Below the pieces are notes generated by a model. It had not been told where the DNA came from and did not search any database. It was given only the letters and a program-made list of their open reading frames with translations. A stretch of 64,000 bases of DNA from positions 2,294,001 through 2,358,000 of the forward strand of contig NZ_CP042430.1 in NCBI RefSeq assembly GCF_007970665.1, given 5' to 3'. Shown here piece after piece: positions 1 through 64,000 of the stretch (position 1 is its first letter; every line of letters begins with the position of its first letter). The DNA is from Baekduia soli (GTDB lineage: Bacteria; Actinomycetota; Thermoleophilia; Solirubrobacterales; Solirubrobacteraceae). A program made the position numbers and the translations under genes.

Positions 1-568
1 AGCGCAGGTAGAGGATCTCGTCCAGGCCCATCTTCCCGAGGAAGTGGTCGATGCGCAGCAGCCGGGACTCGTCGACGTGGCGGTGCAGCTCGGCGGCCAG
101 CGCCCGTGCGGAGGCCAGGTCATGGCCGAAGGGCTTCTCGACGACCACCCGCGCCGGCGCCGTCAGCAGCCCCGCCCCGCCCAGCCCGCCGACGACCGTC
201 CCGAACAGGTTCGGGGGCACCTCGAGGTAGAAGACGGGCAGCCGCGCGCCGTGAAGCGCCGCGGCGACGCGGGCGTAGGTCTCCGGTGCCGAGAAGTCGC
301 CGCCGACGTAGGACAGCCGGCGGGCGAGCCGGGCGAAGACCTTGGGGTCCACGCGCTCGCCGGCAGCCGCGATCGACGCGCGGGCGTGGTCGCGGAGGTG
401 CTCGACGGTCCAGTCGTCGAACGCGACGCCGACGACCGGGCAGGTGAGCAGCCCGCGGCGCTCCAGGCGGTACAGCGAGCGGAATGTCATCTTGCGCGCG
501 AGGTCGCCGGTGATGCCGAAGACGACGAGCGCGTCGGCCTCGGTGGGGGTGGTGCGCGCGGCGGGCAT
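1..568 (-). CDS. zwf: Glucose-6-phosphate 1-dehydrogenase, N-terminal part (cut by window edge)
   Basis: Oxidises glucose 6-phosphate to 6-phosphogluconolactone, feeding the oxidative pentose phosphate pathway and NADPH supply in the cytoplasm. The reverse strand reads from an ATG at 568 without a stop to base 1 (about 189 residues). Near the N-terminus is the Rossmann motif VVFGITGDLARKM, typical of G6PD (GxxGDLxxRK). Further in are VVEKPFGHDL and, close to the edge, RIDHFLGK, the active-site motif containing the catalytic His. The C-terminal two thirds lie outside the window. The gene is divergent from the cupredoxin gene; the shared upstream region is about 130 bp. Family assignment is secure; whether an opcA or gnd partner follows cannot be seen. 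Confidence 0.95.
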   Translation of the reverse strand, partial: MPAARTTPTEADALVVFGITGDLARKMTFRSLYRLERRGLLTCPVVGVAFDDWTVEHLRDHARASIAAAGERVDPKVFARLARRLSYVGGDFSAPETYARVAAALHGARLPVFYLEVPPNLFGTVVGGLGGAGLLTAPARVVVEKPFGHDLASARALAAELHRHVDESRLLRIDHFLGKMGLDEILYLR

Positions 569-698
569 GGCCGGACTATGGCAAGCCCGTGGTCGGCCGC
601 AGCCACCAGACGGTGGACTACGGACGAAGTGGAGGCCACAGGAGGGGATCCTGGAAGGCGGATCACCCCCCTGAGATCGAACCTGAAGTGGAGTCACC

Positions 699-1267
699 AT
701 GCCCTCGACCCTGACCCCGAGCGCCAACGCACGTCGCCCGACGCCGAGCAGCAGGACCAGAGCCGCTTCGACGCCGGCGTGCAGCGCTTCGGCCGCGTCG
801 CGCTCGGCGCCGCCGGCGGCCTCGGGGTCCTCGCCGCGCTGGCCATGTCGACGATCGCGATGGTCGACCGCCATGCCGGGCCCACCACCACCGTCGTCGT
901 CCGCACGCCCGCCGCGGCCGTCACCGCGCCCGCGCCGGCGGCCGCCGCCGCGGCACCCATCTCGCTCACCGTCGCGGGCGGCAACAAGAAGGGCCCCGAC
1001 GGCAAGATGCACGACTCCTACTCCAAGACGGACTTCGCGGTGACGGCCGGCCAGCCGCTGACGCTGAACATCACGAACAAGGACGACGCGCCGCACTCGA
1101 TCACCTCGCCCGCCGCCGGCGTCGACATCATCGTCAAGCCCGGCACCCACACCTACACGCTGACGGTCGCCAAGTCCGGTCGGTTCTTCTGGTACTGCAA
1201 GCTGCCCTGCGACGACTGGGCGATGAAGCACGCGGGCTTCATGGCCGGGTACATCACCGCCACCTGA
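699..1267 (+). CDS. Membrane-anchored cupredoxin-like protein, N-terminus frameshifted
   Basis: Probable periplasmic/extracytoplasmic copper protein held by one N-terminal membrane segment (GAAGGLGVLAALAMSTIAMV), followed by an Ala/Pro-rich linker and a beta-sandwich domain. Copper-ligand candidates are His in DAPHSI and the C-terminal cluster FFWYCKLPCDDWAMKHAGFMAG (Cys, His, Met), as in plastocyanin-like or cytochrome-oxidase-II-like cupredoxins. The main frame is open from 578 to 1267, but its first ATG (578) is only 10 bp from the zwf start and has no ribosome site. The ATG at 699 has a GTGGAG sequence just upstream and reads MPSTLTP in another frame. Adding one C to the CCCC run at 715-718 joins it smoothly to ERQRTSPDAEQQ. 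I therefore infer a single-base loss there. The only other in-frame start is GTG at 779. Partner and function unknown. Confidence 0.75.
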
Positions 1268-1331
1268 GCCCCTGGCTCGGCCGGCCGGTCCCGGCGCCCC
1301 CGGGACCGGCCGAGGCCAGCGGAACCGCTCG

Positions 1332-1362
1332 TTGACAGGCGCCCGAGGGCGGAGGATAGGAT
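1332..1362 (+). promoter_or_regulatory. Promoter of the PrpD operon, leaderless
   Basis: TTGACA at 1332-1337, a 19-bp spacer and TAGGAT at 1357-1362. The ATG at 1370 follows the -10 box by only 7 nt, so transcription would start at or next to the A of the start codon. No Shine-Dalgarno sequence fits. This -10-to-start geometry recurs at many genes in the window. Confidence 0.6.
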
Positions 1363-1369
1363 CGGCGCG

Positions 1370-2760
1370 ATGCCCTCCGATTCCGGCTCCATCGGCGACC
1401 GGCTCGGGCGTCACATCGCCGCCACGGCCTCGACGCCGCTCGCGCCCGAGGTCGCCGCCAAGGCGGCCACGTGCCTCCTCGACGGCCTGGCGCTCGGCAT
1501 CGCCGCCGGGGCCGAGCGGACGACGGCCGCGCTGCTGGCCTCGCCGCTGCTGGCCCTCGGCTCCGAGGGCTGCTCCGTGTGGCCCGGCGGCGCCCGCGCG
1601 CCGCTGTCGGAGGCCGTGATGCTCAACGGCTACGCCGTGCACGCGCGCTTCCAGGACGACACCGACATGGTCGCCTGGGCGCACCCCGGGTCGCTCGTGC
1701 TGCCCGCCGCGGTCTGCGTGGCCGAGGCCACCGGCGCGACGCTGGAGGCGACGCTGCGCGGCATCGTGTCGGGCTACTCGGTGCTGCACTGGCTCGGTGC
1801 GCGCGAGAAGGTGGGGGCCGCGGTCGTCGCGCGCGCCTTCCGCGCCAGCCCGACGCTCGGGCCGGTCGCCGCGGCCGCCGCGGCCGCCACGGTGCTCGGC
1901 CTGGACGGGTCGCAGGCCGCCCACGCCGCCGCGATCGCCGCGGCCAGCGCCGGTGGCCTGATCGACACCGTGGGCTCGGGCTCCTCGGACTGGCGCTTCC
2001 AGAACGGCAGCGCGGCGTGGCGCGGCGTGCTCGGCGCGATCCTCGCCCAGCAGGGGATCGACGGGTCGCCGTCGATCTTCGAGAGCCCCAAGGGCTTCGT
2101 CCGCGCCTTCGCCGGCATCGACGCGCCCGACGAGCTGCGCGAGGCGCCCGATCCGGCGTCGATCCTCACCGTCTGGAGCAAGCCCTACCCGGCGCTGGGC
2201 GACAACGTCGCGGTCATCTCCGCGGCGCTGGCCCTCCGCCGGCGCTCGCCGGTCGACCCGGCGGCGATCACCGCGGTGCGCGTGCACCAGAACGCCCACT
2301 TCGCCTCCTACCCGGGCACGGCCTACCGCGGCCCGTACACGAAGGCCACGCAGGGGATCGCCAGCACCCCATTCGGCGTCGCCGCCGCCCTGTCGCGCGG
2401 CGCGATCACCTACGACCTCTACGGCGCCGGGCTCAAGGACCCGGAGATCCTCGCCCTGGTCGAGAAGGTGGCGATCGCGCCCGAGCACGACTACGGCTAC
2501 CTCGACGGCAAGGTCGTCGTGGTCACCGAGGACGGAGAGGAGCTGGCCTGCGAGACGTCGGAGCTGCCGCGTGAGGTCTTCTTCCGCGACGCGCCGCACG
2601 CCGCGGCCGCGTTCGCCGCCACCCTGGCCGAGGTCGGCGTCGGCGGCGACGCGCACGGGTTCGCGGCCGGGCTGATGGAGCGGGTCGCCTCGGGGACACG
2701 GGCGTGCCCATCGCCGACGTCGTCGCCGGCGCGCTGGCCCTCGGACCGGCGGCGGCGTGA
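1370..2760 (+). CDS. MmgE/PrpD family dehydratase (2-methylcitrate-dehydratase-like), frameshift near the C-terminus
   Basis: Belongs to the MmgE/PrpD fold that dehydrates 2-methylcitrate or, in relatives, isomerises or decarboxylates itaconate-type acids. Family hallmarks include FQDDTDMVAWAHPGS (the DD...HPG region) near residue 90 and a long Ala-rich all-helical core. The reading frame runs on past its natural end into the next gene. At 2692-2695 the sequence TCGGGGACACG reads out of frame, but one more G restores a plausible tail (DTGVPIADVVAGALALGPAAA) ending at TGA 2758-2760. The next start, GTG 2757, then overlaps that stop as GTGA. I read this as two normal overlapping genes joined by small sequence errors, not a true fusion. 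It heads a six-gene operon; the lyase downstream suggests a methylcitrate-like dehydration plus aldol-cleavage route, but the substrate is unknown. Confidence 0.85.
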
Positions 2761-3652
2761 GCGCGGCGCCGGCGTCCCCGGGCCCCGCCGCGCCCTGCGC
2801 GGCCGGATCGGGGCGGGCAGGCTCGTGGTCGCCCCCGGCGTCTTCGACGGCCTGTCGGCCAGGGTCGCCGAGCAGGCCGGGTTCGGGGTCGTCTACGCCA
2901 GCGGCGGCGCGATCTCGCGCAGCACCGGGGTCCCGGACATCGGGCTCATGACGATGACCGAGGTCCTGGACCGCACGCGACAGATCGTCGACGCCGTCTC
3001 GGTGCCCGTCATCGCCGACATCGACACGGGCTACGGCGGCAACCTCAACGTCGCGCGCACCGTCCGCGAGTTCGAGCGCATCGGCGTCGCCGGGTTCCAC
3101 CTCGAGGACCAGGCCATCACGAAGCGCTGCGGCCACTACGAGGGCAAGACGCTCGTCGAGCCCGCGGTCATGGTCGCGCGCCTGCGCGCCGCGCTCGAGG
3201 CCCGCACCGACCCCGACCTGCTCGTCATCGCCCGCACCGACGCCCGGGCCGACGAGGGCCTGGACGCCGCGATCGAGCGCGCCCGGGCCTACGCCGCCGC
3301 GGGCGCCGACATGCTCTTCGTCGAGGCGCCGCAGAGCGAGGCCGAGATCGAGACGATCGCCTCCGCACTCGACGTCCCGCTGCTCATCAACATGTTCGCC
3401 GGCGGCAAGACCCCGCTCGTCGGCGCGGCCCGGCTGCAGGAGCTGGGCTACGCGCTCATGATCGTCCCCTCCGACCTGCAGCGCGCCGCGATCGCCGCGA
3501 TGCAGGACGCCGCCCGCACGCTGCTGGCCGAGGGCTCGACGGCGAGCCTGGCCGACCGGATGGTGACGTTCGCCGACCGCGAGGAGCTCATCGGGCTGGA
3601 GGACTACGTCGCCCTGGACGACCGCTACCTGGCGGTGGAGCAGGGCCGATGA
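2757..3652 (+). CDS. Isocitrate lyase/PEP mutase superfamily lyase (methylisocitrate-lyase or oxaloacetate-decarboxylase-like)
   Basis: About 298 residues, the usual length of the short ICL/PEPM group (methylisocitrate lyase, dimethylmalate lyase, carboxyPEP mutase). Visible motifs: VVAPGVFDGLSARVAEQAGF at the N-terminus, DIDTGYGG (Mg2+-binding Asp), HLEDQAITKRCGHYEG (the catalytic loop corresponding to K-[KR]-CGH of the lyases), and VIARTDARADEGLDAAI. The CGH loop favours C-C lyase activity over phosphomutase. The start GTG 2757 overlaps the PrpD stop but is in the wrong frame. One extra C in the CCCC run at 2783-2786 would join MSAAPASPGP to RRALRGRIGAGRLVV, a normal N-terminus. Overlaps the following SDR gene by 4 nt. 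Confidence 0.88.
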
Positions 3653-4443
3653 CCGCCGGCGGGCCGCGCGGCCTGTTCGACCTCGGAGGGCGGGTGGCGC
3701 TCGTGACCGGCGCCGCGCCGGGCGGCCTGGGCCACCACTCCGCCGTGGGGCTGGCCCGGCACGGCGCGGAGGTCGTGGCCGCCGACGTGCCCGCGCGCGC
3801 CGGCGAGCTGCAGGCCACCGCCGACGCTGTGCGCGAGCACGGCGCCGTGGCCGGGACCGTCGCGTTCGACGTGACCTCCGAGGAGGCCGTCGAGGCGGCG
3901 ATCGCGCAGGTGCTCGAGCGCCACGGGCGCATCGACGTCCTGGTCCACCACGCCGGCGTGATGATGCGCCGCCCGTCGTTCGAGACCGACGTCGCCGACT
4001 GGCAGCGCGTCATCGACGTCAACCTGACGGGCACGTGGCTCGTGGCCCGGGCGGCCGCGCGCGGCATGGTGGACCGCGGCGCCGGGGCGATCATCACGAC
4101 GTCGTCGGTCTACGCCTCGATCGTGGGCCCGGTCCCCGAGCCCGCCTACTACGCGTCCAAGGCCGGCGTGGCCAACCTGACGCGCGGGCTGGCCGCCGAG
4201 TGGGGCGGCGCGGGCGTGACGGTCAACTGCCTGGCGCCCGGCGTCTTCTTCCCCACGCAGATGACCCAGCCGCTGGCCGACGACCCGGACCGGCTGGAGC
4301 ACTTCGCGCAGCGGACGCTGCTGGGCCGGCTCGGCGAGCCCGCGACCGACCTCGCCGGGGCCGTCGTGTGGCTGGCGTCCGACGCCGCGCGCTACGTGAC
4401 GGGACAGGTCATCTACATCGACGGAGGCTGGTCTGCATGGTGA
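3649..4443 (+). CDS. SDR family NAD(P)-dependent oxidoreductase
   Basis: Classical short-chain dehydrogenase of 264 residues. The cofactor loop is VTGAAPGGLGHHSA (TGxxxGxG with insertion), followed by VDVNLTG-type NVNLTG equivalent and the catalytic Ser/Tyr/Lys set in TTSSVY and YYASKAG. Acidic residues after the second strand (VVAADVPA) favour NAD over NADP. The start ATG overlaps the lyase stop (ATGA) and the gene overlaps the next one by 7 nt, so it belongs to one polycistronic unit. Presumably oxidises or reduces a hydroxy-acid intermediate of this pathway; the exact substrate cannot be read from sequence. An Asn in the usual NNAG motif is replaced (VHHAGV). Confidence 0.9.
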   Translation: MTAGGPRGLFDLGGRVALVTGAAPGGLGHHSAVGLARHGAEVVAADVPARAGELQATADAVREHGAVAGTVAFDVTSEEAVEAAIAQVLERHGRIDVLVHHAGVMMRRPSFETDVADWQRVIDVNLTGTWLVARAAARGMVDRGAGAIITTSSVYASIVGPVPEPAYYASKAGVANLTRGLAAEWGGAGVTVNCLAPGVFFPTQMTQPLADDPDRLEHFAQRTLLGRLGEPATDLAGAVVWLASDAARYVTGQVIYIDGGWSAW

Positions 4444-5054
4444 ACCCGACGACGGTCCCCGCGGCGCTCGTGCTGCTGGACTTCCAGCAGGGGCTGACCG
4501 CGATCCCCGACGCCGCCGACCCACCGCCGCTGGCGGCCGCGGTCGCCGAGCACGGGGTCCTGGACAAGGCCGCCGCCGCGCTGGCCACCGCCCGCGCGCG
4601 CGGCCTCACGGTCGCCCACGTGCGCGTCGCGTTCGAGGCCGGCCACGCCAACCGGACCAACCGGACGCCGCGCTTCGACGACCACGAGGCCGCCGGCCGC
4701 TTCCTGCTGGGCTCCGCGGCCTCCGAGTTCTGCACCGAGGTCGCGCCGGCCGACGGCGAGCCCGTGTTCTCCAAGGGCTCGGTCGCCGCGTTCGCCTCCA
4801 CGACGCTGGAGCGCGCGCTGCGCGTCCGCGGCGCGCGCACCCTGTTCCTGGCCGGGATCGCGACGCACCTGGCGGTGGAGTCCGCCGCGCGCGAGGCGGC
4901 CGACCGCGGCTTTGAGGTCGTGGTGCTCGGCGACGGCTGCACCGCGCCGGACCAGGGCCTGCACGAGCACGCGATCACCCAGACGATCCCGCTGTTCGCC
5001 GAGGTCATCGACACCGACGGCCTCGGGCAGCGCCTCGACGCCGTCACGGGCTAG
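4437..5054 (+). CDS. Isochorismatase-fold hydrolase lacking the catalytic cysteine
   Basis: About 205 residues with the isochorismatase/cysteine hydrolase fold. The Asp of LLDFQQG and the Lys of FSKGSVAAF (two members of the D-K-C triad) are present. The position that normally carries Cys in motifs such as GIATNVCVE reads GIATHLAVESAAREA, so the nucleophile is Ala. Members without Cys are known among true isochorismatases, which use the Asp on an enol ether. Here that could mean a different reaction or a non-hydrolytic role. ATG 4437 overlaps the SDR end. Context: coexpressed with an Asp/Glu-racemase-family protein; maleamate amidase and maleate isomerase of nicotinate breakdown come from these same two families, but the missing Cys argues against a simple amidase. 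Confidence 0.85.
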   Translation: MVNPTTVPAALVLLDFQQGLTAIPDAADPPPLAAAVAEHGVLDKAAAALATARARGLTVAHVRVAFEAGHANRTNRTPRFDDHEAAGRFLLGSAASEFCTEVAPADGEPVFSKGSVAAFASTTLERALRVRGARTLFLAGIATHLAVESAAREAADRGFEVVVLGDGCTAPDQGLHEHAITQTIPLFAEVIDTDGLGQRLDAVTG

Positions 5055-5069
5055 GAGCGGGAGGGACCC

Positions 5070-6533
5070 ATGGAGTTCCTCGAGTGCGACGTCGTCGTCG
5101 TCGGCACGGGCATCGCGGGCCTGAGCGCCGCGCTGTCGGCCTCCGACGGCGGCGCCGACGTGGTCGTCGTCGAGCGCGCCGCCCGCGGGGAGCACGGCGG
5201 CAACACGCGCTACACGGAGGCGTTCCTGCGGATGAAGTCGGTGGCCGAGGCCTCCGACGACTTCGAGGACCGCCTCGGCGACGAGCCCGGCCACCACATC
5301 GACCCGGCCCTGGCCATGGCCACGCTCGGCGAGGAGGCCGAGTGGCACCCGCTCGTCCGCGCCCTGAACTTCACGACGCCGGCGCTCATCGAGCGCTTCG
5401 CCCAGGAGGCCGGCCCGACGCTGCAGTGGCTGGAGACCTTCGGCCTGCGCTTCGAGTCGCTGGCGACGCCGTTCATCACGACGTCGACCACCCGGCTCAT
5501 GCCGGTCGGCGGCGGCCTGGCGCTCGTGGAGGCGCTCACCGCCGCGGCCGACGCGCGGTCGCTGCGGTTCGCGTTCGAGACGACGGCGCGCTCGCTGGTC
5601 GAGCGCGACGACGGGACGATCGGGGGACTGCGAGCGCGCCGCGCCGACGGCAGGCCGCTCGAGGTCCGCGCGGACGCCGTCATCCTCGCCTGCGGCGGCT
5701 TCCAGGGCAACGACGAGATGATGGCCCGCTACGTCGACCGCGCGGCCTACGTGCGCCCGATCGCCCGCGGCGGCTACTACGATCGCGGCGAGGGCATCCA
5801 GATGGCGCTCGACGCCGGGGCCGCGGCGGCCGGCAACTACCGGCTCTTCCACGCCGAGCCCATCGACCCGCGCTCCGGCCTGGCCGAGCCGGCGCTGTTC
5901 GTCTTCCCCTACGGCCTGCTGGTCAACCGCGAGGGCCGGCGCTTCGTCGACGAGGCGCCGGGCACCGTCGACGCGACCTACGAGGCGATCACCCGCCGCA
6001 TCCTCGAGCAGTCGGGCGGCATGGCCTACGTCATCCTCGACGAGAAGATCGAGGACGTGCCGAACTACCGGGTGGCGATCCGCACCGACCAGCCGGCGAT
6101 CACGGCGGGCTCGCTCGACGCGCTGGCCGCCGCCCTCGGCCTGCCGGCCGACGCGCTGGCCGCGACGATCGCCGAGTACAACGCCGCGTGCCCGACGGGC
6201 GGGGACTTCGCGCCGCTGGCCGTCGACGGGCGCGCCACCGCCGGTCTGGACCCGCCGAAGTCCAACTGGGCGCGCACGATCGACACGCCGCCGTTCCGCG
6301 CCTACCCGATCTCCTGCGCCAACGTCTTCTCCTTCGGCGGCGTGCAGGTCACGTCCTCGGCGCAGGTCGTCGGCGGTGACGGGCAGGTCATGCGCGGCCT
6401 CTACGCGGCGGGCGAGGTCATCGGCATGTACCACGGCACCTACGTCGGGTCGACGTCGGTCCTGCGCGGCGCGGTCTTCGGGCGCCTGGCCGGCGCGCAT
6501 GCGGCGCGGTCCTCACCGGCGCCGGCGCCGTGA
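5070..6533 (+). CDS. FAD-dependent fumarate-reductase/succinate-dehydrogenase-like flavoprotein (tricarballylate-dehydrogenase-like)
   Basis: 487 residues with the N-terminal dinucleotide motif VVVGTGIAGLSAALSA (GxGxxG) and EHGGNTRYTEAF, the signature seen in tricarballylate dehydrogenase (TcuA) and related soluble flavoproteins. The fold is FAD_binding_2, with a C-terminal FAD motif GLYAAGEVIGMYHGTY and a capping domain between. Such enzymes desaturate or reduce dicarboxylic or tricarboxylic acids. GGAGCG-like purines lie upstream of ATG 5070. It lies in the operon with PrpD and an ICL-family lyase, supporting a role on a branched tri- or dicarboxylate. No TcuB-like electron-transfer partner is seen nearby. 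Confidence 0.87.
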   Translation: MEFLECDVVVVGTGIAGLSAALSASDGGADVVVVERAARGEHGGNTRYTEAFLRMKSVAEASDDFEDRLGDEPGHHIDPALAMATLGEEAEWHPLVRALNFTTPALIERFAQEAGPTLQWLETFGLRFESLATPFITTSTTRLMPVGGGLALVEALTAAADARSLRFAFETTARSLVERDDGTIGGLRARRADGRPLEVRADAVILACGGFQGNDEMMARYVDRAAYVRPIARGGYYDRGEGIQMALDAGAAAAGNYRLFHAEPIDPRSGLAEPALFVFPYGLLVNREGRRFVDEAPGTVDATYEAITRRILEQSGGMAYVILDEKIEDVPNYRVAIRTDQPAITAGSLDALAAALGLPADALAATIAEYNAACPTGGDFAPLAVDGRATAGLDPPKSNWARTIDTPPFRAYPISCANVFSFGGVQVTSSAQVVGGDGQVMRGLYAAGEVIGMYHGTYVGSTSVLRGAVFGRLAGAHAARSSPAPAP

Positions 6534-7369
6534 CGCGGATCTGGCACCAGAGCTTCACCGACCTGTCGCGGATGCCGCTGTACCGGCGCACGCTGGAGCA
6601 GCACGCCGTCCGGGTCATGGGCGACCGCGGCAGCGTCGCGGTCCACGGGCTGCGGCCGGGCACCTACGGCGACGACTTCACGCCGATCGACGCCATCAAG
6701 TACCGCTACCTCGAGGCGCTCAACGAGGACCAGGTGTGCGAGGCGGCCCTGGCCGCCGAGCGCGAGGGGTTCGACGCGGTCGCGATCGGGTGCTTCTTCG
6801 ATCCCGCGCTGCGCGCCGCGCGCTCGCTCGTCGACATCCCGGTGGTCAGCCTCGCCGAGACGTGCATGCTCGTCGCCTGCTCCTACGGCCGCCGGTTCGC
6901 GGTCGTGACGCTGTGCGGCGACGAGAGCGTCAACCTCGACGACCTGTGCGAGCAGTACGGGCTGCGGCGCCGCCTCGCCGGGATCGTCGCGATGGACCCG
7001 CCGATCGACGAGTACACCCTGGAGGCCGAGGGCGACGCGACCGCACCGGTGGCCGAGGGCTTCGAGCGTGCCTGCGCGCGGGCGTTCGACCTCGGCGCCG
7101 AGGTCATCGTGCCGGGCGACGGGGTCCTCAACGAGTTCCTGTACCGGCAGGGCACCAGCGCCGTCGGCGGCGCGACGGTCATGGACTCCATGGCCGTGCT
7201 GTTCACCTACGCCGACATGCTCGCCCGCCTGCACGCGACCGCGGCGATGGGCGTCAGCCGCCGCCAGATGTACCTCAAGCCGCCCGCCGACATGCTGCGC
7301 TTCGGCCGCGAGGTCGCCGGGCGCCGCGACCTGTCGGAGTCGGACTTCAGCGGGGCGGGGGAGGGGTGA
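6530..7369 (+). CDS. Aspartate/glutamate (hydantoin) racemase family protein
   Basis: 279 residues of the Asp/Glu racemase superfamily, which includes hydantoin racemase, maleate cis-trans isomerase and arylmalonate decarboxylase. The two-Cys catalytic pair that defines racemases can be sought at AIGCFFDPAL and at SLAETCMLVA, though the second half has VIVPGDGVLNEF where racemases carry a Cys. One catalytic Cys (AIGC) therefore appears present and the other replaced, as in decarboxylase-type members. The start ATG overlaps the flavoprotein stop (ATGA). It is the last gene of the operon and its 3' end overlaps the convergent monooxygenase gene by 23 bp. The actual reaction is unassigned. Confidence 0.82.
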   Translation: MTRIWHQSFTDLSRMPLYRRTLEQHAVRVMGDRGSVAVHGLRPGTYGDDFTPIDAIKYRYLEALNEDQVCEAALAAEREGFDAVAIGCFFDPALRAARSLVDIPVVSLAETCMLVACSYGRRFAVVTLCGDESVNLDDLCEQYGLRRRLAGIVAMDPPIDEYTLEAEGDATAPVAEGFERACARAFDLGAEVIVPGDGVLNEFLYRQGTSAVGGATVMDSMAVLFTYADMLARLHATAAMGVSRRQMYLKPPADMLRFGREVAGRRDLSESDFSGAGEG

Positions 7370-9062
7370 CCGCGGCGGCCGCCGCCGCCACGCGCCCGTC
7401 GAGCGCGAAGCCCTCGTAGCTCGCCGCGGCGACCTCGTCGCACACGTCGCGATAGGTGCCGACGCCGCCGACGTAGGGGAGCATGACGCGGGGCTTGCCC
7501 GGCACGTTGGCGCCCATGTACCAGGAGTCGGCCCGGGGGAACAGCGTCCCGTCGGCCAGCGCGGCGACGTGCTCCATCCAGCGCTCCTGGGCCTCCGGCG
7601 TCGCCTCGACCTCGGAGACGCCCCGGTCGCGGGCGTGCGCGATGCAGCCGGCGATCCAGTCCACGTGCTGCTCGATCGAGGTGATGACGTTGCTCAGCAC
7701 GGACGGGCTCGCCGGCCCGGTGATCGTGAACAGGTTCGGGAAGCCCGCTATCGCCAGCCCGAGGTAGGTCTGCGGGCCGGCGGCCCAGCACTCGCGCAGC
7801 CGCACGCCGTCGCGGCCGCGCAGGTCCATCGCCAGCAGCGCTCCCGTCATCGCGTCGAAGCCCGTGGCGAACACGATGACGTCGAGCGGGTGCGTGCGCT
7901 CCGTGGTGCGGATGCCCTCGGGCACGATCGTCTCGATCGGCGTGCGGCGCAGGTCGACGAGCGTGACGTTGTCGCGGTTGAACGTCGCGTAGTACCCCGA
8001 GTCGGCGCAGATGCGCTTCGTGGCGATCGGGTGATCGTGGGGCAGCAGCGCCTCGGCGACGGCCTGGTCGTGCACGGTGGCGCGGATCTTGTCGCGCACG
8101 AAGTCGGCCACGACGGCGTTGGTGTCGGGGTGCACGATCACGTCGGCGTACGCCGTGGTCACGATGTTCGCGCCGCCGAACGCCCAGCGGCGCTCGAGCT
8201 CTGAGCGCATCGCCTCGGGGTCGTCGCGGGGCGCCGGCTCGGCGGACTGGATGGGGCGGACGCCGTGGCCGGGCTCGGGGAAGTCCAGCGTGCGCATCAC
8301 GCCGTTGCGCGAGGAGCGGGCGTCCTCGCGCCCCCGCGGGTAGTCGGTCTTGACGCGCTCCTGGTAGCCGGGGTCCAGCGGGCGGTTGCCCTGCGGCACG
8401 CTGAAGTTCGGGGTGCGCTGGAACACGTCGAGGTGGGCGACCTGCGGCGCGATCTCCGTGATGAGCTGGATGCCGGTCGACCCCGTGCCGATCACGCCGA
8501 CGCGGCGGCCCGCGAGCCGGACGCCCTCCTGCGGCCAGCGGCCGGTCTGGTACCAGACGCCGCGGAACGACTCCAGGCCTTCGAACTCGGGGTCCTTGGG
8601 CGCCGACAGGGCGCCCGTGGCCATGATGCACCAGCGTGCGCGGCAGAGGTCGCCGCGGTCGGTGGCGACCTCCCAGGAGCCCGCCCGGTCGTCCCACGTG
8701 GCGGCGGTCACGGTCGTCCCGAGGCGGATGTCGGCGCGCAGGCCGAAACGGTCGGCGACGTGCTCGGCGTAGCGCAGGATCTCGTCCTGGCGCGCGAAGC
8801 GCTCCGTCCAGACCCACTCCTGCTGGAGATCTTCGTCGAAGGAGAAGGAGTAGTCGATGCTGTCGACGTCGCAGCGCGCGCCCGGGTAGCGGTTCCAGTA
8901 CCACGTGCCGCCGACGCCGTCGCCGCGCTCGAAGACCCGCACGCGCAGGCCCAGGCCCCGCAGCCGGTGCAGCATGTACAGCCCCGCGAACCCGGCGCCC
9001 ACCACGATGGCGTCGAGCTCACCCGGCCGGCCGCCGGCCGGTGTCCCCTGGTCGTCGGTCAT
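7347..9062 (-). CDS. Baeyer-Villiger-type flavin monooxygenase with atypical fingerprint
   Basis: 571 residues with two Rossmann motifs, [15 protein letters not shown] (FAD) and [11 protein letters not shown] (NADPH), and the class B monooxygenase [18 protein letters not shown] block, as in cyclohexanone and phenylacetone monooxygenases. These insert oxygen next to a ketone using NADPH and O2. The family fingerprint FxGxxxHxxxWP reads [12 protein letters not shown], so the conserved His is Gln. The fingerprint His matters for the catalytic cycle of characterised members, so activity may differ. The C-terminal tail is Ala/Pro-rich. The start is ATG 9062. The gene is convergent with the catabolic operon and divergent from selO; it may process a ketone related to that pathway, but this is inference. 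Confidence 0.9.
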
Positions 9063-9189
9063 CCGCCTGCCTCCTGCCGCGTCCGCCGTGGCCCGATCAT
9101 ACGGTCACCCCTCGTCCGGGCCGCGCCCGCGCCGGCCGCTCGGACGCGAGGTCGCCCGGGCGCCGCGCCGCGCGGCTAGCCTCGGAGGT

Positions 9190-10683
9190 GTGACCGTCGC
9201 CCCGCCGCCGCTCTTCACGTTCGACGACTCCTATGCGCGGGATCTCGAGGGCCTGTACGTGCCGTGGCAGCCGGCCGGGTCGCCGGCGCCGCGGCTGCTG
9301 GCGCTCAACACGGCGCTCGCCGCCGAGCTGGGGCTCGACGCCGGAGCGCTGGCCGCGCCCGAGGGCGTCGCCGTGCTGGCCGGCAACGCGGTGCCCGCGG
9401 GCGCGACGCCGCTGGCGCAGGCCTACGCCGGCCACCAGTTCGGCGGCTACTCGCCGCGCCTGGGCGACGGGCGGGCGCTCCTGCTCGGCGAGGTGCACGA
9501 CGTCCACGGCCGGCGGCGCGACCTGCACGTCAAGGGCTCGGGTCGCACGCCGTTCGCGCGCGGCGGCGACGGCAAGGCCGCGGTCGGGCCCATGCTGCGC
9601 GAGTACGTCGTCGGGGAGGCGATGCACGCGCTGGGCATCCCGACGACGCGCGCGCTGGCCGTCGTGGCGACCGGCGAGGGCGTTCGGCGCGAGACGCGCC
9701 TGCCCGGCGCGATGCTCACGCGCGTGGCGGCCAGCCACCTGCGCGTCGGCACGTTCGAGTACGCCGCGCGCTCCGGCGACCCCGGCCTGTCGCAGCGCCT
9801 GCTCGCCCACGCGATCGCCCGCCACCACCCCGAGGCGGCCGAGGCCGAGGTGCCCGCGCTGGCGCTGCTGGAGCGGGTGGCCGAGGCGCAGGCCGCGCTC
9901 GTGGCGCGCTGGATGCTCGTGGGGTTCATCCACGGCGTGATGAACACCGACAACATGACGATCTCGGGCGAGACGATCGACTACGGCCCGTGCGCGTTCA
10001 TGGATGCCTTCGACCCGCGCACGGTCTTCAGCTCCATCGACCACGCCGGCCGCTACGCCTACGGCAACCAGCCGCAGATCGCCCACTGGAACCTCGCGCG
10101 GCTCGCCGAGGCGCTGCTCGCACCCCTCTCGGGGGAGGCCGAGGACGCCATCCCGGCGGCGAACGAGATCCTCCAGGCGTTCCCCGCCCGCTTCGACGCA
10201 CACTGGCGCACGGGGATGCGGGCCAAGCTCGGGCTGGCGGGCGAGCCGGACGGCGGCGTCGCCGACGGGCTCGGCGACGACCTGCTGGCCCTCGCGCAGG
10301 ACCAGCGCGCCGACATGACCTCGGCGTTCCGCGCGCTGAGCGCCGCGGCGCGCGGCGACGACGCGCCGGCCCACGCGGCGTTCGCCCCCGAGCCGGGCGC
10401 CTTCGACGCCTGGGCGTCGCGCTGGCGCGCGGCGCTGGCGGCGCAGGGCGCCGACGCCGTCGCGACCGCCCGCGCGCTGGACGCCGTCAACCCGGTGTAC
10501 GTCCCGCGCAACCACCTCGTCGAGGAGGCGCTGGCCGCGGCGACCGCCGGGGACCTGGCGCCCTTCGAGACGCTGGTGGACGCCGTCACCCGACCGTTCG
10601 AGGAGCGCGAGGGCCTGGGCCGCTACGCCGAGCCGGCGCCCGCCGCGTTCGCGGGCGCGTTCCGGACGTTCTGCGGGACGTAG
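9190..10683 (+). CDS. selO: Protein adenylyltransferase SelO (YdiU/UPF0061 family)
   Basis: Pseudokinase-fold enzyme that transfers AMP from ATP to Ser/Thr/Tyr of protein substrates and is linked to redox-stress control. 497 residues, the normal family length for bacteria. Recognisable blocks: [70 protein letters not shown] (catalytic HGxxNTDN), [14 protein letters not shown] (DYGP metal-binding Asp) and [15 protein letters not shown]. The start GTG 9190 follows a TAGCCT box (9177-9182) by 7 nt, so it is probably leaderless; the GGAGG at 9184-9188 is too close to act as a normal ribosome site. The eukaryotic selenocysteine tail is absent, as expected for a bacterial member. Confidence 0.96.
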
Positions 10684-10701
10684 GGTCCGCCACACCCACC
10701 C

Positions 10702-11124
10702 ATGCCCGCCGACCACGACGCCGTGTCCTGCCGGCCGGTCGGCCGCGTGCGCTCCGACCTCGTCGACCTCGACCACGCGCCGCGCCAGGGCGACGAGGGA
10801 GCGCCCGGCGCCTGGCTGGACTTCGCCGACGAGGTCGCCGAGGGCCTCGCCGGCCTGCGTCCCGGCGACCGCGTCGTGCTGCTGACGTGGCTGCACCGCG
10901 CGCGGCGCGACGTGCTGGCCGTGCACCCGCGCAGCGATCCCTCGCGGCCGCTGCAGGGGGTGTTCGGCACGCGGTCCCCCGACCGTCCCAACCCGATCGG
11001 GCTGCACGAGGTCGAGATCCTGGCGATCGACGGCAGGAGCCTCCGGGTCGGTGGCCTCGAGGCCGTCGACGGCACGCCACTGCTCGACGTCAAGCCCGTG
11101 CTCGGGCCGGCGGCCGAGCGCTGA
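10702..11124 (+). CDS. trmO: tRNA (N6-threonylcarbamoyladenosine(37)-N6)-methyltransferase TrmO
   Basis: Methylates t6A37 in tRNA-Thr(GGU) using S-adenosylmethionine. 140 residues, one TrmO (YaeB/UPF0066) domain of the short bacterial form. The diagnostic block GVFGTRSPDRPNPIGL is intact, preceded by VVLLTWLHRA and followed by LLDVKPVLGP. The N-terminus has PVGRVRSD, the usual first strand. A TAGGGT box overlaps the selO stop codon (10681-10686), 15 nt before ATG 10702. The gene could be read through from selO or from this weak internal promoter. It lies directly before the tRNA-Leu gene of the opposite strand, which it does not obviously serve. Confidence 0.95.
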   Translation: MPADHDAVSCRPVGRVRSDLVDLDHAPRQGDEGAPGAWLDFADEVAEGLAGLRPGDRVVLLTWLHRARRDVLAVHPRSDPSRPLQGVFGTRSPDRPNPIGLHEVEILAIDGRSLRVGGLEAVDGTPLLDVKPVLGPAAER

Positions 11125-11273
11125 CCCTCGGAGGCGGTCCCCGGTCCGCTGCCATGCTCAGCCCGGCGCAGCGGCGCAGGCCTGGCGGGACGCTGACCGG
11201 TCCCCCCGCCGGATCCGCGTGACGTCCATGCTCACGCGCCGGACGGCCACGCGGACGCTGACGCTCCGAACGC

Positions 11274-11301
11274 GGAGAGCCCCGCATGTGCGGGGCTCTC
11301 C
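11274..11301 (-). terminator. Strong hairpin after tRNA-Leu
   Basis: GGAGAGCCCCGCA at 11274-11286 pairs perfectly with TGCGGGGCTCTCC at 11289-11301, a 13-bp G+C-rich stem with a minimal loop. It sits just beyond the 3' end of the minus-strand tRNA gene. No T-tract follows, so termination would be of the hairpin-only type common in high-G+C bacteria. It may also stop transcripts arriving from trmO. Confidence 0.7.
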
Positions 11302-11307
11302 ATGAGG

Positions 11308-11393
<86 letters not shown>

Positions 11394-11446
11394 ACGGGCG
11401 AAGCGCGTCTGAGCATAGCGAGCGACCGGGGTGGTCGGCGGTCGCC

Positions 11447-11491
11447 TTGATTCCGTCGGAGGCGGCCGCTACCTTCCCGAACACATGTTCG
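11447..11491 (+). promoter_or_regulatory. lexA promoter with LexA (SOS) box
   Basis: TTGATT (11447-11452), 17-bp spacer, TACCTT (11470-11475), then CGAACACATGTTCG at 11478-11491, which matches the actinobacterial/Firmicutes LexA operator CGAAC-N4-GTTCG. The box covers the expected transcription start, so LexA binding would block its own promoter (autorepression). The same operator form occurs before imuB and dnaE2 in this window. Confidence 0.88.
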
Positions 11492-11521
11492 ATCGAGACG
11501 TGAGCGGCGAAAGGTGACCCG

Positions 11522-12166
11522 ATGGATCTGACCAAGCGCCAGCAGGAGATCTTCGACTTCATCAAGCGGTACTCGGCCAAGCACGGGTACCCGCCGACCG
11601 TGCGTGACATCGGCAAGGCCGTGGGCCTTGCGTCGTCCTCGACCGTGCACGCCCACCTCGCCAACCTCGAGAAGCTCGGCATGCTGCGGCGCGATCCGAC
11701 GAAGCCGCGGGCGCTCGAGCTGCTCGACCGCGCCTCGTCGGCCGTGGGCAGCGCGATGGAGGACGCGGTCGACAACGTCCGCTCGCTCGTCCGCCCGGCC
11801 GGCCTGCCCCTCGTGGGCTCGGTCGCCGCGGGTCAGCCCATCCTGGCCGAGGAGAACATCGAGGACTACATCGAGGTCCCGCCGGTCGCCGGCGGCGACC
11901 AGGGCGAGTACGTCCTGCGCATCCGCGGCGAGTCGATGAAGGACGCCGGGATCCTCGAAGGCGACTACGTCGTCGTGCACAAGCAGGAGAGCGCGGCCGA
12001 CGGCGACATCGTCGTCGCGCTCGTCGGCGAGGAGGCCACGGTCAAGCGCTACTTCCGCGAGTCCGACCACATCCGCCTGCAGCCCGAGAACGCCTCGATG
12101 GAGCCGATCCGAACGCGCGACGTGCGCATCATGGGCCGGGTCGTGGGCCTGTTCCGGAGCGTCTGA
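11522..12166 (+). CDS. lexA: SOS repressor LexA
   Basis: 214 residues. The N-terminal winged helix (LTKRQQEIFDFIKRYSAKHG, then PPTVRDIGKAVGLASSSTVH) binds SOS boxes. The C-terminal S24 peptidase domain carries the self-cleavage site Ala-Gly in GSVAAGQP, the nucleophile Ser in RIRGESMKDAG and the general base Lys in EEATVKRYF. On RecA activation by single-stranded DNA it cleaves itself and releases its regulon. ATG 11522 is preceded by GAAAGGTGA. Two further operators of the same sequence type at imuB and dnaE2, within 8 kb, define a local SOS regulon. Confidence 0.98.
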   Translation: MDLTKRQQEIFDFIKRYSAKHGYPPTVRDIGKAVGLASSSTVHAHLANLEKLGMLRRDPTKPRALELLDRASSAVGSAMEDAVDNVRSLVRPAGLPLVGSVAAGQPILAEENIEDYIEVPPVAGGDQGEYVLRIRGESMKDAGILEGDYVVVHKQESAADGDIVVALVGEEATVKRYFRESDHIRLQPENASMEPIRTRDVRIMGRVVGLFRSV

Positions 12167-12167
12167 G

Positions 12168-12515
12168 ATGAGCAGCGCGCTCCAGTTCGAGCTGTTCCGC
12201 CCGTCGATCCTCGCTCCCGCCGACGACGACGGGCCGCGGATCGCGGCACGGGCAGCCGAGCGCGGGCTGACGCGGCAGCGCCCCTCGCGCCCGCCGCTGG
12301 AGGTCGTCCATGACGACGAGCGCGTCGCCGTCCCGGCCTCGGGGCCGCAAGGCGGCCCGACGCTGAACGACCTGGTGGTCGGGGTCTGGGAGGACCTGGC
12401 CGCCCACCGCACCGCCGCGTGCCCGGCCTGCGGGGAGTCGATGGCGCCCCGCTACGGCTCCGGGCCCGCGCCGGTCGGCGGTCGCTGCACCGGCTGCGGG
12501 ACCACGATCGCCTAG
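12168..12515 (+). CDS. Small zinc-ribbon protein downstream of lexA, function unknown
   Basis: 115 residues starting one base after the lexA stop codon, so probably translationally coupled and SOS-regulated. The N-terminal half is low complexity and Arg/Pro-rich with no recognised domain. The C-terminal third has two Cys pairs, ACPACGESM and RCTGCGTTI, spaced to form a CPxCG...CxxCG zinc ribbon. The segment PTLNDLVVGVWEDLAAH is a conserved-looking amphipathic stretch before it. I do not recognise a named family. Because the gene is tied to lexA, a role in SOS or nucleic-acid binding is a reasonable guess, no more. Confidence 0.75.
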   Translation: MSSALQFELFRPSILAPADDDGPRIAARAAERGLTRQRPSRPPLEVVHDDERVAVPASGPQGGPTLNDLVVGVWEDLAAHRTAACPACGESMAPRYGSGPAPVGGRCTGCGTTIA

Positions 12516-12644
12516 CCCGCGGTCCCTCGCCGGCCGGGCGCGGCCTGCGGTGTGCCGGTCGGCGTCGTCTCGACGCCGGCTGCCGCACGCCGCAGGCGGC
12601 GGCTCCGGCGCTGTACGGCGGGGCGCCTGGGCGGTAGCCTGGAA

Positions 12645-12976
12645 GGGCACGCCGGACGGCTGCGGCGGGGGAGACAACCCGTCGAGGAAAGTCCGGACAC
12701 CACAGGGCATGGTGGTCGGCGCAAGCCGACCCGGGGAAACCCGCGGGAAAGTGCCACAGAGACATACCGCCGATGGCGGGGGCGCACGTGCACCCCGCAC
12801 AGGCAAGGGTGAAAAGGTGCGGTAAGAGCGCACCGGCGTCACGGCGACGTGGCGGCCAGGCAAACCCCACCAGGTGCAAGGCCAAGCAGGACCGCTCGCA
12901 GGCTGCCCGCCGAGGTCCAGGTCGGCCGCTCAGATGGATGGTCGTCCACGACAAGATCCGGCTTACAGGCGTGCTA
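12645..12976 (+). ncRNA. rnpB: RNase P RNA (M1-type, class A)
   Basis: Catalytic RNA that trims tRNA 5' leaders. Conserved regions are plain: GAGGAAAGTCCGGAC with CACAGGGCA, the GTGCCACAGAGA region, AGGGTGAAAAGGTGCGG followed by TAAGAGCGCACC, and near the 3' end AGATCCGGCTTACAGG. The terminal helix P1 is formed by GCACGCC (12647-12653) and GGCGTGC (12968-12974), which fixes the ends to within a few bases. The length of about 330 nt is somewhat short but complete. Followed at once by a strong hairpin. Confidence 0.96.
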
Positions 12977-12978
12977 CG

Positions 12979-13006
12979 GCGAGGGCCCTCCACGGAGGGC
13001 CCTCGC
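12979..13006 (+). terminator. rnpB terminator hairpin
   Basis: GCGAGGGCCCTC (12979-12990) and GAGGGCCCTCGC (12995-13006) form a perfect 12-bp stem with a CACG tetraloop, two bases after the RNase P RNA end. A T-tract is missing, as in the other hairpins of this genome. Confidence 0.85.
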
Positions 13007-13014
13007 TATGTCCC

Positions 13015-13020
13015 TAGTCT
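13015..13020 (+). promoter_or_regulatory. -10 box (TAGTCT) for the LLM-SCP2 gene
   Basis: TAGTCT ends 7 nt before the GTG start at 13028. It lies just past the rnpB terminator, giving a separate, probably leaderless, transcript. It supports GTG 13028 over in-frame upstream codons that fall inside rnpB. Confidence 0.5.
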
Positions 13021-13027
13021 CGGCGCG

Positions 13028-14767
13028 GTGCGCTTCGCCATCCGCTTCGACCTCGGGGCGCCCCGTCCGTGGGAGGACGGCGCGGAGCAGCGCGTGCTCG
13101 CCCAGACCCTCGAGCAGGCCGAGGTGGCCGACCGCCTCGGCTACGACCGCATCTGGGTGCCCGAGCACCACTTCCTCGAGGAGGCCTCGAACGCGTCGGC
13201 GCCCGCCGTGTTCCTCGCCGCCGCCTCGCAGCGCACGCGGTCCATCGGGCTGGGGCTCGGGCCCGTGCCGCTGGCGCCGGGCGCGGTGCACCCCGCGCGT
13301 GTGGCCGAGGCCGTCGCGACGCTGGACCTGATCTCCGGCGGCCGCGTGGCCCTGGCGACGGGCGAGCTCGCCACAGGCGCCGAGCTCGGCGGGTTCGGGA
13401 TCGATCGCGACACCCGCCGCGAGCAGTGGGCCGAGGCGCTGGAGGTCGTGGCGCGGATGCTCGTCGAGACGCCGTTCGCCGGCACGGACGGCCGCCACCT
13501 GACGATGCCGGCGCGCAACGTTGTCCCCAAGCCGCTGCAGCGGCCCCACCCGCCGTTGTGGATGGGGTGCGCCGGCCAGGACGCCGTCGTCCTGGCGGCC
13601 GAGCGGGGCCTCGGTGCGCTGGCGGGCACGTTCGTCGAGCCCGAGGAGGCGGCCGCGTGGGTCGCCGCCTACGACGCCGCGCTGGTCTCCGGGCGCTGCG
13701 CGCCCATCGGCTTCGCGGTCGCGCCCGCCGTCGCGGTCGCCGTCCCCATGCTCGTCCATCACGACGAGGCGCAGGCCATCGCGCGCGGGCTGGACGGTGC
13801 GCACTTCCTCGCCTACGCCGCCGGGCACTACGTCGCCTTCGGCGAGCACCGGCCGGGGCGCACCTCGGTCTGGGACGAGTTCGAGCGCCGCCGGGGCGAC
13901 GTGGGGCTCGCGCGCCAGGCCGTCCGCGCCGACGGCACGCCGCTGTCGGTCCGCGTCCTGGCCGGCGGGCTGGCGTCCCTGCGCGGGGCGATCGGAACGC
14001 CCGACCAGGTCCGCGACCTCGTGCGCCGCTACGACGACGCCGGGGTCGACGAGCTCGTCCTCTGCGTCCAGGCCGGCCGCACCGAGCACGCGCACGTGGT
14101 CGAGGCGCTCGAGCTCTTCGCCGCCGAGGTCCTGCCCGGCTTCGCCGCGGCGCCCGAGCGCGACGCCGCCCGCCGCGCCCGGCGCGACGAGGCCGTGGCC
14201 CGCGCCCTGATGCGCCGACCGTCCCCGCGCAAGGCCGACCGCGGCGCGGTGTTCGGGGCCCGCGACGGCGCGGCCGCCGCACAGACCCACGCCGCCGCGC
14301 CGGCCGGCTGGACCCGGCGCCCGCGCGTCGTCGCGCTGCGGGCCGCCGCCCAGGACCGCGCCGAGCAGGGCCTGCGGGCGTTCGTGGCCGGCGCCGGCGA
14401 CGAGCGCCTGGAGCGCACGATCGGCTCGCGTGCCGGGCTGCGCGCGGTCTTCGCGGCCATGGCGCGGCGCTTCGTGCCCGAGCAGGCCGGGGGCTTCGCC
14501 GGCGACATCCAGTACGACCTGCGCGGCGCCGGCGACACGCTCGTGACCTGGACGGTGACCGTCGACGGTGAGCGGGCCACCGCGCGGCCCGGGCCCGCGG
14601 AGTCGCCGGCGCTGACGATCAAGCTCACACGCGCCGACTTCGCGCGGCTGGCCGGCGGGGACCTCGATCCCGTGAAGGCCCTGCTCACGGGCCGGTTGGA
14701 CCTCGAGGGCGACTTCGGCGTGGCCATGCGGCTGGGTGCGATGTTCGGTCTGCCCGCCGGCATGTAG
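13028..14767 (+). CDS. Luciferase-like monooxygenase (LLM) fused to a C-terminal SCP2 sterol-carrier domain
   Basis: 579 residues. Residues 1 to about 380 are an F420/FMN-dependent LLM barrel: ADRLGYDRIWVPEHHF, LGLGPVPLAPGAVHPARVAE, ATLDLISGGRVALATG and PKPLQRPHPPLWMG are standard motifs. After an Arg/Ala-rich linker, residues from about 460 to the end match the SCP2 sterol-transfer fold (FVPEQAGGF, LTIKLTRADFARLAGGDLDP, LLTGRLDLEGDFG). The SCP2 part could deliver a lipid or steroid substrate to the flavin active site. The start GTG 13028 (reads MRFAIRFDLGAP) is set by the -10 box and by the rnpB boundary. Stand-alone LLM and SCP2 genes are common; this covalent arrangement is less so. Substrate unknown. 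Confidence 0.9.
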   Translation: MRFAIRFDLGAPRPWEDGAEQRVLAQTLEQAEVADRLGYDRIWVPEHHFLEEASNASAPAVFLAAASQRTRSIGLGLGPVPLAPGAVHPARVAEAVATLDLISGGRVALATGELATGAELGGFGIDRDTRREQWAEALEVVARMLVETPFAGTDGRHLTMPARNVVPKPLQRPHPPLWMGCAGQDAVVLAAERGLGALAGTFVEPEEAAAWVAAYDAALVSGRCAPIGFAVAPAVAVAVPMLVHHDEAQAIARGLDGAHFLAYAAGHYVAFGEHRPGRTSVWDEFERRRGDVGLARQAVRADGTPLSVRVLAGGLASLRGAIGTPDQVRDLVRRYDDAGVDELVLCVQAGRTEHAHVVEALELFAAEVLPGFAAAPERDAARRARRDEAVARALMRRPSPRKADRGAVFGARDGAAAAQTHAAAPAGWTRRPRVVALRAAAQDRAEQGLRAFVAGAGDERLERTIGSRAGLRAVFAAMARRFVPEQAGGFAGDIQYDLRGAGDTLVTWTVTVDGERATARPGPAESPALTIKLTRADFARLAGGDLDPVKALLTGRLDLEGDFGVAMRLGAMFGLPAGM

Positions 14768-14790
14768 CTTGCCTGCCGTCCGGCGTGGTG

Positions 14791-14804
14791 CGAACATGTG
14801 TTCG
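14791..14804 (+). promoter_or_regulatory. LexA (SOS) box of imuB
   Basis: CGAACATGTGTTCG, flanked by G and C so that GCGAAC-ATGT-GTTCGC is symmetric. It ends 4 nt before the likely GTG start at 14809. This places LexA over the transcription and translation start. Confidence 0.88.
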
Positions 14805-14808
14805 CATC

Positions 14809-16042
14809 GTGGTCGTCTCCGTCCTCCTTCCCCGCTTCGCCCTCGTCATCGCCGCCGGCGGCCGCGAGGCCCTCGCGCGCGGTCCCGCCGCCCTGGCCCC
14901 GAGCCGGGACGCGAGCAGCGCGTGGGGGAGATCTCGCCGGCCGCCGAGGCGTTCGGCATGCATGCCGGGATGCGCCTCGGCGAGGCGCTGGCCCGCTGCC
15001 CGTCGCTGGCGCTGATCCCGCCGGACCCGCTCGGCGTGGCCGACGCGTGGGAGAAGGTGCTCGCGCGCCTGGAGTCCGTCGGCGCGGAGGTCGAGTCGGC
15101 GGCTCCGGGCCTCGCGTTCTTCGACGCCGGCGAGCTGGCCCGGCTGCACGGCGGGCGGGGACCTCGGACCCGGCGGCGCTCCTGCGCGCCCGCGCCGCCG
15201 GCGGCCCGCCGCCGTGGCTGGAGGGCGTCGTCGGTGCCGTGCGCACCGCGCTGCGCCTGCCCGCGCGCATCGGGGCCGGCCCCTCCCGGTTCTGCGCGCT
15301 GGCCGGCGCGGCCCGCGCGCGCTCGCGCCGCGCCGAGTTCGTCGACGGGGCGCCCGGCCTGGCCGCCGAGCCGGTGACGCTGCTGCGCCACCGCCCCGAG
15401 GTCGAGCGCCTCGCCGACCCGCTCCAGCGGCTGGGGATCGCGACGCTCGGCGCGCTGGCCGCGCTGCCGCGCGCCTCGGTGGTCGACCGCTTCGGCCGAC
15501 CGGGCGAGCTGGCCCAGGACCTCGCCCGGGGACGCGACAGCGCGCTGGTCCCGCGCCGGCCGGGGGAGACCCTCGAGGAGGTGCTCGAGCTGCCCGAGTC
15601 CGCCTCCGGCGTCCAGCTCGAGCGGGCGCTCGTGCTCCTCGTCGACCAGCTCCTGGCCCGGCCGCAGCGGCACGGCCTGACGCTGCGGGTCGTGGTGCTC
15701 GGCGCGAGGCTGGTCGAGGGCGGGACGTGGCGTGAGCGCGTCGTGTTCCGCGAGGCGACGGCCGATCCGCTGCGGATGCGGCTGGCCCTCGGCCAGCGCC
15801 TCGTCCTGATGCCCGCGCCCGCCGAGTCCCTGCGGCTGGCGGTCGAGCGCTTCGGGCCGCCGCACGCCGGGGCCCGGGCGCTGTTCGACGACGGATCGGC
15901 GGAGCGGACCGCGCGGCTGCGCGAGGCGATCCGCCAGGCGCGGGCCGCCGGGGGTCCCGAGGCGGCACTGCGGGTGCTGGAGGTCGAGCCGGACTCGCGG
16001 GTGCCCGAGCGGCGCACCGTCCTCGCGCCGTTCGAGCTGTGA
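14809..16042 (+). CDS. imuB: ImuB-like Y-family DNA polymerase homologue (mutasome), two apparent frameshifts
   Basis: ImuB is a catalytically inactive Y-family polymerase that links DnaE2 to the beta clamp in SOS mutagenesis. Its sequence is spread over three frames: VSVLLPRFALVIAAGG and ALARGPAALAP (frame of 14809); then GREQRVGEISPAAEAFGMHA, MRLGEALARCP, LALIPPDPLGVADAWEKVL and AFFDAGELARLHGG; then DPAALLRARAAGG, ARIGAGPSRFCALAGAAR and LGALAALPRASVVDRFG to the stop. Restoring one C at 14897-14900 and one G at 15157-15160 gives a continuous protein of about 411 residues. GTG 14809 follows the LexA box by 4 nt, so the mRNA is probably leaderless. The stop overlaps the next start (GTGA). No imuA' lies beside it. 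Confidence 0.85.
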
Positions 16043-16284
16043 CGGGCCCGCGGCGCCTGAACCTCCCGCTGCCGGCGACCGTCCGCGCCGACGAGCGCGG
16101 CCGCCCGCTGGCGATCGACGGCCGGGCGATCGACGCGGTGCGGGAGTCGTGGCTGGTGGAGGACCGCTGGTGGACCGACGACCCGCTGCGCCGCCGCTAC
16201 TGGGAGGTCGTCACCACGCGCGGGGAGCTCCTCGTGCTCTTCCGCGAGCTGGACCGGGTCGGGGGCTGGTACCGCCAGCGCTGA
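16039..16284 (+). CDS. DUF6504-like small protein coupled to imuB
   Basis: 81 residues. GTG 16039 overlaps the imuB stop by 4 nt, so the two are cotranslated and under the same LexA box. The sequence shows RAIDAVRESWLVEDRWWTDD and RRYWEVVTTRGELLVLFREL, a Trp/Arg-rich compact protein resembling the DUF6504 proteins that sit next to actinobacterial mutasome polymerases. No catalytic residues are evident. By context it may assist ImuB or DnaE2 assembly; that is inference. Confidence 0.8.
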   Translation: MTGPRRLNLPLPATVRADERGRPLAIDGRAIDAVRESWLVEDRWWTDDPLRRRYWEVVTTRGELLVLFRELDRVGGWYRQR

Positions 16285-16360
16285 GGTCCGTGACGGCCAC
16301 TGCACAGGATCGTGACGACCGGGCGTGGTGGCGTGACCGGCGTCCCGGCAGGGTCCTCCC

Positions 16361-17584
16361 GTGCTCGGCGATCTGCGCAACCACCGGGGCCAGGCGGCCG
16401 TGGAGTGGATCGGCATCGTGTCGCTCGTCGTCACGCTGCTGGCGCTGGGCGCGGCGCTGGCGCAGGCCGGACAGGTCGGCCGCCAGGTCACGCGCGAGAT
16501 GGCGCGGGCGCTCTGCCGCGTCGGCCAGGGCGACTGCGAGCGCGATCAGGACCCCTGCGTGGTCACCGCGCAGCGCACGCACCGCGGCGCCACGCTGCAC
16601 GTGTTCTTCGTGCGCCTGGGCGGCGGGACGACCGCGGTCGTCGAGCAGCGCTCCGACGGCACGTTCGCCATCACCCACGCCACCGACGCCGCGCTGGGGC
16701 TGGAGGCCGGCGCCGGGGTGGAGGGCGGCGTGCGCCTCGCGGGGGTCGACGTCGCGCTCGGCGCCTCGCTGAGCGTGGCGCAGAGCGCCGGCCTGGAGGG
16801 CGGGCGGACGTGGATCGCGCCCTCGGCGGCCGTCGCCGCGCGGCTGGTCGCCGCGCTGCGCGAGGATCCCGGGCATCTGCCCGAGCCCGACGTGACCTAC
16901 CGCCGGGGCCAGGTGACGTCGACGGCCGGGGGCACCGCCCAGGTGGCGGGCGAGAACGTGGCCACCGCGACGCTGACGTTCGGCCGCACGGCGGGCACCC
17001 GGACCGACCGGCGCACGGGGCACCGCACGGTCTACGTGCGATCGCCGTGGAGCGGGGAGGCCGCGGTGGCCGGCGGGGTGCTGGGCGTCTCGGGCGCCGG
17101 GGGCGGCGAGGTCTTCGCGGTCGAGCTCGACGCCCACGGGCGCCCGCTGGACCTCCAGGTCGTGGCGACGGGGGCCTTCGCGCGCTCGCAGGACCTGCCG
17201 AGCGTCGTGCAGCCCGTCGCGGGGCGGCTGGCGGCCGGGGCCGCCGACGGGCGGCGCTTCGAGGTCACCGCCCACCTCGACCTCACCGACCCCGCCGACC
17301 TCGCGGCGGCGCGCGGGCTGCTGGCGGCGATGCACGACCGCTTCGGCCCGCCGGCCGCGGCCTCCCAGGCGCTGCGCCGCCGCATCGACGAGCAGGGCAC
17401 GATCGAGGCCCGGGTGCTGGCCACGCGCGAGTCCTCGCGCGGGGTGACCCTCAGCGGCGCGCTGGGCGCGCGGCTCGGCGGGTCCTACGTGATCCAGGAC
17501 GCCTCCCTGGCGCTCCTGGCGGCCACCTCGCGCGGCCTGGACGGGCAGTGGCTCGTGCGCGCCGACTGCCTGCCGGGCGCCTGA
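16361..17584 (+). CDS. Putative secreted protein with a type IV (Flp/Tad) prepilin-like N-terminus
   Basis: 407 residues, no recognised domain overall. The N-terminus HRGQAAVEWIGIVSLVVTLL has the layout of a Tad/Flp class III prepilin signal: short positive leader, Gly before the cleavage point, Glu at +5 (QAAVE), then a single hydrophobic helix of about 20 residues. TadE-type pseudopilins look like this but are usually 120-200 residues. The rest is Ala/Gly-rich and beta-prone, with one CRVGQGDCERDQDPC segment close to the membrane. GTG 16361 follows a CAGGGT box by 6 nt. No tad machinery lies nearby, so processing would rely on genes elsewhere. Its position inside the mutasome block looks incidental. 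Confidence 0.7.
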   Translation: MLGDLRNHRGQAAVEWIGIVSLVVTLLALGAALAQAGQVGRQVTREMARALCRVGQGDCERDQDPCVVTAQRTHRGATLHVFFVRLGGGTTAVVEQRSDGTFAITHATDAALGLEAGAGVEGGVRLAGVDVALGASLSVAQSAGLEGGRTWIAPSAAVAARLVAALREDPGHLPEPDVTYRRGQVTSTAGGTAQVAGENVATATLTFGRTAGTRTDRRTGHRTVYVRSPWSGEAAVAGGVLGVSGAGGGEVFAVELDAHGRPLDLQVVATGAFARSQDLPSVVQPVAGRLAAGAADGRRFEVTAHLDLTDPADLAAARGLLAAMHDRFGPPAAASQALRRRIDEQGTIEARVLATRESSRGVTLSGALGARLGGSYVIQDASLALLAATSRGLDGQWLVRADCLPGA

Positions 17585-17592
17585 GCGTGCGC

Positions 17593-18324
17593 CTACGCGT
17601 ACACCCCGTCGAGCCAGGCCTTCAGCGCCGCCTCCTGTTCGGCGGCGTCGACGCCGCCGCCGAACAGGTGGGCGCTCATGCCGACCACGCCGCCGTAGTG
17701 GTTTCGGCCGAAGAAGCGGTACAGGCCGTCGGCGGTGCGCACGCCGAGGAACTCCGGCGTGGCGTGGTCGACGACGCCGTCCAGCGTGCGCGCGTCGCCG
17801 AGCGACGCGCGGACGGCGTCGCCGACGGCGGCGCCGGGCGCCAGGCCCAGGGCGGCGCGCAGCGCGTCCATCGCCTCGGGCGTGCCGGCGGACCCGGGTC
17901 CCTCGATCCCCGACGACGGCCGGCCCACGTAGGTCACCGGGCGGCCGTTGAAGTGCTGGAGGTACTGCGCGAGCGTGTGGAGGTAGAAGTCGGTGTGCCC
18001 GCCGATGGCGTCGTACTGGTCCTCCCAGCCGTCGGCGAGGATCCCGCTGTGGACGTAGCGCAGGTGGGCGGTGCCGCCGTCGCGTGCCTCGATCGCGTAG
18101 TCCAGCGCGTTGAACGTCCCGTCGGGGGACTCCGTGCGGATCACGAGGTGGCTCGGCGGGTCCCAGGTGACGACCGGCGCGTCCTCGGGCGGCGTGGCGC
18201 CGGCGGGGATCTCCATCCCCGTCGGGAACATCCACGCGGCGGAGTCGGAGGTGATCGCGGTCCAGACGTCGTCGGGGGACGCCGGCAGGTCGATGTCGCG
18301 GGTGACCTCGAACTCACGGCTCAT
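17593..18324 (-). CDS. SRPBCC (AHSA1/START-like) domain protein
   Basis: 243 residues. The first ~140 form an AHSA1-type SRPBCC fold (SREFEVTRDIDLPASPDDVW, LVIRTESPDGTFNALDYAIE, GGTAHLRYVHSGIL, GHTDFYLHTLAQYL), a hydrophobic-cavity module often used to bind small lipids or antibiotics. The remainder is an uncharacterised extension ending EQEAALKAWLDGVYA. ATG 18324 overlaps the stop of the preceding ArsR-type regulator (ATGA), so the pair is translationally coupled. ArsR/SRPBCC two-gene units are widespread in Actinobacteria and usually the regulator controls its partner. Ligand unknown. Confidence 0.85.
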   Translation of the reverse strand: MSREFEVTRDIDLPASPDDVWTAITSDSAAWMFPTGMEIPAGATPPEDAPVVTWDPPSHLVIRTESPDGTFNALDYAIEARDGGTAHLRYVHSGILADGWEDQYDAIGGHTDFYLHTLAQYLQHFNGRPVTYVGRPSSGIEGPGSAGTPEAMDALRAALGLAPGAAVGDAVRASLGDARTLDGVVDHATPEFLGVRTADGLYRFFGRNHYGGVVGMSAHLFGGGVDAAEQEAALKAWLDGVYA

Positions 18325-18920
18325 GGCTGGGGCTCCTTCGGGTTCGTGATGGTGGGATGCAGGGCGACGACAAAGCGGTGCGCACGCCCGCCGAGGGCGG
18401 ACCCGTCGTGGTACTTGGCCACCAGGCCGTTGACGGCCGCCGAGAGCTCGGTGGCGAATGCCGCGCGATCGGCGGCCGTGGCGAAGCGCACCTCGCTGTC
18501 GATGCCGAGCGTGGCCAGCGGCCGGCCGGCCGCGGTCGCCCCCGTGATGAGCTCGCCGACCTCGCGGACGAGGCGGCCGGCCACCGCGAGCAGCCAGCGC
18601 GCCGAGCGCTGGTCGGGCTCGCGCGAGGGGTCGGGCGCGACCGCCGACAAGGCGATCGGCGAGATCACGTAGGACGCCGCGGTGGCCTGGAGCACGCGTT
18701 CGGTGCAGTTGCCCTTGCGGCGCTCCTCGACGAGCTCGACCAGGCCGTGGCGCTCCAGCGCCCGGAGGTGGTAGTTCGCCTTCTGGCGGGTGAGCCCGAC
18801 GCGCGCCGCGAGCGTGCTGGCCGAGCCCGGCTCGGCCAGCTCGGCCAGCAGGCGGGCGCGGATGGGATCCAGCGACGCCTCGGCGGCGGCGGGGTCCTCG
18901 ATGACGGCGACGTCGTGCAC
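18321..18920 (-). CDS. ArsR-family winged-helix transcriptional regulator
   Basis: 199 residues. The N-terminal winged helix-turn-helix reads DPIRARLLAELAEPGSASTL, ARVGLTRQKANYHLRALERH and GLVELVEERRKGNCTER, as in ArsR/helix_turn_helix_20 regulators. The C-terminal half (RSARWLLAVAGRLVREVGEL and onward) is a helical effector or dimer domain with no metal-binding Cys pair, so it is not a classical metal sensor. ATG 18920 is close to an AT-rich promoter and an inverted repeat. Divergent from dnaE2 and coupled to the SRPBCC gene. Confidence 0.87.
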   Translation of the reverse strand: MHDVAVIEDPAAAEASLDPIRARLLAELAEPGSASTLAARVGLTRQKANYHLRALERHGLVELVEERRKGNCTERVLQATAASYVISPIALSAVAPDPSREPDQRSARWLLAVAGRLVREVGELITGATAAGRPLATLGIDSEVRFATAADRAAFATELSAAVNGLVAKYHDGSALGGRAHRFVVALHPTITNPKEPQP

Positions 18921-18937
18921 GGAGGCACCGTTGCACC

Positions 18938-18955
18938 GACAATTCTTTTTGTCAA
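18938..18955 (-). promoter_or_regulatory. ArsR/SRPBCC promoter with short inverted repeat
   Basis: On the minus strand TTGACA (18955-18950) is a good -35 for the regulator gene. The same spot contains GACAA (18938-18942) and TTGTC (18949-18953), 5-bp arms around TTCTTT. This is a marked A+T island in G+C-rich DNA. The repeat is a candidate autoregulatory site; short arms keep confidence low. Confidence 0.4.
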
Positions 18956-19011
18956 GAGCGATTTCACGGTCGGTGGCGAGCTGTCCGCGATCGATCGTTC
19001 GGGGGTGGGTC

Positions 19012-19040
19012 TATCCTGGCCATATGCGAACATGCGTTCG
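19012..19040 (+). promoter_or_regulatory. dnaE2 promoter and LexA (SOS) box
   Basis: TATCCT (19012-19017) as -10 and CGAACATGCGTTCG (19027-19040) as the LexA operator. The last G of the box is the first base of the GTG start codon, so there is no room for a Shine-Dalgarno site. LexA would cover both the transcript start and the initiation codon. Confidence 0.85.
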
Positions 19041-22000
19041 TGTCCTACGTCGAGCTCCACTGCCACTCGGCCTTCTCCTTCCTCGACGGGGCGTCGCTGC
19101 CCGACGAGCTGGTCGCCGCCGCCCAGGAGCGGGGGCACCAAGCGCTGGCGCTCACCGACCACAACACGGTGTCGGGGTCGATGGAGTTCGCCCAGGCGGC
19201 CTCGTCGATGGGCGTCCGGGCGATCCACGGCGCCGAGGTCGACGTGGCCGATCCCGCCGGCTCGCCCGACGCGCCCGACCCGCCGGCCCGGCATGTGACG
19301 CTGCTCGTGCGCGATGCCACCGGGTGGCGCAACCTCTGCCGGCTGCTCACCCGCGCCCACGCGCACACCCGCGACGACGGCGGGCGCGCGCACCTGCGCC
19401 GCGTCCGCGAGCCCGTGGTGACCATGGCGGACCTCTCCCGGTTCAGCGAGGGGCTGGTCTGCCTCTCGGGCTGCGCCCGCCACGGGATGCATGACGAGCC
19501 CTCGGCCCGCGCCCTGCTCGGGATCTACGGTCCCGGCCGGTTCCGGATCGAGCTCCAGCGCCCGCTGGCCCGCCACGACCGCGCGACGAACCGGGGCCTG
19601 GCCGAGCTGGCTCGCCGCCTGGGCGTGCCCTGCGTGGCGACCGGCGACGTGCACGCGCACTCGCCCGAGCGCGCGCGCCTGCAGGACGCCTTCGTCGCGA
19701 TCCGCCGGCACACGACGCTCGACGCGTCCGAGCCGCTGCGGCGCGGCAACCACGCGCACGTGCTGGCCTCGCCCCAGGCGATGGCCGCCCGCTTCGAGGA
19801 CCACCCGGAGGCGGTCGCCGAGACCGCTCGCCTGGCCGAGACGCTGACCTTCGATCTCACCGCCGACCTCGGCTACCGCTACCCGGGCGCCGAGGACGCC
19901 GGCGCCGACCAGGACCTGGCCGCGGTATGCACGGCGCGCTTCGACGCGCGCTACCCGTCGGGCCACCGCCTGCGGGCCGAGGCGACGTCCAGGCTCGAGC
20001 AGGAGCTGGCGCTCATCCGCGGCCTGGGGCTGTCGGGGTTCTTCCTCCTGCACCACGAGATGCTCGAGCTCGCACGCGAGGTCGCCGTGGAGGTCCGCGG
20101 GGCGGGCGGCCCGGACTCCGTGCGGATGCTGCTGCCCCCGGGCCGCGGCCGCGGGTCCTCGGTCTCCTCGATCGTCTGCTACCTCACGGGCCTCTCGCAC
20201 GTCGATCCGATCGCCAACGACCTGCTGCTCGGGCGGTTCCTCAACGAGGAGATCACCTCGCTGCCCGACATCGACCTCGACTTCCCGCGCGACGTGCGCG
20301 AGGTCCTCATCCCCCGGGTGCACGAGCGCTTCGGCCACGAGCGCTCGGCGCTCGTGGCGGCCTTCCCGACCTACCGCGCCCGCGGCGCGATCCGCGAGCT
20401 GGGCAAGGTGCTCGGGCTCCCGCCGGGCGAGATCGAGCGCGTCGCGCGCTCCTCGGAGGCCTTCTCGGCCGAGACGGTGGACCGCGACATCGCCGTCGCG
20501 CTGGGCAAGGGCCGGGAGGCGGAGGGCCGCTGGCGCTGGCTGCACCTGCTCGCCCACGAGGCCCACGGCCTCCCGCGCCACCTCAGCCAGCACTCCGGCG
20601 GCATGATCGTCGCGACCCGCCCGCTCATCGACTGCTGCCCCGTGGTGCCCGCCGCCATGGAGGGCCGCCAGATGGTCATGTGGGACAAGGACTCCTGCTC
20701 GGACGCGGGCTTCCTGAAGATCGACCTGCTCGGCCTCGGGATGCTGTCGGCCGTCGAGCGCTGCGTGGAGATGATCGCCCGCCGGCGCCACGAGCGGATC
20801 GACCTGTCGCGGATCCCCATGGACGACCCCGAGACGTTCCGCTGCATCCAGGAGGCCGACACGACCGGCGTGTTCCAGATCGAGAGCCGGGCGCAGATGG
20901 GCTCCCTGCGGCGCACGCGGCCGGAGACGCTGCAGGACCTCACGATCCAGGTCGCGATCGTGCGGCCCGGGCCCATCGTCGGCGGGGCGGTCAACCCCTA
21001 CATCGAGCGGCGCCAGCGGCTGCGCGAGGACCCGTCGTTCGCCGTGCCCTACGACCACCCATCGCTGGAGCCCGTCCTGCGCGAGACGCTCGGGACGATC
21101 ATCTTCCAGGACCAGGTCATCGAGGTCGCGATGGCCTTCGCGGGGTTCTCGCCGGGGGAGGCCGAGGGCCTGCGGCGCGCGATGAGCCGCAAGCGGTCGG
21201 TGGCCGCGATCGAGGCCTACCACGGCCGCTTCGTCGACCGGGCCAGGACGCGTTGGGACGACGTCGACGAGGAGCTCGCCGAGCGCGTGTGGACGATGGT
21301 CAAGGGCTTCTCGGGCTTCGGCTTCCCCAAGGCCCACGGCGCGGCGTTCGGCCTGCTGGCCTACCAGTCGACCTGGCTGCGCGTGCACTACGGGCCCGAG
21401 TTCCTGGCCGCGCTGCTCGACGAGCAGCCCATGGGCTTCTACCCATCCGACGCCCTCGTCCACGAGGCCCAGCGCCGCGGCATCGAGGTGCTGGCCCCCG
21501 ACGTCAACGCCAGCGCGGTCGGGTGCACGGTCCTGCCGCGGTCCGATCCGCCCGCGGTGCGCATCGGCCTGGGCTACGTGCTGGGTGTGCGCGCCGACGA
21601 GGTCGCCGCGCTCGTGGCCGCCCGCGAGGCTGCCGGCCCGTTCCGGTCGCTGGAGGACCTCGCCTCGCGCGCCGGCGCGGGTCGGGCCGCGCTCGAGCAG
21701 CTGGCGTGGTCGGGCGCCTGCGACGCGCTGGCCGGCGGCGACCGGCGCCGCGCGCTGTGGGACCTCGGCGTCGCCTCGCCGGGGCGGCGCCTGCGCGCAC
21801 CGCGCGCGGCGGGGGCCGCGGACGCGCCCGCCGGCGACCATGCCTCGGCCGCGGCCGCCGGGCGGGCGGCCGCCGCCCGGCGGGACCTCGGCGTCCAGCT
21901 CGCGCTGCCGCTCGGGGTGGGGGAGGCGCCCGCGCTGCCGGGGCTCAGCGGCTGGGAGGCGATGATCGCCGACTACGCGACCACGGGCCTGACGACGGGC

Positions 22001-22591
22001 GAGCACCCGCTGGGGCTGCTGCGCGAGGAGCTGGCCGGGCAGGGGATGGTCGCCAACGCCGACCTGGCGCGCCTGCCGCACGGCGCGCGGGTGCGCCTCG
22101 GCGGGCTGGTCGTCGCGCGCCAGCGCCCGGGCACGGCCAAGGGGGTGTGCTTCCTGCTCATGGAGGACGAGACGGGCACCGTGAACCTCGTCGTGCCGCC
22201 CAAGGTCTACGAGCGCGACCGCACGATCGTCCGCGCCGAGCCGCTCGTCGTCGCCGATGGCGTGCTCGAGCGCCACGCCTCGGCCGGCGGGGCCATCAAC
22301 GTCGTCTGCCGCCGGCTGACGCGGCTGGAGGCCACGGGCCACCTGCGGGCACGGTCCGCCGCCGAGCTCGGCGCGCCGCAGGCGATCGTGAGGGGCGCCG
22401 AGCAGGGGCTGGGCGGCGACGTCATCCGGGTCAAGGACTTCTCGATGCTCGATGCGATCGAGCTCGCCCGCCAGGACGCGGCCCGGGAGGCCGAGGCGGC
22501 CGCCGGGGAGGAGCTGGCGCCGACCGGGACCGGGGACTTCCGCGCGGTCGCGCCGGCGGTCCAGAGCTTCGCGGCGGGACGGCGCCGGTGA
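19040..22591 (+). CDS. dnaE2: Error-prone DNA polymerase DnaE2 (SOS C-family polymerase)
   Basis: 1183 residues, close to the family norm. N-terminal PHP domain starts VELHCHSAFSFLDGASLPDE with TDHNTVSG. The palm carries the catalytic Asp motif LPDIDLDFPRDVREV (about residue 410), then KIDLLGLGMLSA and the fingers motif GFSGFGFPKAHGAAFGLLAY. A C-terminal OB fold (VRLGGLVVARQRPGTAKGV) follows, as in DnaE2. It synthesises across lesions together with ImuB after LexA cleavage. The start GTG 19040 begins at the end of the LexA box. The last ~60 residues (Ala/Glu-rich, ending FAAGRRR) are lineage-specific. Divergent from the ArsR unit. Confidence 0.97.
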   Translation: MSYVELHCHSAFSFLDGASLPDELVAAAQERGHQALALTDHNTVSGSMEFAQAASSMGVRAIHGAEVDVADPAGSPDAPDPPARHVTLLVRDATGWRNLCRLLTRAHAHTRDDGGRAHLRRVREPVVTMADLSRFSEGLVCLSGCARHGMHDEPSARALLGIYGPGRFRIELQRPLARHDRATNRGLAELARRLGVPCVATGDVHAHSPERARLQDAFVAIRRHTTLDASEPLRRGNHAHVLASPQAMAARFEDHPEAVAETARLAETLTFDLTADLGYRYPGAEDAGADQDLAAVCTARFDARYPSGHRLRAEATSRLEQELALIRGLGLSGFFLLHHEMLELAREVAVEVRGAGGPDSVRMLLPPGRGRGSSVSSIVCYLTGLSHVDPIANDLLLGRFLNEEITSLPDIDLDFPRDVREVLIPRVHERFGHERSALVAAFPTYRARGAIRELGKVLGLPPGEIERVARSSEAFSAETVDRDIAVALGKGREAEGRWRWLHLLAHEAHGLPRHLSQHSGGMIVATRPLIDCCPVVPAAMEGRQMVMWDKDSCSDAGFLKIDLLGLGMLSAVERCVEMIARRRHERIDLSRIPMDDPETFRCIQEADTTGVFQIESRAQMGSLRRTRPETLQDLTIQVAIVRPGPIVGGAVNPYIERRQRLREDPSFAVPYDHPSLEPVLRETLGTIIFQDQVIEVAMAFAGFSPGEAEGLRRAMSRKRSVAAIEAYHGRFVDRARTRWDDVDEELAERVWTMVKGFSGFGFPKAHGAAFGLLAYQSTWLRVHYGPEFLAALLDEQPMGFYPSDALVHEAQRRGIEVLAPDVNASAVGCTVLPRSDPPAVRIGLGYVLGVRADEVAALVAAREAAGPFRSLEDLASRAGAGRAALEQLAWSGACDALAGGDRRRALWDLGVASPGRRLRAPRAAGAADAPAGDHASAAAAGRAAAARRDLGVQLALPLGVGEAPALPGLSGWEAMIADYATTGLTTGEHPLGLLREELAGQGMVANADLARLPHGARVRLGGLVVARQRPGTAKGVCFLLMEDETGTVNLVVPPKVYERDRTIVRAEPLVVADGVLERHASAGGAINVVCRRLTRLEATGHLRARSAAELGAPQAIVRGAEQGLGGDVIRVKDFSMLDAIELARQDAAREAEAAAGEELAPTGTGDFRAVAPAVQSFAAGRRR

Positions 22592-22641
22592 CGCCGCGAC
22601 CCGTGCGTCCGCGGGTCGTTGCGGACCCGGCGCGACCCCAC

Positions 22642-22672
22642 TTGCCGTTCACCCCCGCGCAACGGGTAGGGT
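22642..22672 (+). promoter_or_regulatory. Cytochrome c gene promoter, leaderless
   Basis: TTGCCG (22642-22647), 19-bp spacer, TAGGGT (22667-22672), then 7 nt to GTG 22680. Same geometry as the PrpD operon promoter at 1332-1362. Confidence 0.55.
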
Positions 22673-22679
22673 TCGCGGC

Positions 22680-23177
22680 GTGATCGGGACCATCGTCTTC
22701 GTCATCGTCTTCGTCGCGATCGGGCTCTCCGTGGTCCTGGCCGCGATGCGCAGCGGTCGCAAGCCGTCCGCGGCGGGCTCGGAACCCCGCGCCGTCCGCC
22801 GGGCCTGGCTTGCCGGGATCGCGGTGGTCACCCTGGTCCTCGGCGTCGGCGTCCCCGCCCTGGTGCTCGTCAACAACGGCGACAACCACGCCAAGCACGG
22901 GCCCGGCGGCGTCGACCTGACCGCGGCCCAGGCCACGGGCCGCTCGCTCTTCGTCAAGAACTGCTCGACCTGCCACACGCTGGACGGGGCGAAGGCCACG
23001 GGCCGTGTCGGGCCGAACCTCGACACGCTCAACGGCGGCAACCTGACGTCGGCGTTCGTCATGGACGCGATCGTCAACGGCCGCGCCCGCGGCGCCGGCC
23101 AGATGCCCGCCAACCTGCTGCAGGGCCAGGACGCCAAGGACGTGGCGTCCTTCGTGTCCGCCGTCGCCGGCCGCTAG
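22680..23177 (+). CDS. Membrane-anchored mono-heme cytochrome c
   Basis: 165 residues. Two N-terminal hydrophobic segments (IGTIVFVIVFVAIGLSVVLA and AGIAVVTLVLGVGVPALVLV) anchor the protein. The C-terminal class I cytochrome c domain has the heme motif CSTCH, GRVGPNLD, and a likely Met axial ligand in GAGQMPANLL. Probably an electron carrier on the outer face of the membrane between quinol- and oxygen-reactive complexes. GTG 22680 lies 7 nt after a TAGGGT box. Not part of a visible oxidase cluster. Confidence 0.92.
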   Translation: MIGTIVFVIVFVAIGLSVVLAAMRSGRKPSAAGSEPRAVRRAWLAGIAVVTLVLGVGVPALVLVNNGDNHAKHGPGGVDLTAAQATGRSLFVKNCSTCHTLDGAKATGRVGPNLDTLNGGNLTSAFVMDAIVNGRARGAGQMPANLLQGQDAKDVASFVSAVAGR

Positions 23178-23397
23178 CCCGTCCGCGCGGGCAGGCTGTC
23201 AAGCCCTCCCAGACGTCCGGCCGGGCGCCTCCCGCGGTGGTGTCCGCGAGGAAGTCAAGGGTGCACCGGGCGGGAAAACCCCGCACGTTGCGGCAAGGTT
23301 CCGTCCGACCCATCGCTGATCATGTGGTCAGTTGCTCGTTGCCATAACTCCGCCACCTAGCAGGGATTTTCGACGTTGCTACGATGCCGCCGATCAC
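23178..23397 (+). other. Intergenic region with weak hairpins and riboswitch promoter
   Basis: No gene seen. It holds two small hairpin-forming stretches, around 23230-23251 (GCGG/CCGC core) and GCGGG-AAAAC-CCCGC at 23270-23284, which may end the cytochrome c transcript. TACGAT at 23380-23385 is a plausible -10 for the riboswitch RNA, putting the transcript start near 23392. I see no clear -35. Confidence 0.45.
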
Positions 23398-23534
23398 TAC
23401 CGCTGAATCTCCGGCCGGCAGGTCCGGCACGGGGAGCGGGGGACCCACCATGCACCGGGGCGAATCGCATCCCGCGTAGCGCCGCTCTTTCGGCGCGAGC
23501 CCGTCAGCTAACCCCGCAAGCCCATTGAAAGAGG
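23398..23534 (+). promoter_or_regulatory. c-di-AMP riboswitch (ydaO/yuaA type)
   Basis: The conserved ydaO-class elements occur in order: CGCTGAATC at 23401, GGGGAGCGGGGGACCCACC, GGGGCGAATCGC, the GCGTAGCGCCGC hairpin with a CTTTCGG loop, then CCGTCAGCTAACCCCGCAAGC and the terminal GAAAGAGG. These match the well-known pseudo-symmetric c-di-AMP aptamer. In Actinobacteria this class usually controls cell-wall hydrolases or osmotic genes and normally turns expression off when c-di-AMP is high. Here it lies about 15 nt before the start of an unknown membrane protein. The final GAAAGAGGA also serves as ribosome binding site, so control of translation is plausible. Confidence 0.85.
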
Positions 23535-23548
23535 ACCGGAACCCACCG

Positions 23549-24217
23549 ATGCCATCGACGGACGCGCCCAACTGGTGGGCCGACGTGCAACAGGAGCGCG
23601 AGGACCTCACCGGCCGCGGTCGGCGGCCCGCCGAGGACTGGCTGGGTGAGGACATCGACTTCGTCCCGCGCCGTCGCATCTCGGGCAGCCGCGGCGGGAC
23701 GCGCCGCGACCACGCCGCATCGGCGAGCCACCCGCTGCACGGCGTGTTCATCCCGGCAGCCGATCCGCGGGCCACGGGCCGCACCGTCTCCCTGACGACG
23801 GGCACGACGACGATCGAGCTCGTCACCGAGGCCGACATGCCCGTCACCCGGCGCGATGACGGCACCGACGCCGGCGTCGCCCACGAGCTCCGCCACCTCA
23901 GCGCGGCCGACGACCCGTTCGCCAGCCCGCCCCCGCCCGCCGGCGCCCGGCGCACCGTCCAGATCAAGGGCCGTCCCGGTGAAGGCGCCGTGCGCTCTCT
24001 GGCCCAGCGCCACCGCCCGCGCACGGCGTCGGACCGCGTGGGCCACCGTCCCGACCGCATCGCGCTGTGGGCCGTCGTGCTCGGCGCGATCCTCATCCTG
24101 CTGGCGGCGGCCAGCTCGTCGCGCGCCGCGGTGCCCCACCGCGCCGCCACGCCGCACGTCGCCATCGCGCACGTCGGGGCCCCCGCGGCCTTCGCCGCGC
24201 CCCACAGCATCCGCTAG
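23549..24217 (+). CDS. Uncharacterised single-span membrane protein under c-di-AMP riboswitch control
   Basis: 222 residues from ATG 23549, preceded by GAGGA at the end of the riboswitch. An earlier TTG at 23525 lies inside the aptamer and is unlikely. The N-terminal ~165 residues are hydrophilic and charged, with no domain I recognise. One transmembrane helix follows (RIALWAVVLGAILILLAAAS) near residue 180, and then a short Ala/His-rich tail (HRAATPHVAIAHVGAP) that would lie outside. The topology suggests a long cytoplasmic part. Regulation by c-di-AMP points to osmotic, potassium or cell-wall homeostasis, but the biochemical role is unknown. Confidence 0.82.
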   Translation: MPSTDAPNWWADVQQEREDLTGRGRRPAEDWLGEDIDFVPRRRISGSRGGTRRDHAASASHPLHGVFIPAADPRATGRTVSLTTGTTTIELVTEADMPVTRRDDGTDAGVAHELRHLSAADDPFASPPPPAGARRTVQIKGRPGEGAVRSLAQRHRPRTASDRVGHRPDRIALWAVVLGAILILLAAASSSRAAVPHRAATPHVAIAHVGAPAAFAAPHSIR

Positions 24218-24320
24218 CCCGGCCGCCCCGCGCGCCGCCGGGCCACCCTCCGCGCGCCCAGCTGCGCCCTCGCCGCGATCCCGCGCGCGCCACGGCCGCG
24301 TACCCCCGGCGTGGCGAGCG

Positions 24321-24352
24321 TTGACACGCTTCCTACACTTACCTCGGGTAAG
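24321..24352 (+). promoter_or_regulatory. Promoter and inverted-repeat operator before the AhpD-like gene
   Basis: TTGACA at 24321-24326 is a consensus -35. CTTACC-TCG-GGTAAG at 24338-24352 is a perfect 6-bp inverted repeat with a 3-bp centre, overlapping where the -10 should lie. It is a good candidate site for the HxlR-type regulator encoded two genes downstream. The rest of 24218-24420 shows nothing else. Confidence 0.6.
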
Positions 24353-24420
24353 GAACCTCCCGGTGGCATCGCCGGCACGGAACGCCGGCGCTCCTCATCC
24401 CTCTCCCCAGGACGCCTGCC

Positions 24421-24984
24421 ATGAAGACGCGGTTCAGCCGGTTCCCGGTCCACGACGACCTCTCCGCACCGGAGGCGTCGGTACCGATCCTCAAGGGCGC
24501 GATGGCCTCGGCGGGCCAGCTCCCGAACTTCCTCGGCGTCCTGGCGGGCTCGGCCCCCGCGCTGCGCGGCTACACCCGCTTCCGCGGTGAGCTGCGCCAC
24601 GGCGCGCTGCCGGTGCCGTCGCTCGAGCGCATCGCCCTGGCCGTCGCCGAGCACTTCGACTCCGAGCCCGGGCTGGCCCTGCACCAGCGCACGGCCCGCC
24701 AGGCGGGCCTGGGTGTCGACGAGATCGCCCTCGCGCGCGAGTGGGACTCCCACGACGAGCACCAGGCCCGGCTGCTGCGCTACCTCAAGGTGCTCGTCGC
24801 CGAGCAGAACCGCCCGCCGCTGCACCTGCACGAGGAGGCCCGCGAGTCCGGGTGGACCGACGAGCAGCTGCTGGAGGCCATCGCCTACGCCTCGCTGGAG
24901 AGCTTCACCGCGATGGTCAACGTCGCCGGCGACATCCCCGTCGACGGCTCCTTCGAGGATGCCCGCCAGCTGCACGCCGCCTGA
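24421..24984 (+). CDS. AhpD/carboxymuconolactone-decarboxylase-like protein lacking cysteines
   Basis: 187 residues with the all-helical AhpD-like layout: PILKGAMASAGQLPNFLGVL, FRGELRHGALPVPSLERIAL, AVAEHFDSEPGLALHQRTAR. Peroxidatic members carry Glu-x-x-Cys-x-x-Cys-x-x-x-His in the third of these blocks. Here both Cys positions are replaced (EHFDSEPGLALH) while Glu and His remain, and I find no Cys in the protein. Thiol peroxidase activity is therefore unlikely. It could be a decarboxylase-like or non-redox member. Transcribed from the TTGACA promoter with the CTTACC repeat and followed by an HxlR regulator. Confidence 0.8.
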   Translation: MKTRFSRFPVHDDLSAPEASVPILKGAMASAGQLPNFLGVLAGSAPALRGYTRFRGELRHGALPVPSLERIALAVAEHFDSEPGLALHQRTARQAGLGVDEIALAREWDSHDEHQARLLRYLKVLVAEQNRPPLHLHEEARESGWTDEQLLEAIAYASLESFTAMVNVAGDIPVDGSFEDARQLHAA

Positions 24985-25103
24985 CATGGCGGCTGCCCCT
25001 CCCGCCCGTCCCGCCCGCCCGGCAGCGTCGCGCCCGGACGCCCGTCGCGCCCGGCCCGCCGGCCCTGACGCCGGCCGGCGGCGCGCGGCGTAGCATCCGG
25101 GCC

Positions 25104-25469
25104 ATGCCCCCGAGCGCCGACCAGGACGCCGGCGCACCGAGTTGCTGCCCGCACTACCACGAGGCGGTCGAGCTGCTCGGTCGCCGCTGGACCGGGGCCA
25201 TCGTCGACGTGCTGCTGCAGGGCGGTCCGCTGCGCTTCGGCGAGATCGCGAGCGCCGTGCCCGAGCTGTCGGACCGCCTGCTCTCCCAGCGCCTCAAGGC
25301 CCTGGAGGACCGCGGCGTGCTGGCCCGCTGCGACGATCCCGGGCCCCCGCCGTGCACCCGCTACGCCCTGACCGACATGGGCCGCGGACTCGCTCCGGCG
25401 GTCGCCGAGCTCAAGGCCTGGGGGCGCCGGTGGCTCGACACATCGGCGTCCACGTTCCGACCGGAATGA
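25104..25469 (+). CDS. HxlR-family transcriptional regulator
   Basis: 121 residues of the HxlR winged-helix family, which often senses reactive electrophiles through Cys. Motifs: YHEAVELLGRRWTGAIVDVL, GPLRFGEIASAVPELSDRLL and SQRLKALEDRGVL, with the wing YALTDMGRGL. There is a Cys pair right before the domain (PSCCPHY) and another Cys in RCDDPGPPPCTRY. These could be the redox-sensing residues. ATG 25104 lies 7 nt after a TAGCAT box (25091-25096), so it is likely leaderless. Likely regulates the upstream AhpD-like gene; 28 bp separate it from glnA. Confidence 0.92.
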   Translation: MPPSADQDAGAPSCCPHYHEAVELLGRRWTGAIVDVLLQGGPLRFGEIASAVPELSDRLLSQRLKALEDRGVLARCDDPGPPPCTRYALTDMGRGLAPAVAELKAWGRRWLDTSASTFRPE

Positions 25470-25483
25470 GAACCGGGATCCTC

Positions 25484-25489
25484 TAGGGT
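25484..25489 (+). promoter_or_regulatory. -10 box (TAGGGT) of glnA
   Basis: TAGGGT ends 8 nt before ATG 25498, suggesting a leaderless glnA mRNA. The short 28-bp gap after the HxlR gene leaves no room for other control sites except inside that gene. Confidence 0.5.
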
Positions 25490-25497
25490 CCCGTGCG

Positions 25498-26835
25498 ATG
25501 ACCGAGCAGCCGCGCACCGTCGAGGACGTCAAGGCGATCGTGGATGAGCACAACCTGCGCTTCATCCGCTTCTGGTTCACCGACATCCTGGGGCAGCTCA
25601 AGTCGTTCTCGATCAACGCGGGCGAGCTCGACGACGCGTTCGCCAACGGGATGGGCTTCGACGGCTCCTCCATCACGGGCTTCAACGCGATCGAGGAGTC
25701 CGACATGGTCGCCATGCCCGACCCCAGCACGTTCGCGATCCTTCCGTGGCGCCCGGAGGAGCAGGGCGTCGGACGCGTGTTCTGCGACGTCCTGACCCCC
25801 GAGCAGACCCCGTACGAAGGCGACCCGCGACACGTGCTGCGCCGGGCGCTGGAGCGCATGCGGCAGATGGGCTTCGACACGTTCAACGTCGGGCCCGAGC
25901 TCGAGTACTTCCTCTTCAAGGACAAGAACGGCACCGAGGTCCTCGACGAGGGCGGCTATTTCGACCTCACGACGCTGGACGCCGGCTCCGACGTGCGCCG
26001 CGAGACGGTCATCGCGCTCGAGCAGCTGGGCATCCACGTGGAGTACTCCCACCACGAGGTCGGCCCGTCCCAGCACGAGGTCGACATGCGCTACGCCGAT
26101 GCGCTGAAGATGGCCGACGACTGCATGACGTACCGAATCACGGTCAAGGAGTACGCCATGAAGTACGGCTGGCATGCCACGTTCATGCCCAAGCCGCTCT
26201 TCGGCGAGAACGGCTCGGGCATGCACACGCACATGAGCCTGTTCAAGGGCGGCTCCAACGCGATGTTCGACCCCGACGACCCGTACTTCTTGTCCGACGT
26301 CGGCAAGGCCTTCATCGCCGGCCAGCTCAAGCACGCGCGTGAGCTGAGCTCGATCTTCGCCCAGTGGGTCAACTCCTACAAGCGACTCGTGCCCGGCTAC
26401 GAGGCCCCGGTCTACGTGGCGTGGAGCCGGCGCAACCGCAGCGCGCTGGTCCGCGTTCCGCTCTACCACCCCGGCAAGGAGCGCGGGACCCGGATGGAGC
26501 TGCGCTGCCCCGACCCGGCCTGCAACCCCTACCTGACGTTCGCGGCGCTGCTGCAGGCGGGCCTGGAGGGCATCGAGAAGGGCTACGAGCTGCCCGAGCC
26601 GATGGAGAAGAACCTGTACCACCTGTCGCCCGACGAGCGCCGGCGGCTGGGCATCGAGCAGCTCCCCGAGACGCTCGGCGAGGCCGTCGAGCTCACTGCC
26701 GAGTCCGAGCTCGTGTTGCGCACGCTCGGCGAGCACATGTTCAACCGCTTCGTCGAGATCAAGCGCCAGGAGTGGGAGGACTACCGGGTGCAGGTCACCC
26801 AGTGGGAACTGGACCGCTACCTGCCCGTCCTGTAG
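25498..26835 (+). CDS. glnA: Glutamine synthetase, type I (alpha-like)
   Basis: Makes glutamine from glutamate, ammonia and ATP. 445 residues, the short GSI-alpha length found in Firmicutes and some Actinobacteria. Key blocks: FWFTDILGQLKSF, MGFDGSSITGF, VGPELEYFLF (metal-binding Glu), HHEVGPSQHEVDM, NGSGMHTHMSLF (His of the ammonium site), RNRSALVRVP and RMELRCPDPACNPYL. The region that carries the adenylylated Tyr in GSI-beta reads MEKNLYHLSPDE: a Tyr is present, but the 25-residue beta-type insertion is absent, so regulation by GlnE is doubtful. Its 3' end overlaps the convergent MMPL gene by 41 bp. Confidence 0.96.
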   Translation: MTEQPRTVEDVKAIVDEHNLRFIRFWFTDILGQLKSFSINAGELDDAFANGMGFDGSSITGFNAIEESDMVAMPDPSTFAILPWRPEEQGVGRVFCDVLTPEQTPYEGDPRHVLRRALERMRQMGFDTFNVGPELEYFLFKDKNGTEVLDEGGYFDLTTLDAGSDVRRETVIALEQLGIHVEYSHHEVGPSQHEVDMRYADALKMADDCMTYRITVKEYAMKYGWHATFMPKPLFGENGSGMHTHMSLFKGGSNAMFDPDDPYFLSDVGKAFIAGQLKHARELSSIFAQWVNSYKRLVPGYEAPVYVAWSRRNRSALVRVPLYHPGKERGTRMELRCPDPACNPYLTFAALLQAGLEGIEKGYELPEPMEKNLYHLSPDERRRLGIEQLPETLGEAVELTAESELVLRTLGEHMFNRFVEIKRQEWEDYRVQVTQWELDRYLPVL

Positions 26836-28906
26836 CGCCCCGGTCCTCGCCCGCCAGCGCCGACGGCCACCACGCCCGCGGCCCGATCCGCAGCACGAGC
26901 GCGGGGACCAGCACCGACCGCACGAGGAACGTGTCCAGCAGGACGCCGAAGGCGATCGTGAAGCCCAGCTCGGTGAGGAACACGAGCGGCAGCACCGCGA
27001 GCACCGAGAACGTGCCCGCCAGAACGATGCCCGCCGACGTGATGACCCCGCCGGTGACCGCCAGGCCGCGCAGCATGCCCTCGCGCGTCCCGAGCCGCAT
27101 GGCCTCCTCGCGCACGCGCGCCATGAGGAAGATGTTGTAGTCCACGCCCAGCGCTACGAGGAAGATGAAGGCGAACAGCGGCAGCGACGGGTCGCTGCCC
27201 GGGAACCCGAAGATCACGTCGAACACGAGCGCCGACAGCCCGAGGGACGCGGCGAAGCTCAGCACCACGGTGGCGATGAGCAGCAGGGGCGCCACGATCG
27301 CGCGCAGCAGCAGGCCGAGGATGACGAACACGATCAGCAGGGTCAGCGGCACGAGCAGCCGCGTGTCCTGCGCCGAGGCGGCGCGCAGGTCGTGCTCCAC
27401 TGCGCTCGGCCCGCCGACGAGCGCCCGCGGGTCGGCCGAGCGCGCCGCCGCGCGGATCTTCGGCACCAGGTCGTAGGCCTGCTTGGCGTAGGGATCGACC
27501 GTCAGCGCCGCCGCCAGCAGCGTCCCCTCGGGTCCGCGGGCGCCGGTCGGGCGCACCTGGGCGACGCCGTCGACGCGCTGCACGGCCGCGACGACCGCCG
27601 CCACCCGGGCCGCGTCGCGAACGACGATGTCGGTCGGGGCGCTGGCGCCCGCGGGGAACGCCGCAGCGATGAGCTTCTGGCCGTCGACGGACTCGACGCG
27701 GTCGCGGAACGAGCTGGACTGCGTCAGGCCGTCGGAGAAGTTCAGCAGGCCGAAGCACATGACGGCCAGCAGCGCGGTCGTGGCCAGCGCCACGCGGCCG
27801 GGGCGCGCGGCGACGCGTTCGCCGATGCGCCGCCAGGCGCCGTGCGTGGCGTCGGTGCCCCTGTCGCCGACGTGCGGCACGTAGGGCCAGAACGGCCGGC
27901 GGCCGACGATGACCAGCAGCGCGGGCAGGAAGGTCATCTGCGAGACGAGCGCGACGAGGATGCCCATCGCGCCGATCGGCCCCAGGCCCGACGTGCCGTT
28001 GACCTTGGCCAGCGAGAGCGACAGCAGCCCGATCGACACCGTCAGCGCCGAGGCCACGATCGCGGGGCCGGCCGTGCTCAGCGCCCGGGCCATGGCCACG
28101 TGGCGGTCCTCCTCGTGGCGCAGCTCCTCGCGGTAGCGCGCCACGAGCAGCAGCGCGTAGTCGGTCCCCGCCCCGAGCACGAGCACGGAGAGGATCGACG
28201 AGGACTGGCCGTTGACGGTCACCCCGAGCTGGGTCAGCCCGTAGCCCGCGGCCCGGGAGACCAGCTCGCCGAAGCCGACGGCCAGCAACGGGAAGAACCA
28301 GAAGAACGGGCTGCGGTAGATGATGATCAACAGCACGAGGACCAGCAGCACCGCCGCGCCGATCAGCGTGCCGTTGATGCCCTCGAACACCTTGATCGCG
28401 TCGGCGCTGAAGCCCGCCGGCCCGGTGACCTTGACCACGAGGCCGCCGCGGTCGCCGCTGACGAGCGAGCGGTAGCGCTCGACGGGGTCGCGGATCGTGC
28501 TGCCCTTGCCGTTGCCCTTCAGCGAGTTGACGATGAGCGCCGTGCTGCCGTCCTGCGACAGCGTGGGCGCCGAGAACCGCGTGGCCTGCGGGAACTCCGG
28601 GCCCGTCGCGTCCAGCCGGCGCACGTCGGCCGCGATGCGGGCGCGGTCGGCGGCGGCCAGCCCCTCGCGGCGCTGGTACACGATGACGGTCGCGGCGCGC
28701 TCGCCGCCCTGCAGGCGCTTGGTGACGGCCAGGGCCTTCGTCGACTCCGCCGAGCCGGGCAGGAACGACGTCGACTCGTTCTTCTCGGCGGCGGAGAACT
28801 TCGAGGGCAGCTGCGCGGCGGAGACCGCGAAGATCGCGACGATCCAGACGGCGAAGACGATCCACTTCGCGCGGCGGCCGGCGGGAAGGGTGAGGAACCT
28901 GGTCAT
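26795..28906 (-). CDS. MMPL-family RND transporter
   Basis: 703 residues, two repeats of a transmembrane helix, a large extracytoplasmic loop and a bundle of 5 helices, as in mycobacterial MmpL and other lipid/drug RND exporters. The N-terminal helix is IVFAVWIVAIFAVSA. Proton-relay Asp in GAGTDYALLLVARYREEL (first bundle) and GVDYNIFLMARVREE (second bundle) are the hallmark GxxxDY motifs. The start is ATG 28906 (MTRFLTLP); an extended frame upstream would run into the neighbouring gene. The extracytoplasmic loops are short compared with MmpL3. Cargo unknown. Its C-terminus overlaps the glnA end on the other strand. Confidence 0.93.
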   Translation of the reverse strand: MTRFLTLPAGRRAKWIVFAVWIVAIFAVSAAQLPSKFSAAEKNESTSFLPGSAESTKALAVTKRLQGGERAATVIVYQRREGLAAADRARIAADVRRLDATGPEFPQATRFSAPTLSQDGSTALIVNSLKGNGKGSTIRDPVERYRSLVSGDRGGLVVKVTGPAGFSADAIKVFEGINGTLIGAAVLLVLVLLIIIYRSPFFWFFPLLAVGFGELVSRAAGYGLTQLGVTVNGQSSSILSVLVLGAGTDYALLLVARYREELRHEEDRHVAMARALSTAGPAIVASALTVSIGLLSLSLAKVNGTSGLGPIGAMGILVALVSQMTFLPALLVIVGRRPFWPYVPHVGDRGTDATHGAWRRIGERVAARPGRVALATTALLAVMCFGLLNFSDGLTQSSSFRDRVESVDGQKLIAAAFPAGASAPTDIVVRDAARVAAVVAAVQRVDGVAQVRPTGARGPEGTLLAAALTVDPYAKQAYDLVPKIRAAARSADPRALVGGPSAVEHDLRAASAQDTRLLVPLTLLIVFVILGLLLRAIVAPLLLIATVVLSFAASLGLSALVFDVIFGFPGSDPSLPLFAFIFLVALGVDYNIFLMARVREEAMRLGTREGMLRGLAVTGGVITSAGIVLAGTFSVLAVLPLVFLTELGFTIAFGVLLDTFLVRSVLVPALVLRIGPRAWWPSALAGEDRGATGRAGSGPVPTG

Positions 28907-28917
28907 GTCCTCTGGGA

Positions 28918-30933
28918 CTACGGACCGAGCAGGTCCCGCAGTTCTCCGGCATCGGTCACGGGCATGCGGCAGGCGAAACGCTCGCACACGTAGGCCGCCG
29001 CCCGCCCGCCCATGCCCACGCGCCCGTCCATGAGCGTCACGCCGTCACCGGGCGGCCCGGCGAGCACGATCCCGGGCCGCAGGCGCTCGCGCACGACGGC
29101 GGCCAGCGCGGCGACGCCCTCCTCGTCGCCGGCCAGCGCCACCTCCCGTCCGGGCCCCACGAGCAGGTCGAGGGCCACGAGCGCGTGGGCGAAGGCCTGG
29201 GGGTGGCGTCCCGGCAGCGGCCCGAGCAGGCGCAGGTGCGACGCGGCCGCGGCGCGGAGGCGGTCCTCGCCGGTCAGCGCGGCGAGCCGCAGCAGGCCCA
29301 CGGCCGCCGAGGAGGACCCGGAGGGGATCGGCGCGTCCTCGAGGTCGCGGCGGCGCACGATGAGCCGCTCGTGGTCGGACGAGGTCGCGAAGAAGCCGCC
29401 GTCCTCGGGGTCGGCGAAGCGGTCGAGGATCGCGTCGGCGACCGTGCGGGCCTCGGCGAACCACCGCGGGTCGAACGTCGCCTCGTACAGCGCCAGCAGC
29501 GCCTCGAGCAGGAATGCGTGGTCCTCGAGGTAGGCGTTGAGCTTGGCCTCGCCGTCCTTGTAGGTGCGCAGCAGGCGCCCGTCGCCGTCGCGCAGCCGCT
29601 CCAGGACGAAGGCCGCGCCCTGAACGGCCACGTCGACCAGGTCGGGGCGGCCGAGCACCGCGCCGGCCTCGGCGAAGGCGTGGATGGCCAGGGCGTTCCA
29701 GGCGGCCAGGCGCTTGTCGTCGAGGCCCGGGCGCACGCGTCCGGCGCGGGCCTGCTGCAGCGCGTCGCGGATGCGGTCGCGCTGGGCCGCCGGCGGCTGC
29801 GGGCCGCGCGCGGTGAGCACGTTCAGGCCCGGCTGGGGGTGGTGGGGATCGGCGAAGTTGCCCTCGGGCGTGGCGCCGAGCCATGCGATGGCGGCCGGCG
29901 CGTCGTCGCCGAGCACGTCCTGCAGCTCGGCGACCGTCCACACGTAGTACTGCCCCTCGACGCCCTCGCTGTCGGCGTCCAGCGCGCTGAGGAAGCCGCC
30001 CTCGGGGCCGCGCAGCTCACGTGCCACGAAGGCCAGCGTGCGCTCGCAGACCTCGCGCAGGGCCGGGTCGCCGGTCATGAGCCACCCGTGCAGGTAGGCC
30101 CGGGCCAGCAGCGCGTTGTCGTACAACATCTTCTCGAAGTGCGGCACGGTCCACGTCGCGTCGACGGCGTAGCGGGCGAAGCCGCCGCCGACCTGGTCGG
30201 CCATGCCGCCCGCCGCCATCGCACGCAGCGTCGCGGCGGCCATGTCACCGGCCTTGGCCGCCCATGAGCCGCCGCGCGCCGCGCGGGCCCAGAGGAACAT
30301 GAGCGTGCTGGAGGGCGGGAACTTCGGCGCCCCGCCGAATCCGCCGTGCTCGGCGTCGAAGGCCGCACGCAGGTTGCGCACCGCGTCGTCGAGCGCCTCG
30401 GGGCCGGGCTCGTCGGCGGACGGGCGCAGCGCCGAGCTGCGGCCGAGGCGCTCGGCCATCTGCGCGCCCTGCGCGAGGACCTCGTCGCGGTGGTCGCGCC
30501 AGGCCTCGGCGATGGCCTCCAGGACGGCCGACCACGCGGGCATGCCCTGGCGCGGCTGCGGCGGGAAGTACGTGCCGCCGTAGAACGGCACCTGCTCGGG
30601 AGTCAGGAAGACGTTCAGGGGCCAGCCGCCGTGGCCCGTCATGGTCTGCACGGCCTCCATCGCGATCGCGTCGAGGTCGGGCCGCTCCTCGCGATCGACC
30701 TTGACGCAGACGAAGTGCTCGTTCATGAGCGCGGCGACGGCCGGGTCCTCGAAGGACTCGCGCTCCATGACGTGGCACCAGTGGCAGGCCGAGTAGCCGA
30801 TGGACACCAGCAGCGGCCGGTCCAGAGTCCGCGCGAGCTCGAGCGCCTCCGGCCCCCAGGGCCTCCAGTCGACCGGATTGTCGCGGTGCTGGAGGAGGTA
30901 GGGGGAGGTCTCGGACGCCAGGGCGTTGGCCAT
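28918..30933 (-). CDS. Thioredoxin-domain DUF255 protein (YyaL/SSP411 family)
   Basis: 671 residues, usual length for the family. The N-terminal thioredoxin-like domain begins [20 protein letters not shown] and contains the diagnostic [15 protein letters not shown] (CxxC) followed by [12 protein letters not shown] and [11 protein letters not shown]. The C-terminal two thirds form an (alpha/alpha)6 barrel like N-acylglucosamine 2-epimerase ([32 protein letters not shown]). Widely conserved but without a firmly established reaction. It starts at ATG 30933, 24 bp after the hydrolase stop on the same strand, and ends 12 bp before the MMPL start; the three genes may be cotranscribed. Confidence 0.95.
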
Positions 30934-30957
30934 GGCGCCCGAGGCTATCGATGGGCG

Positions 30958-32844
30958 CTACCCGCCCAGACGAGGCTGAGCGAGCACGCGGACCAGCGAC
31001 GGCAGGCGGTCGCGCAGCGCGGCGGACACGGCGAACCTGACCTTCTTGCCGCCCAGGCGGCCGGTGACCGCGCCGTTCTTGGTGATCGTCAGCGTCCCGG
31101 CCGCGGTGCCGCCGCCGTGGACCGACAGCCGGGCATTGCCGTCGACGTCCGACGTGCCGCTGACCACGACGCCCGGCACGTACTGGTAGGAGCGCAGGCG
31201 GAACGTGCTGCCGGTCACCGTGGCGCCGCCGCCGCGCAGGCCGGCCACGCGCCGCGGCGCCGTCCCGAGCGCAAGCGCGTCGCCGATGATCTGGCGCCGC
31301 GCGTCGGTCACCGTCGCGGCCGCCGTGACGATCGTCTTGCGCACGACGCCCTTGGCGGCGATCTGCGACAGGCGCGTCGGCGGGCGCGGGGTGGGCCTGA
31401 ACGGGTTGGCGGTGGCCGGGCAGGCGCCGGGCACCTGGCCGGCGGCGAACGCGGCCAGCGAGTCCTTCGCGCAGGTCGACTGGTCGCTGCCCAGCACGGA
31501 GTGGCCCGTGTTGGGGATCTCGACGACGGCGGCCCCCGGGATGCGCGCGGGCACCTGGGCGGCGTCCTCGAACGGCGTGCGCAGGTCCATCTGGCCGTCG
31601 AGCACGAGCGTCGGCACCTGCGGCAGCGGGCCGGGCGGCGCGGGCGCGGGGCTCTGGTCGGGCCAGCCGAGGCAGTAGGGGATCGGGCCGCCCTGCAGTG
31701 CGGCCTTCGGCGAGAACGGCCCGAGCTGGGCGCGCGGGATCTGGTTGGCGGCGGCGGTGACCTCCGTGGCGCGCTGCTCGGTGCTCGCCGTGCGCGTCCA
31801 CGGGAAGGCGGCCTCCTCGCACGTCGTGGCCAGGAACAGCGCGTCGCTGTCGCCGCCGGCGCTCTGGAAGCCGGTGGTGAGGCCCTCGGAGCGCACGCTG
31901 AGGCGCAGCAGCGGCGCGGCGTCGCCGCGCAGCGCGGCGCGCATCGACCCGGGCAGCTCGGCGCGCAGCGTCGGGTTGAGGTCGCCCGCGAGCAGGATGT
32001 CGAGCAGGCCGGTCTGGTTCATCGAATAGGCCGCGCGCCGGCCCGAGGTGAGCACGATCCTGCCGCGCAGCGGGCTCTTGCGCAGCTTGGCGGCCATGCG
32101 GGTCAGGTCGCCGGTGACGTCGGGGGTGGCCCGGGCGCACGCGCGGTTGGCGCACAGCTCGCGCAACACCCGGGGCGCGGTGGACAGCGTGGAGCGCTGG
32201 AACGGGTCGGGCCCCTCGGGGAGCACGACGCTGTCGAGGATCAGGGCCGACACGTTGGCCGGGTGGGCCGCGGCGTAGGCCAGCGCCACCTTCGTGCCGT
32301 AGCTGACCCCGAAGAGCACGAGCTTGTCGTAGCCCCCGGCGACGCGCAGCGCCTCGATGTCCTCGACGGAGTCCGGCGTCTTGTAGGACCCGCGCGCGGG
32401 GCCCAGCTGCGCGGCGCAGCTGGCCGCGGTGCTCAGCAGGGAGCTGCGCTGGTGCAGGGCGTTGCAGTCCAGCCCGCCCGACAGGCCGGTCCCGCGCTGG
32501 TCGAAGACGAGCAGGTCGCGGGTGGCGATCTCGGGCGCCAGCACCGTGGCGAAGTCCGGGGCCAGCGGCAGCGCGGCCTGGCCGGGGCCGCCGGCGAGCG
32601 CGACGACGGCCTCCCGGTTGGGATTGGAGGCCGCGGGCACGCGCGAGACGGCGAGGGAGATCGTGCCGGGCACGGCGCCCGTGCGGTCCAGGGGCACGCC
32701 GACCGTCGCGCACTCGAAGCCCGCGGTCGCGCACGGCGCCCACGGGATGGCGGCCTGGGCCGTCGACGTCCCGGCCAGGGCGGCCAGCGAGAGCATGGCC
32801 GCGAGCAGCATGCGGGCGGGAACGGATCGGCGGAGCGCGGGCAT
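30958..32844 (-). CDS. Secreted alpha/beta hydrolase, tripeptidyl-aminopeptidase-like (TAP-like C-terminus)
   Basis: 628 residues. Signal peptide RRSVPARMLLAAMLSLAALA with a likely AxA cleavage (TAQAAIPW). The hydrolase core shows the oxyanion region VVALAGGPGQAALP, LLVFDQRGTGLSGGLDC, the nucleophile elbow LFGVSYGTKVAL (Ser), the acid in LVLDGQMDLRTPFED and His in IPNTGHSVLG. Streptomyces tripeptidyl aminopeptidases and proline iminopeptidases are the closest characterised relatives. After residue ~490 there is an extra C-terminal beta-rich region (TITKNGAVTGRLGGKKVRF) not needed for the hydrolase fold. Translation from ATG 32844; a perfect 16-bp palindrome lies just upstream. Confidence 0.9.
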   Translation of the reverse strand: MPALRRSVPARMLLAAMLSLAALAGTSTAQAAIPWAPCATAGFECATVGVPLDRTGAVPGTISLAVSRVPAASNPNREAVVALAGGPGQAALPLAPDFATVLAPEIATRDLLVFDQRGTGLSGGLDCNALHQRSSLLSTAASCAAQLGPARGSYKTPDSVEDIEALRVAGGYDKLVLFGVSYGTKVALAYAAAHPANVSALILDSVVLPEGPDPFQRSTLSTAPRVLRELCANRACARATPDVTGDLTRMAAKLRKSPLRGRIVLTSGRRAAYSMNQTGLLDILLAGDLNPTLRAELPGSMRAALRGDAAPLLRLSVRSEGLTTGFQSAGGDSDALFLATTCEEAAFPWTRTASTEQRATEVTAAANQIPRAQLGPFSPKAALQGGPIPYCLGWPDQSPAPAPPGPLPQVPTLVLDGQMDLRTPFEDAAQVPARIPGAAVVEIPNTGHSVLGSDQSTCAKDSLAAFAAGQVPGACPATANPFRPTPRPPTRLSQIAAKGVVRKTIVTAAATVTDARRQIIGDALALGTAPRRVAGLRGGGATVTGSTFRLRSYQYVPGVVVSGTSDVDGNARLSVHGGGTAAGTLTITKNGAVTGRLGGKKVRFAVSAALRDRLPSLVRVLAQPRLGG

Positions 32845-32850
32845 GAGGCG

Positions 32851-32866
32851 CGGACGGTACCGTCCG
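32851..32866. promoter_or_regulatory. 16-bp perfect palindrome in a divergent promoter
   Basis: CGGACGGTACCGTCCG is fully self-complementary. It lies between the hydrolase start (32844, minus) and the RidA start (32899, plus), 6 nt upstream of the hydrolase ATG. This is the size and symmetry of a dimeric regulator operator. The regulator is not obvious among its neighbours. Confidence 0.55.
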
Positions 32867-32898
32867 TACCCGATTCCCGTCGAAGAGGAGAAGCGCCG

Positions 32899-33288
32899 GT
32901 GTCCGTGAACCGCAAGCCCATCACCGCCTCCGGGGCCCCGGCCGCGGTGGGCCCCTACAGCCACGCGGTGCAGTCCGGGGGCCACCTGTTCCTCTCGGGC
33001 CAGGTCCCGCTCGATCCGGCCACCGGCGAGCTCGTCGGCGGCGGCGTCGGCGCCCAGACGCGCCGGTGCCTGGAGAACCTGCAGGCCGTGTGCGCGGCCG
33101 CCGGCGCCGAGCTGTCGGACGCCGTGCGCTGTGGGATCTACGTCACCGACATGGGGTCCTTCGCCGAGGTCAACGAGGCCTACGCGACGTTCTTTCCCTC
33201 CGGCCCGCCCGCGCGGTCGACGATCGGGGTCGCGGCGCTGCCGCTCGGCGCCCAGGTCGAGATCGACGCGATCGTCGCGGTGGGCTGA
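32899..33288 (+). CDS. ridA: RidA family (YjgF/YER057c/UK114) enamine/imine deaminase
   Basis: 129 residues, one RidA domain. Hydrolyses reactive 2-aminoacrylate and related enamines released by PLP dehydratases, protecting other PLP enzymes. Motifs: ASGAPAAVGPYSHAVQSGG, LFLSGQVPLDPATGELV, NLQAVCAAAGA and the C-terminal RSTIGVAALPLGAQVEIDAI, with the substrate-anchoring Arg in PARSTIGV. GTG 32899 follows AAGAGGAGAAG, a good ribosome site. The next gene is threonine deaminase, whose product is the natural RidA substrate, a functionally sensible pair. Confidence 0.95.
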   Translation: MSVNRKPITASGAPAAVGPYSHAVQSGGHLFLSGQVPLDPATGELVGGGVGAQTRRCLENLQAVCAAAGAELSDAVRCGIYVTDMGSFAEVNEAYATFFPSGPPARSTIGVAALPLGAQVEIDAIVAVG

Positions 33289-33300
33289 GGCCGGTCGCCG

Positions 33301-34545
33301 ATGTCGGCCACCGGATCGCGATCCGTCGACGCGCAGGACGTCGCGCGCGCCCGGGCGGCCATCGGCGACATCGTGCGCCACACGCCGGTCCTGCCCTCGG
33401 CCACGCTGACCGAGCTGGGCGGCCAGGTCATGCTGAAGGCCGAGAGCCTGCAGCGCACCGGCGCGTTCAAGATCCGCGGCGCGCTGAGCAAGCTGGCCGC
33501 GCTCGGCGACGGCTGCGCGGCCGGGGTCGTGTGCGGCAGCGCGGGCAACCACGCCCAGGCCCTCGCGCTGGCCGCGCGCGAGCGCGGCGTGCCGTGCGAC
33601 GTCTACATGCCCGAGGGCGCCCCGATCGCCAAGGTCGAGGCGACGACCGCCCTGGGCGCGCGCGTGATCCTGACGGGCACGTCGGTCGACGACTGCCTCG
33701 TGGCCGCCCGGCAGCGCGCGCAGCACGGCGGCCTGGCGTTCGTGCACCCGTTCGACGACCCCGACGTCGTCGCCGGCCAGGGGACGCTCGGCCTCGAGCT
33801 GCTGGAGGACCTGCCCGACCTGGCGACGGTCATCGTGCCCGTCGGGGGCGGCGGGCTGGCCAGCGGCGTGGCGATCGCGGTCAAGTCCGCCCGGCCCGAG
33901 GTGCGCGTCGTCGGGGTGCAGGTCGCCAGTTGCGCGGCCTACCCCGCGTCGCTGAAGGCCGGGCATCCGATCGCGGTCGACAGCGCGCTGACGATCGCCG
34001 ACGGCATCGCGGTCAAGCGCCCCGGCGACCTGACGCTCGCGCTCATCTCCGAGTGGCTCGATGACCTGGTGGTCGTCGGGGAGGACGAGGTCGCCGAGGC
34101 GATGGTCCTGCTCATGGAGAAGGCCAAGCTCGTCGTGGAGGGCGCCGGCGCGGTCGGCGTCGCCGCGCTGCTCGGCGGCGAGGTCACCGCCGCCGAGACC
34201 GGGAGCACGTGCGTGATCCTCAGCGGCGGCAACGTCGATGCGGGCCTGCTGGCCACCGTCGCCCGCCGCCACGAGACCGAGATGGGCCGCCGCATGGTGC
34301 TCATGACGCGCGTGCCCGACCGCCCGGGCGCGCTGGCGCGCCTGCTGGACTGCGTGGCGGCGACGGGCGCCAACATCGTCGACGTCGCCCACCTGCGCGA
34401 GGGCATCGACCTCCACGTGCGCGAGACCGGCGTGCAGCTGACGATCGAGACGCGCTCGCGCGAGCACGCCGACGCCGTGGTCGAGGCCGTGCGCCGCGAG
34501 GGCTACGGGGTCTCGCGCCACATCGGCGCGGGCCAGGACGCATGA
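33301..34545 (+). CDS. ilvA: Threonine ammonia-lyase (threonine dehydratase) with C-terminal ACT domain
   Basis: PLP enzyme making 2-oxobutanoate and ammonia from threonine. 414 residues. The PLP lysine lies in LQRTGAFKIRGALSKL; the phosphate-binding Gly-rich loop is VPVGGGGLASGVA, and CGSAGNHAQALALAA is the second PLP region. The C-terminal ~85 residues form one ACT-like domain (MTRVPDRPGALARLLDCVAA), as in the short IlvA/TdcB-like enzymes of Gram-positives. Biosynthetic versus catabolic role cannot be settled here. Starts 12 nt after ridA; its stop overlaps the next small gene (ATGA). Confidence 0.94.
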   Translation: MSATGSRSVDAQDVARARAAIGDIVRHTPVLPSATLTELGGQVMLKAESLQRTGAFKIRGALSKLAALGDGCAAGVVCGSAGNHAQALALAARERGVPCDVYMPEGAPIAKVEATTALGARVILTGTSVDDCLVAARQRAQHGGLAFVHPFDDPDVVAGQGTLGLELLEDLPDLATVIVPVGGGGLASGVAIAVKSARPEVRVVGVQVASCAAYPASLKAGHPIAVDSALTIADGIAVKRPGDLTLALISEWLDDLVVVGEDEVAEAMVLLMEKAKLVVEGAGAVGVAALLGGEVTAAETGSTCVILSGGNVDAGLLATVARRHETEMGRRMVLMTRVPDRPGALARLLDCVAATGANIVDVAHLREGIDLHVRETGVQLTIETRSREHADAVVEAVRREGYGVSRHIGAGQDA

Positions 34546-34802
34546 GCCGCCGCGATCTCGCCCACGTCCTCTCCGCGCTGTGGCGCAGCTCGGGCGGCGC
34601 CGCGGGCGTCGCGGTGCCCGTCGCCGAGGTCGACCGCGGGATCGGGCGGGGGCGCGACGACATGCGCACGCCGCTGGACCTCGCCGCGCTCGCGGCCGAC
34701 GGCCTCGTCGCCGAGGCGCCCGGGGGCTGGGCCCTCACGGACGCCGGCGTCCAGCGCCTGGCCGACGACGACGCGCTGTCGCGGCCCGGCGGCGGCCTCT
34801 GA
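34542..34802 (+). CDS. Small winged-helix-like protein coupled to threonine deaminase
   Basis: 86 residues beginning at ATG 34542, which overlaps the ilvA stop by 4 nt. The pattern RDLAHVLSALWRSSGGAAGV, TPLDLAALAADGLVAEAPGG and WALTDAGVQRLADDDAL is what a MarR/PadR-like winged helix without extra domains looks like (helix, helix, wing). No DNA-binding helix stands out clearly, so regulator status is tentative. It could also be a protein-interaction subunit. Conserved coupling in related genomes would support function. Confidence 0.65.
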   Translation: MSRRDLAHVLSALWRSSGGAAGVAVPVAEVDRGIGRGRDDMRTPLDLAALAADGLVAEAPGGWALTDAGVQRLADDDALSRPGGGL

Positions 34803-34808
34803 GGCGCC

Positions 34809-35564
34809 CTACTCGGGCGTGACGTAGGCCCCGGCGATCCCGCCGTCGACCAGGAACGTCGCGGCCGTCATGAACGACGACTCGTCGGAGGCCAGGAAGA
34901 GCACGCCGTTGGCGATCTCCTCGGCGGTGCCGAAGCGGCCCATGGGAACGTGCACGAGCCGCCGCGCCGCGCGCTCGGGGTCCTTGGCGAACAGCTCGCG
35001 CAGCAGCGGCGTGTCCACCGGCCCGGGGCACAGCGCGTTGACGCGCACCCCGCGGCGGGCGAACTCGACGCCCAGCTCGCGCGACAGCGCCAGCACGCCG
35101 CCCTTGGACGCCGTGTAGGAGATCTGCGACGTCGCCGCGCCCATGACCGCGACGAACGACGCGGTGTTGATCACCGATCCCCGGTGGGGCCCGTCGTTGG
35201 CGAGCAGGTGCGGGATCCCGTGCTTGCAGCACAGGAACACCGACTTGAGGTTGACGTCCTGCACGCGCTGCCAGGCCTCGAGGGTCGTGTCGAGCACGGA
35301 GGCGTCGTCGTCGGGGGAGATCCCCGCGTTGTTGAACAGGATGTCGATGTGGCCGAGCTCCTCCGCCACCCGGCCGAACATCTGCTGGACGGCGAACTCC
35401 TCGGTGACGTCGACGGCCAGCGTCAGGTCGCCCGGCGCGCCGTCGAGCAGGTCGACGCCGACGACCGTGGCGCCCTCGCGCCTGAAGGCCTCGACGGTCG
35501 CCGCGCCGATCCCACCCGCGGCGCCCGTCACGACCGCCACCTTCCCCTCGAGCCGACCCGCCAT
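34809..35564 (-). CDS. SDR family oxidoreductase
   Basis: 251 residues. NAD(P)-binding VTGAAGGIGAATVEAF, NNAGI (canonical), catalytic Ser in NTASFVAVMG and YTASKGG (Tyr-x-x-x-Lys), and GGIAGAYVTPE at the end. An Asp after strand 2 (VVGVDLL) favours NAD. Directly follows the aldehyde dehydrogenase (start next base after its stop, 35565), so it is in one operon with it. Probably a dehydrogenase for an alcohol or amino-alcohol intermediate of the amine pathway. Confidence 0.9.
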   Translation of the reverse strand: MAGRLEGKVAVVTGAAGGIGAATVEAFRREGATVVGVDLLDGAPGDLTLAVDVTEEFAVQQMFGRVAEELGHIDILFNNAGISPDDDASVLDTTLEAWQRVQDVNLKSVFLCCKHGIPHLLANDGPHRGSVINTASFVAVMGAATSQISYTASKGGVLALSRELGVEFARRGVRVNALCPGPVDTPLLRELFAKDPERAARRLVHVPMGRFGTAEEIANGVLFLASDESSFMTAATFLVDGGIAGAYVTPE

Positions 35565-36935
35565 TCAGCTGTCCTCCGTCGCGTAGAAGATCGTCTTGAC
35601 CTCGGTGTAGGCGTCGAGCGCCCGCGGTCCCAGCTCGCGCCCGTAGCCCGACTGCTTGAACCCGCCGAACGGTGTGGTGACCCGCACCGAGCTGTTGGAG
35701 TTGATCGACAGGTTGCCGCTCTCCAGCGCACGGGCGACGCGCAGCGCCTTCGCGCCGTCGCGGGTCCACACCGAGCCCGAGAGCCCGTAGATCGTGTCGT
35801 TGGCCATGCGGATCGCCTCGGCCTCGTCGTCGAACGGCACGACGACGGCGACCGGGCCGAAGATCTCGTCGTGCAGCGCCGGGTGGTCGTGGGCCACGGG
35901 GCACAGGACCGTCGGCGGGAACCAGAAGCCGGGCCCGTCGGGGACCTGCCCGCGGAAGGCCACCTCGGCGCCCGCCGAGACGAACGACGCGACCGCGTCG
36001 CGCTGGCCGGCGGAGATCAGCGGCCCCATCTCGGTGGCCTCGTCGAGCGGATCGCCGACGCGGATCGACGTCACCGCCCCCTCGAGGTGGCCGAGGAACT
36101 CGTCGAGCACGGTGCGCTGCACGAGGATGCGCGAGCGGGCGCAGCAGTCCTGGCCGGCGTTGTCGAACACGGCGCCGGGCGCCGCCAGCGCCGCGGCCCG
36201 CACGTCGGCGTCGGCGAACACCACGTTGGCCGACTTGCCGCCGAGCTCGAGCGTCACGCGCTTGATGGTCTGCGCCGCGGCCGCCGCGATGCCTCGCCCG
36301 ACCTCCGTGGACCCCGTGAACGCGATCTTGGCGACGTCGGGGTGGGCGACGAGGCGCTCGCCGCACTCGCGCCCCGGGCCGGCCACGACGTTGACCACGC
36401 CCTCGGGGATCCCGGCCTCCAGCGCCAGCTCGGCGAAGCGCAGGGCGGTCAGCGGCGTGAGCTCGGCGGGCTTGAGGACGACGCAGTTGCCCGCCGCCAG
36501 CGCGGGCGCCATCTTCCAGCTGGCGATCGCCAGCGGGAAGTTCCACGGGGTGATCAGGCCGACGACGCCGAGCGGCTCGCGCACGGTGAAGGCCATGCCG
36601 CCGGCCACGGGGATCGTGTCGCCCAGGGTCCGCTCGGGCGCCGCGGCGTAGTAGCGGAACGTGGCGATCGCCATCCCGATCTCGCCTCGCGCCGAGGCGA
36701 TCGGCTTGCCCGCGTTGCGGGCCTCGAGGACCGTGAGCTCCTCGTGGTGGTCCTCCATCACGCCCACGAGCCGCTCGAGCAGCCGCGCGCGGTCGCCCGG
36801 GGCGACCGCGCGCCAGGGGCCGGCCGCCGCCCGGGCCCGGGCGACGGCGGCGTCGACGTCCTCCGCGGTCGCCCGCGGGACGCTGTCCAGGACCCGCTCG
36901 GTGGCGGGCTCCAGGACCTCCAGCATGGTGCTCAC
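35565..36935 (-). CDS. NAD(P)+-dependent aldehyde dehydrogenase (aminobutyraldehyde-type)
   Basis: 456 residues of the ALDH superfamily. Catalytic Glu in VTLELGGKSANVVF and nucleophile Cys in NAGQDCCARSRILV. The NAD region has ITPWNFPLAIASWKMAPALA and FTGSTEVGRGIA, and the end is PFGGFKQSGYGRELG. The best resemblance is to gamma-glutamyl-gamma-aminobutyraldehyde or betaine/aminobutyraldehyde dehydrogenases (PuuC/YdcW-like), in line with the nearby glutamine-synthetase-like and permease genes. Ends immediately before the SDR start on the same strand; 24 bp separate it from the permease. Confidence 0.93.
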   Translation of the reverse strand: MSTMLEVLEPATERVLDSVPRATAEDVDAAVARARAAAGPWRAVAPGDRARLLERLVGVMEDHHEELTVLEARNAGKPIASARGEIGMAIATFRYYAAAPERTLGDTIPVAGGMAFTVREPLGVVGLITPWNFPLAIASWKMAPALAAGNCVVLKPAELTPLTALRFAELALEAGIPEGVVNVVAGPGRECGERLVAHPDVAKIAFTGSTEVGRGIAAAAAQTIKRVTLELGGKSANVVFADADVRAAALAAPGAVFDNAGQDCCARSRILVQRTVLDEFLGHLEGAVTSIRVGDPLDEATEMGPLISAGQRDAVASFVSAGAEVAFRGQVPDGPGFWFPPTVLCPVAHDHPALHDEIFGPVAVVVPFDDEAEAIRMANDTIYGLSGSVWTRDGAKALRVARALESGNLSINSNSSVRVTTPFGGFKQSGYGRELGPRALDAYTEVKTIFYATEDS

Positions 36936-36959
36936 GCTCGGGGCGGCCCGTCGCCGCGC

Positions 36960-38549
36960 CTACGGCGCCTCGGGCAGCGGCGGCGGGGCGCCGATCTCCG
37001 CGTCGATCTCGGCGATCGTGTGCCGCGGGCCGGTGAACGTGCGCCGGGCGCTCAGCAGCCACCAGGCGCCCACCGCGAGGAACACGCCGCCGGTGACCGC
37101 CGGGGTGTAGTTGAACAGCGACCAGTCGAAGTCGCTCTCCCACGGCACGCCGCTGGAGCTGAACGGCATGTCGAAGCCGACGACCACGATGATCGCGACC
37201 TCGGCGACCGCCACGAGGTTCATCCACTTGTACTTGCTGCCGAGGGTCCAGGGGCCCGGCTCGAAGCGGTCGCCCAGCCTCCAGCGCAGCCAGATCGGGA
37301 TGACGTAGGCGATGTAGAGGCCGATCACCCCGATCGACACCACCGCCGTGAAGGCCACGGTGAGGCCGTCCTTGTTGCCCTTCAGGGCCGGCAGGGTGAG
37401 GATGAGCGCCAGGACCGCGACCGCGATCACGGCGTTGAACGGGATGCGGTTGGAGTTGACCTTGCTCCACAGCCGCCATCCGGGCACGGCGCCGTCACGG
37501 CTGAAGGCGTACATCATCCGCGAGGCGCTGGTCATGCAGCTCATGCCGCAGAAGAGCTGCCCGATGACCGCCGTGATGAGGACGAACTTCACCCAGCCGC
37601 TGCCCATCGAGCTCTCGAAGACGGCGAACACCGCGCCGCCGCCCTCGGTGACGGCCTTCTCGTTGCTGGCCGCGAACGTGATGGCCAGCAGCACGACGTA
37701 GCCGATGACCGCGGAGTAGAACACCGACCGCCAGACGCCCTTGGGCGCCGCGTCGGCTGCGCCGTGGGTCTCCTCCGAGATGTGGGCCGAGGCGTCGAAC
37801 CCGGTGATCGTGTACTGGGTCAGCAGGAAGCCGAGGGGCAGCACGTACCACCAGAACATGCCGTGGCTGAAGCCCGAGTTGTTGATGGTGTGGGTGAAGA
37901 CGAAGTCGGCGCTGGCGTGCTTGCTGGGGGCGAAGATGAGCACGACGACGATCGCCGCGACGCCGAGGACGTGCCACCACACGGAGATGCCGTTGAACAT
38001 CGCGACGAGGTGGCTGCCGCGGATGTTGATGAGCACGTGCAGGCCGAGGATGATCGCGAAGAGGACGAACGTCTCGCGCAGCCCGTGGAGGCTGTCGCCG
38101 AAGTTCAGCCCGAGGATGTCGACGTTGTAGAGGCCGAGGATCACGCCGAGGAACTGCCCGGCGAAGTAGTCGACCGACGCGACGATCGCGATGAGGCCCA
38201 GGAGGTTGAACCAGCCGGTGAACCAGCCCCAGGCCGGCCCGCCGAGCTTGGCCGACCACCAGTAGATGCCGCCCGCCGTCGGGTAGGCCGACACCAGCTC
38301 GGACATGCAGAAGGCGATGATGAGGATGAACGCCGAGATGATCGGCCAGCCCCACGAGATCGCCACCGGGCCACCGTTGTTCCACGCCTGGTAGTAGGTC
38401 GTGAAGCAGCCGGCCAGGACCGAGATGATGGTGAACGAGATCGCGAAGTTCTGGAAGCCGCTCCAGCTCCGCGACAGCTCCTGCTTGTAGCCCAGTTCAG
38501 CGAGGCGCCGCTCGTCCGCGTTGGCGATGGCGGCATCGACGTTGGCCAT
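36960..38549 (-). CDS. APC-superfamily amino acid/amine permease (ACT family)
   Basis: 529 residues with 12 predicted helices, beginning ELGYKQELSRSWSGFQNFAI, the signature of the amino acid/choline transporter (ACT) group that includes GABA, choline and ethanolamine permeases. Substrate-pocket motif VSAYPTAGGIYWWSAKLGGP and the FDASAHISEETHGA region are standard. Imports an amine or amino acid by proton symport across the inner membrane. Starts at ATG 38549, divergent from the antiporter, with about 110 bp between. Same strand and operon order as ALDH and SDR. Confidence 0.95.
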   Translation of the reverse strand: MANVDAAIANADERRLAELGYKQELSRSWSGFQNFAISFTIISVLAGCFTTYYQAWNNGGPVAISWGWPIISAFILIIAFCMSELVSAYPTAGGIYWWSAKLGGPAWGWFTGWFNLLGLIAIVASVDYFAGQFLGVILGLYNVDILGLNFGDSLHGLRETFVLFAIILGLHVLINIRGSHLVAMFNGISVWWHVLGVAAIVVVLIFAPSKHASADFVFTHTINNSGFSHGMFWWYVLPLGFLLTQYTITGFDASAHISEETHGAADAAPKGVWRSVFYSAVIGYVVLLAITFAASNEKAVTEGGGAVFAVFESSMGSGWVKFVLITAVIGQLFCGMSCMTSASRMMYAFSRDGAVPGWRLWSKVNSNRIPFNAVIAVAVLALILTLPALKGNKDGLTVAFTAVVSIGVIGLYIAYVIPIWLRWRLGDRFEPGPWTLGSKYKWMNLVAVAEVAIIVVVGFDMPFSSSGVPWESDFDWSLFNYTPAVTGGVFLAVGAWWLLSARRTFTGPRHTIAEIDAEIGAPPPLPEAP

Positions 38550-38661
38550 GGTGCCTCTCCTCCGAAAGGTGTGGTGAGCCGTCCTTAGGCCGGCGAGGCG
38601 AATCTACGCCGCGATTCGTCAGGAAGTCAAGTGCGTTTGAGCACGAGGTGGTCCGAAACCG

Positions 38662-40485
38662 ATGTGGCATGGTGTCCCCGTGCACGACGGCGAGCGGATC
38701 CTCATCGCGGGCGCGCTCCTCACCGTCGGCCTGCTCGCCTCCCTGGTCGCCACCCGGGTCCGCGTGCCCGGCCTCGTGCTCTTCCTCGGCGTCGGGATGG
38801 CCGTCGGCAGCGACGGCGCCGGGCTCATCGACTTCAGCGACTACGGCGCCGCCCGGACCGTCGGGATCGTGGCGCTGGCCCTCATCCTGTTCGAGGGCGG
38901 CCTCGCCGCGGGGTTCGACGAGATCCGCCCCGTGCTCTGGCCCTCGCTGTCGCTGGCGATCGTCGGGACGATGGCCACCGCGGCCATCACGGGCCTCGTC
39001 GCGGCCTGGCTCTTCGACTTCTCGACCGCGGAGGGCCTGCTCGTCGGCGCGATCGTCGCCGGCACCGACGGCGCGGCGATCTTCGCGCTGCTGCGCGGCT
39101 CGACGCTGCGCCGGCGCCTGGCCCGCACGCTGGAGGGCGAGTCGGGGCTCAACGACCCGATCGCGATCCTGCTCGTGCTCGGCTTCATCGAGGTGCTGAC
39201 CCATCCCGGCTACGGCGTGCCGGACTTCGCGTGGCTCTTCGTCCGCCAGCTCGGGATCGGTGCGGTCGTCGGGATCGGCGTGGGCTACGCCGCGTCGCTG
39301 GCGCTCCGCGAGACGCGCCTGTCGACCGCCGGCCTGTACCCCGTGGCGACGCTGGCCGCCGCCGCGCTGGCCTTCGGCGCGGCCGACACCGCGCACGGCT
39401 CCGGCTTCCTGGCCGTCTACCTCACGGGGCTCATGGTCGGCTCCGTCGAGATCTCGGCCCGCCAGACGATCGCCTCGTTCCACGAGGGGCTGGCGTGGGT
39501 GGCCCAGCTGGGCATGTTCCTCGTGCTCGGCCTGCTCGTGTTCCCGCACGAGCTGGGCGCCGTCGCGTTCGAGGGCACGGTCCTCGCGCTCGTGCTGGTC
39601 TTCGTCGCGCGGCCGCTGTCGACGGCACTGGCCGCGACGCCGTTCGGGTTCGGCGTGCGGGAGCAGGCCGTGCTGGGCTGGGCGGGTCTGCGAGGCGCGG
39701 TCCCCGTCGTGCTCGCGACGTTCCCCGTGATCGCCGACGTCCCGCGCAGCCACGACTTCTTCAACATCGTGTTCTTCGTGGTCCTGCTCTCGACCATCCT
39801 GCAGGGCTCGACGTTCGAGCCGCTGGCCCGCCGGCTGGGCATGACGACGGACGAGCCGGCGCTCCCGCGGCCGCTGGCGGAGTCCGGGACGATCCGGCGC
39901 CTGGGCGCCGAGGTGCTCGAGTTCCCGGTCGGCGCGGGGGACGCGATCGTCGGGCTGGCCGTGCGCGACCTCGGGCTGCCCCGCGAGGCCGTCGTCAACG
40001 TGATCGTCCGCGAGGGCCAGGCGATCCCGCCGCGCGGCTCGACGCGGGTGGAGACCGGCGACCGGCTGCACGTGCTCTACCGCGAGGAGACCTCGCGCCA
40101 GCTCGGCGCGCTGACCAGCTCGTGGCGCCGCGGCCCCGTCGGCCCGCAGCCGCGGCCGCCGCGCACGATGCGCGGCGCCTCGACGGTCTTCAGCTCCCGG
40201 CCCTGGAGCCCGTCCGACGGCGACGCGACGCGGCCCGCGCGCGTGGCCGGCCTCGAGGTCGTCGAGCTGCTGCGCCTGCGCCGCGACGAGCCGGGCAGCC
40301 TCGTCGTGCTGCAGGACGGTCGCTACGCGGTGTGCGGGCGCATCCTGGTCATCGGCGCGCGGCGCCAGATCGTGCGCTGGATCGAGCAGCAGATGCGCCG
40401 GGCCTCGGCCGAGGAGCGGGCATGGCTGCGCACGGTGCTGGGCGCGGTCGCCACCGACGCCCAGGAGGTCGGGCCGGGCGCCTGA
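38662..40485 (+). CDS. Potassium/proton antiporter (CPA1, NhaP2/CvrA-like) with C-terminal TrkA_C (RCK_C) domain
   Basis: 607 residues. About 12 transmembrane helices with the Asp of the transport site in EGESGLNDPIAILLVL and FEGG in ALILFEGGLAAGF, typical CPA1 residues. After residue ~400 lies a soluble part with an RCK_C-like domain (VGLAVRDLGLPREAVVNVIV, TRVETGDRLHVLYRE) that may sense nucleotides such as c-di-AMP in related proteins. A further C-terminal tail has LEVVELLRLRRDEPGS. Exchanges K+ or Na+ for H+ and supports pH and osmotic balance. ATG 38662 could be replaced by GTG a few codons on. Divergent from the permease; relevance to the amine island is unclear. Confidence 0.93.
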   Translation: MWHGVPVHDGERILIAGALLTVGLLASLVATRVRVPGLVLFLGVGMAVGSDGAGLIDFSDYGAARTVGIVALALILFEGGLAAGFDEIRPVLWPSLSLAIVGTMATAAITGLVAAWLFDFSTAEGLLVGAIVAGTDGAAIFALLRGSTLRRRLARTLEGESGLNDPIAILLVLGFIEVLTHPGYGVPDFAWLFVRQLGIGAVVGIGVGYAASLALRETRLSTAGLYPVATLAAAALAFGAADTAHGSGFLAVYLTGLMVGSVEISARQTIASFHEGLAWVAQLGMFLVLGLLVFPHELGAVAFEGTVLALVLVFVARPLSTALAATPFGFGVREQAVLGWAGLRGAVPVVLATFPVIADVPRSHDFFNIVFFVVLLSTILQGSTFEPLARRLGMTTDEPALPRPLAESGTIRRLGAEVLEFPVGAGDAIVGLAVRDLGLPREAVVNVIVREGQAIPPRGSTRVETGDRLHVLYREETSRQLGALTSSWRRGPVGPQPRPPRTMRGASTVFSSRPWSPSDGDATRPARVAGLEVVELLRLRRDEPGSLVVLQDGRYAVCGRILVIGARRQIVRWIEQQMRRASAEERAWLRTVLGAVATDAQEVGPGA

Positions 40486-40633
40486 GCCGCGCCGCGCGCC
40501 GCCCGCCGGCACGCGGCGCGTCGATGCGCTCTCCTCGCCCCGTGCCCCGACGGCGCGAGCGGCTCGAGCACGAGGTCCACGGCGATCGCGGCACCGCGCG
40601 CCACACGCTCGGCCGCCCGGGGCCGCCGGTGCC

Positions 40634-41365
40634 TCAGCCGTCGCCGGGCAGCAGGCCCGCCAGCACGTGCTCGGTGCCGCGCAGGTGCTCGGCCATGATG
40701 CGCACCGCGGCGTCGGCGTCGCGGCCGCGGATGCACGACAGCAGCCGGGCGTGCTGGGCGTTGGCGTGCTCGAGGATCTCGGCCGGGTGGGCGATGTTGG
40801 AGATGAGGTCGGTCATCGCGCCCTGGGCCTCCGTCGCGGCCGCCACGAGCCGCGGGCTGTGCGTGGCCTCGGCCAGCCCGATGTGGAAGCGCACGTCGGC
40901 CTGGCGGTAGGCGGGGAAGTCCTCGACGAGGTCGTCCATCGCCACGACGAGCTCGTCGAGCGGCGCGAGCTCCTCGGGCCGCGCCCGCGCCGCGGCCAGC
41001 GCGGCGATCCCCAGCTCGACCGAGAGCCGGACGTCGCAGGCCTCGCGCCAGCTCGCCAGCAGCTCGCGCGAGGGCGGGTCCACCGGGGGCGGGCGCTCGG
41101 CCACGAAGGTCCCGCCGCCGCGTCCCCGCACGGCGTGCAGGTGGCCGCTCTGGGCCAGGGCGGTGAGCGCCTGGCGCAGCGTGGAGCGCGAGATCCCCAG
41201 TCGCGTGCACAGCTCGCGCTCGGCGGGCAGGCGGGCCCCCGGCGCCAGCAGGCCCAGCTTGATCGCCGTGCCCAGCCGCTCCAGCGTCTCCTCGAAGGCC
41301 GTCTGGGACCGCACCGGCGCGAAGACGGTGTCCATCGAGGGCAGGTCGGGGGTGCTGAGGCTCAC
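40634..41365 (-). CDS. FadR-subfamily GntR transcriptional regulator
   Basis: 243 residues. N-terminal winged helix: GLLAPGARLPAERELCTRLG, ISRSTLRQALTALAQSGHL, RGRGGGTFVAE, the classic GntR pattern. The C-terminal FCD all-helical ligand domain has metal-binding His candidates in ADVRFHIGLAEATHSP and NAQHARLL. Its GTG 41365 overlaps the stop of the glutamine-synthetase-like gene (GTGA), so the regulator and enzyme are coupled. Probably represses its own operon and the divergent genes through the inverted repeat at 42720-42735, derepressed by an acidic or amine intermediate. Confidence 0.93.
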   Translation of the reverse strand: MSLSTPDLPSMDTVFAPVRSQTAFEETLERLGTAIKLGLLAPGARLPAERELCTRLGISRSTLRQALTALAQSGHLHAVRGRGGGTFVAERPPPVDPPSRELLASWREACDVRLSVELGIAALAAARARPEELAPLDELVVAMDDLVEDFPAYRQADVRFHIGLAEATHSPRLVAAATEAQGAMTDLISNIAHPAEILEHANAQHARLLSCIRGRDADAAVRIMAEHLRGTEHVLAGLLPGDG

Positions 41366-42696
41366 AGGCGCTCGAAGCCGCGAACGCGTTCCCAGTCGGT
41401 GACGAAGGCATCGTAGGCCGCCAGCTCGACGTCGGCCATGTTGACGTAGTGCGCGACGACCTCGTCGCCGAAGGCGTCGTGGGCCAGCTCGCTGGCGGAG
41501 AACAGGTCGCGGGCCTCGCGCAGCGTCGACGGCACGCGGGGCTTGTCCTCCGAGACGTAGGCGTTGCCCTCGTGGGCGGGCTCGAGCTCCAGGCCCTGCT
41601 CGACGCCGCGCAGGCCGGCGGCGATGAGCGCCGACAGGGCGAGGTAGGGGTTGACGTCGCCGCCCGGCACGCGGCACTCGAAGCGCTTGCCCGGCCCGTG
41701 GCCGACGACGCGGAACGCGCACGTGCGGTTGTCCATGCCCCACGCCACCGCCGTCGGCGCGAACGAGCCCGCCGCGAAGCGCTTGTAGGAGTTGATGTTG
41801 GGGGCCAGCAGCAGCGTGAGCTCGCGCAGGCCGGCCAGGCCGCCGGCCAGGAACGCCGCGAAGAGCGCGTCGTCGCCCGTGAACGCATTGGCGCCCGTGC
41901 CGGCGTCGGCCAGCGACAGGTGCAGGTGGCAGGAGCTGCCCTCGCGCTGGTCGTACTTGGCCATGAACGTCAGCGACTGGCCCATCTGGGCCGCGATCTC
42001 CTTGGCCCCGTTCTTGAAGACGACGTGGCGATCGGCCGTCGTCAGCGCGTCGGCGTAGTGGAAGTTGATCTCGTGCTGGCCGAGGTTGCACTCGCCCTTG
42101 GAGTCCTCGACGCGCATGCCCGCCCCGGCCATCGTGGAGCGGATGCGGCGGATGAGCGGCTCGACGCGCGCCGTGCCCAGGATGGAGTAGTCGACGTTGT
42201 AGCGGTTGGCCGGCGTCAGGCCGACGTAGCCGCGGTCCCACGCCGACTCGTAGGAGTCCTCGAAGATGATGAACTCCAGCTCGGAGCCGGCGTTGGCCAT
42301 CCAGCCGCGCTCGGCCAGCCGGGCCAGCTGGCGGCGCAGCACCTGGCGCGGCGAGGCGACGACGTCGCGGCCGTCGGGCCAGCGCAGGTCGACGAGGCAC
42401 AGCGCGGTCCCCTCCTGCCACGGCACGCGCATGAGCGTGTCGAGGTCGGGCTGCATGACGAAGTCGCCGTAGCCGTGCTCCCACGACGACATGGCGTAGC
42501 CGCCGACCGTGTTCATCTCGACGTCGACGGCCAGCAGGTAGTTGCAGGCCTCCGCGCCGTGGTCGACGACCTCGTCCAGGAAGAACGGAGCGTGCATGCG
42601 CTTGCCCTGGAGCCGGCCCTGCATGTCGGTCAGGCAGAGCAGCACCGTGTCGATGCGGCCGTCGTCGACCTCTGCGCGCAGCTCGTCGAGCGTCAT
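41362..42696 (-). CDS. Glutamine-synthetase-like gamma-glutamyl-amine ligase (PuuA/GlnA-like)
   Basis: 444 residues, GS fold, but distinct from the glnA at 25.5 kb. The family markers are shifted: MQGRLQGKRMHAPFF, EFIIFEDSYESAWD, QHEINFHYADALTTADRHV, EGSSCHLHLSLADAGTG (replacing NGSGMHTHMS), NRTCAFRVVGHG and ECRVPGGDVNPYLALSA. These point to ligases such as gamma-glutamylputrescine synthetase (PuuA), gamma-glutamyl ethanolamide or isopropylamide synthetases, using an amine other than ammonia. Located beside an amine permease, ALDH, aminotransferase and FadR regulator, consistent with amine activation as gamma-glutamyl conjugates. Substrate not determined. Start ATG 42696. Confidence 0.92.
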   Translation of the reverse strand: MTLDELRAEVDDGRIDTVLLCLTDMQGRLQGKRMHAPFFLDEVVDHGAEACNYLLAVDVEMNTVGGYAMSSWEHGYGDFVMQPDLDTLMRVPWQEGTALCLVDLRWPDGRDVVASPRQVLRRQLARLAERGWMANAGSELEFIIFEDSYESAWDRGYVGLTPANRYNVDYSILGTARVEPLIRRIRSTMAGAGMRVEDSKGECNLGQHEINFHYADALTTADRHVVFKNGAKEIAAQMGQSLTFMAKYDQREGSSCHLHLSLADAGTGANAFTGDDALFAAFLAGGLAGLRELTLLLAPNINSYKRFAAGSFAPTAVAWGMDNRTCAFRVVGHGPGKRFECRVPGGDVNPYLALSALIAAGLRGVEQGLELEPAHEGNAYVSEDKPRVPSTLREARDLFSASELAHDAFGDEVVAHYVNMADVELAAYDAFVTDWERVRGFERL

Positions 42697-42719
42697 CGCG
42701 CGAAGGTATCCCCAACGCA

Positions 42720-42735
42720 CCATTGACCGCAATGG
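42720..42735. promoter_or_regulatory. Inverted repeat operator in the divergent promoter
   Basis: CCATTG-ACCG-CAATGG, perfect 6-bp arms, between the GS-like gene (start 42696) and the kinase gene (start 42769). On the plus strand it contains TTGACC (42723-42728), a -35 that pairs with TAGGGT at 42747-42752. It is therefore positioned to control transcription in both directions. Candidate FadR-regulator site. Confidence 0.6.
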
Positions 42736-42768
42736 CCGGGCGCCTCTAGGGTCACCCGCCAGCACACG

Positions 42769-43680
42769 ATGCGGCCGCCGCCCGAGGTCATCGAGGCAGT
42801 CCAAGCACGGCTCGGCGCTCTGCGCGAGGGGCCCGCGCCGCTGGGGGGCGGGATCACCAACCACAACTGGCGGGCGCGCTTCGGCGACACCCACGTGGTG
42901 CTGCGCATCGCCGGCCGCCAGACCGACCTGCTGGGCATCGACCGCGCCGCCGAGCGCCAGGCCACCGAGGCGGCCGCGGGCCTCGGCGTGGCGCCCGAGG
43001 TCCTGGCCTACCTGCCCGCCCAGGCCTGCCTGGTGACCCGCTTCGTGCCGGGCACGCCGGTGCGGGAGGGCGCGGTCGCCGAGCCGGGCTGCCTGCGCAG
43101 CATCGCCCGGTCGCTGCGGGCCTTCCACGACCACGCCCCGACGCTGCCCGTGCGCTTCGACGTCCCGTCGCAGGCGCAGGACTACCTGGCGATCGCGGCC
43201 GAGCACGGGGGCGACGTGCCCGAGGCCGCCCACGAGGCCGCCGCGGTCGCGGCGCGCGTCGCGGCGGCCCTCTCGGGCCCCGAGCACGATCCGGTGCCCT
43301 GCCACGACGACCTCCTGGCCGCCAACCTCCTGCGCGACGGCGACCGGCTGTGGATCGTGGACTGGGAGTACGCCGGCATGGGCGACCGCTACTTCGACCT
43401 CGGCAACCTCTCCGTCAACAACGGGCTGGACGAGGACGACGACGTCCGCCTGCTCGAGGCCTACTGGAACCGGCCGTGCACCCCGCGGCGCTTCGCGGCG
43501 CTGCGCCTCATGCGCGCGATGTCCGACGTCCGCGAGGGGCTGTGGGGCGTCGTGCAGGGGGCGATCAGCGACCTCGACGTGGACTTCGGCGCCTACGCCG
43601 AGCAGCACCTCGGCCGCCTGCGGACGGCCGTCGACGACCCCCGATTCGAGAGGTGGATGCACGATGCAGCGTCCCCGTGA
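42769..43680 (+). CDS. Choline/ethanolamine kinase-like (APH-fold) phosphotransferase
   Basis: 303 residues of the aminoglycoside phosphotransferase/choline kinase fold. Motifs: GGGITNHNWRARFGDTHVVL (nucleotide loop), VTRFVPGTPV, Brenner motif VPCHDDLLAANLLRDGDRLW (His-x-Asp-x-x-x-x-N, here CHDDLLAANL) and the DFG equivalent IVDWEYAGMGDRYFDLGN. This resembles LicA-type choline kinases more than antibiotic kinases. Phosphorylating choline or ethanolamine would fit a neighbourhood of choline-type transport and dimethylglycine-type oxidation. The gene end overlaps the next one by 17 nt (start ATG 43664). Confidence 0.85.
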   Translation: MRPPPEVIEAVQARLGALREGPAPLGGGITNHNWRARFGDTHVVLRIAGRQTDLLGIDRAAERQATEAAAGLGVAPEVLAYLPAQACLVTRFVPGTPVREGAVAEPGCLRSIARSLRAFHDHAPTLPVRFDVPSQAQDYLAIAAEHGGDVPEAAHEAAAVAARVAAALSGPEHDPVPCHDDLLAANLLRDGDRLWIVDWEYAGMGDRYFDLGNLSVNNGLDEDDDVRLLEAYWNRPCTPRRFAALRLMRAMSDVREGLWGVVQGAISDLDVDFGAYAEQHLGRLRTAVDDPRFERWMHDAASP

Positions 43681-46120
43681 GCTGCCCGACCGGGCCCGCG
43701 TCGTGATCATCGGCGGGGGCGTGGGCGGCACGTCCATCGCCTACCACCTCGCCGGGCTCGGCGAGCGCGACGTCGTCCTCGTCGACCGCGACGAGCTGAC
43801 CAGCGGGTCGACGTTCCACTCCGCGGGCCTGGTGGGCCAGCTGCGCTCGTCGGTGACGCTGACGCGGATGATGATGTACTCGGTCGAGCTCTACCGCGCG
43901 CTGGACTGCGGCTGGGTGGAGTGCGGCGGCATCCGGCTGGCCTGCACGCCCGAGCGCGAGGAGGAGGTCCACCGTCAGGTGGCCTGGGCGCGCACGTTCG
44001 GGCTGCCGCTCGAGCTCATCTCCGCCGGCGAGGCCCAGGAGCGCTTCCCGCCCATGGTGCCCGACGGCGTGCGCGTCGGCTCCTACCTGGCGACCGACGG
44101 CTACCTGGACCCTTCGCGGCTGACCTACGCGCTGGCCGAGGGGGCCCGCGAGGGCGGGGCGCGCATCTTCACCCACAGCCGCGTGACCGCCATCGACGTC
44201 CGCGACGGCCGCGTCCGCGCCGTGGAGACCGAGTGGGGGCGGGTCGAGTGCGAGGTCTGCGTCATCGCCGGCGGCATGTACGCCGCCGAGCTGGGGCGCC
44301 TGGCCGGGGTGCGCGTGCCGATCGTCCCCATGGCCCACGAGTACCTCGTCACCCAGCCGTTCCTGGAGCGCTCGGAGCGCCGGCTGCCGACGCTGCGCGA
44401 CCCCGACCACCTCATCTACTTCCGCGAGGAGGGGCAGGGGCTGGTCATGGGCGGCTACGAGCGCGCGTGCGCGCCGTGGTCGCTGGACGCCGACCTCGTC
44501 GACCGCATCCCGCCCGACTTCAACGGGCGCCTGCTCGAGGAGGACTGGCCGCGCTTCGAGGCGATCGCCGAGGCGTCGCGCCTGCGCGTGCCCGCGATGG
44601 AGGACGTCAAGGTCACCAGGCTCATCAACGGCCCGGAGGCCTTCACCCCCGACAACGAGTTCTGCCTGGGGGAGAGCGAGGTCGACGGCCTGTTCGTCGC
44701 CGCGGGCTTCTGCGCCCACGGCCTGGCCGGCGCGGGCGGGGTCGGCAAGGTCATGGCCGAGTGGATCGTCGCCGGCGAGCCGCAGGTCGACGTGTGGCAC
44801 ATGGACATCCGCCGCTTCGGGCCCCAGTACCGGTCGCCGCGGTACACGCTGGCCCGCACGCGCGAGGTCTACGAGACCTACTACGACATCCGCTACCCGG
44901 GCCAGGAGCGCCAGGCCGGCCGGCCGCTGAAGGTCTCCAGCGCCTACGGCTGGCACCGCGACCACGGCGCCGAGTTCGGCGAGAAGTCGGGTTGGGAGCG
45001 GGTGAACTGGTATGCGGCCAACGCGGCCGCGGGTGACCCGTCGCTGCGCCCGCGAGGCTGGGCCGGCCAGCAGTGGTCGCCCGCCATCGGCGCCGAGCAC
45101 ACCGCCGCGCGCGAGCGCGCGGCGCTCTTCGACGAGTCCTCCTTCGCCAAGCTCGAGGTCGCCGGTCCCGGGGCGGCGGAGTTCCTCGAGACGCTCTGCG
45201 ACAACCGCGTCGCCCGCGACGTCGGGCGGATCACCTACACGCAGATGCTCAACGCGCGCGGTGGGATCGAGTGCGACTTCACGGTCACGAGGCTGGCCGA
45301 GGACGCGTTCCAGATCGTCACGGGCACGGCGTTCGGCGCCCACGACCTGGCCTGGATCCGGCGCCACGCGCCGCGCGACGGCTCCGTCCGCCTGCTCGAC
45401 ACGACCTCGCGCTGGGCCTGCTTCGCGCTCTGGGGCCCGCGCGCCTTCGACGTCGTGGGCCCGCTGACCCCCGACGCGCTGGACTTCCCCTACCTCACGA
45501 TGCGCGAGATCGTCGTCGGCGACGTGCCGGTGCGCGCGCTGCGCGTGACGTTCGTCGGCGAGGCCGGCTGGGAGCTCTACGCGCCGGCGGAGTACGGCGC
45601 GGGGCTGTGGCGGACGCTGTGGGAGGCCGGCGCGCCGCACGGGCTGGTCGCCGGCGGCTACCGGGCGATCGACAGCCTGCGCCTGGAGAAGGGCTACCGC
45701 GTGTGGGGCGCCGACATCACGCCCGACGACACGCCCCACGAGGCCAGCCTCTCGTTCTGCGTGCGCGACGACAAGGACTTCATCGGCGCCGGGGCGCTGC
45801 GGGCCCGGGCGGTGGAGCGCCGCCTGGTCTGCATCGTGCTCGAGGACCCGCGCTCCGTCGCGCTGGGCAACGAGCCCGTCGCCGTCGGCGGGCGCGTCGT
45901 GGGCCGCGTGACCACGGGCGGGTTCGGCTACACGACGGGCGCGTCGATCGCCTACGCCTACGTGCCCGCCGAGTACGCCGCACCGGACACGGAGGTGGCC
46001 ATCGACGTGTTCGGGGGGTGGGTCGCGGGCCGGATCGTGCGGGAGCCGTTGTACGACGCGGCGGGTGAACGGGTCAGAGGAGTCCAGACAGGCGCAGCCG
46101 GCGCCCGTAGCATGGGCTGA
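43664..46120 (+). CDS. Dimethylglycine/sarcosine dehydrogenase-like flavoprotein (DAO + GCV_T domains)
   Basis: 818 residues. N-terminal DAO domain: VVIIGGGVGGTSIAYHLAGL for FAD, and SGSTFHSAGLVGQLRSSV, whose His corresponds to the one that holds FAD covalently in dimethylglycine dehydrogenase. The middle and C-terminal parts form the folate-binding aminomethyltransferase pair (GCV_T and GCV_T_C), for example ETLCDNRVARDVGRITYTQM and GEAGWELYAPAEYG, GYRAIDSLRLEKGYRVWGAD. Such enzymes demethylate N-methylated amino acids and pass the C1 unit to tetrahydrofolate. Oxidises an N-methyl amine or amino acid imported here; exact substrate not readable. Downstream aminotransferase begins two bases after the stop. 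Confidence 0.93.
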   Translation: MQRPRELPDRARVVIIGGGVGGTSIAYHLAGLGERDVVLVDRDELTSGSTFHSAGLVGQLRSSVTLTRMMMYSVELYRALDCGWVECGGIRLACTPEREEEVHRQVAWARTFGLPLELISAGEAQERFPPMVPDGVRVGSYLATDGYLDPSRLTYALAEGAREGGARIFTHSRVTAIDVRDGRVRAVETEWGRVECEVCVIAGGMYAAELGRLAGVRVPIVPMAHEYLVTQPFLERSERRLPTLRDPDHLIYFREEGQGLVMGGYERACAPWSLDADLVDRIPPDFNGRLLEEDWPRFEAIAEASRLRVPAMEDVKVTRLINGPEAFTPDNEFCLGESEVDGLFVAAGFCAHGLAGAGGVGKVMAEWIVAGEPQVDVWHMDIRRFGPQYRSPRYTLARTREVYETYYDIRYPGQERQAGRPLKVSSAYGWHRDHGAEFGEKSGWERVNWYAANAAAGDPSLRPRGWAGQQWSPAIGAEHTAARERAALFDESSFAKLEVAGPGAAEFLETLCDNRVARDVGRITYTQMLNARGGIECDFTVTRLAEDAFQIVTGTAFGAHDLAWIRRHAPRDGSVRLLDTTSRWACFALWGPRAFDVVGPLTPDALDFPYLTMREIVVGDVPVRALRVTFVGEAGWELYAPAEYGAGLWRTLWEAGAPHGLVAGGYRAIDSLRLEKGYRVWGADITPDDTPHEASLSFCVRDDKDFIGAGALRARAVERRLVCIVLEDPRSVALGNEPVAVGGRVVGRVTTGGFGYTTGASIAYAYVPAEYAAPDTEVAIDVFGGWVAGRIVREPLYDAAGERVRGVQTGAAGARSMG

Positions 46121-46122
46121 CC

Positions 46123-47511
46123 ATGGCAGTCACCCGGGACACGATCACCATCGACCGCGAGCGCATCGCGACGCTCACCGAGCGCGAGACCGAGCGCCTC
46201 AACGAGGCCACGAAGGGAAGCGGCGAGATGTTCGCGCGCGCCGCCAGGCACCTCGCGGCCGGCGTGGCCTCCTCCTACCAGGTGCGCGAGCCCTGGCCGA
46301 TCTACCTCGAGCGCGGGGCGGGCCCGAAGGTCTGGGACGTCGACGGCAACGAGATGTACGACTTCCACAACGGGTTCGGCTCGATGGTCCAGGGCCACGC
46401 CCATCCGGCGATCGGCCACGCCATCCGCGAGCGCTACTCGCTCGGCACCCACTTCGCCGCCCCGACCGAGGACGCGATCGTCGTCGGCGACGAGCTGGCC
46501 CGGCGCTGGGGCCTGCCCAAGTGGCGCTACACGAACTCCGGCTCGGAATCGACGATGGACGCGATCCGGATCGCCCGCGCGTTCACCGGGCGCGACGACG
46601 TCCTGAAGATCTTCGGCTCCTACCACGGCCACCACGACACCGTCATGGTCAGCATCGGCGTCGAGTACGACAAGATCGGCGACCACGACCATCCCGTGTC
46701 GCTGCCCTACGGCGGCGGCATCCCGCAGTCGACGGTCGACCACGTCTTCGCCGTGCACTTCAACGACGCCGACTCGATGGAGCGCCGCATCGCCGAGCTC
46801 GACGCCGAGGGCCGCAAGCCCGCCTGCGTGATCATGGAGCCGGCGATGATGAACCTCGGCGTCGTGCTCCCCGAGCCCGGCTACCTCGAGGCCGTCCGCG
46901 ACATCACCGCGCGCCACGGCATCGTCCTCATCTTCGACGAGGTCAAGACCGGCCTGACCGTGGCGCCCGGCGGCGCGACCGACAAGTACGGCGTCCTGCC
47001 CGACATGGTCACGCTGGCCAAGGCGCTGGGCGGGGGGCTGCCGTCGGGCGCGATCGGCATGAGCGAGGAGCTCGCTGCGATCGTCGAGGACGGCACCGTC
47101 TACCAGGTGGGCACCTACAACGGCAACCCGCTCGGCATGGCGGCGACCCGCGCCAACCTGTTCGAGGTCCTCACGGCCGAGGGCTACGTGCACCTCGACC
47201 ACCTCAACGACCGACTGCTCTCGGGCTGCGAGGCCGTCATCGAGAAGTACCACCTGCCGGGCTACGCGGTGGGCATCGGCTCCAAGGGCTGCGTGACCTT
47301 CGCGACGACGAAGATCATCGACTACGAGACGTTCAAGGCCCAGCAGGACGCCGCCATCGCCGACCTGGCCTGGCTGTACAACATGAACCGCGGCATCTTC
47401 ATGACGCCGGGCCGAGAGGAGGAGTGGACGCTGTCGGTCACCCACACCGACGAGGCCGTCGACGCCTACGTGCAGGTCTTCGACGAGATGGCCGCCGACC
47501 TCACGACGTAG
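46123..47511 (+). CDS. Class III aminotransferase (glutamate-1-semialdehyde-aminomutase-like)
   Basis: 462 residues, fold type I PLP enzyme. PLP lysine in MVTLAKALGGGLPSGAIG; the phosphate region is NSGSESTMDAIRIARAFTGR, and Asp stacking the ring is in IVLIFDEVKTGL. It lacks the chloroplast-type HemL details, so it is unlikely to serve heme synthesis in this context. Here it probably transfers the amino group of an omega-amino acid or aldehyde, e.g. a 4-aminobutyrate-like intermediate, within the amine island. ATG 46123 lies 9 nt after a TAGCAT box and directly after the dehydrogenase, so both read-through and own promoter are possible. Confidence 0.92.
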   Translation: MAVTRDTITIDRERIATLTERETERLNEATKGSGEMFARAARHLAAGVASSYQVREPWPIYLERGAGPKVWDVDGNEMYDFHNGFGSMVQGHAHPAIGHAIRERYSLGTHFAAPTEDAIVVGDELARRWGLPKWRYTNSGSESTMDAIRIARAFTGRDDVLKIFGSYHGHHDTVMVSIGVEYDKIGDHDHPVSLPYGGGIPQSTVDHVFAVHFNDADSMERRIAELDAEGRKPACVIMEPAMMNLGVVLPEPGYLEAVRDITARHGIVLIFDEVKTGLTVAPGGATDKYGVLPDMVTLAKALGGGLPSGAIGMSEELAAIVEDGTVYQVGTYNGNPLGMAATRANLFEVLTAEGYVHLDHLNDRLLSGCEAVIEKYHLPGYAVGIGSKGCVTFATTKIIDYETFKAQQDAAIADLAWLYNMNRGIFMTPGREEEWTLSVTHTDEAVDAYVQVFDEMAADLTT

Positions 47512-47531
47512 AGCGTGGCAGGATCCCCGGC

Positions 47532-47963
47532 ATGGACGACCGCCTGAGCCGCACCCAGCTGGATCCCGATCCGGCCGACCGCTTCGTCTCCCTGCGCCGC
47601 GCGCTGGGGATCACGAGCTTCGGCATGAACCAGATGGTGCTGCGGCCGGGCGAGCGCGGCCGGATCCACGACCACGAGCACCAGGAGGAGGTCTACCTCG
47701 TGCTCGAGGGGACCCTGACGCTCGGCGTCGCCGGCGAGGAGGTCGACCTCGGCCCCGGGGAGGTCGCCCGCGTCCCGCCCGGGGTGCGCCGCCAGGTCTC
47801 CAACCGCCACCGCACCCGCGTCGTGCTCATCGCGCTGGGCGGCCACGGCGAGCACCAGGGCCGCGACGCGTCGGCGTTCACGACGTGGGACGACCCGACG
47901 CCCGTCCCGCCGCTGGAGCTCCCCCTGCCCGACGACCTGCCGGACTCCGAGCTGACCCCGTAG
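47532..47963 (+). CDS. Cupin-domain protein
   Basis: 143 residues, single double-stranded beta-helix. Metal-site motif 1 is GRIHDHEHQEEVYLVLEGTL (His, His, Glu) and motif 2 is VDLGPGEVARVPPGVRRQVS, where the second His is replaced (usual PxxxxH), so a three-residue metal site is likely. Likely a small-molecule-binding or dioxygenase-like cupin that closes the amine operon. ATG 47532 follows CAGGAT by 7 nt. Confidence 0.9.
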   Translation: MDDRLSRTQLDPDPADRFVSLRRALGITSFGMNQMVLRPGERGRIHDHEHQEEVYLVLEGTLTLGVAGEEVDLGPGEVARVPPGVRRQVSNRHRTRVVLIALGGHGEHQGRDASAFTTWDDPTPVPPLELPLPDDLPDSELTP

Positions 47964-47973
47964 GTCGACGCAT

Positions 47974-48023
47974 CCCGCGGCCGCGGGTTCGGCCCGCTGG
48001 GCCGACACCCGCTGAGCGAACCC
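47974..48023. terminator. Hairpin region between convergent genes
   Basis: CCCGCGGCCGCGGG (47974-47987) is a perfect palindrome. It overlaps GGGTTCG (47985-47991), which pairs with CGAACCC (48017-48023) around an inner GGCCC-GCT-GGGCC hairpin. Located between the ends of the cupin gene (plus) and the SnoaL gene (minus), so it can serve as a two-way terminator. No T-tract. Confidence 0.5.
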
Positions 48024-48055
48024 GGCCCCCTCGGCCAGGTCCGCAGGCACATCAC

Positions 48056-48445
48056 CTAGCCGCGCAGCGGCGACGCGGCGTCGATGAAGATCACGACGCG
48101 CTGGAAGCGCCCGTCGGGCGCGAAGTCGAAGAAGTTGCAGGTGTTGACGGTGTCCGGCGTGCCGTCGACCTTGATGTGCGGGCAATGCTGCTCGGTGGAG
48201 GCCTTGCCGGCCTCCTCGTCGACCACGAGGTTCGTGATCCGGTGGTCGACGGTGGAGTAGTCGCCGAAGAAGTGCTCGAACATCCCGCGGATGCCGTCGC
48301 GGCCCTCGAACGTGAGTCCCGCCGTCTGCACGGTCAGGCGCGCGTCGTCGGCGAACCACGCGAGCGTGCCCTCCATGTCCTTGCGGTCGACGGCGGCGAA
48401 GTACGCCGCCGGGGCGGCGGCCAGCGTGGCGCGGTCCAGTGCCAT
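48056..48445 (-). CDS. SnoaL-like / nuclear transport factor 2-fold protein
   Basis: 129 residues with the NTF2/SnoaL cone-shaped fold: AAPAAYFAAVDRKDMEGTLA, WFADDARLTVQTAGLTFEGR, DGIRGMFEHFFGDYSTVDH, NFFDFAPDGRFQRVVIFIDA. Such proteins act as isomerases, dehydratases or cyclases, or simply bind ligands; a catalytic Asp/His pair could be DYSTVDHR. Its ATG 48445 lies 2 nt after the stop of the acyl-CoA synthetase on the same strand. Likely in an operon; substrate unknown. Confidence 0.85.
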   Translation of the reverse strand: MALDRATLAAAPAAYFAAVDRKDMEGTLAWFADDARLTVQTAGLTFEGRDGIRGMFEHFFGDYSTVDHRITNLVVDEEAGKASTEQHCPHIKVDGTPDTVNTCNFFDFAPDGRFQRVVIFIDAASPLRG

Positions 48446-48447
48446 GG

Positions 48448-49902
48448 TCAGGCTCCCTCGGTGACGTCGCCACGCAGGAGCGCGCGGCGGATCTTGCCGC
48501 TGGTGGTCTTGGGCAGGTCGGCGACGAAGTCGACGACGCGGGGGTACTTGTACGGCGCGGTCTGGGCCTTGACGTGGTCCTGCAGCTCGCGGACCATCGC
48601 CTCGCCCGGCTCGTGGCCGTCGCGCAGGACGACGATCGCGCGGACCACCGAGCCGCGCTCCTCGTGGGGCGCGGCCACGACGGCGGCCTCGGCGACCGCG
48701 GGGTGCGACACGAGCGCGGACTCGACCTCGAACGGGCCGATCCGGTAGCCCGCCGAGATGATGACGTCGTCGGTGCGGCCCTCGAAGAAGAGGTAGCCGT
48801 CGGCGTCCTGGGTCACGCGGTCGCCCGTGTGCCACGGCGCGGTCTGGTGGTCGTCGTCGTCGCCGAGGTAGCCGAGGAAGAACGTGGGGACCGTCGCCGG
48901 ATCGGCCACGAGCTCGCCGTCGTCGATCCAGAGCTTGACGCCCTCCAGCGGCAGGCCCATCGAGCCCGGCTTGGCCTGGGCGCCGTCGGGGTTGGCCGTC
49001 ATCTGCCCGGTCTCGGTCTGCCCGTAGCCGTCGCGGATCTGCACGCCGGTGGCCGCCTCCCAGGCGCGCAGCACCTCCGGGTTGAGCGCTTCGCCGGCGG
49101 CCACCAGGCTGCGCAGGCGCCCGAGCGGGCGCAGCCGCGCGCGCTTGGCGATGACCCGGTATTCCGTCGGCGCCATGCAGAGGATGTCGACGTGCTCGCG
49201 CTCGAGGAGGTCCAGCCGCTCCTCGGGGTCGAAGCGGGCGTCGTGCAGCAGCGCCGTGGCGCCCATGAGCCACGGGGCGATGAAGACGTTGCGCGCAGAC
49301 TTGCTCCAGCCGCTGGCCGCGGTGCACCAGACGACGTCGCCCGGGCGGGCGCCGAGCCAGTGCTCGGCCTGCGCGCGCTGGCCGGCCAGGTAGCGCTGGC
49401 CATGCAGCACGGCCTTGGGCTCGCCGGCGGTGCCGCTGGTGAACGTGATGAGGCACGGGTCCAGCGGGCCCAGGTCGGCCGCCGGGGGCGCGACGAGGTC
49501 GGCGTCGACGTCGGTGAAGGGGGCCCAGACCGTCGGCCCGTCCCAGCCCGCCGCCTCCAGGGCCTCGCGGTTGCGCACGTCGGCGACGACGACCCTGGGC
49601 GTGGCCACGTCGAGCCGCAGGCGCAGGTCCTTGGGCCGCAGCTGCTCGGTGCACGGCAGCACGACGAAGCCCTGGCGGAAGCAGGCGACCATCGCCAGCA
49701 CCCACTCGGGGCGGTTGCCGATGAGCGTCATGACCGTGTCCCCGCGGACCGCACCCAGGCCCGCCAGATGGGCGGCCAGCGTGGCGGACGCGGCCGCGAC
49801 CTCGCCGAAGGTCCACTCACGGCGGGTCCCGTCGCGGGCGAGCTCGACGAGCGCGAGTCCCTGTGGATCGGCGGCCTGCACGACGTCGGTGGCGAAGTTC
49901 AT
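48448..49902 (-). CDS. Acyl-CoA synthetase / AMP-dependent ligase
   Basis: 484 residues of the ANL superfamily. P-loop ITFTSGTAGEPKAVLHGQ (motif A3), DGYGQTETGQMTANPDG (A5), PWHTGDRVTQDADGYLFFEGR (A7) and FVADLPKTTSGKIRRALLRG with the catalytic Lys in the C-terminal domain (A10). These mark a carboxylate-CoA ligase, activating a carboxylic acid via an acyl-AMP. The sequence at the substrate pocket is not diagnostic of chain length (medium-chain/acetyl-CoA-synthetase-like). Coupled to the SnoaL-like gene. The convergent/nearby acyl-CoA dehydrogenase suggests joint use in fatty- or aryl-acid breakdown. Confidence 0.93.
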   Translation of the reverse strand: MNFATDVVQAADPQGLALVELARDGTRREWTFGEVAAASATLAAHLAGLGAVRGDTVMTLIGNRPEWVLAMVACFRQGFVVLPCTEQLRPKDLRLRLDVATPRVVVADVRNREALEAAGWDGPTVWAPFTDVDADLVAPPAADLGPLDPCLITFTSGTAGEPKAVLHGQRYLAGQRAQAEHWLGARPGDVVWCTAASGWSKSARNVFIAPWLMGATALLHDARFDPEERLDLLEREHVDILCMAPTEYRVIAKRARLRPLGRLRSLVAAGEALNPEVLRAWEAATGVQIRDGYGQTETGQMTANPDGAQAKPGSMGLPLEGVKLWIDDGELVADPATVPTFFLGYLGDDDDHQTAPWHTGDRVTQDADGYLFFEGRTDDVIISAGYRIGPFEVESALVSHPAVAEAAVVAAPHEERGSVVRAIVVLRDGHEPGEAMVRELQDHVKAQTAPYKYPRVVDFVADLPKTTSGKIRRALLRGDVTEGA

Positions 49903-49913
49903 CGCCGCAGACC

Positions 49914-52900
49914 CTAGTAGCGGCCGGCGTGCGCGGTCGTCTCGGCCTCGATGACGGCCAGCCGCTCGGCCAGGCGGACGGCCACGCCGCACAGGGTGGC
50001 CAGCAACTCGGGGTCCGCGGCGTCGCGGGAGCGGCGCACGAACTCGAGCACCGCCACGACGCGGCCGTCGGGATGCACGACGGGCACCGTCGCGAGCGTC
50101 CCGAGCTCGGCCCAGGCCGCCGAGCGGGAGCGCGGGCACGCCAGCATCTCCTCCGTGTCGGCCCAGTGGGCCTCGCCGGAGACGGCGGCGGCCGGCACCA
50201 GGCCGTCCTCGAGGTGGGCGCGCCAGGCGATGGTCTCCCAGGCCTCGAGGCCCGACATGTAGGTGCTCCACGTCTCGCAGCAGCCGAACTCGCCCGCGTC
50301 GCGGGGCTGCCAGAGCGCGCCGCCGGTCCAGCCCGTCGCCGTGGCCAGGGCCTGCAGGGCGGCGCGGCCCGCAGCGCGGGGGCTGGAGGCCTTGGCCAGC
50401 ACTGCGAAGAACTCGTCCAGCGACTCGGGTGTGAAGCCGGGCGGCGGCCCGTCGGAGACCTCGGCCGGCGCCGCGTAGGCGAAGGCCTTGGCCTGCTCGG
50501 CGACCACGGCCAGCGGCGGCAGGGTGGTGCCGCCCGGGGCGTAGGGGGAGGCCATGGCGGCCGGGGCCATCGGGCCGGCGGCCACCGCGGCACCGGCGGT
50601 CAGGGCGTCGGTCAGCCGGCGCTCAGCCAGCTCGCGCGCCTCGCGCTCGGCGGTCAGCGCCGCCTCCAGCTCGGCCCGCGAGGCCAGTGCGATCTCGAGG
50701 TGGGTGCGCAGCTGGGCGACGTCGGCGCCCGCGGCGTCCCCGGCGGCCTGCTCGAGCTCGGCCCGCACGACGTCGCGCTCGCTCTCGGCCGCCTCGGCGC
50801 GCAGCTCGGCCGCCTCCGCGCGCCGCTCGGCCAGCTGCGCGCGCTGCTCGGCCTGCATCTGGTTCTCGCGCGCCTGCTCGGCGCGGGCGATCGCGTCGGC
50901 CACGCCGGAGTCGGCGTCGGCCATCGCCGTCTCGGCCCGGGCGACCGCCTCGTCGCGCTGGGCCCGGGCGTCGTGGGCGTCGATCTCGGCGGCGTCGCGG
51001 CGGGCGACGGCGTCGGCCAGGCGGGCCAGCGCGTCGTCGCGCTGGGCCTCGGCGGCGTGCAGGGCGCTCGTGGCGCGCTCGGCCTGCTCCCTCGCCGCGG
51101 CGAGCTCCTGCGCGGCGCAGGCCAGCGCGGCCTCGGCCTCCTGCGCGCGGGCCTGCGCGGCGTGGGTGTCCTCCGCGATGCCGGTGAGGGTCTCCGCGGC
51201 CTGCGCCCCGGCGGCCTGCAGCTCGGCGGCGTGCTGCTCGGCGGCGGCCAGGCGGGCCTCGGCGTCGCGCAGGCGCCCGGCCAGGTCCTCGCGCTCGGCG
51301 CCCAGCGCCTCCAGCGCGGCGACCGCGGCGTCGCGTGCCGCGTGGGCCGCGTCGAGCGCCTCGTGATCGGCCTGCGCGCCCTGGGCCTCCAGGGCGGCCA
51401 CGTGCTCGGCCAGCGCGTGGGCGCGGGCGGCGGCCTCATCGCGCTCGGCCTCCAGCGCCGCGACCCGCTCGGCGTGCGTCGCCTCGGCCCGCCCCGCCTG
51501 GGCCTGGACCTCGTCACGGGCGGACTCGGCGGCCCGCAGGTCGGCGATCGCCTCGTCGGTGCGGGCCCGCGCCGCGGCCGCGTGCGCGGCCAGCTCGTCG
51601 TGAGCGGTCTGCGCGGCGGCGAGCGCCTGCGCGGCGGCGTCGGCCTGGTCGCGCGCGGCCTGGGCCACGGCGAGCGCTTCGTCGCGGGCCGCCTCGGCGC
51701 TGCGCACGGCGTCGCCGGCGTGGCCGCGATCGGCCTCGGCCGCGTGGGCGCGGGCCAGCAGATCGTCGCGCGCAGCCTCGGCCGCAGCGAGGCGCTCGTC
51801 GGCCTCCGCACGGGCGGCGTCGAGCTCGGCGAGACGGGCCTGGGCCTCCTCGGCGGCGGTCCGGTGATGGTCCAGGGCCTCGCGCGTACGGGCGTGGGCG
51901 TCCAGCGTGCGGTCGCGCTCGAGCTCGGCGGCCCGGCGGGCCTCACGCTCGGCGGCCAGCTCCTGGGCGGCCGCCTCGCCGCCGGCGGCGTGATGCAGCG
52001 CCTGGCGCTCGAGCTCGGCCGCGCGCTCGCGCTCGGCCGCGACGCGGCCGTCGGCCTCGGCGGCCAGGGCGGCGACGCGCTCGCGCTCGGCGGCCAGGCG
52101 CCCGTCGGCGGCCGCCAGCGCCTCCTGGGCGGACTGCAGCTCGGCGGCCAGCGACCGGGCGCGCTCGCGGGCGTCGCCCGCCGCGCCGTCGGCCGCGGCC
52201 GAGCGCTCGCGCTCGGCCTCCAGCGCCTGGGCGAGGTGCTCGCGGTCGGCGACCGCGCCGCGCGCGGCGTCGAGCTCGGCCAGCAGCGTCTCCGTGCGGT
52301 CGTTGGCGGCGCGCAGCGCCCGCTCGAGCTCCTCGCGGCGCACGTCGGCGGCCGCGGCCTGGGCCTCGGCGGCGCGGACGGCCTCCTGCGCGGCGGCCAG
52401 CTCGCTGCCCAGCCACTCGCCGCGGCCGCGCTCCTGCTCGAGCTCGCCCGCGGCGGCGTCGTGGCGCTCGCGCAGCCCGGCCAGCTCGCGGCCGAGGTCC
52501 TCGCGCGAGGCGATCGTCTCGTCCAGCAGCCGACGGGCGTCGTCGTGGGCGACGTGGAGCGCCGCGAGCTCGTCGGCGAAGACCTGCTTCTGGGCGGCGG
52601 CCTCGGCGTGGGCGGCGCGCAGCGCCGCGAGCTCCTCGGGGTCGGCGCCGCCGCCGGAGGCCTCCAGCTCCGCAGCCAGCCGGCCGCGCTCGGCGTCGGC
52701 GGCCTCCAGGCGGTCCTCGAGCTCGGCCCGCACGACGCGGGACTCCTCCAGCGCGGCCTGCAGCTCGTCCTGGCGCGCGGCGGCGTGCGCCAGCCGGCCG
52801 GCGACGTCGTCGCGGCCCTCCCGCAGGCCGGCCAGCTCGGCGTCCAGCTCGTCACGGCGGCCCGTGGCCGCCTCGAGCTCGGACTCCAGCGCGCGGCAGC

Positions 52901-53828
52901 GCTCGCCGAGGTCGACGACCTGGGCCTGCAGCTCGCCGTCGTCGCTGCGCGCGGCCTGCAGCTCGGCCTGCAGCGCCGCCGCCCGCTCGTGGGCATCGGC
53001 GAGGGCCGCGGCGGCCTCGTCGTGACGGGCGACCGCCTCGGCCAGGTGCGCCTCGGCGGCGGCGGCGCGCTCGTGCGCGGCGGCCAGCTCGCGGTCCAGC
53101 GTGCCGGAGTGGTCGTGGACGGCCTGCAGCTGCCCGGTGAGCTCCTCCACGCGGCCGGCGGCGCGGTCGCGCTCGGATGCCAGGCGCGTGGACTCCTCGC
53201 GGAGGCGCTCCACCTCGGCGGCGTGGCGGTCGACCTGCTCGGCGGCCGCCCGCGACTGGATCTCGGCCTCCAGGCGCGCCTCGCGCTCGACGGCGAGCGC
53301 CTCGCGGGCGGCGAGCGCCTCGGCGTCGGCCGCGGCGCGCGCCTCGCGCTCGGCGACGAGCTCCTCGGCGGGCGCCGTGAGACCCACGGTGGCGACCTGG
53401 CCGACCGCCGCCTGCAGCGCCTCGCGCTGGCTGCGGCCGAGCTGCAGGTCGTCGCCGGGCGCCATGACGACGCACACCGCCCACGGCTCGCCCTCGTCGT
53501 AGACCGGGAAGCGGCAGGCGCGCATCGTGCGCCGCCCGTCGCGGGCGAGCACGGTCTCCCGCGCGTCGAGGTGGCCGTGGGCGTCGAGCACGAGCGCGTC
53601 GAGCTCGGCGACCCGGTGGGCCACGTCGGCAGGCTGCAGCGCGTTGTCGGTCTTGCCGACCAGACGCGAGGCCTCGAGGCCCACGAGGTCGGCGAACGCG
53701 GCGTTGACGGCCACGTAGCGGCCGCCCGCGTCGCGGACGCAGGCCGGGAGGCTCGCGTCCTGGAGCGCGTCGCCGAGGAGGCCGAGGCGCTGGGCCGCGC
53801 CGGGGCTGGGGATGGGTCCGTCGGTCAT
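49914..53828 (-). CDS. Giant PAS - coiled-coil - GAF protein without an output domain
   Basis: 1304 residues from ATG 53828. Residues ~10-125 form a PAS domain (GDALQDASLPACVRDAGGRY, VAVNAAFADLVGLEASRLVG). Residues ~150-1090 are one unbroken heptad-type coiled coil, extremely rich in Ala, Glu, Arg and Leu (for example AEEQVDRHAAEVERLREEST-like repeats). After a Pro/Gly linker, residues ~1130-1300 form a GAF-like domain (SSPRAAGRAALQALATATGW, GTLATVPVVHPDGRVVAVLE). There is no histidine kinase, GGDEF, EAL or helix-turn-helix part. A ~140-nm rod is expected if fully helical. It may act as a scaffold or as a sensor that joins two small-molecule inputs across a long spacer. Strand is set by codon bias and domains; the opposite strand is also open but is a shadow. 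Confidence 0.88.
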   Translation of the reverse strand: MTDGPIPSPGAAQRLGLLGDALQDASLPACVRDAGGRYVAVNAAFADLVGLEASRLVGKTDNALQPADVAHRVAELDALVLDAHGHLDARETVLARDGRRTMRACRFPVYDEGEPWAVCVVMAPGDDLQLGRSQREALQAAVGQVATVGLTAPAEELVAEREARAAADAEALAAREALAVEREARLEAEIQSRAAAEQVDRHAAEVERLREESTRLASERDRAAGRVEELTGQLQAVHDHSGTLDRELAAAHERAAAAEAHLAEAVARHDEAAAALADAHERAAALQAELQAARSDDGELQAQVVDLGERCRALESELEAATGRRDELDAELAGLREGRDDVAGRLAHAAARQDELQAALEESRVVRAELEDRLEAADAERGRLAAELEASGGGADPEELAALRAAHAEAAAQKQVFADELAALHVAHDDARRLLDETIASREDLGRELAGLRERHDAAAGELEQERGRGEWLGSELAAAQEAVRAAEAQAAAADVRREELERALRAANDRTETLLAELDAARGAVADREHLAQALEAERERSAAADGAAGDARERARSLAAELQSAQEALAAADGRLAAERERVAALAAEADGRVAAERERAAELERQALHHAAGGEAAAQELAAEREARRAAELERDRTLDAHARTREALDHHRTAAEEAQARLAELDAARAEADERLAAAEAARDDLLARAHAAEADRGHAGDAVRSAEAARDEALAVAQAARDQADAAAQALAAAQTAHDELAAHAAAARARTDEAIADLRAAESARDEVQAQAGRAEATHAERVAALEAERDEAAARAHALAEHVAALEAQGAQADHEALDAAHAARDAAVAALEALGAEREDLAGRLRDAEARLAAAEQHAAELQAAGAQAAETLTGIAEDTHAAQARAQEAEAALACAAQELAAAREQAERATSALHAAEAQRDDALARLADAVARRDAAEIDAHDARAQRDEAVARAETAMADADSGVADAIARAEQARENQMQAEQRAQLAERRAEAAELRAEAAESERDVVRAELEQAAGDAAGADVAQLRTHLEIALASRAELEAALTAEREARELAERRLTDALTAGAAVAAGPMAPAAMASPYAPGGTTLPPLAVVAEQAKAFAYAAPAEVSDGPPPGFTPESLDEFFAVLAKASSPRAAGRAALQALATATGWTGGALWQPRDAGEFGCCETWSTYMSGLEAWETIAWRAHLEDGLVPAAAVSGEAHWADTEEMLACPRSRSAAWAELGTLATVPVVHPDGRVVAVLEFVRRSRDAADPELLATLCGVAVRLAERLAVIEAETTAHAGRY

Positions 53829-53960
53829 CGGCGAGTCCCGGTCAGCATCGACCCCAGAACCCGGTCCATCGCGCCGACCACCGTCCATCACGGACGAACG
53901 TTCGGTTCCGCCCAGGTATCCTGCGGCCTTCCCCCAGCAGTCGGAACCCCTGGAGCAGTC

Positions 53961-55175
53961 ATGGCCGTCGCGATCAGCGCCTACAACGATCAGACCGACG
54001 AGCAGAAGGCCATCATCGAGATGGTCCGTCAGTTCGTCGACGAGCAGATCATCCCCAACGCCGAGCACTACGACGGCGCCGACGAGTACCCGGCGCCGAT
54101 CGTCGACCAGCTCAAGGAGCTCGGGCTCTTCGGCATCACCATCCCGGAGGAGTACGGCGGCCTCGGCCTGGACCTGACGACCTACGTCATGGTCGTCGAG
54201 GAGCTCTCGCGCGGCTGGATCTCGATCAGCGGCGTCATCAACACCCACTTCATTGGCTCCTACCTCCTGCTCAAGTACGGCACCGACGAGCAGAAGCAGA
54301 AGTACCTGCCGCGCATGGCCACCGGGGAGATCCGCGCCGCGTTCTCGCTCTCGGAGCCCGAGCTCGGGTCCGACGTCCAGGCCATCAAGACGAGCGCCAA
54401 GAAGCAGGACGACGGCACCTACGAGATCAACGGCCAGAAGATGTGGGTCACCAACGGCCTCATGTCCTCGCTGGTCTTCGTGCTCGTCAAGACCGACCCC
54501 GACGCCGACCCCAAGCACAAGGCGTTCACGTGCTTCATCACGGAGAAGGAGGGCGGCGCCAACGAGAACACCGGCGACTACGCCGGCCTCACCGTGCCGC
54601 CCAAGATCAAGAAGATGGGCTACAAGGGCGTCGAGTCGACCGAGCTGGTCTACGACGGCTACCGCTGTCCGGCCGAGAACATCCTCGGCGGCGAGGACGC
54701 CGGCCTGAACGCCGGGTTCGCCCAGATGATGGACGCGCTGGAGGTCGGGCGCGCCAACGTCGCGGCCCGCGGCGTCGGCCTGGCGCAGCGCGCGCTGGAG
54801 CTCGCGCTGAAGTACGCCCAGGAGCGCAAGACGTTCGGCAAGCAGATCGCCCAGCACCAGGCCATCCAGTTCAAGCTCGCCGACATGGCCACCCAGCTCG
54901 ACGCGGCCCGCCTGCTCACGCGGCGCGCCGCCCAGATGAAGGACGCCGGGCTGCGCTCGGACATGGAGGCCGGCATGGCCAAGCTGTTCGCCTCGGAGGC
55001 CGCGCACTTCTGCGCGGAGCAGTGCCTGCGCATCCACGGCGGCTACGGCTACTCCAAGGAGTACGAGATCGAGCGGATCTACCGCGACGCGCCCCTGCTG
55101 CTCATCGGCGAGGGCACGTCGGAGATCCAGCGGATGGTCATCGGCAAGAAGCTGCTGCAGCGGCACAAGATCTAG
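53961..55175 (+). CDS. Acyl-CoA dehydrogenase
   Basis: 404 residues, standard length. Introduces the alpha-beta double bond in acyl-CoA with FAD and passes electrons to ETF. Signatures: IPEEYGGLGLDLTTYVMVVE, AAFSLSEPELGSDVQAIKTS, MWVTNGLMSSLVFVLVKT, ARGVGLAQRALELALKYAQE, RKTFGKQIAQHQAIQFKLAD and RIHGGYGYSKEYEIERIYRD. The catalytic Glu is in the usual GEGTSEIQRMVIGKKLL near the C-terminus (YRDAPLLLIGEGTSEIQ). ATG 53961 with a TATCCT box 39 nt upstream (53917-53922). Two tandem hairpins follow the stop. Confidence 0.96.
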   Translation: MAVAISAYNDQTDEQKAIIEMVRQFVDEQIIPNAEHYDGADEYPAPIVDQLKELGLFGITIPEEYGGLGLDLTTYVMVVEELSRGWISISGVINTHFIGSYLLLKYGTDEQKQKYLPRMATGEIRAAFSLSEPELGSDVQAIKTSAKKQDDGTYEINGQKMWVTNGLMSSLVFVLVKTDPDADPKHKAFTCFITEKEGGANENTGDYAGLTVPPKIKKMGYKGVESTELVYDGYRCPAENILGGEDAGLNAGFAQMMDALEVGRANVAARGVGLAQRALELALKYAQERKTFGKQIAQHQAIQFKLADMATQLDAARLLTRRAAQMKDAGLRSDMEAGMAKLFASEAAHFCAEQCLRIHGGYGYSKEYEIERIYRDAPLLLIGEGTSEIQRMVIGKKLLQRHKI

Positions 55176-55244
55176 GGGAACGCTCGCCCGGGGGGCGAGG
55201 TTCCCTCAGCGGGTCTTCGCTCTTCGCCCGGGGGCGAAACCCGC
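55176..55244 (+). terminator. Tandem hairpin terminators after acyl-CoA dehydrogenase
   Basis: First hairpin: GGGAAC (55176-55181) with GTTCCC (55200-55205) and CTCGCC (55183-55188) with GGCGAG (55194-55199), one bulged G. Second: GCGGGT (55209-55214) with ACCCGC (55239-55244) and TTCGCCC (55223-55229) with GGGCGAA (55232-55238). Both begin right after the stop codon. No T-run; the pair probably ensures termination. Confidence 0.65.
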
Positions 55245-55313
55245 GGGCCGGGGCGGAACCGTGCGCCGGGAGGTCGACCCCTCCGGCGCGCGCCGCCCGA
55301 TAACGTGCGGTCG

Positions 55314-55685
55314 GTGAGCAGCGATGCACCGCAGTTGATCGAGCGGGCCATCCAGGGGGTCCTGGAGGAGGTCCCGGCGCTCAAGCCGCTCAAGCTCGTC
55401 GTCGGCATCGACCTGCACGGCCGGGGCGACACGCAGCAGTTCCGCGTCCAGCTGCCCGACCTCGAGGTCACCAAGGACATCGCGGCCGACGCCCGGGTGC
55501 GCATCGAGATGCGCCGCGACTTCTTCAACCTGATGGTCGAGCACGGCGCCAAGGTCGCCGACTGGGAGCAGGCCTTCCAGGAGGGCCGCGCCAAGGCGAC
55601 GGGCGTCACGCAGTACCTGCAGCTCATCGCGCGCGTCGTCGACAAGCACCAGGAGCGCGCCCGCCTGCGGCGCGCCCACCACTAG
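55314..55685 (+). CDS. Uncharacterised small protein, possibly SCP2-like
   Basis: 123 residues. Residues ~20-60 form beta strands (LKLVVGIDLHGRGDTQQFRV, PDLEVTKDIAADARVRIEM) and residues ~65-110 a helical end (RRDFFNLMVEHGAKVADWEQ, AFQEGRAKATGVTQYLQLIA). The G-x-A-K-A-T-G pattern near the end is reminiscent of SCP2 sterol-carrier domains, but the match is loose. GTG 55314 follows a TAACGT box (55301-55306) by 7 nt. Next to acyl-CoA dehydrogenase and a zinc-ribbon protein; a lipid-binding role is plausible, not established. Confidence 0.7.
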   Translation: MSSDAPQLIERAIQGVLEEVPALKPLKLVVGIDLHGRGDTQQFRVQLPDLEVTKDIAADARVRIEMRRDFFNLMVEHGAKVADWEQAFQEGRAKATGVTQYLQLIARVVDKHQERARLRRAHH

Positions 55686-55699
55686 GTCGTCGCGCCGGC

Positions 55700-55861
55700 A
55701 TGGGCGACGAGGAGACCATCCTGTGGTCCATGACGTGCAACGCCTGCGACCACGAGTGGATGCAGACGACGCCGGCGGACTCCGACCCCCGGGCGGAGGA
55801 GATCCAGTGCCCGGCGTGCGGCAGCGAGCTGGTCGATGCGGTCTACGTCGGGCGCAGCTGA
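55700..55861 (+). CDS. Small zinc-ribbon protein (53 aa)
   Basis: 53 residues, too short for many gene finders. Two CxxC pairs, MTCNACDHEW and IQCPACGSEL, give a zinc ribbon; the middle contains TTPADSDPRAEE. Starts at ATG 55700, 15 nt after the preceding gene's stop, with the Gly/Asp/Glu-rich start MGDEETILW. Similar mini-ribbons occur as regulatory adaptors; function unknown. Coding is supported by the high-GC third positions and intact Cys spacing. Confidence 0.7.
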   Translation: MGDEETILWSMTCNACDHEWMQTTPADSDPRAEEIQCPACGSELVDAVYVGRS

Positions 55862-55867
55862 TCGCGC

Positions 55868-56623
55868 TCAGCCGCTCCCGAGCGTGTCGCTGACCAGCGC
55901 GAGCGCGAGCGCGATCCCGGCCAGGGCGATCGCCGCCGCGGCGATGCGCTGCTCGCGACCCACCCGTCGCGTCGCCGGCGCCCGCTCCGCGGGCGTCCAC
56001 TTGGCGTGGTGCTCGAGGGCCCAGCGGCCCTCGATGTCGCCGTGGGTCATCCCGCGCAGCGCGGGCCGCGTGGCCTCGTGGACCAGCGCCAGGTAGAGGT
56101 GGCCGGCGACGAGCACGAGCGCGGCGAACATCGACAGGTCGTGCAGCGCGATCGTCCCCGGCAGCCGGAACGCCGTGTTGCGCTCACCGAGCCACAGCAG
56201 CGTGCCCGAGACCAGGAAGAGGACCGCGAGCGCGGCCTGGAGGATCGCGTGCACCTTCTGGCCGGCGTTGAACCTGCCCTGCGGCGCGCGGCGGCCCCGC
56301 AGCCAGAGGGCGTCGTCGGCGTCGAAGCGCTCGAGCTCGCGCCGGGTGCGGCGCAGCGCGCGGCGATCCCCGGCGACCGCCACGACCGCCAGGCCCGTGA
56401 CCCACAGGACCGCGGAGGCCAGGTGCACGGCCTTGGCCAGCGGCCGGTCACCGACCGCGGCGGCGAACGCCGGGATGTAGAGCACCAGCCCGGTCGCCAG
56501 CAGCGCGAAGAACGCGGTGGCGTGGATCCAGTGCGCGGCGCGCTCGCTGGGCCCGAAGCGCGCGACGCGCGCCGCGACCGGCTCAGAGGCCGTTGGAGTC
56601 CCCGACCCAGGCATCACGGTCAT
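55868..56623 (-). CDS. Cytochrome b (b561/FdhI-type) membrane subunit
   Basis: 251 residues. Four core transmembrane helices with heme-binding His: ERAAHWIHATAFFALLATGL, LAKAVHLASAVLWVTGLAVV, KVHAILQAALAVLFLVSGTL and LHDLSMFAALVLVAGHLYLA, then a fifth C-terminal helix (IAAAAIALAGIALALALV). Resembles the gamma subunit of formate dehydrogenase and the membrane partner of YedY-type molybdoenzymes. It presumably passes electrons between quinone and the preceding sulfite-oxidase-like enzyme. The ATG at 56623 overlaps the molybdoenzyme gene end by 41 bp. Confidence 0.88.
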   Translation of the reverse strand: MTVMPGSGTPTASEPVAARVARFGPSERAAHWIHATAFFALLATGLVLYIPAFAAAVGDRPLAKAVHLASAVLWVTGLAVVAVAGDRRALRRTRRELERFDADDALWLRGRRAPQGRFNAGQKVHAILQAALAVLFLVSGTLLWLGERNTAFRLPGTIALHDLSMFAALVLVAGHLYLALVHEATRPALRGMTHGDIEGRWALEHHAKWTPAERAPATRRVGREQRIAAAAIALAGIALALALVSDTLGSG

Positions 56624-57317
56624 AGCCGCGCTGCTCCCAATAGCCGGCGTTGGCGCGGTCGAGCACGACGATCCGCTGGACCCACTTGACGCCCTTGTAG
56701 CCGTACATCCGCGGCATGACCAGGCGGGCGGGCGCGCCGTGCTCGCGGGTCAGCGGGGCGCGGTCCATGTCGTAGGCCAGCATCGCGTCCGGCGACGCCG
56801 CCTGCTCCAGCGTGAGGTAGTCCACGTACGGCGTCTCGGCCGAGACGAACGCCAGCGCCCGCGCCGACGGCAGCGGCTGCGCGGCGGCGAGCAGGTCGGC
56901 GAAGCGCACCCCGGCCCAGTGCACGCCCGGGACCGACCAGCCCGTCACGCAGTGGAAGTCCGGGGTCTGCTCGGCGCGCGGCAGCGCGCGCAGCGCGACG
57001 TGGTCCAGCGACTGGGGGTGGCGGACCAGCCCGTCGATGCGCAGGCGCCACGTGGCGGGCCGGAACGTCGGGTAGGGCTCGTTGACCGCGTAGATGCGCC
57101 AGCCGTCGCCGATCGGCACGGCGCTGCGCACGAAGGCCGGCAGCGCCTCCGACGCGCTGGAGACGCCCCGCAGCGCCGAGCCGCCCCAGGCCAGCGCGGT
57201 CAGCCCTGCGCCGACGAGGCCGAAGAACGCGCGGCGCCCGATCGGCCGTCCCTCCAGCGGAGGGTCGTCGTCGCCGGGGGCGGACATCCCCGGAGCATGA
57301 CGCAGGTCGTCGTCCAC
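56583..57317 (-). CDS. Sulfite-oxidase-fold molybdopterin oxidoreductase, exported by Tat (MsrP/YedY-like)
   Basis: 244 residues. Twin-arginine signal in IGRRAFFGLVGAGLTALAWG. The mature part has the Moco-binding domain: PDFHCVTGWSVPGVHWAGVR (Cys is the Mo ligand), PRMYGYKGVKWVQRIVVLD and YWEQRGYDRDAWVGDSN. This is the YedY/MsrP type, which reduces methionine sulfoxide or related S/N-oxides at the outer side of the membrane. No separate dimer domain is present, as in MsrP. Start at 57317 is GTG; an ATG ten codons on (reading MSAPGDDDPP) is equally possible. Paired with the cytochrome b, which would be its electron donor. Confidence 0.9.
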   Translation of the reverse strand: MDDDLRHAPGMSAPGDDDPPLEGRPIGRRAFFGLVGAGLTALAWGGSALRGVSSASEALPAFVRSAVPIGDGWRIYAVNEPYPTFRPATWRLRIDGLVRHPQSLDHVALRALPRAEQTPDFHCVTGWSVPGVHWAGVRFADLLAAAQPLPSARALAFVSAETPYVDYLTLEQAASPDAMLAYDMDRAPLTREHGAPARLVMPRMYGYKGVKWVQRIVVLDRANAGYWEQRGYDRDAWVGDSNGL

Positions 57318-57421
57318 GGTCGCAGTGTCTGCGCCCGGCGCCCGGACGTTGCACCGAGGGTGCGTGGACCGACCGGCGGGCGACGGGTTTGCGGGCGCAC
57401 GGGCCCAGGTATCGCAAGGGG

Positions 57422-58774
57422 GTGTCCCGCCGGGCGTCCGTGGTCGTCGTGCTCTGCCTCGTGCAGTTCGTCGACGTCTTCGGCGTGACGGTCGTCGTCA
57501 CCGCGCTGCCGTCGATGCTCGCCGGCGTCTCGGCCCCGGCGTCGCAGGCCGGGCTGGTCGTCACGGGCTACGCCATGTTCTTCGGCGGCCTGCTCATGCT
57601 CGGCGCCCGGGCCGGGGACCGCTTCGGGCACCGGCGCGTCCTGCTGTGGGGGCTCGTCGCGTTCGGGGCCGCCTCCGTCCTGGGCGCCACGGCCGGGTCG
57701 GTCGTGGCGCTCGTCACCGCCCGCTGCCTGCAGGGCGCGGCCGCGGCGGCCTCGGTGCCCGCGGCCCTGCGCCTGCTCTCGGCGGCGGCGCCGGGCGACG
57801 AGGCCCGGCGCCGCGCGCTGGCCGCGTGGAGCGCGACGGGCGCCGCGGCGGGCGCCGGCGGCCTGCTGCTCGGCGGGCTGCTGACGCAGTGGGCCGGCTG
57901 GCCCGCGGTCTTCTGGATGGACGTGCCGCTGGCCGCGGTGCTCATCGCGGGCGTCCTGGCCGCGGTGCCCGACCACCAGGCCGACGGGCGTCCGCGGCTG
58001 GACGCCGCCGGCGCGGCCCTGCTGACCGCCGCCGTCATGGGCCTCGTGCTTGGCGCCTCGCTGCTGGAGCGCCCGTCGCAGCGGGCGGCCGGCGCGGCGA
58101 TCGTCGCCGCCGGCGCGGTGCTGCTGGCGGGGTTCGCCCGCGTCGAGCGCGCGGTCGCGCACCCGCTGCTGCCCGCGGCTGCGGCACGCCACCGCCGGCT
58201 GCGGACCGGCGCGCTGGCCTCGGGGCTGAACACCGCCACGACGAGCTCGGTCGTGACGCTCGCGACGCTGCACCTGCAGGACGACCGCGGCGTCGGTCCC
58301 GGCGCGGCCGGGCTGCGGCTCCTGCCGTTCAGCCTCTGCGTCGTCGCCGGCGCGGCCGCCGCCGCGCCGGTGCTGGCGCGCCGGCCCCCCAGGACGGTCA
58401 TCGGGCTCGGCCTGACGATCATCGCCGCGGGCGACGCCGCGCTGCTGGCACTGCCCGTCAGCGAGGCGCTGCTGCCGGCCTGCGTGGGGCTGTCGGGGCT
58501 GGGCATCGGCGTGTCCTCGGTCGCCGCGACGACGCTCGGCATGCAGGTGCCCGACGCGCTGCAGGGCACGGCGTCGGGGCTGCTCAACACGCTGGCCCAG
58601 CTCGGCGCGGCGCTGGGCATCGCGGTCGTGCTGCTGGTGGCCTCGATCACGCGCGGCACCGGCGTCCCGCTGGCCGGGGCGCCGCTGGGGTGGGCGGCGG
58701 CCGCCGCGCTGGCGGCCGCCGGCGCCGCCGCGGTGGTCGGGCTCAGGCGGCGAGCGCCGGGACCTGCTGGGTGA
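57422..58774 (+). CDS. MFS transporter (EmrB/QacA-like drug:H+ antiporter)
   Basis: 450 residues, 12-14 predicted helices. N-terminal motif A equivalent GARAGDRFGHRRVLLWGLVA after helix 2 and motif C-like GAAAGAGGLLLGGLLTQW in helix 5, as in DHA2-type efflux proteins. First helix VVVLCLVQFVDVFGVTVVVT has the Q/D pattern of QacA-like carriers. Start GTG 57422. Its 3' end overlaps the convergent agmatine deiminase gene by 32 bp. Substrate unknown; drug or metabolite export. Confidence 0.9.
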   Translation: MSRRASVVVVLCLVQFVDVFGVTVVVTALPSMLAGVSAPASQAGLVVTGYAMFFGGLLMLGARAGDRFGHRRVLLWGLVAFGAASVLGATAGSVVALVTARCLQGAAAAASVPAALRLLSAAAPGDEARRRALAAWSATGAAAGAGGLLLGGLLTQWAGWPAVFWMDVPLAAVLIAGVLAAVPDHQADGRPRLDAAGAALLTAAVMGLVLGASLLERPSQRAAGAAIVAAGAVLLAGFARVERAVAHPLLPAAAARHRRLRTGALASGLNTATTSSVVTLATLHLQDDRGVGPGAAGLRLLPFSLCVVAGAAAAAPVLARRPPRTVIGLGLTIIAAGDAALLALPVSEALLPACVGLSGLGIGVSSVAATTLGMQVPDALQGTASGLLNTLAQLGAALGIAVVLLVASITRGTGVPLAGAPLGWAAAAALAAAGAAAVVGLRRRAPGPAG

Positions 58775-59756
58775 TGCAGTGCGGGCCGCCGCCGCCGAAG
58801 GCGTGCACGAGGCCCGGGACGCCGATGACCTCGCGGTCGCCGAGGTTGGCGCGCAGCAGGTGCAGCGCCTCCTCGTCGAGGTCGGGGCGCCCGGCCAGCG
58901 GCACCACCGCGAAGCGGTCGCCGAGGTAGAGGTTCAGGTAGGACGCCACGACGTCCTCGCCGGCCACCGTGCCGTGGGCCAGCGGGGCGAAGTCGACGAC
59001 CTCCAGCCCGGCGGCCAGGGCGCGCTCGCGGTTGTCGGCCATCGGCTCGTGGTCGGGGCTGCCGGGCGGCGCGCTCTGCAGCAGCAGCCGGCCGGGGCCG
59101 AGGAAGACCGCGATGAGGTCGACGTGCCCGTCGGTGTCGCGGTCCTCGACCAGGCCCCGGCCGAGCCAGACGACGTCGGTCACGCCGAGGTAGTCGCGCA
59201 GGTGCTGCTCGACCACCGCGCGGTCCATCCCGCCGTTGCGGTTGGGGTGCAGGAGGCACTGCTCGGTCGTGACGAGCGTGCCCGTGCCGTCGACGAGGAT
59301 CGAGCCGCCCTCGAGCACCATCGGCGCCGTGACGACCTCGCCGTGGCGGCGCGCCAGCAGGCCGCCGACGGCGGCGTCGCGGTCCCAGCCCTCGAACTTC
59401 CCGCCCCAGGCGTTGAAGCCCCAGTGCACGCCGACGCGCCGCGTCGGGGCGGCCGGGTCGTCCACGACGAAGATCGGCCCGCTGTCGCGCAGCCAGGAGT
59501 CGTCGATCGGCAGCTGCACGACCTCGACGGCCTCCGTCGTCGCCGCGCGCGCCTGGGCGGCGTCCTGCGCCGACCCGGCCACCATCGTGACCGGCTCGAA
59601 CGCTGCGATGGCGTTGGCGACGCCGGCGCTCTCGGCGCGGGCCGCGGGGAGCCGGCCGTCCCAGAGCTCGCGCCGGCAGGGCCAGGCCATGAGCGTGCGC
59701 TCGTGGGGCGCCCACTCCGGCGGCATCGTCAGGCCCTGCTGGGCAGGCGTGGGCAT
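58743..59756 (-). CDS. aguA: Agmatine deiminase
   Basis: Converts agmatine to N-carbamoylputrescine and ammonia. About 337 residues, family PPAD_deiminase. Motifs: PPEWAPHERTLMAWPCRREL, IDDSWLRDSGPIFVV (WxRDxGP), GGKFEGWDRD, MVLEGGSILVDGTGTLV, DRDTDGHVDLIAVFL (TDGHxD) and the nucleophile Cys in GGGGPHCITQQVPAL. An upstream ATG at 59774 (MACCPGMPTP) is possible, but ATG 59756 fits family lengths better and leaves a 44-bp divergent gap to the B12 regulator. This makes the gene a likely target of that regulator. Confidence 0.94.
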   Translation of the reverse strand: MPTPAQQGLTMPPEWAPHERTLMAWPCRRELWDGRLPAARAESAGVANAIAAFEPVTMVAGSAQDAAQARAATTEAVEVVQLPIDDSWLRDSGPIFVVDDPAAPTRRVGVHWGFNAWGGKFEGWDRDAAVGGLLARRHGEVVTAPMVLEGGSILVDGTGTLVTTEQCLLHPNRNGGMDRAVVEQHLRDYLGVTDVVWLGRGLVEDRDTDGHVDLIAVFLGPGRLLLQSAPPGSPDHEPMADNRERALAAGLEVVDFAPLAHGTVAGEDVVASYLNLYLGDRFAVVPLAGRPDLDEEALHLLRANLGDREVIGVPGLVHAFGGGGPHCITQQVPALAA

Positions 59757-59777
59757 CCCCGGGCAGCATGCCATCCC

Positions 59778-59798
59778 GGCGATCCATCTAGCATCGCC
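59778..59798. promoter_or_regulatory. Inverted repeat over the promoter of the B12-binding regulator
   Basis: GGCGAT (59778-59783) and ATCGCC (59793-59798) are perfect 6-bp arms 9 nt apart. Between and overlapping them is TAGCAT (59789-59794), a -10 box 6 nt upstream of ATG 59801. The repeat is placed to block this leaderless promoter and lies 22 bp from the divergent agmatine deiminase start. Candidate autoregulatory operator. Confidence 0.6.
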
Positions 59799-59800
59799 CC

Positions 59801-60610
59801 ATGACGACGATCGAGCGACCGATCCGGTTCGAGCTCCGCCTGTGGGCGGAGCTCGACGAGCGCTCCGGGCGCTCGGGCGAGGACGTCTCGCGTCTCGTCA
59901 ACGCCGCGGTGGAGCGGTTCCTGCACGCCAACCGCCCGGCGCTGCGCCTCGTGCGCGCCCCCGACGACCTCGCCACGTCCGCCGCCGAGTACGCCGAGGC
60001 GCTGCTGGACTTCGACGCGCACCGCGCCGAGGAGGTTGCCCGCCACGCCCTCGACGGGGGCGCGACCGTGCTCGAGATCTACACCGACCTCATGGCGCCG
60101 GCGCTGCGCGCGATCGGGCACGGCTGGGCCCTCGACGAGGTCGCCATCACCCAGGAGCACTACGCCAGCGAGGCGACGGCGCGGCTGCTGGGCGTGCTGG
60201 CCCCCGCACCGCGCCAGGCGCCTGCATCGGGGCGCCTGGCCGTCGTCGGCGGCTCGCCGGGCGAGCTGCACGTCCTCGGCGCCCGCATGGCCGGCGACCT
60301 GCTGGAGCGGGCGGGGTGGGAGGTCCTGGCGCTCGGCGCCGACACGCCCGCAGGCGAGCTGCTCGAGCTCGTGGCCGCCGAGTGCCCCGACCTCGTCGCG
60401 CTGTCGACGTCGACCGCGGGCCGCGTCCCCGGGCTGGAGGAGGTCCTGCGCGGTCTGGCCGTGCTGGACCCGCGGCCGTGCATCGCCGTCGGCGGCCCGC
60501 TCTACACCGAGCAGGCGCAGGAGTTCGCCCGCGAGCTCGGGGCCGACCTCGCCACCGACGACCTCCGCGACCTGCTCGAGCTCGTGCGGCGCCGCTTCCC
60601 CGGCGCATGA
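59801..60610 (+). CDS. Putative cobalamin-dependent photoreceptor-type regulator with ribbon-helix-helix-like N-terminus
   Basis: 269 residues. Residues ~55-130 form the B12-binding_2 helical cap and ~140-269 the Rossmann B12 domain. CarH-defining motifs are visible: Trp109 then nine residues to Glu119-His120 (Wx9EH, in GWALDEVAITQEHYA), and Glu155-x-His157-x-x-Gly160 (GELHVLG) for the axial His. Downstream are ALSTST and VGGPLY for the nucleotide tail. CarH/LitR family proteins carry an N-terminal MerR helix-turn-helix; here residues 8-42 (IRFELRLWAELDERSGRSGE, DVSRLVNAAVERFL) instead look like a CopG/Arc-type strand-helix-helix. This part is my inference and needs modelling. TAGCAT 6 nt before ATG 59801; stop overlaps ureAB (ATGA). 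Confidence 0.8.
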   Translation: MTTIERPIRFELRLWAELDERSGRSGEDVSRLVNAAVERFLHANRPALRLVRAPDDLATSAAEYAEALLDFDAHRAEEVARHALDGGATVLEIYTDLMAPALRAIGHGWALDEVAITQEHYASEATARLLGVLAPAPRQAPASGRLAVVGGSPGELHVLGARMAGDLLERAGWEVLALGADTPAGELLELVAAECPDLVALSTSTAGRVPGLEEVLRGLAVLDPRPCIAVGGPLYTEQAQEFARELGADLATDDLRDLLELVRRRFPGA

Positions 60611-61272
60611 GGCTGCTGCCTCAGGAGCAGGACCGCCTGCTGCTCTTCCTCGCGGCCGAGCTGGCGCGCGCGCGGCGCGCCCGCGGGCTGGCGCTCAACC
60701 AGGCCGAGGCCGTCGCGCTCATCGCCGACGGCGTCTGCGAGCTGGCCCGCGACGGCCTGCGCCACGAGGCCGTGGTCGCCGGGGCCTACGCGATCCTCGG
60801 CGAGGAGGACGTGCTGCCGGGGGTCCGCGCGCTCGTCCCGCGCGTCGAGGTCGAGGCGGTGTTCCGCGACGGCCGCCACCTCGTCGTCGTGCCCGACCCG
60901 CTCGGCGGCCCGCCCGCGGCGCCCGGGCCGCCCGAGCCCGAGGTCGCCTGGCTGCCGCAGGCGACGGCGTGCGTCGAGGTCGTCAACGAGGGCGCGGTCG
61001 CCATCGGCGTCACGAGCCACCTGCACGTCTTCGAGGCCAACGCGGCACTGCGCTTCGACCGCGCCGCCGCCTGGGGGATGCGCCTGGCCGTCGCGCCGCG
61101 CACGAAGGTCTTCTTCACGCCCGGGCAGCCGCGCGAGGTCGCGCTCATCCCGATCGGCGGCGCCCGGGTCGTGCGCGGCCACGGCGAGCTCGTCGACGGG
61201 CCGCTCGACGCGCCCGGCGCGCGCGAGGCTGCGCTGGACGCCGCGCGCGCCCGGGGCTACCGCGGTGCCTGA
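60607..61272 (+). CDS. Fused urease gamma-beta subunit (UreAB)
   Basis: 221 residues in one chain. Residues ~1-100 match urease gamma (LLPQEQDRLLLFLAAELARA, LALNQAEAVALIADGVCELA, GAYAILGEEDVLPGVRALVP) and ~120-221 match urease beta (VEVVNEGAVAIGVTSHLHVF, EANAALRFDRAAAWGMRLAV, PGQPREVALIPIGGARVVRG). Similar gamma-beta fusions form the small chain of Helicobacter urease. Translationally coupled to the B12 regulator and to ureC (overlap 8 bp). Confidence 0.92.
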   Translation: MRLLPQEQDRLLLFLAAELARARRARGLALNQAEAVALIADGVCELARDGLRHEAVVAGAYAILGEEDVLPGVRALVPRVEVEAVFRDGRHLVVVPDPLGGPPAAPGPPEPEVAWLPQATACVEVVNEGAVAIGVTSHLHVFEANAALRFDRAAAWGMRLAVAPRTKVFFTPGQPREVALIPIGGARVVRGHGELVDGPLDAPGAREAALDAARARGYRGA

Positions 61273-62914
61273 GCCCGCCGGTACGCCGGTGCGCCTGGCC
61301 GACAGCGCGCTGCACGTCGCCCCGCAGCGCGATGACGCCGGCGGCCCCGACGAGATCGTCCCGGGCTTCGGCAACACGATGCGCGACGGGCTCGGGGTCC
61401 GGGCGGAGCGCGGCGGCGTCGAGGTGGCGATCGTCGGCGGCCTGATCGTCGACCCGCTGCTCGGCGTCCTCCGGGCGTCGATCGGCGTGCGCGACGGGCG
61501 GGTGGTCGCCGTGGGCCGCGCGGGCAACCCCGACACGATGGACGACATCGACGTCGTGCTCGACGTCACGACCGCCGTCCTGGACGCGACGGGCCTCATC
61601 GTGACCCCCGGCGCCATCGACACGCACGTGCACTGGCTCTCGCCGCAGGTCACCGACGCGCTGCTGGCCGGCGGTGTGACGACGATGGTCAGCCAGGACT
61701 ACGGCCCGATCTGGAATCTCGGGACCAACCCCGAGTCGGGCCTCGGCGCGGCGTGGGCGGCGCTGCAGGACGCGCCGCTCAACGCCGCGCTGCTCGTCCG
61801 CGGGTCCTCGTCGCGCGCCGCGCCGGTCGAGGCCGGGCTGCGCGCCGGCGGCGCGGGACTGAAGATCCACGAGGACGTCGGCGCGGGCCCCGCGCAGATC
61901 CGCACCGCGCTGGACGTCTGCGACCGCCACGACGTCCAGCTCGCGATCCACACCGACGGCCTCAACGAGGTCCTGTCGGTGCAGGGCACGCTCGACGCGT
62001 TCGCGGGGCGCGCCGTGCACGCCTTCCATGTCGAGGGCGCCGGCGGCGGCCACGCGCCCAACCTGCTCGCGCTCGCGGGCCGCTCCAACGTGCTCACGTC
62101 ATCGACGACGCCGACGGTGCCCTTCGGCCGCGACACCGCCGCCGAGCACCTCGCGATGGTCGCGGCCGTCCACGTCCTGGACCCCGGGGCGGTGGCCGGC
62201 GACGGCGTGGCCGCGCGGACCCGTGTGCGGCCGGCGACGATGGCCGCCGAGGGCGTCCTGCACGACCTGGGGATCATCCACATGCTCTCCAGCGACAGCC
62301 AGGGCATGGGCCGCGCCGGCGAGGTCGTGCGGCGCGCCCTCCAGAACGCCGACGTCATGAAGCGGCTGCGCGGCGACGCGGGCTACCCGGCCGACCCGGG
62401 CGGCGCCGACAATGCGCGCGTGCTGCGCCACCTGGCCAAGGTCACGATCAACCCGGCGATCGTGCACGGGCTCGCGCACGACGTCGGGGCGCTCACGCCC
62501 GGGCGGATCGCCGACTGCGTCCTGTGGCGGCCCGAGCTGTTCGCCGTGCGGCCCGAGCTCGTGGTCAAGATGGGCGTCTCGGTGTGGGGTGCCAGCGGCG
62601 ACCCCGACGCGACCACGATGCTGTGCGAGCCCGTCGTCGTGCGCCGCCAGGTCGGCGCCCACGGCGACGCCCCGTCGCGGCTGTCGCTGGCCTTCGTCTC
62701 GGCGGCCGGCGCCGACGCGGACCTGCCGAGCACGCGGCCGCGCTCCGTCGTGCGCGGCTGCCGTGCCGTGACGGCCGCCGACATGGTGCGCAACGACCGG
62801 CGGGCCGAGGTGACGGTCAGCCCCGACGGGCGCGAGGTGCGCGTCGACGGCGAGGTCGTGGGCATCGAGCCCGTCGAGGAGGTCGCGATGTCCTGGCGCT
62901 ACCTTCTCGGCTGA
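61265..62914 (+). CDS. Divergent urease alpha subunit (UreC-like amidohydrolase)
   Basis: 549 residues. All six Ni-ligand positions appear kept (by comparison with Klebsiella): His121/His123 in AIDTHVHWLSPQ, Lys200 in AGLKIHEDVG, His229 in LAIHTDGLNE, His255 in VHAFHVEGAGGGHAPN and Asp344 in LSSDSQGMGR. Departures: HVE for HTE, HWLSP for HYINP, and the mobile-flap Cys-His is Val302-His303 in AAVHVLDP, so Cys is missing. Catalytic His303 equivalent is retained. No accessory genes (ureD/E/F/G) lie in the window. Most likely a nickel hydrolase of the urease family whose substrate may be urea or another ureido/amide compound. Confidence 0.88.
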   Translation: MPEPAGTPVRLADSALHVAPQRDDAGGPDEIVPGFGNTMRDGLGVRAERGGVEVAIVGGLIVDPLLGVLRASIGVRDGRVVAVGRAGNPDTMDDIDVVLDVTTAVLDATGLIVTPGAIDTHVHWLSPQVTDALLAGGVTTMVSQDYGPIWNLGTNPESGLGAAWAALQDAPLNAALLVRGSSSRAAPVEAGLRAGGAGLKIHEDVGAGPAQIRTALDVCDRHDVQLAIHTDGLNEVLSVQGTLDAFAGRAVHAFHVEGAGGGHAPNLLALAGRSNVLTSSTTPTVPFGRDTAAEHLAMVAAVHVLDPGAVAGDGVAARTRVRPATMAAEGVLHDLGIIHMLSSDSQGMGRAGEVVRRALQNADVMKRLRGDAGYPADPGGADNARVLRHLAKVTINPAIVHGLAHDVGALTPGRIADCVLWRPELFAVRPELVVKMGVSVWGASGDPDATTMLCEPVVVRRQVGAHGDAPSRLSLAFVSAAGADADLPSTRPRSVVRGCRAVTAADMVRNDRRAEVTVSPDGREVRVDGEVVGIEPVEEVAMSWRYLLG

Positions 62915-63508
62915 GTGCCCCTGCTCGCCGACGCACCTCCGCGGCCCGCCATCGTCCAGGACCCCATCCCGTTCGGCGCTCGGCGCGTGGGCGAGATGCG
63001 CGCCTACACCGTGCGCCACTACGGCCTGCACCGCGCGCGCCTGGTCGCCCCCAAGGTGATCGTCGAGCACCTGACGGCCAACACCTCGTTCTCGGCGACG
63101 TTCAACACGTTTGCGCCCGACGTGGCCGACAGCGAGCTGGGGGAGCTGCCCGGCACGTGCTCGCACTTCGTCATCGACCAGCAGGGCACGATCCACCAGC
63201 TCGTCCCGCTGCGCTGGATGTGCCGACACACGGTCGGGCTGAACTGGACGGCGATCGGGATCGAGCACGTCGGCACGAGCGAGGCGGCGGTGCTGGGCAA
63301 CCGCCGCATGCTGCGCGCCTCGCTGTCGCTGACGCGCTGGCTGCAGGGCCGCTACGGCATCCTCACCCGGGACGTCATCGGCCACAACGAGTCGCTGACC
63401 AGCCCGTACCACCACGAGCGCGTCGCGCGCCTGCGCAGCCAGACCCACGCTGACTTCCCGCGGCGGTTCATGCTCGTCTACCGCCGTGACCTGGCTCAGG
63501 GGCCGTAG
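62915..63508 (+). CDS. N-acetylmuramoyl-L-alanine amidase-like (Amidase_2/PGRP fold) protein
   Basis: 197 residues. Amidase_2 fold: PKVIVEHLTANTSFSATFNT, GTCSHFVIDQQGTIHQLVPL, MCRHTVGLNWTAIGIEHVGT, VIGHNESLTSPYHHER. Zn-binding His/Asp equivalents are His of VEHLT, His of GHNES, and others in this layout, normally cleaving the peptide side chain of peptidoglycan. No signal peptide is evident in the first 30 residues (MPLLADAPPRPAIVQDPIPF). Its start GTG 62915 follows the ureC stop with no gap, so it is the last gene of the operon. Cytoplasmic localisation could mean another amide substrate. Confidence 0.83.
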   Translation: MPLLADAPPRPAIVQDPIPFGARRVGEMRAYTVRHYGLHRARLVAPKVIVEHLTANTSFSATFNTFAPDVADSELGELPGTCSHFVIDQQGTIHQLVPLRWMCRHTVGLNWTAIGIEHVGTSEAAVLGNRRMLRASLSLTRWLQGRYGILTRDVIGHNESLTSPYHHERVARLRSQTHADFPRRFMLVYRRDLAQGP

Positions 63509-63698
63509 TCGAGGCGCACGACGCGGTGCAGCTCGCCGCCGCGGCCGGCCTGCCGCAGCGGGCGAAGCGCAGCTCCGAGATCGCCAGCACGACCAGGCAG
63601 GGCGCCGTGACGTTTTCCCCGGGCCGCGCGTCACGGGAGTAGCGTCGGCGCGTCAGGCCCGGAGTTCCGTGGCCGGGCCGCAAGCGAAGGGAGTCGGC
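63509..63698. other. Intergenic region, possible gene remnant
   Basis: No intact gene. On the minus strand a segment ending at TGA 63496-63498 reads LHRVVRLDYGP just before the stop, which looks like a natural C-terminus, but it lacks a start codon and is cut by an upstream TGA. It may be a decayed gene or chance. GAAGGGAGT at 63686-63694 is the ribosome site of the next gene. Confidence 0.35.
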
Positions 63699-64000
63699 AT
63701 GGCCGACCGCATGCTGTTCATCGGATGGGGCGCGCCGGTGCGGGGCCGGGAGGAGCGCAGCCTCGAGGTGTTCAACGCGTCCATGGGCCTCTATGGGCGC
63801 CTGCAGCAGGAGGGGAGGATCGAGGGCTTCGACGTCGCGCTGATGACGCCCAACGCCGAGCTCGGCGGCTTCATCCAGCTGCACGGCACCGCGGCGCAGC
63901 TGGCCGCAGTCCGCGAGGACCCCGAGTTCCAGCGCATGACGGTCGACGCGGAGCTCTGCGTCGACGGGATGCGCCTGATCGACGGTTTCACCAACGGCGG
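63699..64000 (+). CDS. Uncharacterised protein, N-terminal part (cut by window edge)
   Basis: At least 100 residues from ATG 63699, preceded by AAGGGAGTCGGC (ribosome site). The fragment reads MADRMLFIGWGAPVRGREER, LEVFNASMGLYGRLQQEG, EGFDVALMTPNAELGGFIQL, GTAAQLAAVREDPEFQRMTV. The pattern of alternating strands and helices resembles the ferredoxin-like dimeric alpha-beta barrel group (YCII/antibiotic-biosynthesis-monooxygenase type), but I cannot assign it further. The end lies beyond base 64000. Confidence 0.75.
   Translation, partial: MADRMLFIGWGAPVRGREERSLEVFNASMGLYGRLQQEGRIEGFDVALMTPNAELGGFIQLHGTAAQLAAVREDPEFQRMTVDAELCVDGMRLIDGFTNG

What the first reader, a model, noticed from the sequence alone, without database searches (positions are those of the whole stretch)
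23398..24217. c-di-AMP riboswitch controlling an unknown single-span membrane protein
The full set of ydaO-class aptamer motifs lies immediately before a 222-aa protein of no known family with one transmembrane helix near its C-terminus. Known: this aptamer controls cell-wall hydrolases and K+/osmolyte genes. Here it points to a new member of the c-di-AMP regulon. The aptamer end doubles as the ribosome binding site.
Basis: partly seen in the sequence, partly recalled or inferred. Interest (0 to 1): 0.72.

Follow-up and report, generated by a model that had tools for sequence, protein, structure and literature searches.

The report
Wall-enzyme leader that lost its enzyme
A real c-di-AMP-sensing RNA switch sits in front of a small membrane protein that looks like the inside-facing front half of a cell-wall enzyme: some related bacteria still carry the enzyme at the same spot, while this one and most of its relatives have the switch, the inner part and the membrane anchor without it.

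Summary
The aptamer is real: RF00379 at 23391-23538 (+), 71.5 bits against a cut-off of 38. A 222-aa ORF (23549-24217) starts 10 nt later. The protein has one transmembrane helix (about 171-189) and no Pfam, NCBIfam or PDB-sequence match. It is not an unrelated newcomer. Its core (RRTVxIxGR...RPDRIAxWAVLLG) was found in 140 of 232 genomes of one order, mostly upstream of glnA (127 of 139 loci). At 19 of these loci, one in the window's own genus, an RlpA-type domain follows. Elsewhere, as here, the protein stops at or soon after the helix. The RlpA domains of this locus group together (support 92/94), which fits one old cargo lost repeatedly. In the window's genus, leader and helix are constrained (pN/pS 0.00-0.51) while the tail drifts (1.07). 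The aptamer loop CUCUUUC is complementary to the ribosome-binding site GAAAGAG, and no terminator was found, so translational OFF control is likely. The riboswitch is present at 110 of 132 evaluable loci. Best reading: a c-di-AMP-repressed membrane protein left over from a wall enzyme, probably a cytoplasm-facing adaptor (inferred).

The parts
23391..23538 (+). c-di-AMP (ydaO/yuaA) riboswitch aptamer, RF00379
   Evidence: 71.5 bits, cut-off 38, full model 1-134
23485..23491 (+). loop CUCUUUC of the GCGC hairpin, complementary to the Shine-Dalgarno sequence (anti-SD side of the pseudoknot)
   Evidence: read in the sequence and in the Rfam alignment; best loop-tail helix of 6 or more contiguous pairs in 96 of 110 orthologous aptamers
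23527..23535 (+). GAAAGAGGA: 3' strand of the pseudoknot and likely Shine-Dalgarno sequence
   Evidence: sequence; lies inside the Rfam match; no intrinsic-terminator-like site in 23100-24450; SD role by eye
23549..24217 (+). 222-aa leader-plus-helix protein (P0001), stop codon included
   Evidence: ORF; start shared with close orthologues; orthologues at the same locus across the order
23555..23617 (+). N-terminal helix, residues 3-23, WWADVQ..RE motif
   Evidence: AlphaFold helix 3-23, block means of pLDDT 70 and 81 for residues 1-20; residues 1-20 pN/pS 0.00 within the genus
23948..23974 (+). RRTVQIKGR motif, residues 134-142, predicted cytoplasmic side
   Evidence: T invariant and R, R, I, G nearly invariant in 22 aligned cores; motif by regular expression in 88 of 112 short forms
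24047..24058 (+). RPDR, residues 167-170, directly before the helix
   Evidence: R, D, R invariant and P nearly invariant in 22 aligned cores
24059..24115 (+). transmembrane helix, residues 171-189
   Evidence: mean hydropathy 2.6 over 19 residues, net charge +5 in the 25 residues before it; AlphaFold helix 170-192
24116..24214 (+). post-helix tail of 33 residues; its last 28 residues evolve without detectable constraint; stands where long forms carry the enzyme
   Evidence: residues 195-222: pN/pS 1.07, 45% identity among three genomes of the genus

Best explanation
The gene descends from a c-di-AMP-repressed wall enzyme: cytoplasmic leader, signal-anchor helix, peptidoglycan-binding domain, RlpA-type DPBB domain. 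In the window's lineage, and repeatedly elsewhere in the order, the exported enzyme part was lost, while the riboswitch, the conserved parts of the cytoplasmic leader and the helix were kept. When c-di-AMP is high, the aptamer folds and its loop CUCUUUC pairs with GAAAGAG, hiding the ribosome-binding site so that translation is off; when c-di-AMP is low, the protein is made. The product sits in the membrane with its N-terminus inside. It most likely works as a cytoplasm-facing adaptor that couples the growth or division machinery to wall remodelling through the N-terminal WWADVQ helix and the RRTVxIxGR motif. Shown by computation: the aptamer, the loop-SD complementarity, orthology by synteny, the enzyme-bearing orthologues, and constraint on leader and helix but not on the tail. 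Inferred: ligand response, OFF direction, topology, direction of evolution (loss), and the adaptor role.
For: Aptamer. No terminator-like site in 23100-24450, so control is more likely translational. Loop-tail helix of 6 or more contiguous pairs in 96 of 110 aptamers (93 with the partner in the first stretch of the tail); mean score 16.1 against 15.3 (SD 0.16, maximum 15.8) when partners are swapped 200 times. The same translational mechanism was proposed for C. glutamicum nlpC from reporter data (PMC9960051, passages seen). Own genome: a diadenylate cyclase domain, 8 over-threshold riboswitches plus 1 weak one; 6 of the other 7 strong ones precede wall-enzyme-like or wall-binding genes. One locus: window GlnA matched downstream at 127 of 139 and the cytochrome-c-like protein upstream at 114 of 139. 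13 of 14 long proteins given to Pfam carry PF01471 and PF03330. The 19 DPBB domains of this locus form one side of a branch against 22 other RlpA domains, support 92/94. On a GlnA tree the long G002 is sister to the short G006, G001 and window (SH-aLRT 89). The riboswitch is present at 19 of 19 long and 88 of 109 evaluable short loci, so it was lost only where the enzyme is gone. pN/pS in the window's genus: N-terminus 0.00, linker 0.51, motif region 0.37, PDR+helix 0.20, tail 1.07; in eight long forms of another genus the part after the helix is 0.19.
Against: No experiment. 22 of 132 evaluable orthologues have no riboswitch. The loop-SD helix is under 6 pairs in 14 of 110 aptamers, and the partner-swap excess is small and ignores relatedness. 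The ligand-free minimum-energy fold also pairs CUCUUUC with GAAAGAG and is no more stable than shuffles (z 0.5), so it does not show a switch. GAAAGAGGA ends 13 nt before the ATG, long for an SD. Loss rather than gain rests on a 98-column domain tree whose bootstrap had not settled; GlnA parsimony alone needs 7 changes, with the direction open. The DPBB comparison set was partial (loci were given for 30 of 43 places). 24 of 112 short forms lack the RRTV motif by my regular expression, and so do most long forms (3 of 20 have it), so it is not needed everywhere. A disordered adaptor is hard to tell from a slowly decaying remnant.
Confidence: 0.62

Rival explanations
1. The short protein is a decaying pseudogene-like remnant of the RlpA enzyme; it is still translated but no longer does anything.
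For: The enzyme part is absent; the tail of the window's protein evolves neutrally; no Pfam domain; most of the model has low confidence; 21 of 109 evaluable short loci have lost the riboswitch against 0 of 19 long ones, and the motif is missing in 24 of 112 short forms.
Against: Leader and helix are constrained in all five short-form genera tested (pN/pS 0.00-0.61 for leader parts, 0.03-0.44 for PDR+helix). The core and the synteny persist across the order. 88 of 109 evaluable short loci keep the riboswitch. The window's reading frame is intact.
Confidence: 0.18
2. The short form is ancestral; RlpA domains were captured behind the leader several times.
For: Short forms are the majority (112 of 131 classified; 102 of 118 rows). 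Long forms are scattered on the GlnA tree (7 changes at least). One family-f3 genome (G085) has a different sequence after the helix, so cargo can change.
Against: The DPBB domains of families f1 and f3 at this locus group together, apart from the other RlpAs sampled. The domain order is the same in the 13 Pfam-positive long forms. Of the 7 family-f3 loci, 4 are RlpA-bearing, 1 (G079) runs off its contig, 1 (G085) has another tail and 1 (G078) is short; three more f3 genomes match a long protein over most of its length, 2 of 15 f3 genomes do not match at all (locus not checked).
Confidence: 0.2
3. The riboswitch acts by transcription termination or processing, as in B. subtilis, and the SD overlap is incidental.
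For: B. subtilis ydaO works by termination (stated in PMC9960051). The pseudoknot is part of the aptamer in general, as in the crystallised ydaO RNA (PMC5393176, passages).
Against: No terminator-like site in 23100-24450. The aptamer match ends only 10 nt before the ATG.
Confidence: 0.15

Closest known systems
ydaO/yuaA c-di-AMP riboswitch (RF00379), especially the translational C. glutamicum nlpC switch (PMC9960051, passages seen)
   Same: Full aptamer above threshold; loop complementary to the likely RBS; no terminator found.
   Different: Here the complementary stretch is CUCUUUC/GAAAGAG rather than CTCC/GGAG, and the gene product has no enzyme domain.
RlpA-type DPBB proteins with peptidoglycan-binding domain (PF03330 + PF01471)
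   Same: Orthologues at the same locus with the same kind of leader and helix carry these domains (13 of 14 long forms scanned).
   Different: The window protein has neither domain; only 203 bp separate its stop from the next ORF start at 24421.
FtsN-like bitopic division proteins (recalled, not tested)
   Same: N-in, C-out single-span layout with a basic stretch before the helix (layout predicted here).
   Different: No sequence relation was tested; SPOR domain not found by Pfam in the window protein.

Membership tests
c-di-AMP riboswitch RF00379 | covariance-model score over the curated threshold across the full model | tested here: met
   71.5 bits against 38, model 1-134
c-di-AMP riboswitch RF00379 | pseudoknot between hairpin loop and 3' tail | tested here: met
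   as complementarity only: CUCUUUC 23485-23491 with GAAAGAG 23527-23533, 7 pairs; 96 of 110 orthologous aptamers have 6 or more contiguous pairs
c-di-AMP riboswitch RF00379 | binds c-di-AMP and switches expression | not testable with these tools
   needs in-line probing or a reporter; a diadenylate cyclase domain is encoded in the genome
RlpA-type wall enzyme (PF03330) | DPBB domain | tested here: not met
   0 Pfam families for P0001 at E up to 10
RlpA-type wall enzyme (PF03330) | same locus and same leader/helix as enzyme-bearing orthologues (orthology, not domain content) | tested here: met
   synteny, shared core, long form in the window's own genus (G002)
Leader-helix family of this order (defined here) | RRTVxIxGR...RPDR core before one helix, cytochrome-c-like gene and glnA as flanks, one copy per genome | tested here: met
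   outside the order only weak hits: 3 of the 10 matching genomes, 0 of 29. One of 38 named loci is titled Pseudonocardiales (L262), but it has the same flanking genes and may be misnamed

The most novel reading that the evidence does not exclude
An export leader became a protein in its own right: after a riboswitch-controlled wall enzyme lost its exported domains several times independently, selection kept the cytoplasmic leader and the anchor as a free-standing, c-di-AMP-tuned adaptor of the wall machinery. This would mean that the leaders of the remaining enzyme-bearing forms already carry a second, cytoplasmic function.
Probability: 0.4. Interest if true: 0.76.

Novelty: new variant of a known kind. 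Interest (0 to 1): 0.58.

Why it matters
c-di-AMP riboswitches in Actinobacteria are thought to control almost only wall-related genes (statement in PMC9960051, passage seen). This locus shows what looks like a wall-enzyme target whose regulation and inner half survive without the enzyme, across much of an order. It makes a clear question testable: do the long cytoplasmic leaders of wall enzymes carry a function of their own? It also gives an unnamed, syntenic protein family a likely origin and a candidate signal input.

Tried and rejected
Considered and dropped: a completely new regulon member unrelated to wall enzymes (enzyme-bearing orthologues at the same locus). A split gene with the enzyme next door: the next genes read by eye as carboxymuconolactone-decarboxylase-like, HxlR-like and glutamine synthetase; no family search was run on them. 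Fission into the other RlpA genes of the window's genome: their two DPBB domains fall with the other RlpAs, not with this locus. Missed weak riboswitches at the 22 loci without one: the filters-off search gave nothing convincing (best 12.1 bits, L171, on the wrong strand). Single-strand folding of the leader RNA was uninformative (z 0.5). No promoter-like site was found by the simple scan. AlphaFold gave two confident helices for the window protein (pTM 0.25) and a poor model for the long form (mean pLDDT 54), so no fold search was run. Of the paper searches (listings only, except the passages of PMC9960051 and PMC5393176), none listed a description of this locus that I recognised; c-di-AMP riboswitch with RlpA gave 0 papers. 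Three papers asked for by DOI or PMC id, among them two primary ydaO papers as I recall them, are not held, so an earlier listing of such hypothetical genes cannot be excluded. Rows dropped: L253 (chance hit in a transporter-like ORF) from the riboswitch count, with 6 loci cut by a contig end; L227, L252, L253, L174, L190, L218 and L222 from the counts, and L244 as well; L227 and L244 were labelled long by hand for the GlnA tree; 12 of 139 loci had no GlnA match and further short GlnA pieces were left out of that tree. Two genomes of the window's genus, G003 and G004 (68% and 65% complete), had no match.

Full report
Observation. The RF00379 match is over threshold and full length: window 23391-23538 (+), 71.5 bits against 38. 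The ORF starts at ATG 23549, 10 nt after the match, and ends at 24217. The protein has one transmembrane helix (residues about 171-189) and no match in Pfam or NCBIfam (E up to 10) or PDB sequences (E up to 1).

Regulon of the host. The window lies in a single-contig genome of 5.21 Mb. That genome has 8 RF00379 matches over the cut-off and a ninth below it (27.4 bits), and one diadenylate cyclase domain. The other 7 strong riboswitches precede (Pfam): two proteins with weak NlpC/P60 matches below the Pfam cut-off (L001; L005, which also has peptidoglycan-binding domains), one protein with peptidoglycan-binding domains (L003, whose C-terminus resembles those two by eye only), one Rpf-type transglycosylase with a peptidoglycan-binding domain (L006), one M23 peptidase in a frame other than that of the proximal start (L007), one RlpA-type protein (L008) and one alginate-lyase-like protein (L004). 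The weak ninth lies upstream of a second RlpA-type gene. So wall enzymes are the usual targets here.

Relatives. tblastn with the protein matched 34 of 61 genomes, own included, best in a core near the C-terminus. Of 29 relatives' loci examined with Rfam, 26 carry RF00379 next to the match; one of the other three is cut by a contig end. A profile of the core (A2, 22 sequences) matched 140 of 232 genomes of the order, one copy each apart from one genome with two pieces; one of the 140 (G191) is a chance hit in a transporter-like ORF. In an even sample of the phylum it matched 10 of 296, of which the 3 outside the order are weak. In an even sample of the class it matched 29 of 199, all in the order. 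The genome collection gave 38 loci, among them Conexibacter arvalis (L257) and Svornostia abyssi (L289). One record is titled Pseudonocardiales (L262), but it has the same flanking genes and an aptamer-like motif just upstream, so it may be misnamed.

One locus. I fetched the 139 hits other than the window with flanks where the contig allowed. The window's glutamine synthetase has a downstream match at 127 of 139 and its cytochrome-c-like protein an upstream match at 114 of 139, for long and short forms of family f1 alike; the family-f3 loci have GlnA but show no cytochrome-c match, and one locus with a riboswitch (G176) shows none of the neighbours. This is strong evidence of orthology. The names of the flanking genes are by eye.

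Long and short forms. At some of these loci the helix is followed by enzyme domains. Of 14 distinct long proteins given to Pfam, 13 have PF01471 and PF03330, and the one from G085 has no match; four short ones given in the same run have none. By eye the G085 tail resembles a transglycosylase; that is recalled, not tested. A profile of the C-terminal domain found it at 19 of the 139 loci. In one search, 19 long and 112 short forms were classified; 87 of the 112 short forms end within 12 residues of the helix window. The window's own genus contains a long form (G002, 468 aa) and short forms (window, G001, G005, G006); G003 and G004 had no match. The window's form and G005 end at different points (33 residues after the helix against at the helix), as expected from separate truncations.

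Direction of change. On a GlnA tree (118 rows, 16 long) the label needs at least 7 changes, of which starred branches force 3; G002 is sister to G006, G001 and the window (SH-aLRT 89, not starred). In a tree of DPBB domains, the 19 from this locus are one side of a branch against 22 other RlpA domains (support 92/94, 85% of 200 bootstrap trees). The others are those of the fetched loci (30 of 43 places) less duplicates, plus one. This favours one old enzyme cargo and repeated loss, but the alignment has 98 columns and the bootstrap had not settled. In families f3 and f1 the picture is mixed: of 7 f3 loci, 4 bear RlpA, 1 runs off its contig, 1 has another tail, 1 is short.

What selection keeps. 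Pooled pN/pS (Nei-Gojobori proportions, uncorrected) for the three short forms of the window's genus: N-terminal 20 residues 0.00, linker 0.51, motif region 0.37, PDR plus helix 0.20, post-helix tail (residues 195-222) 1.07. In four other short-form genera, PDR plus helix is 0.03-0.44, the motif region 0.22-0.36 and the N-terminus 0.10-0.50. In eight long forms of one genus the part after the helix is 0.19. So leader and helix are constrained in short forms, while the tail that stands in for the enzyme in the window's genus is not. The RRTV motif is present by regular expression in 88 of 112 short forms and 3 of 20 long ones (the expression may miss some, as in G022, where the chosen start cuts the motif). 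AlphaFold predicts only an N-terminal helix (3-23) and the membrane helix; the rest is low confidence.

The switch. The riboswitch is present at 110 of 132 evaluable loci (139 less 6 cut by a contig end and 1 chance hit). By form, it is at 19 of 19 long and 88 of 109 evaluable short loci (relatedness not removed), so it was lost only where the enzyme is gone. The 22 losses stand with filters off. The hairpin loop CUCUUUC (23485-23491) is complementary to GAAAGAG (23527-23533), which is also the likely Shine-Dalgarno sequence. In 96 of 110 orthologous aptamers the best loop-tail helix has 6 or more contiguous pairs. The mean pairing score is 16.1 against 15.3 (SD 0.16, maximum 15.8) for 200 sets with swapped partners; relatedness is not removed, and most sequences share one consensus (loop CUCUUUC in 83, tail GAAAGAG in 66 of 110). 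No terminator-like site lies between 23100 and 24450. For the C. glutamicum nlpC switch, reporters point to translation, and a loop-RBS pseudoknot was proposed (PMC9960051, passages seen). The pseudoknot itself is part of the known ydaO fold (PMC5393176, passages seen). So the mechanism is a known kind, applied here.

Verdict. The finding is real. Its interpretation needs one change: the protein is most likely the surviving inner half of a riboswitch-controlled wall enzyme, not a stranger in the regulon. Its adaptor role is my inference, and a decaying remnant remains a serious rival.

Noticed in passing
window 12644-12981 (+): RNase P RNA, class A (192.3 bits); in two relatives of other families it lies within about 1 kb upstream of this riboswitch (L033, L041).
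   Followed up: no
window 11308-11393 (-): A tRNA gene (48.8 bits).
   Followed up: no
L007 (own genome 4488110-4491282): The riboswitch-proximal ORF and the M23 peptidase domain downstream lie in different frames: a frameshift or an assembly error.
   Followed up: no
L249 (G085) 2095-2634: Same kind of leader and helix, but a different tail that resembles a transglycosylase by eye; no Pfam match. Possible cargo exchange.
   Followed up: partly
L190, L205, L206, L213, L231, L234, L240, L241 (genus g14): Eight orthologues of one genus show no riboswitch by R1 (rechecked with filters off), while a ninth (G176, L159) has one but showed none of the window's neighbour genes.
   Followed up: partly
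L006 (own genome 127093-130260): The riboswitch-controlled Rpf-type transglycosylase also starts with a long basic stretch before its hydrophobic segment; long leaders may be common in this regulon.
   Followed up: no
L262: Contig of a MAG titled Pseudonocardiales that carries the same locus with the window's flanking genes; probably misnamed or mis-binned.
   Followed up: partly
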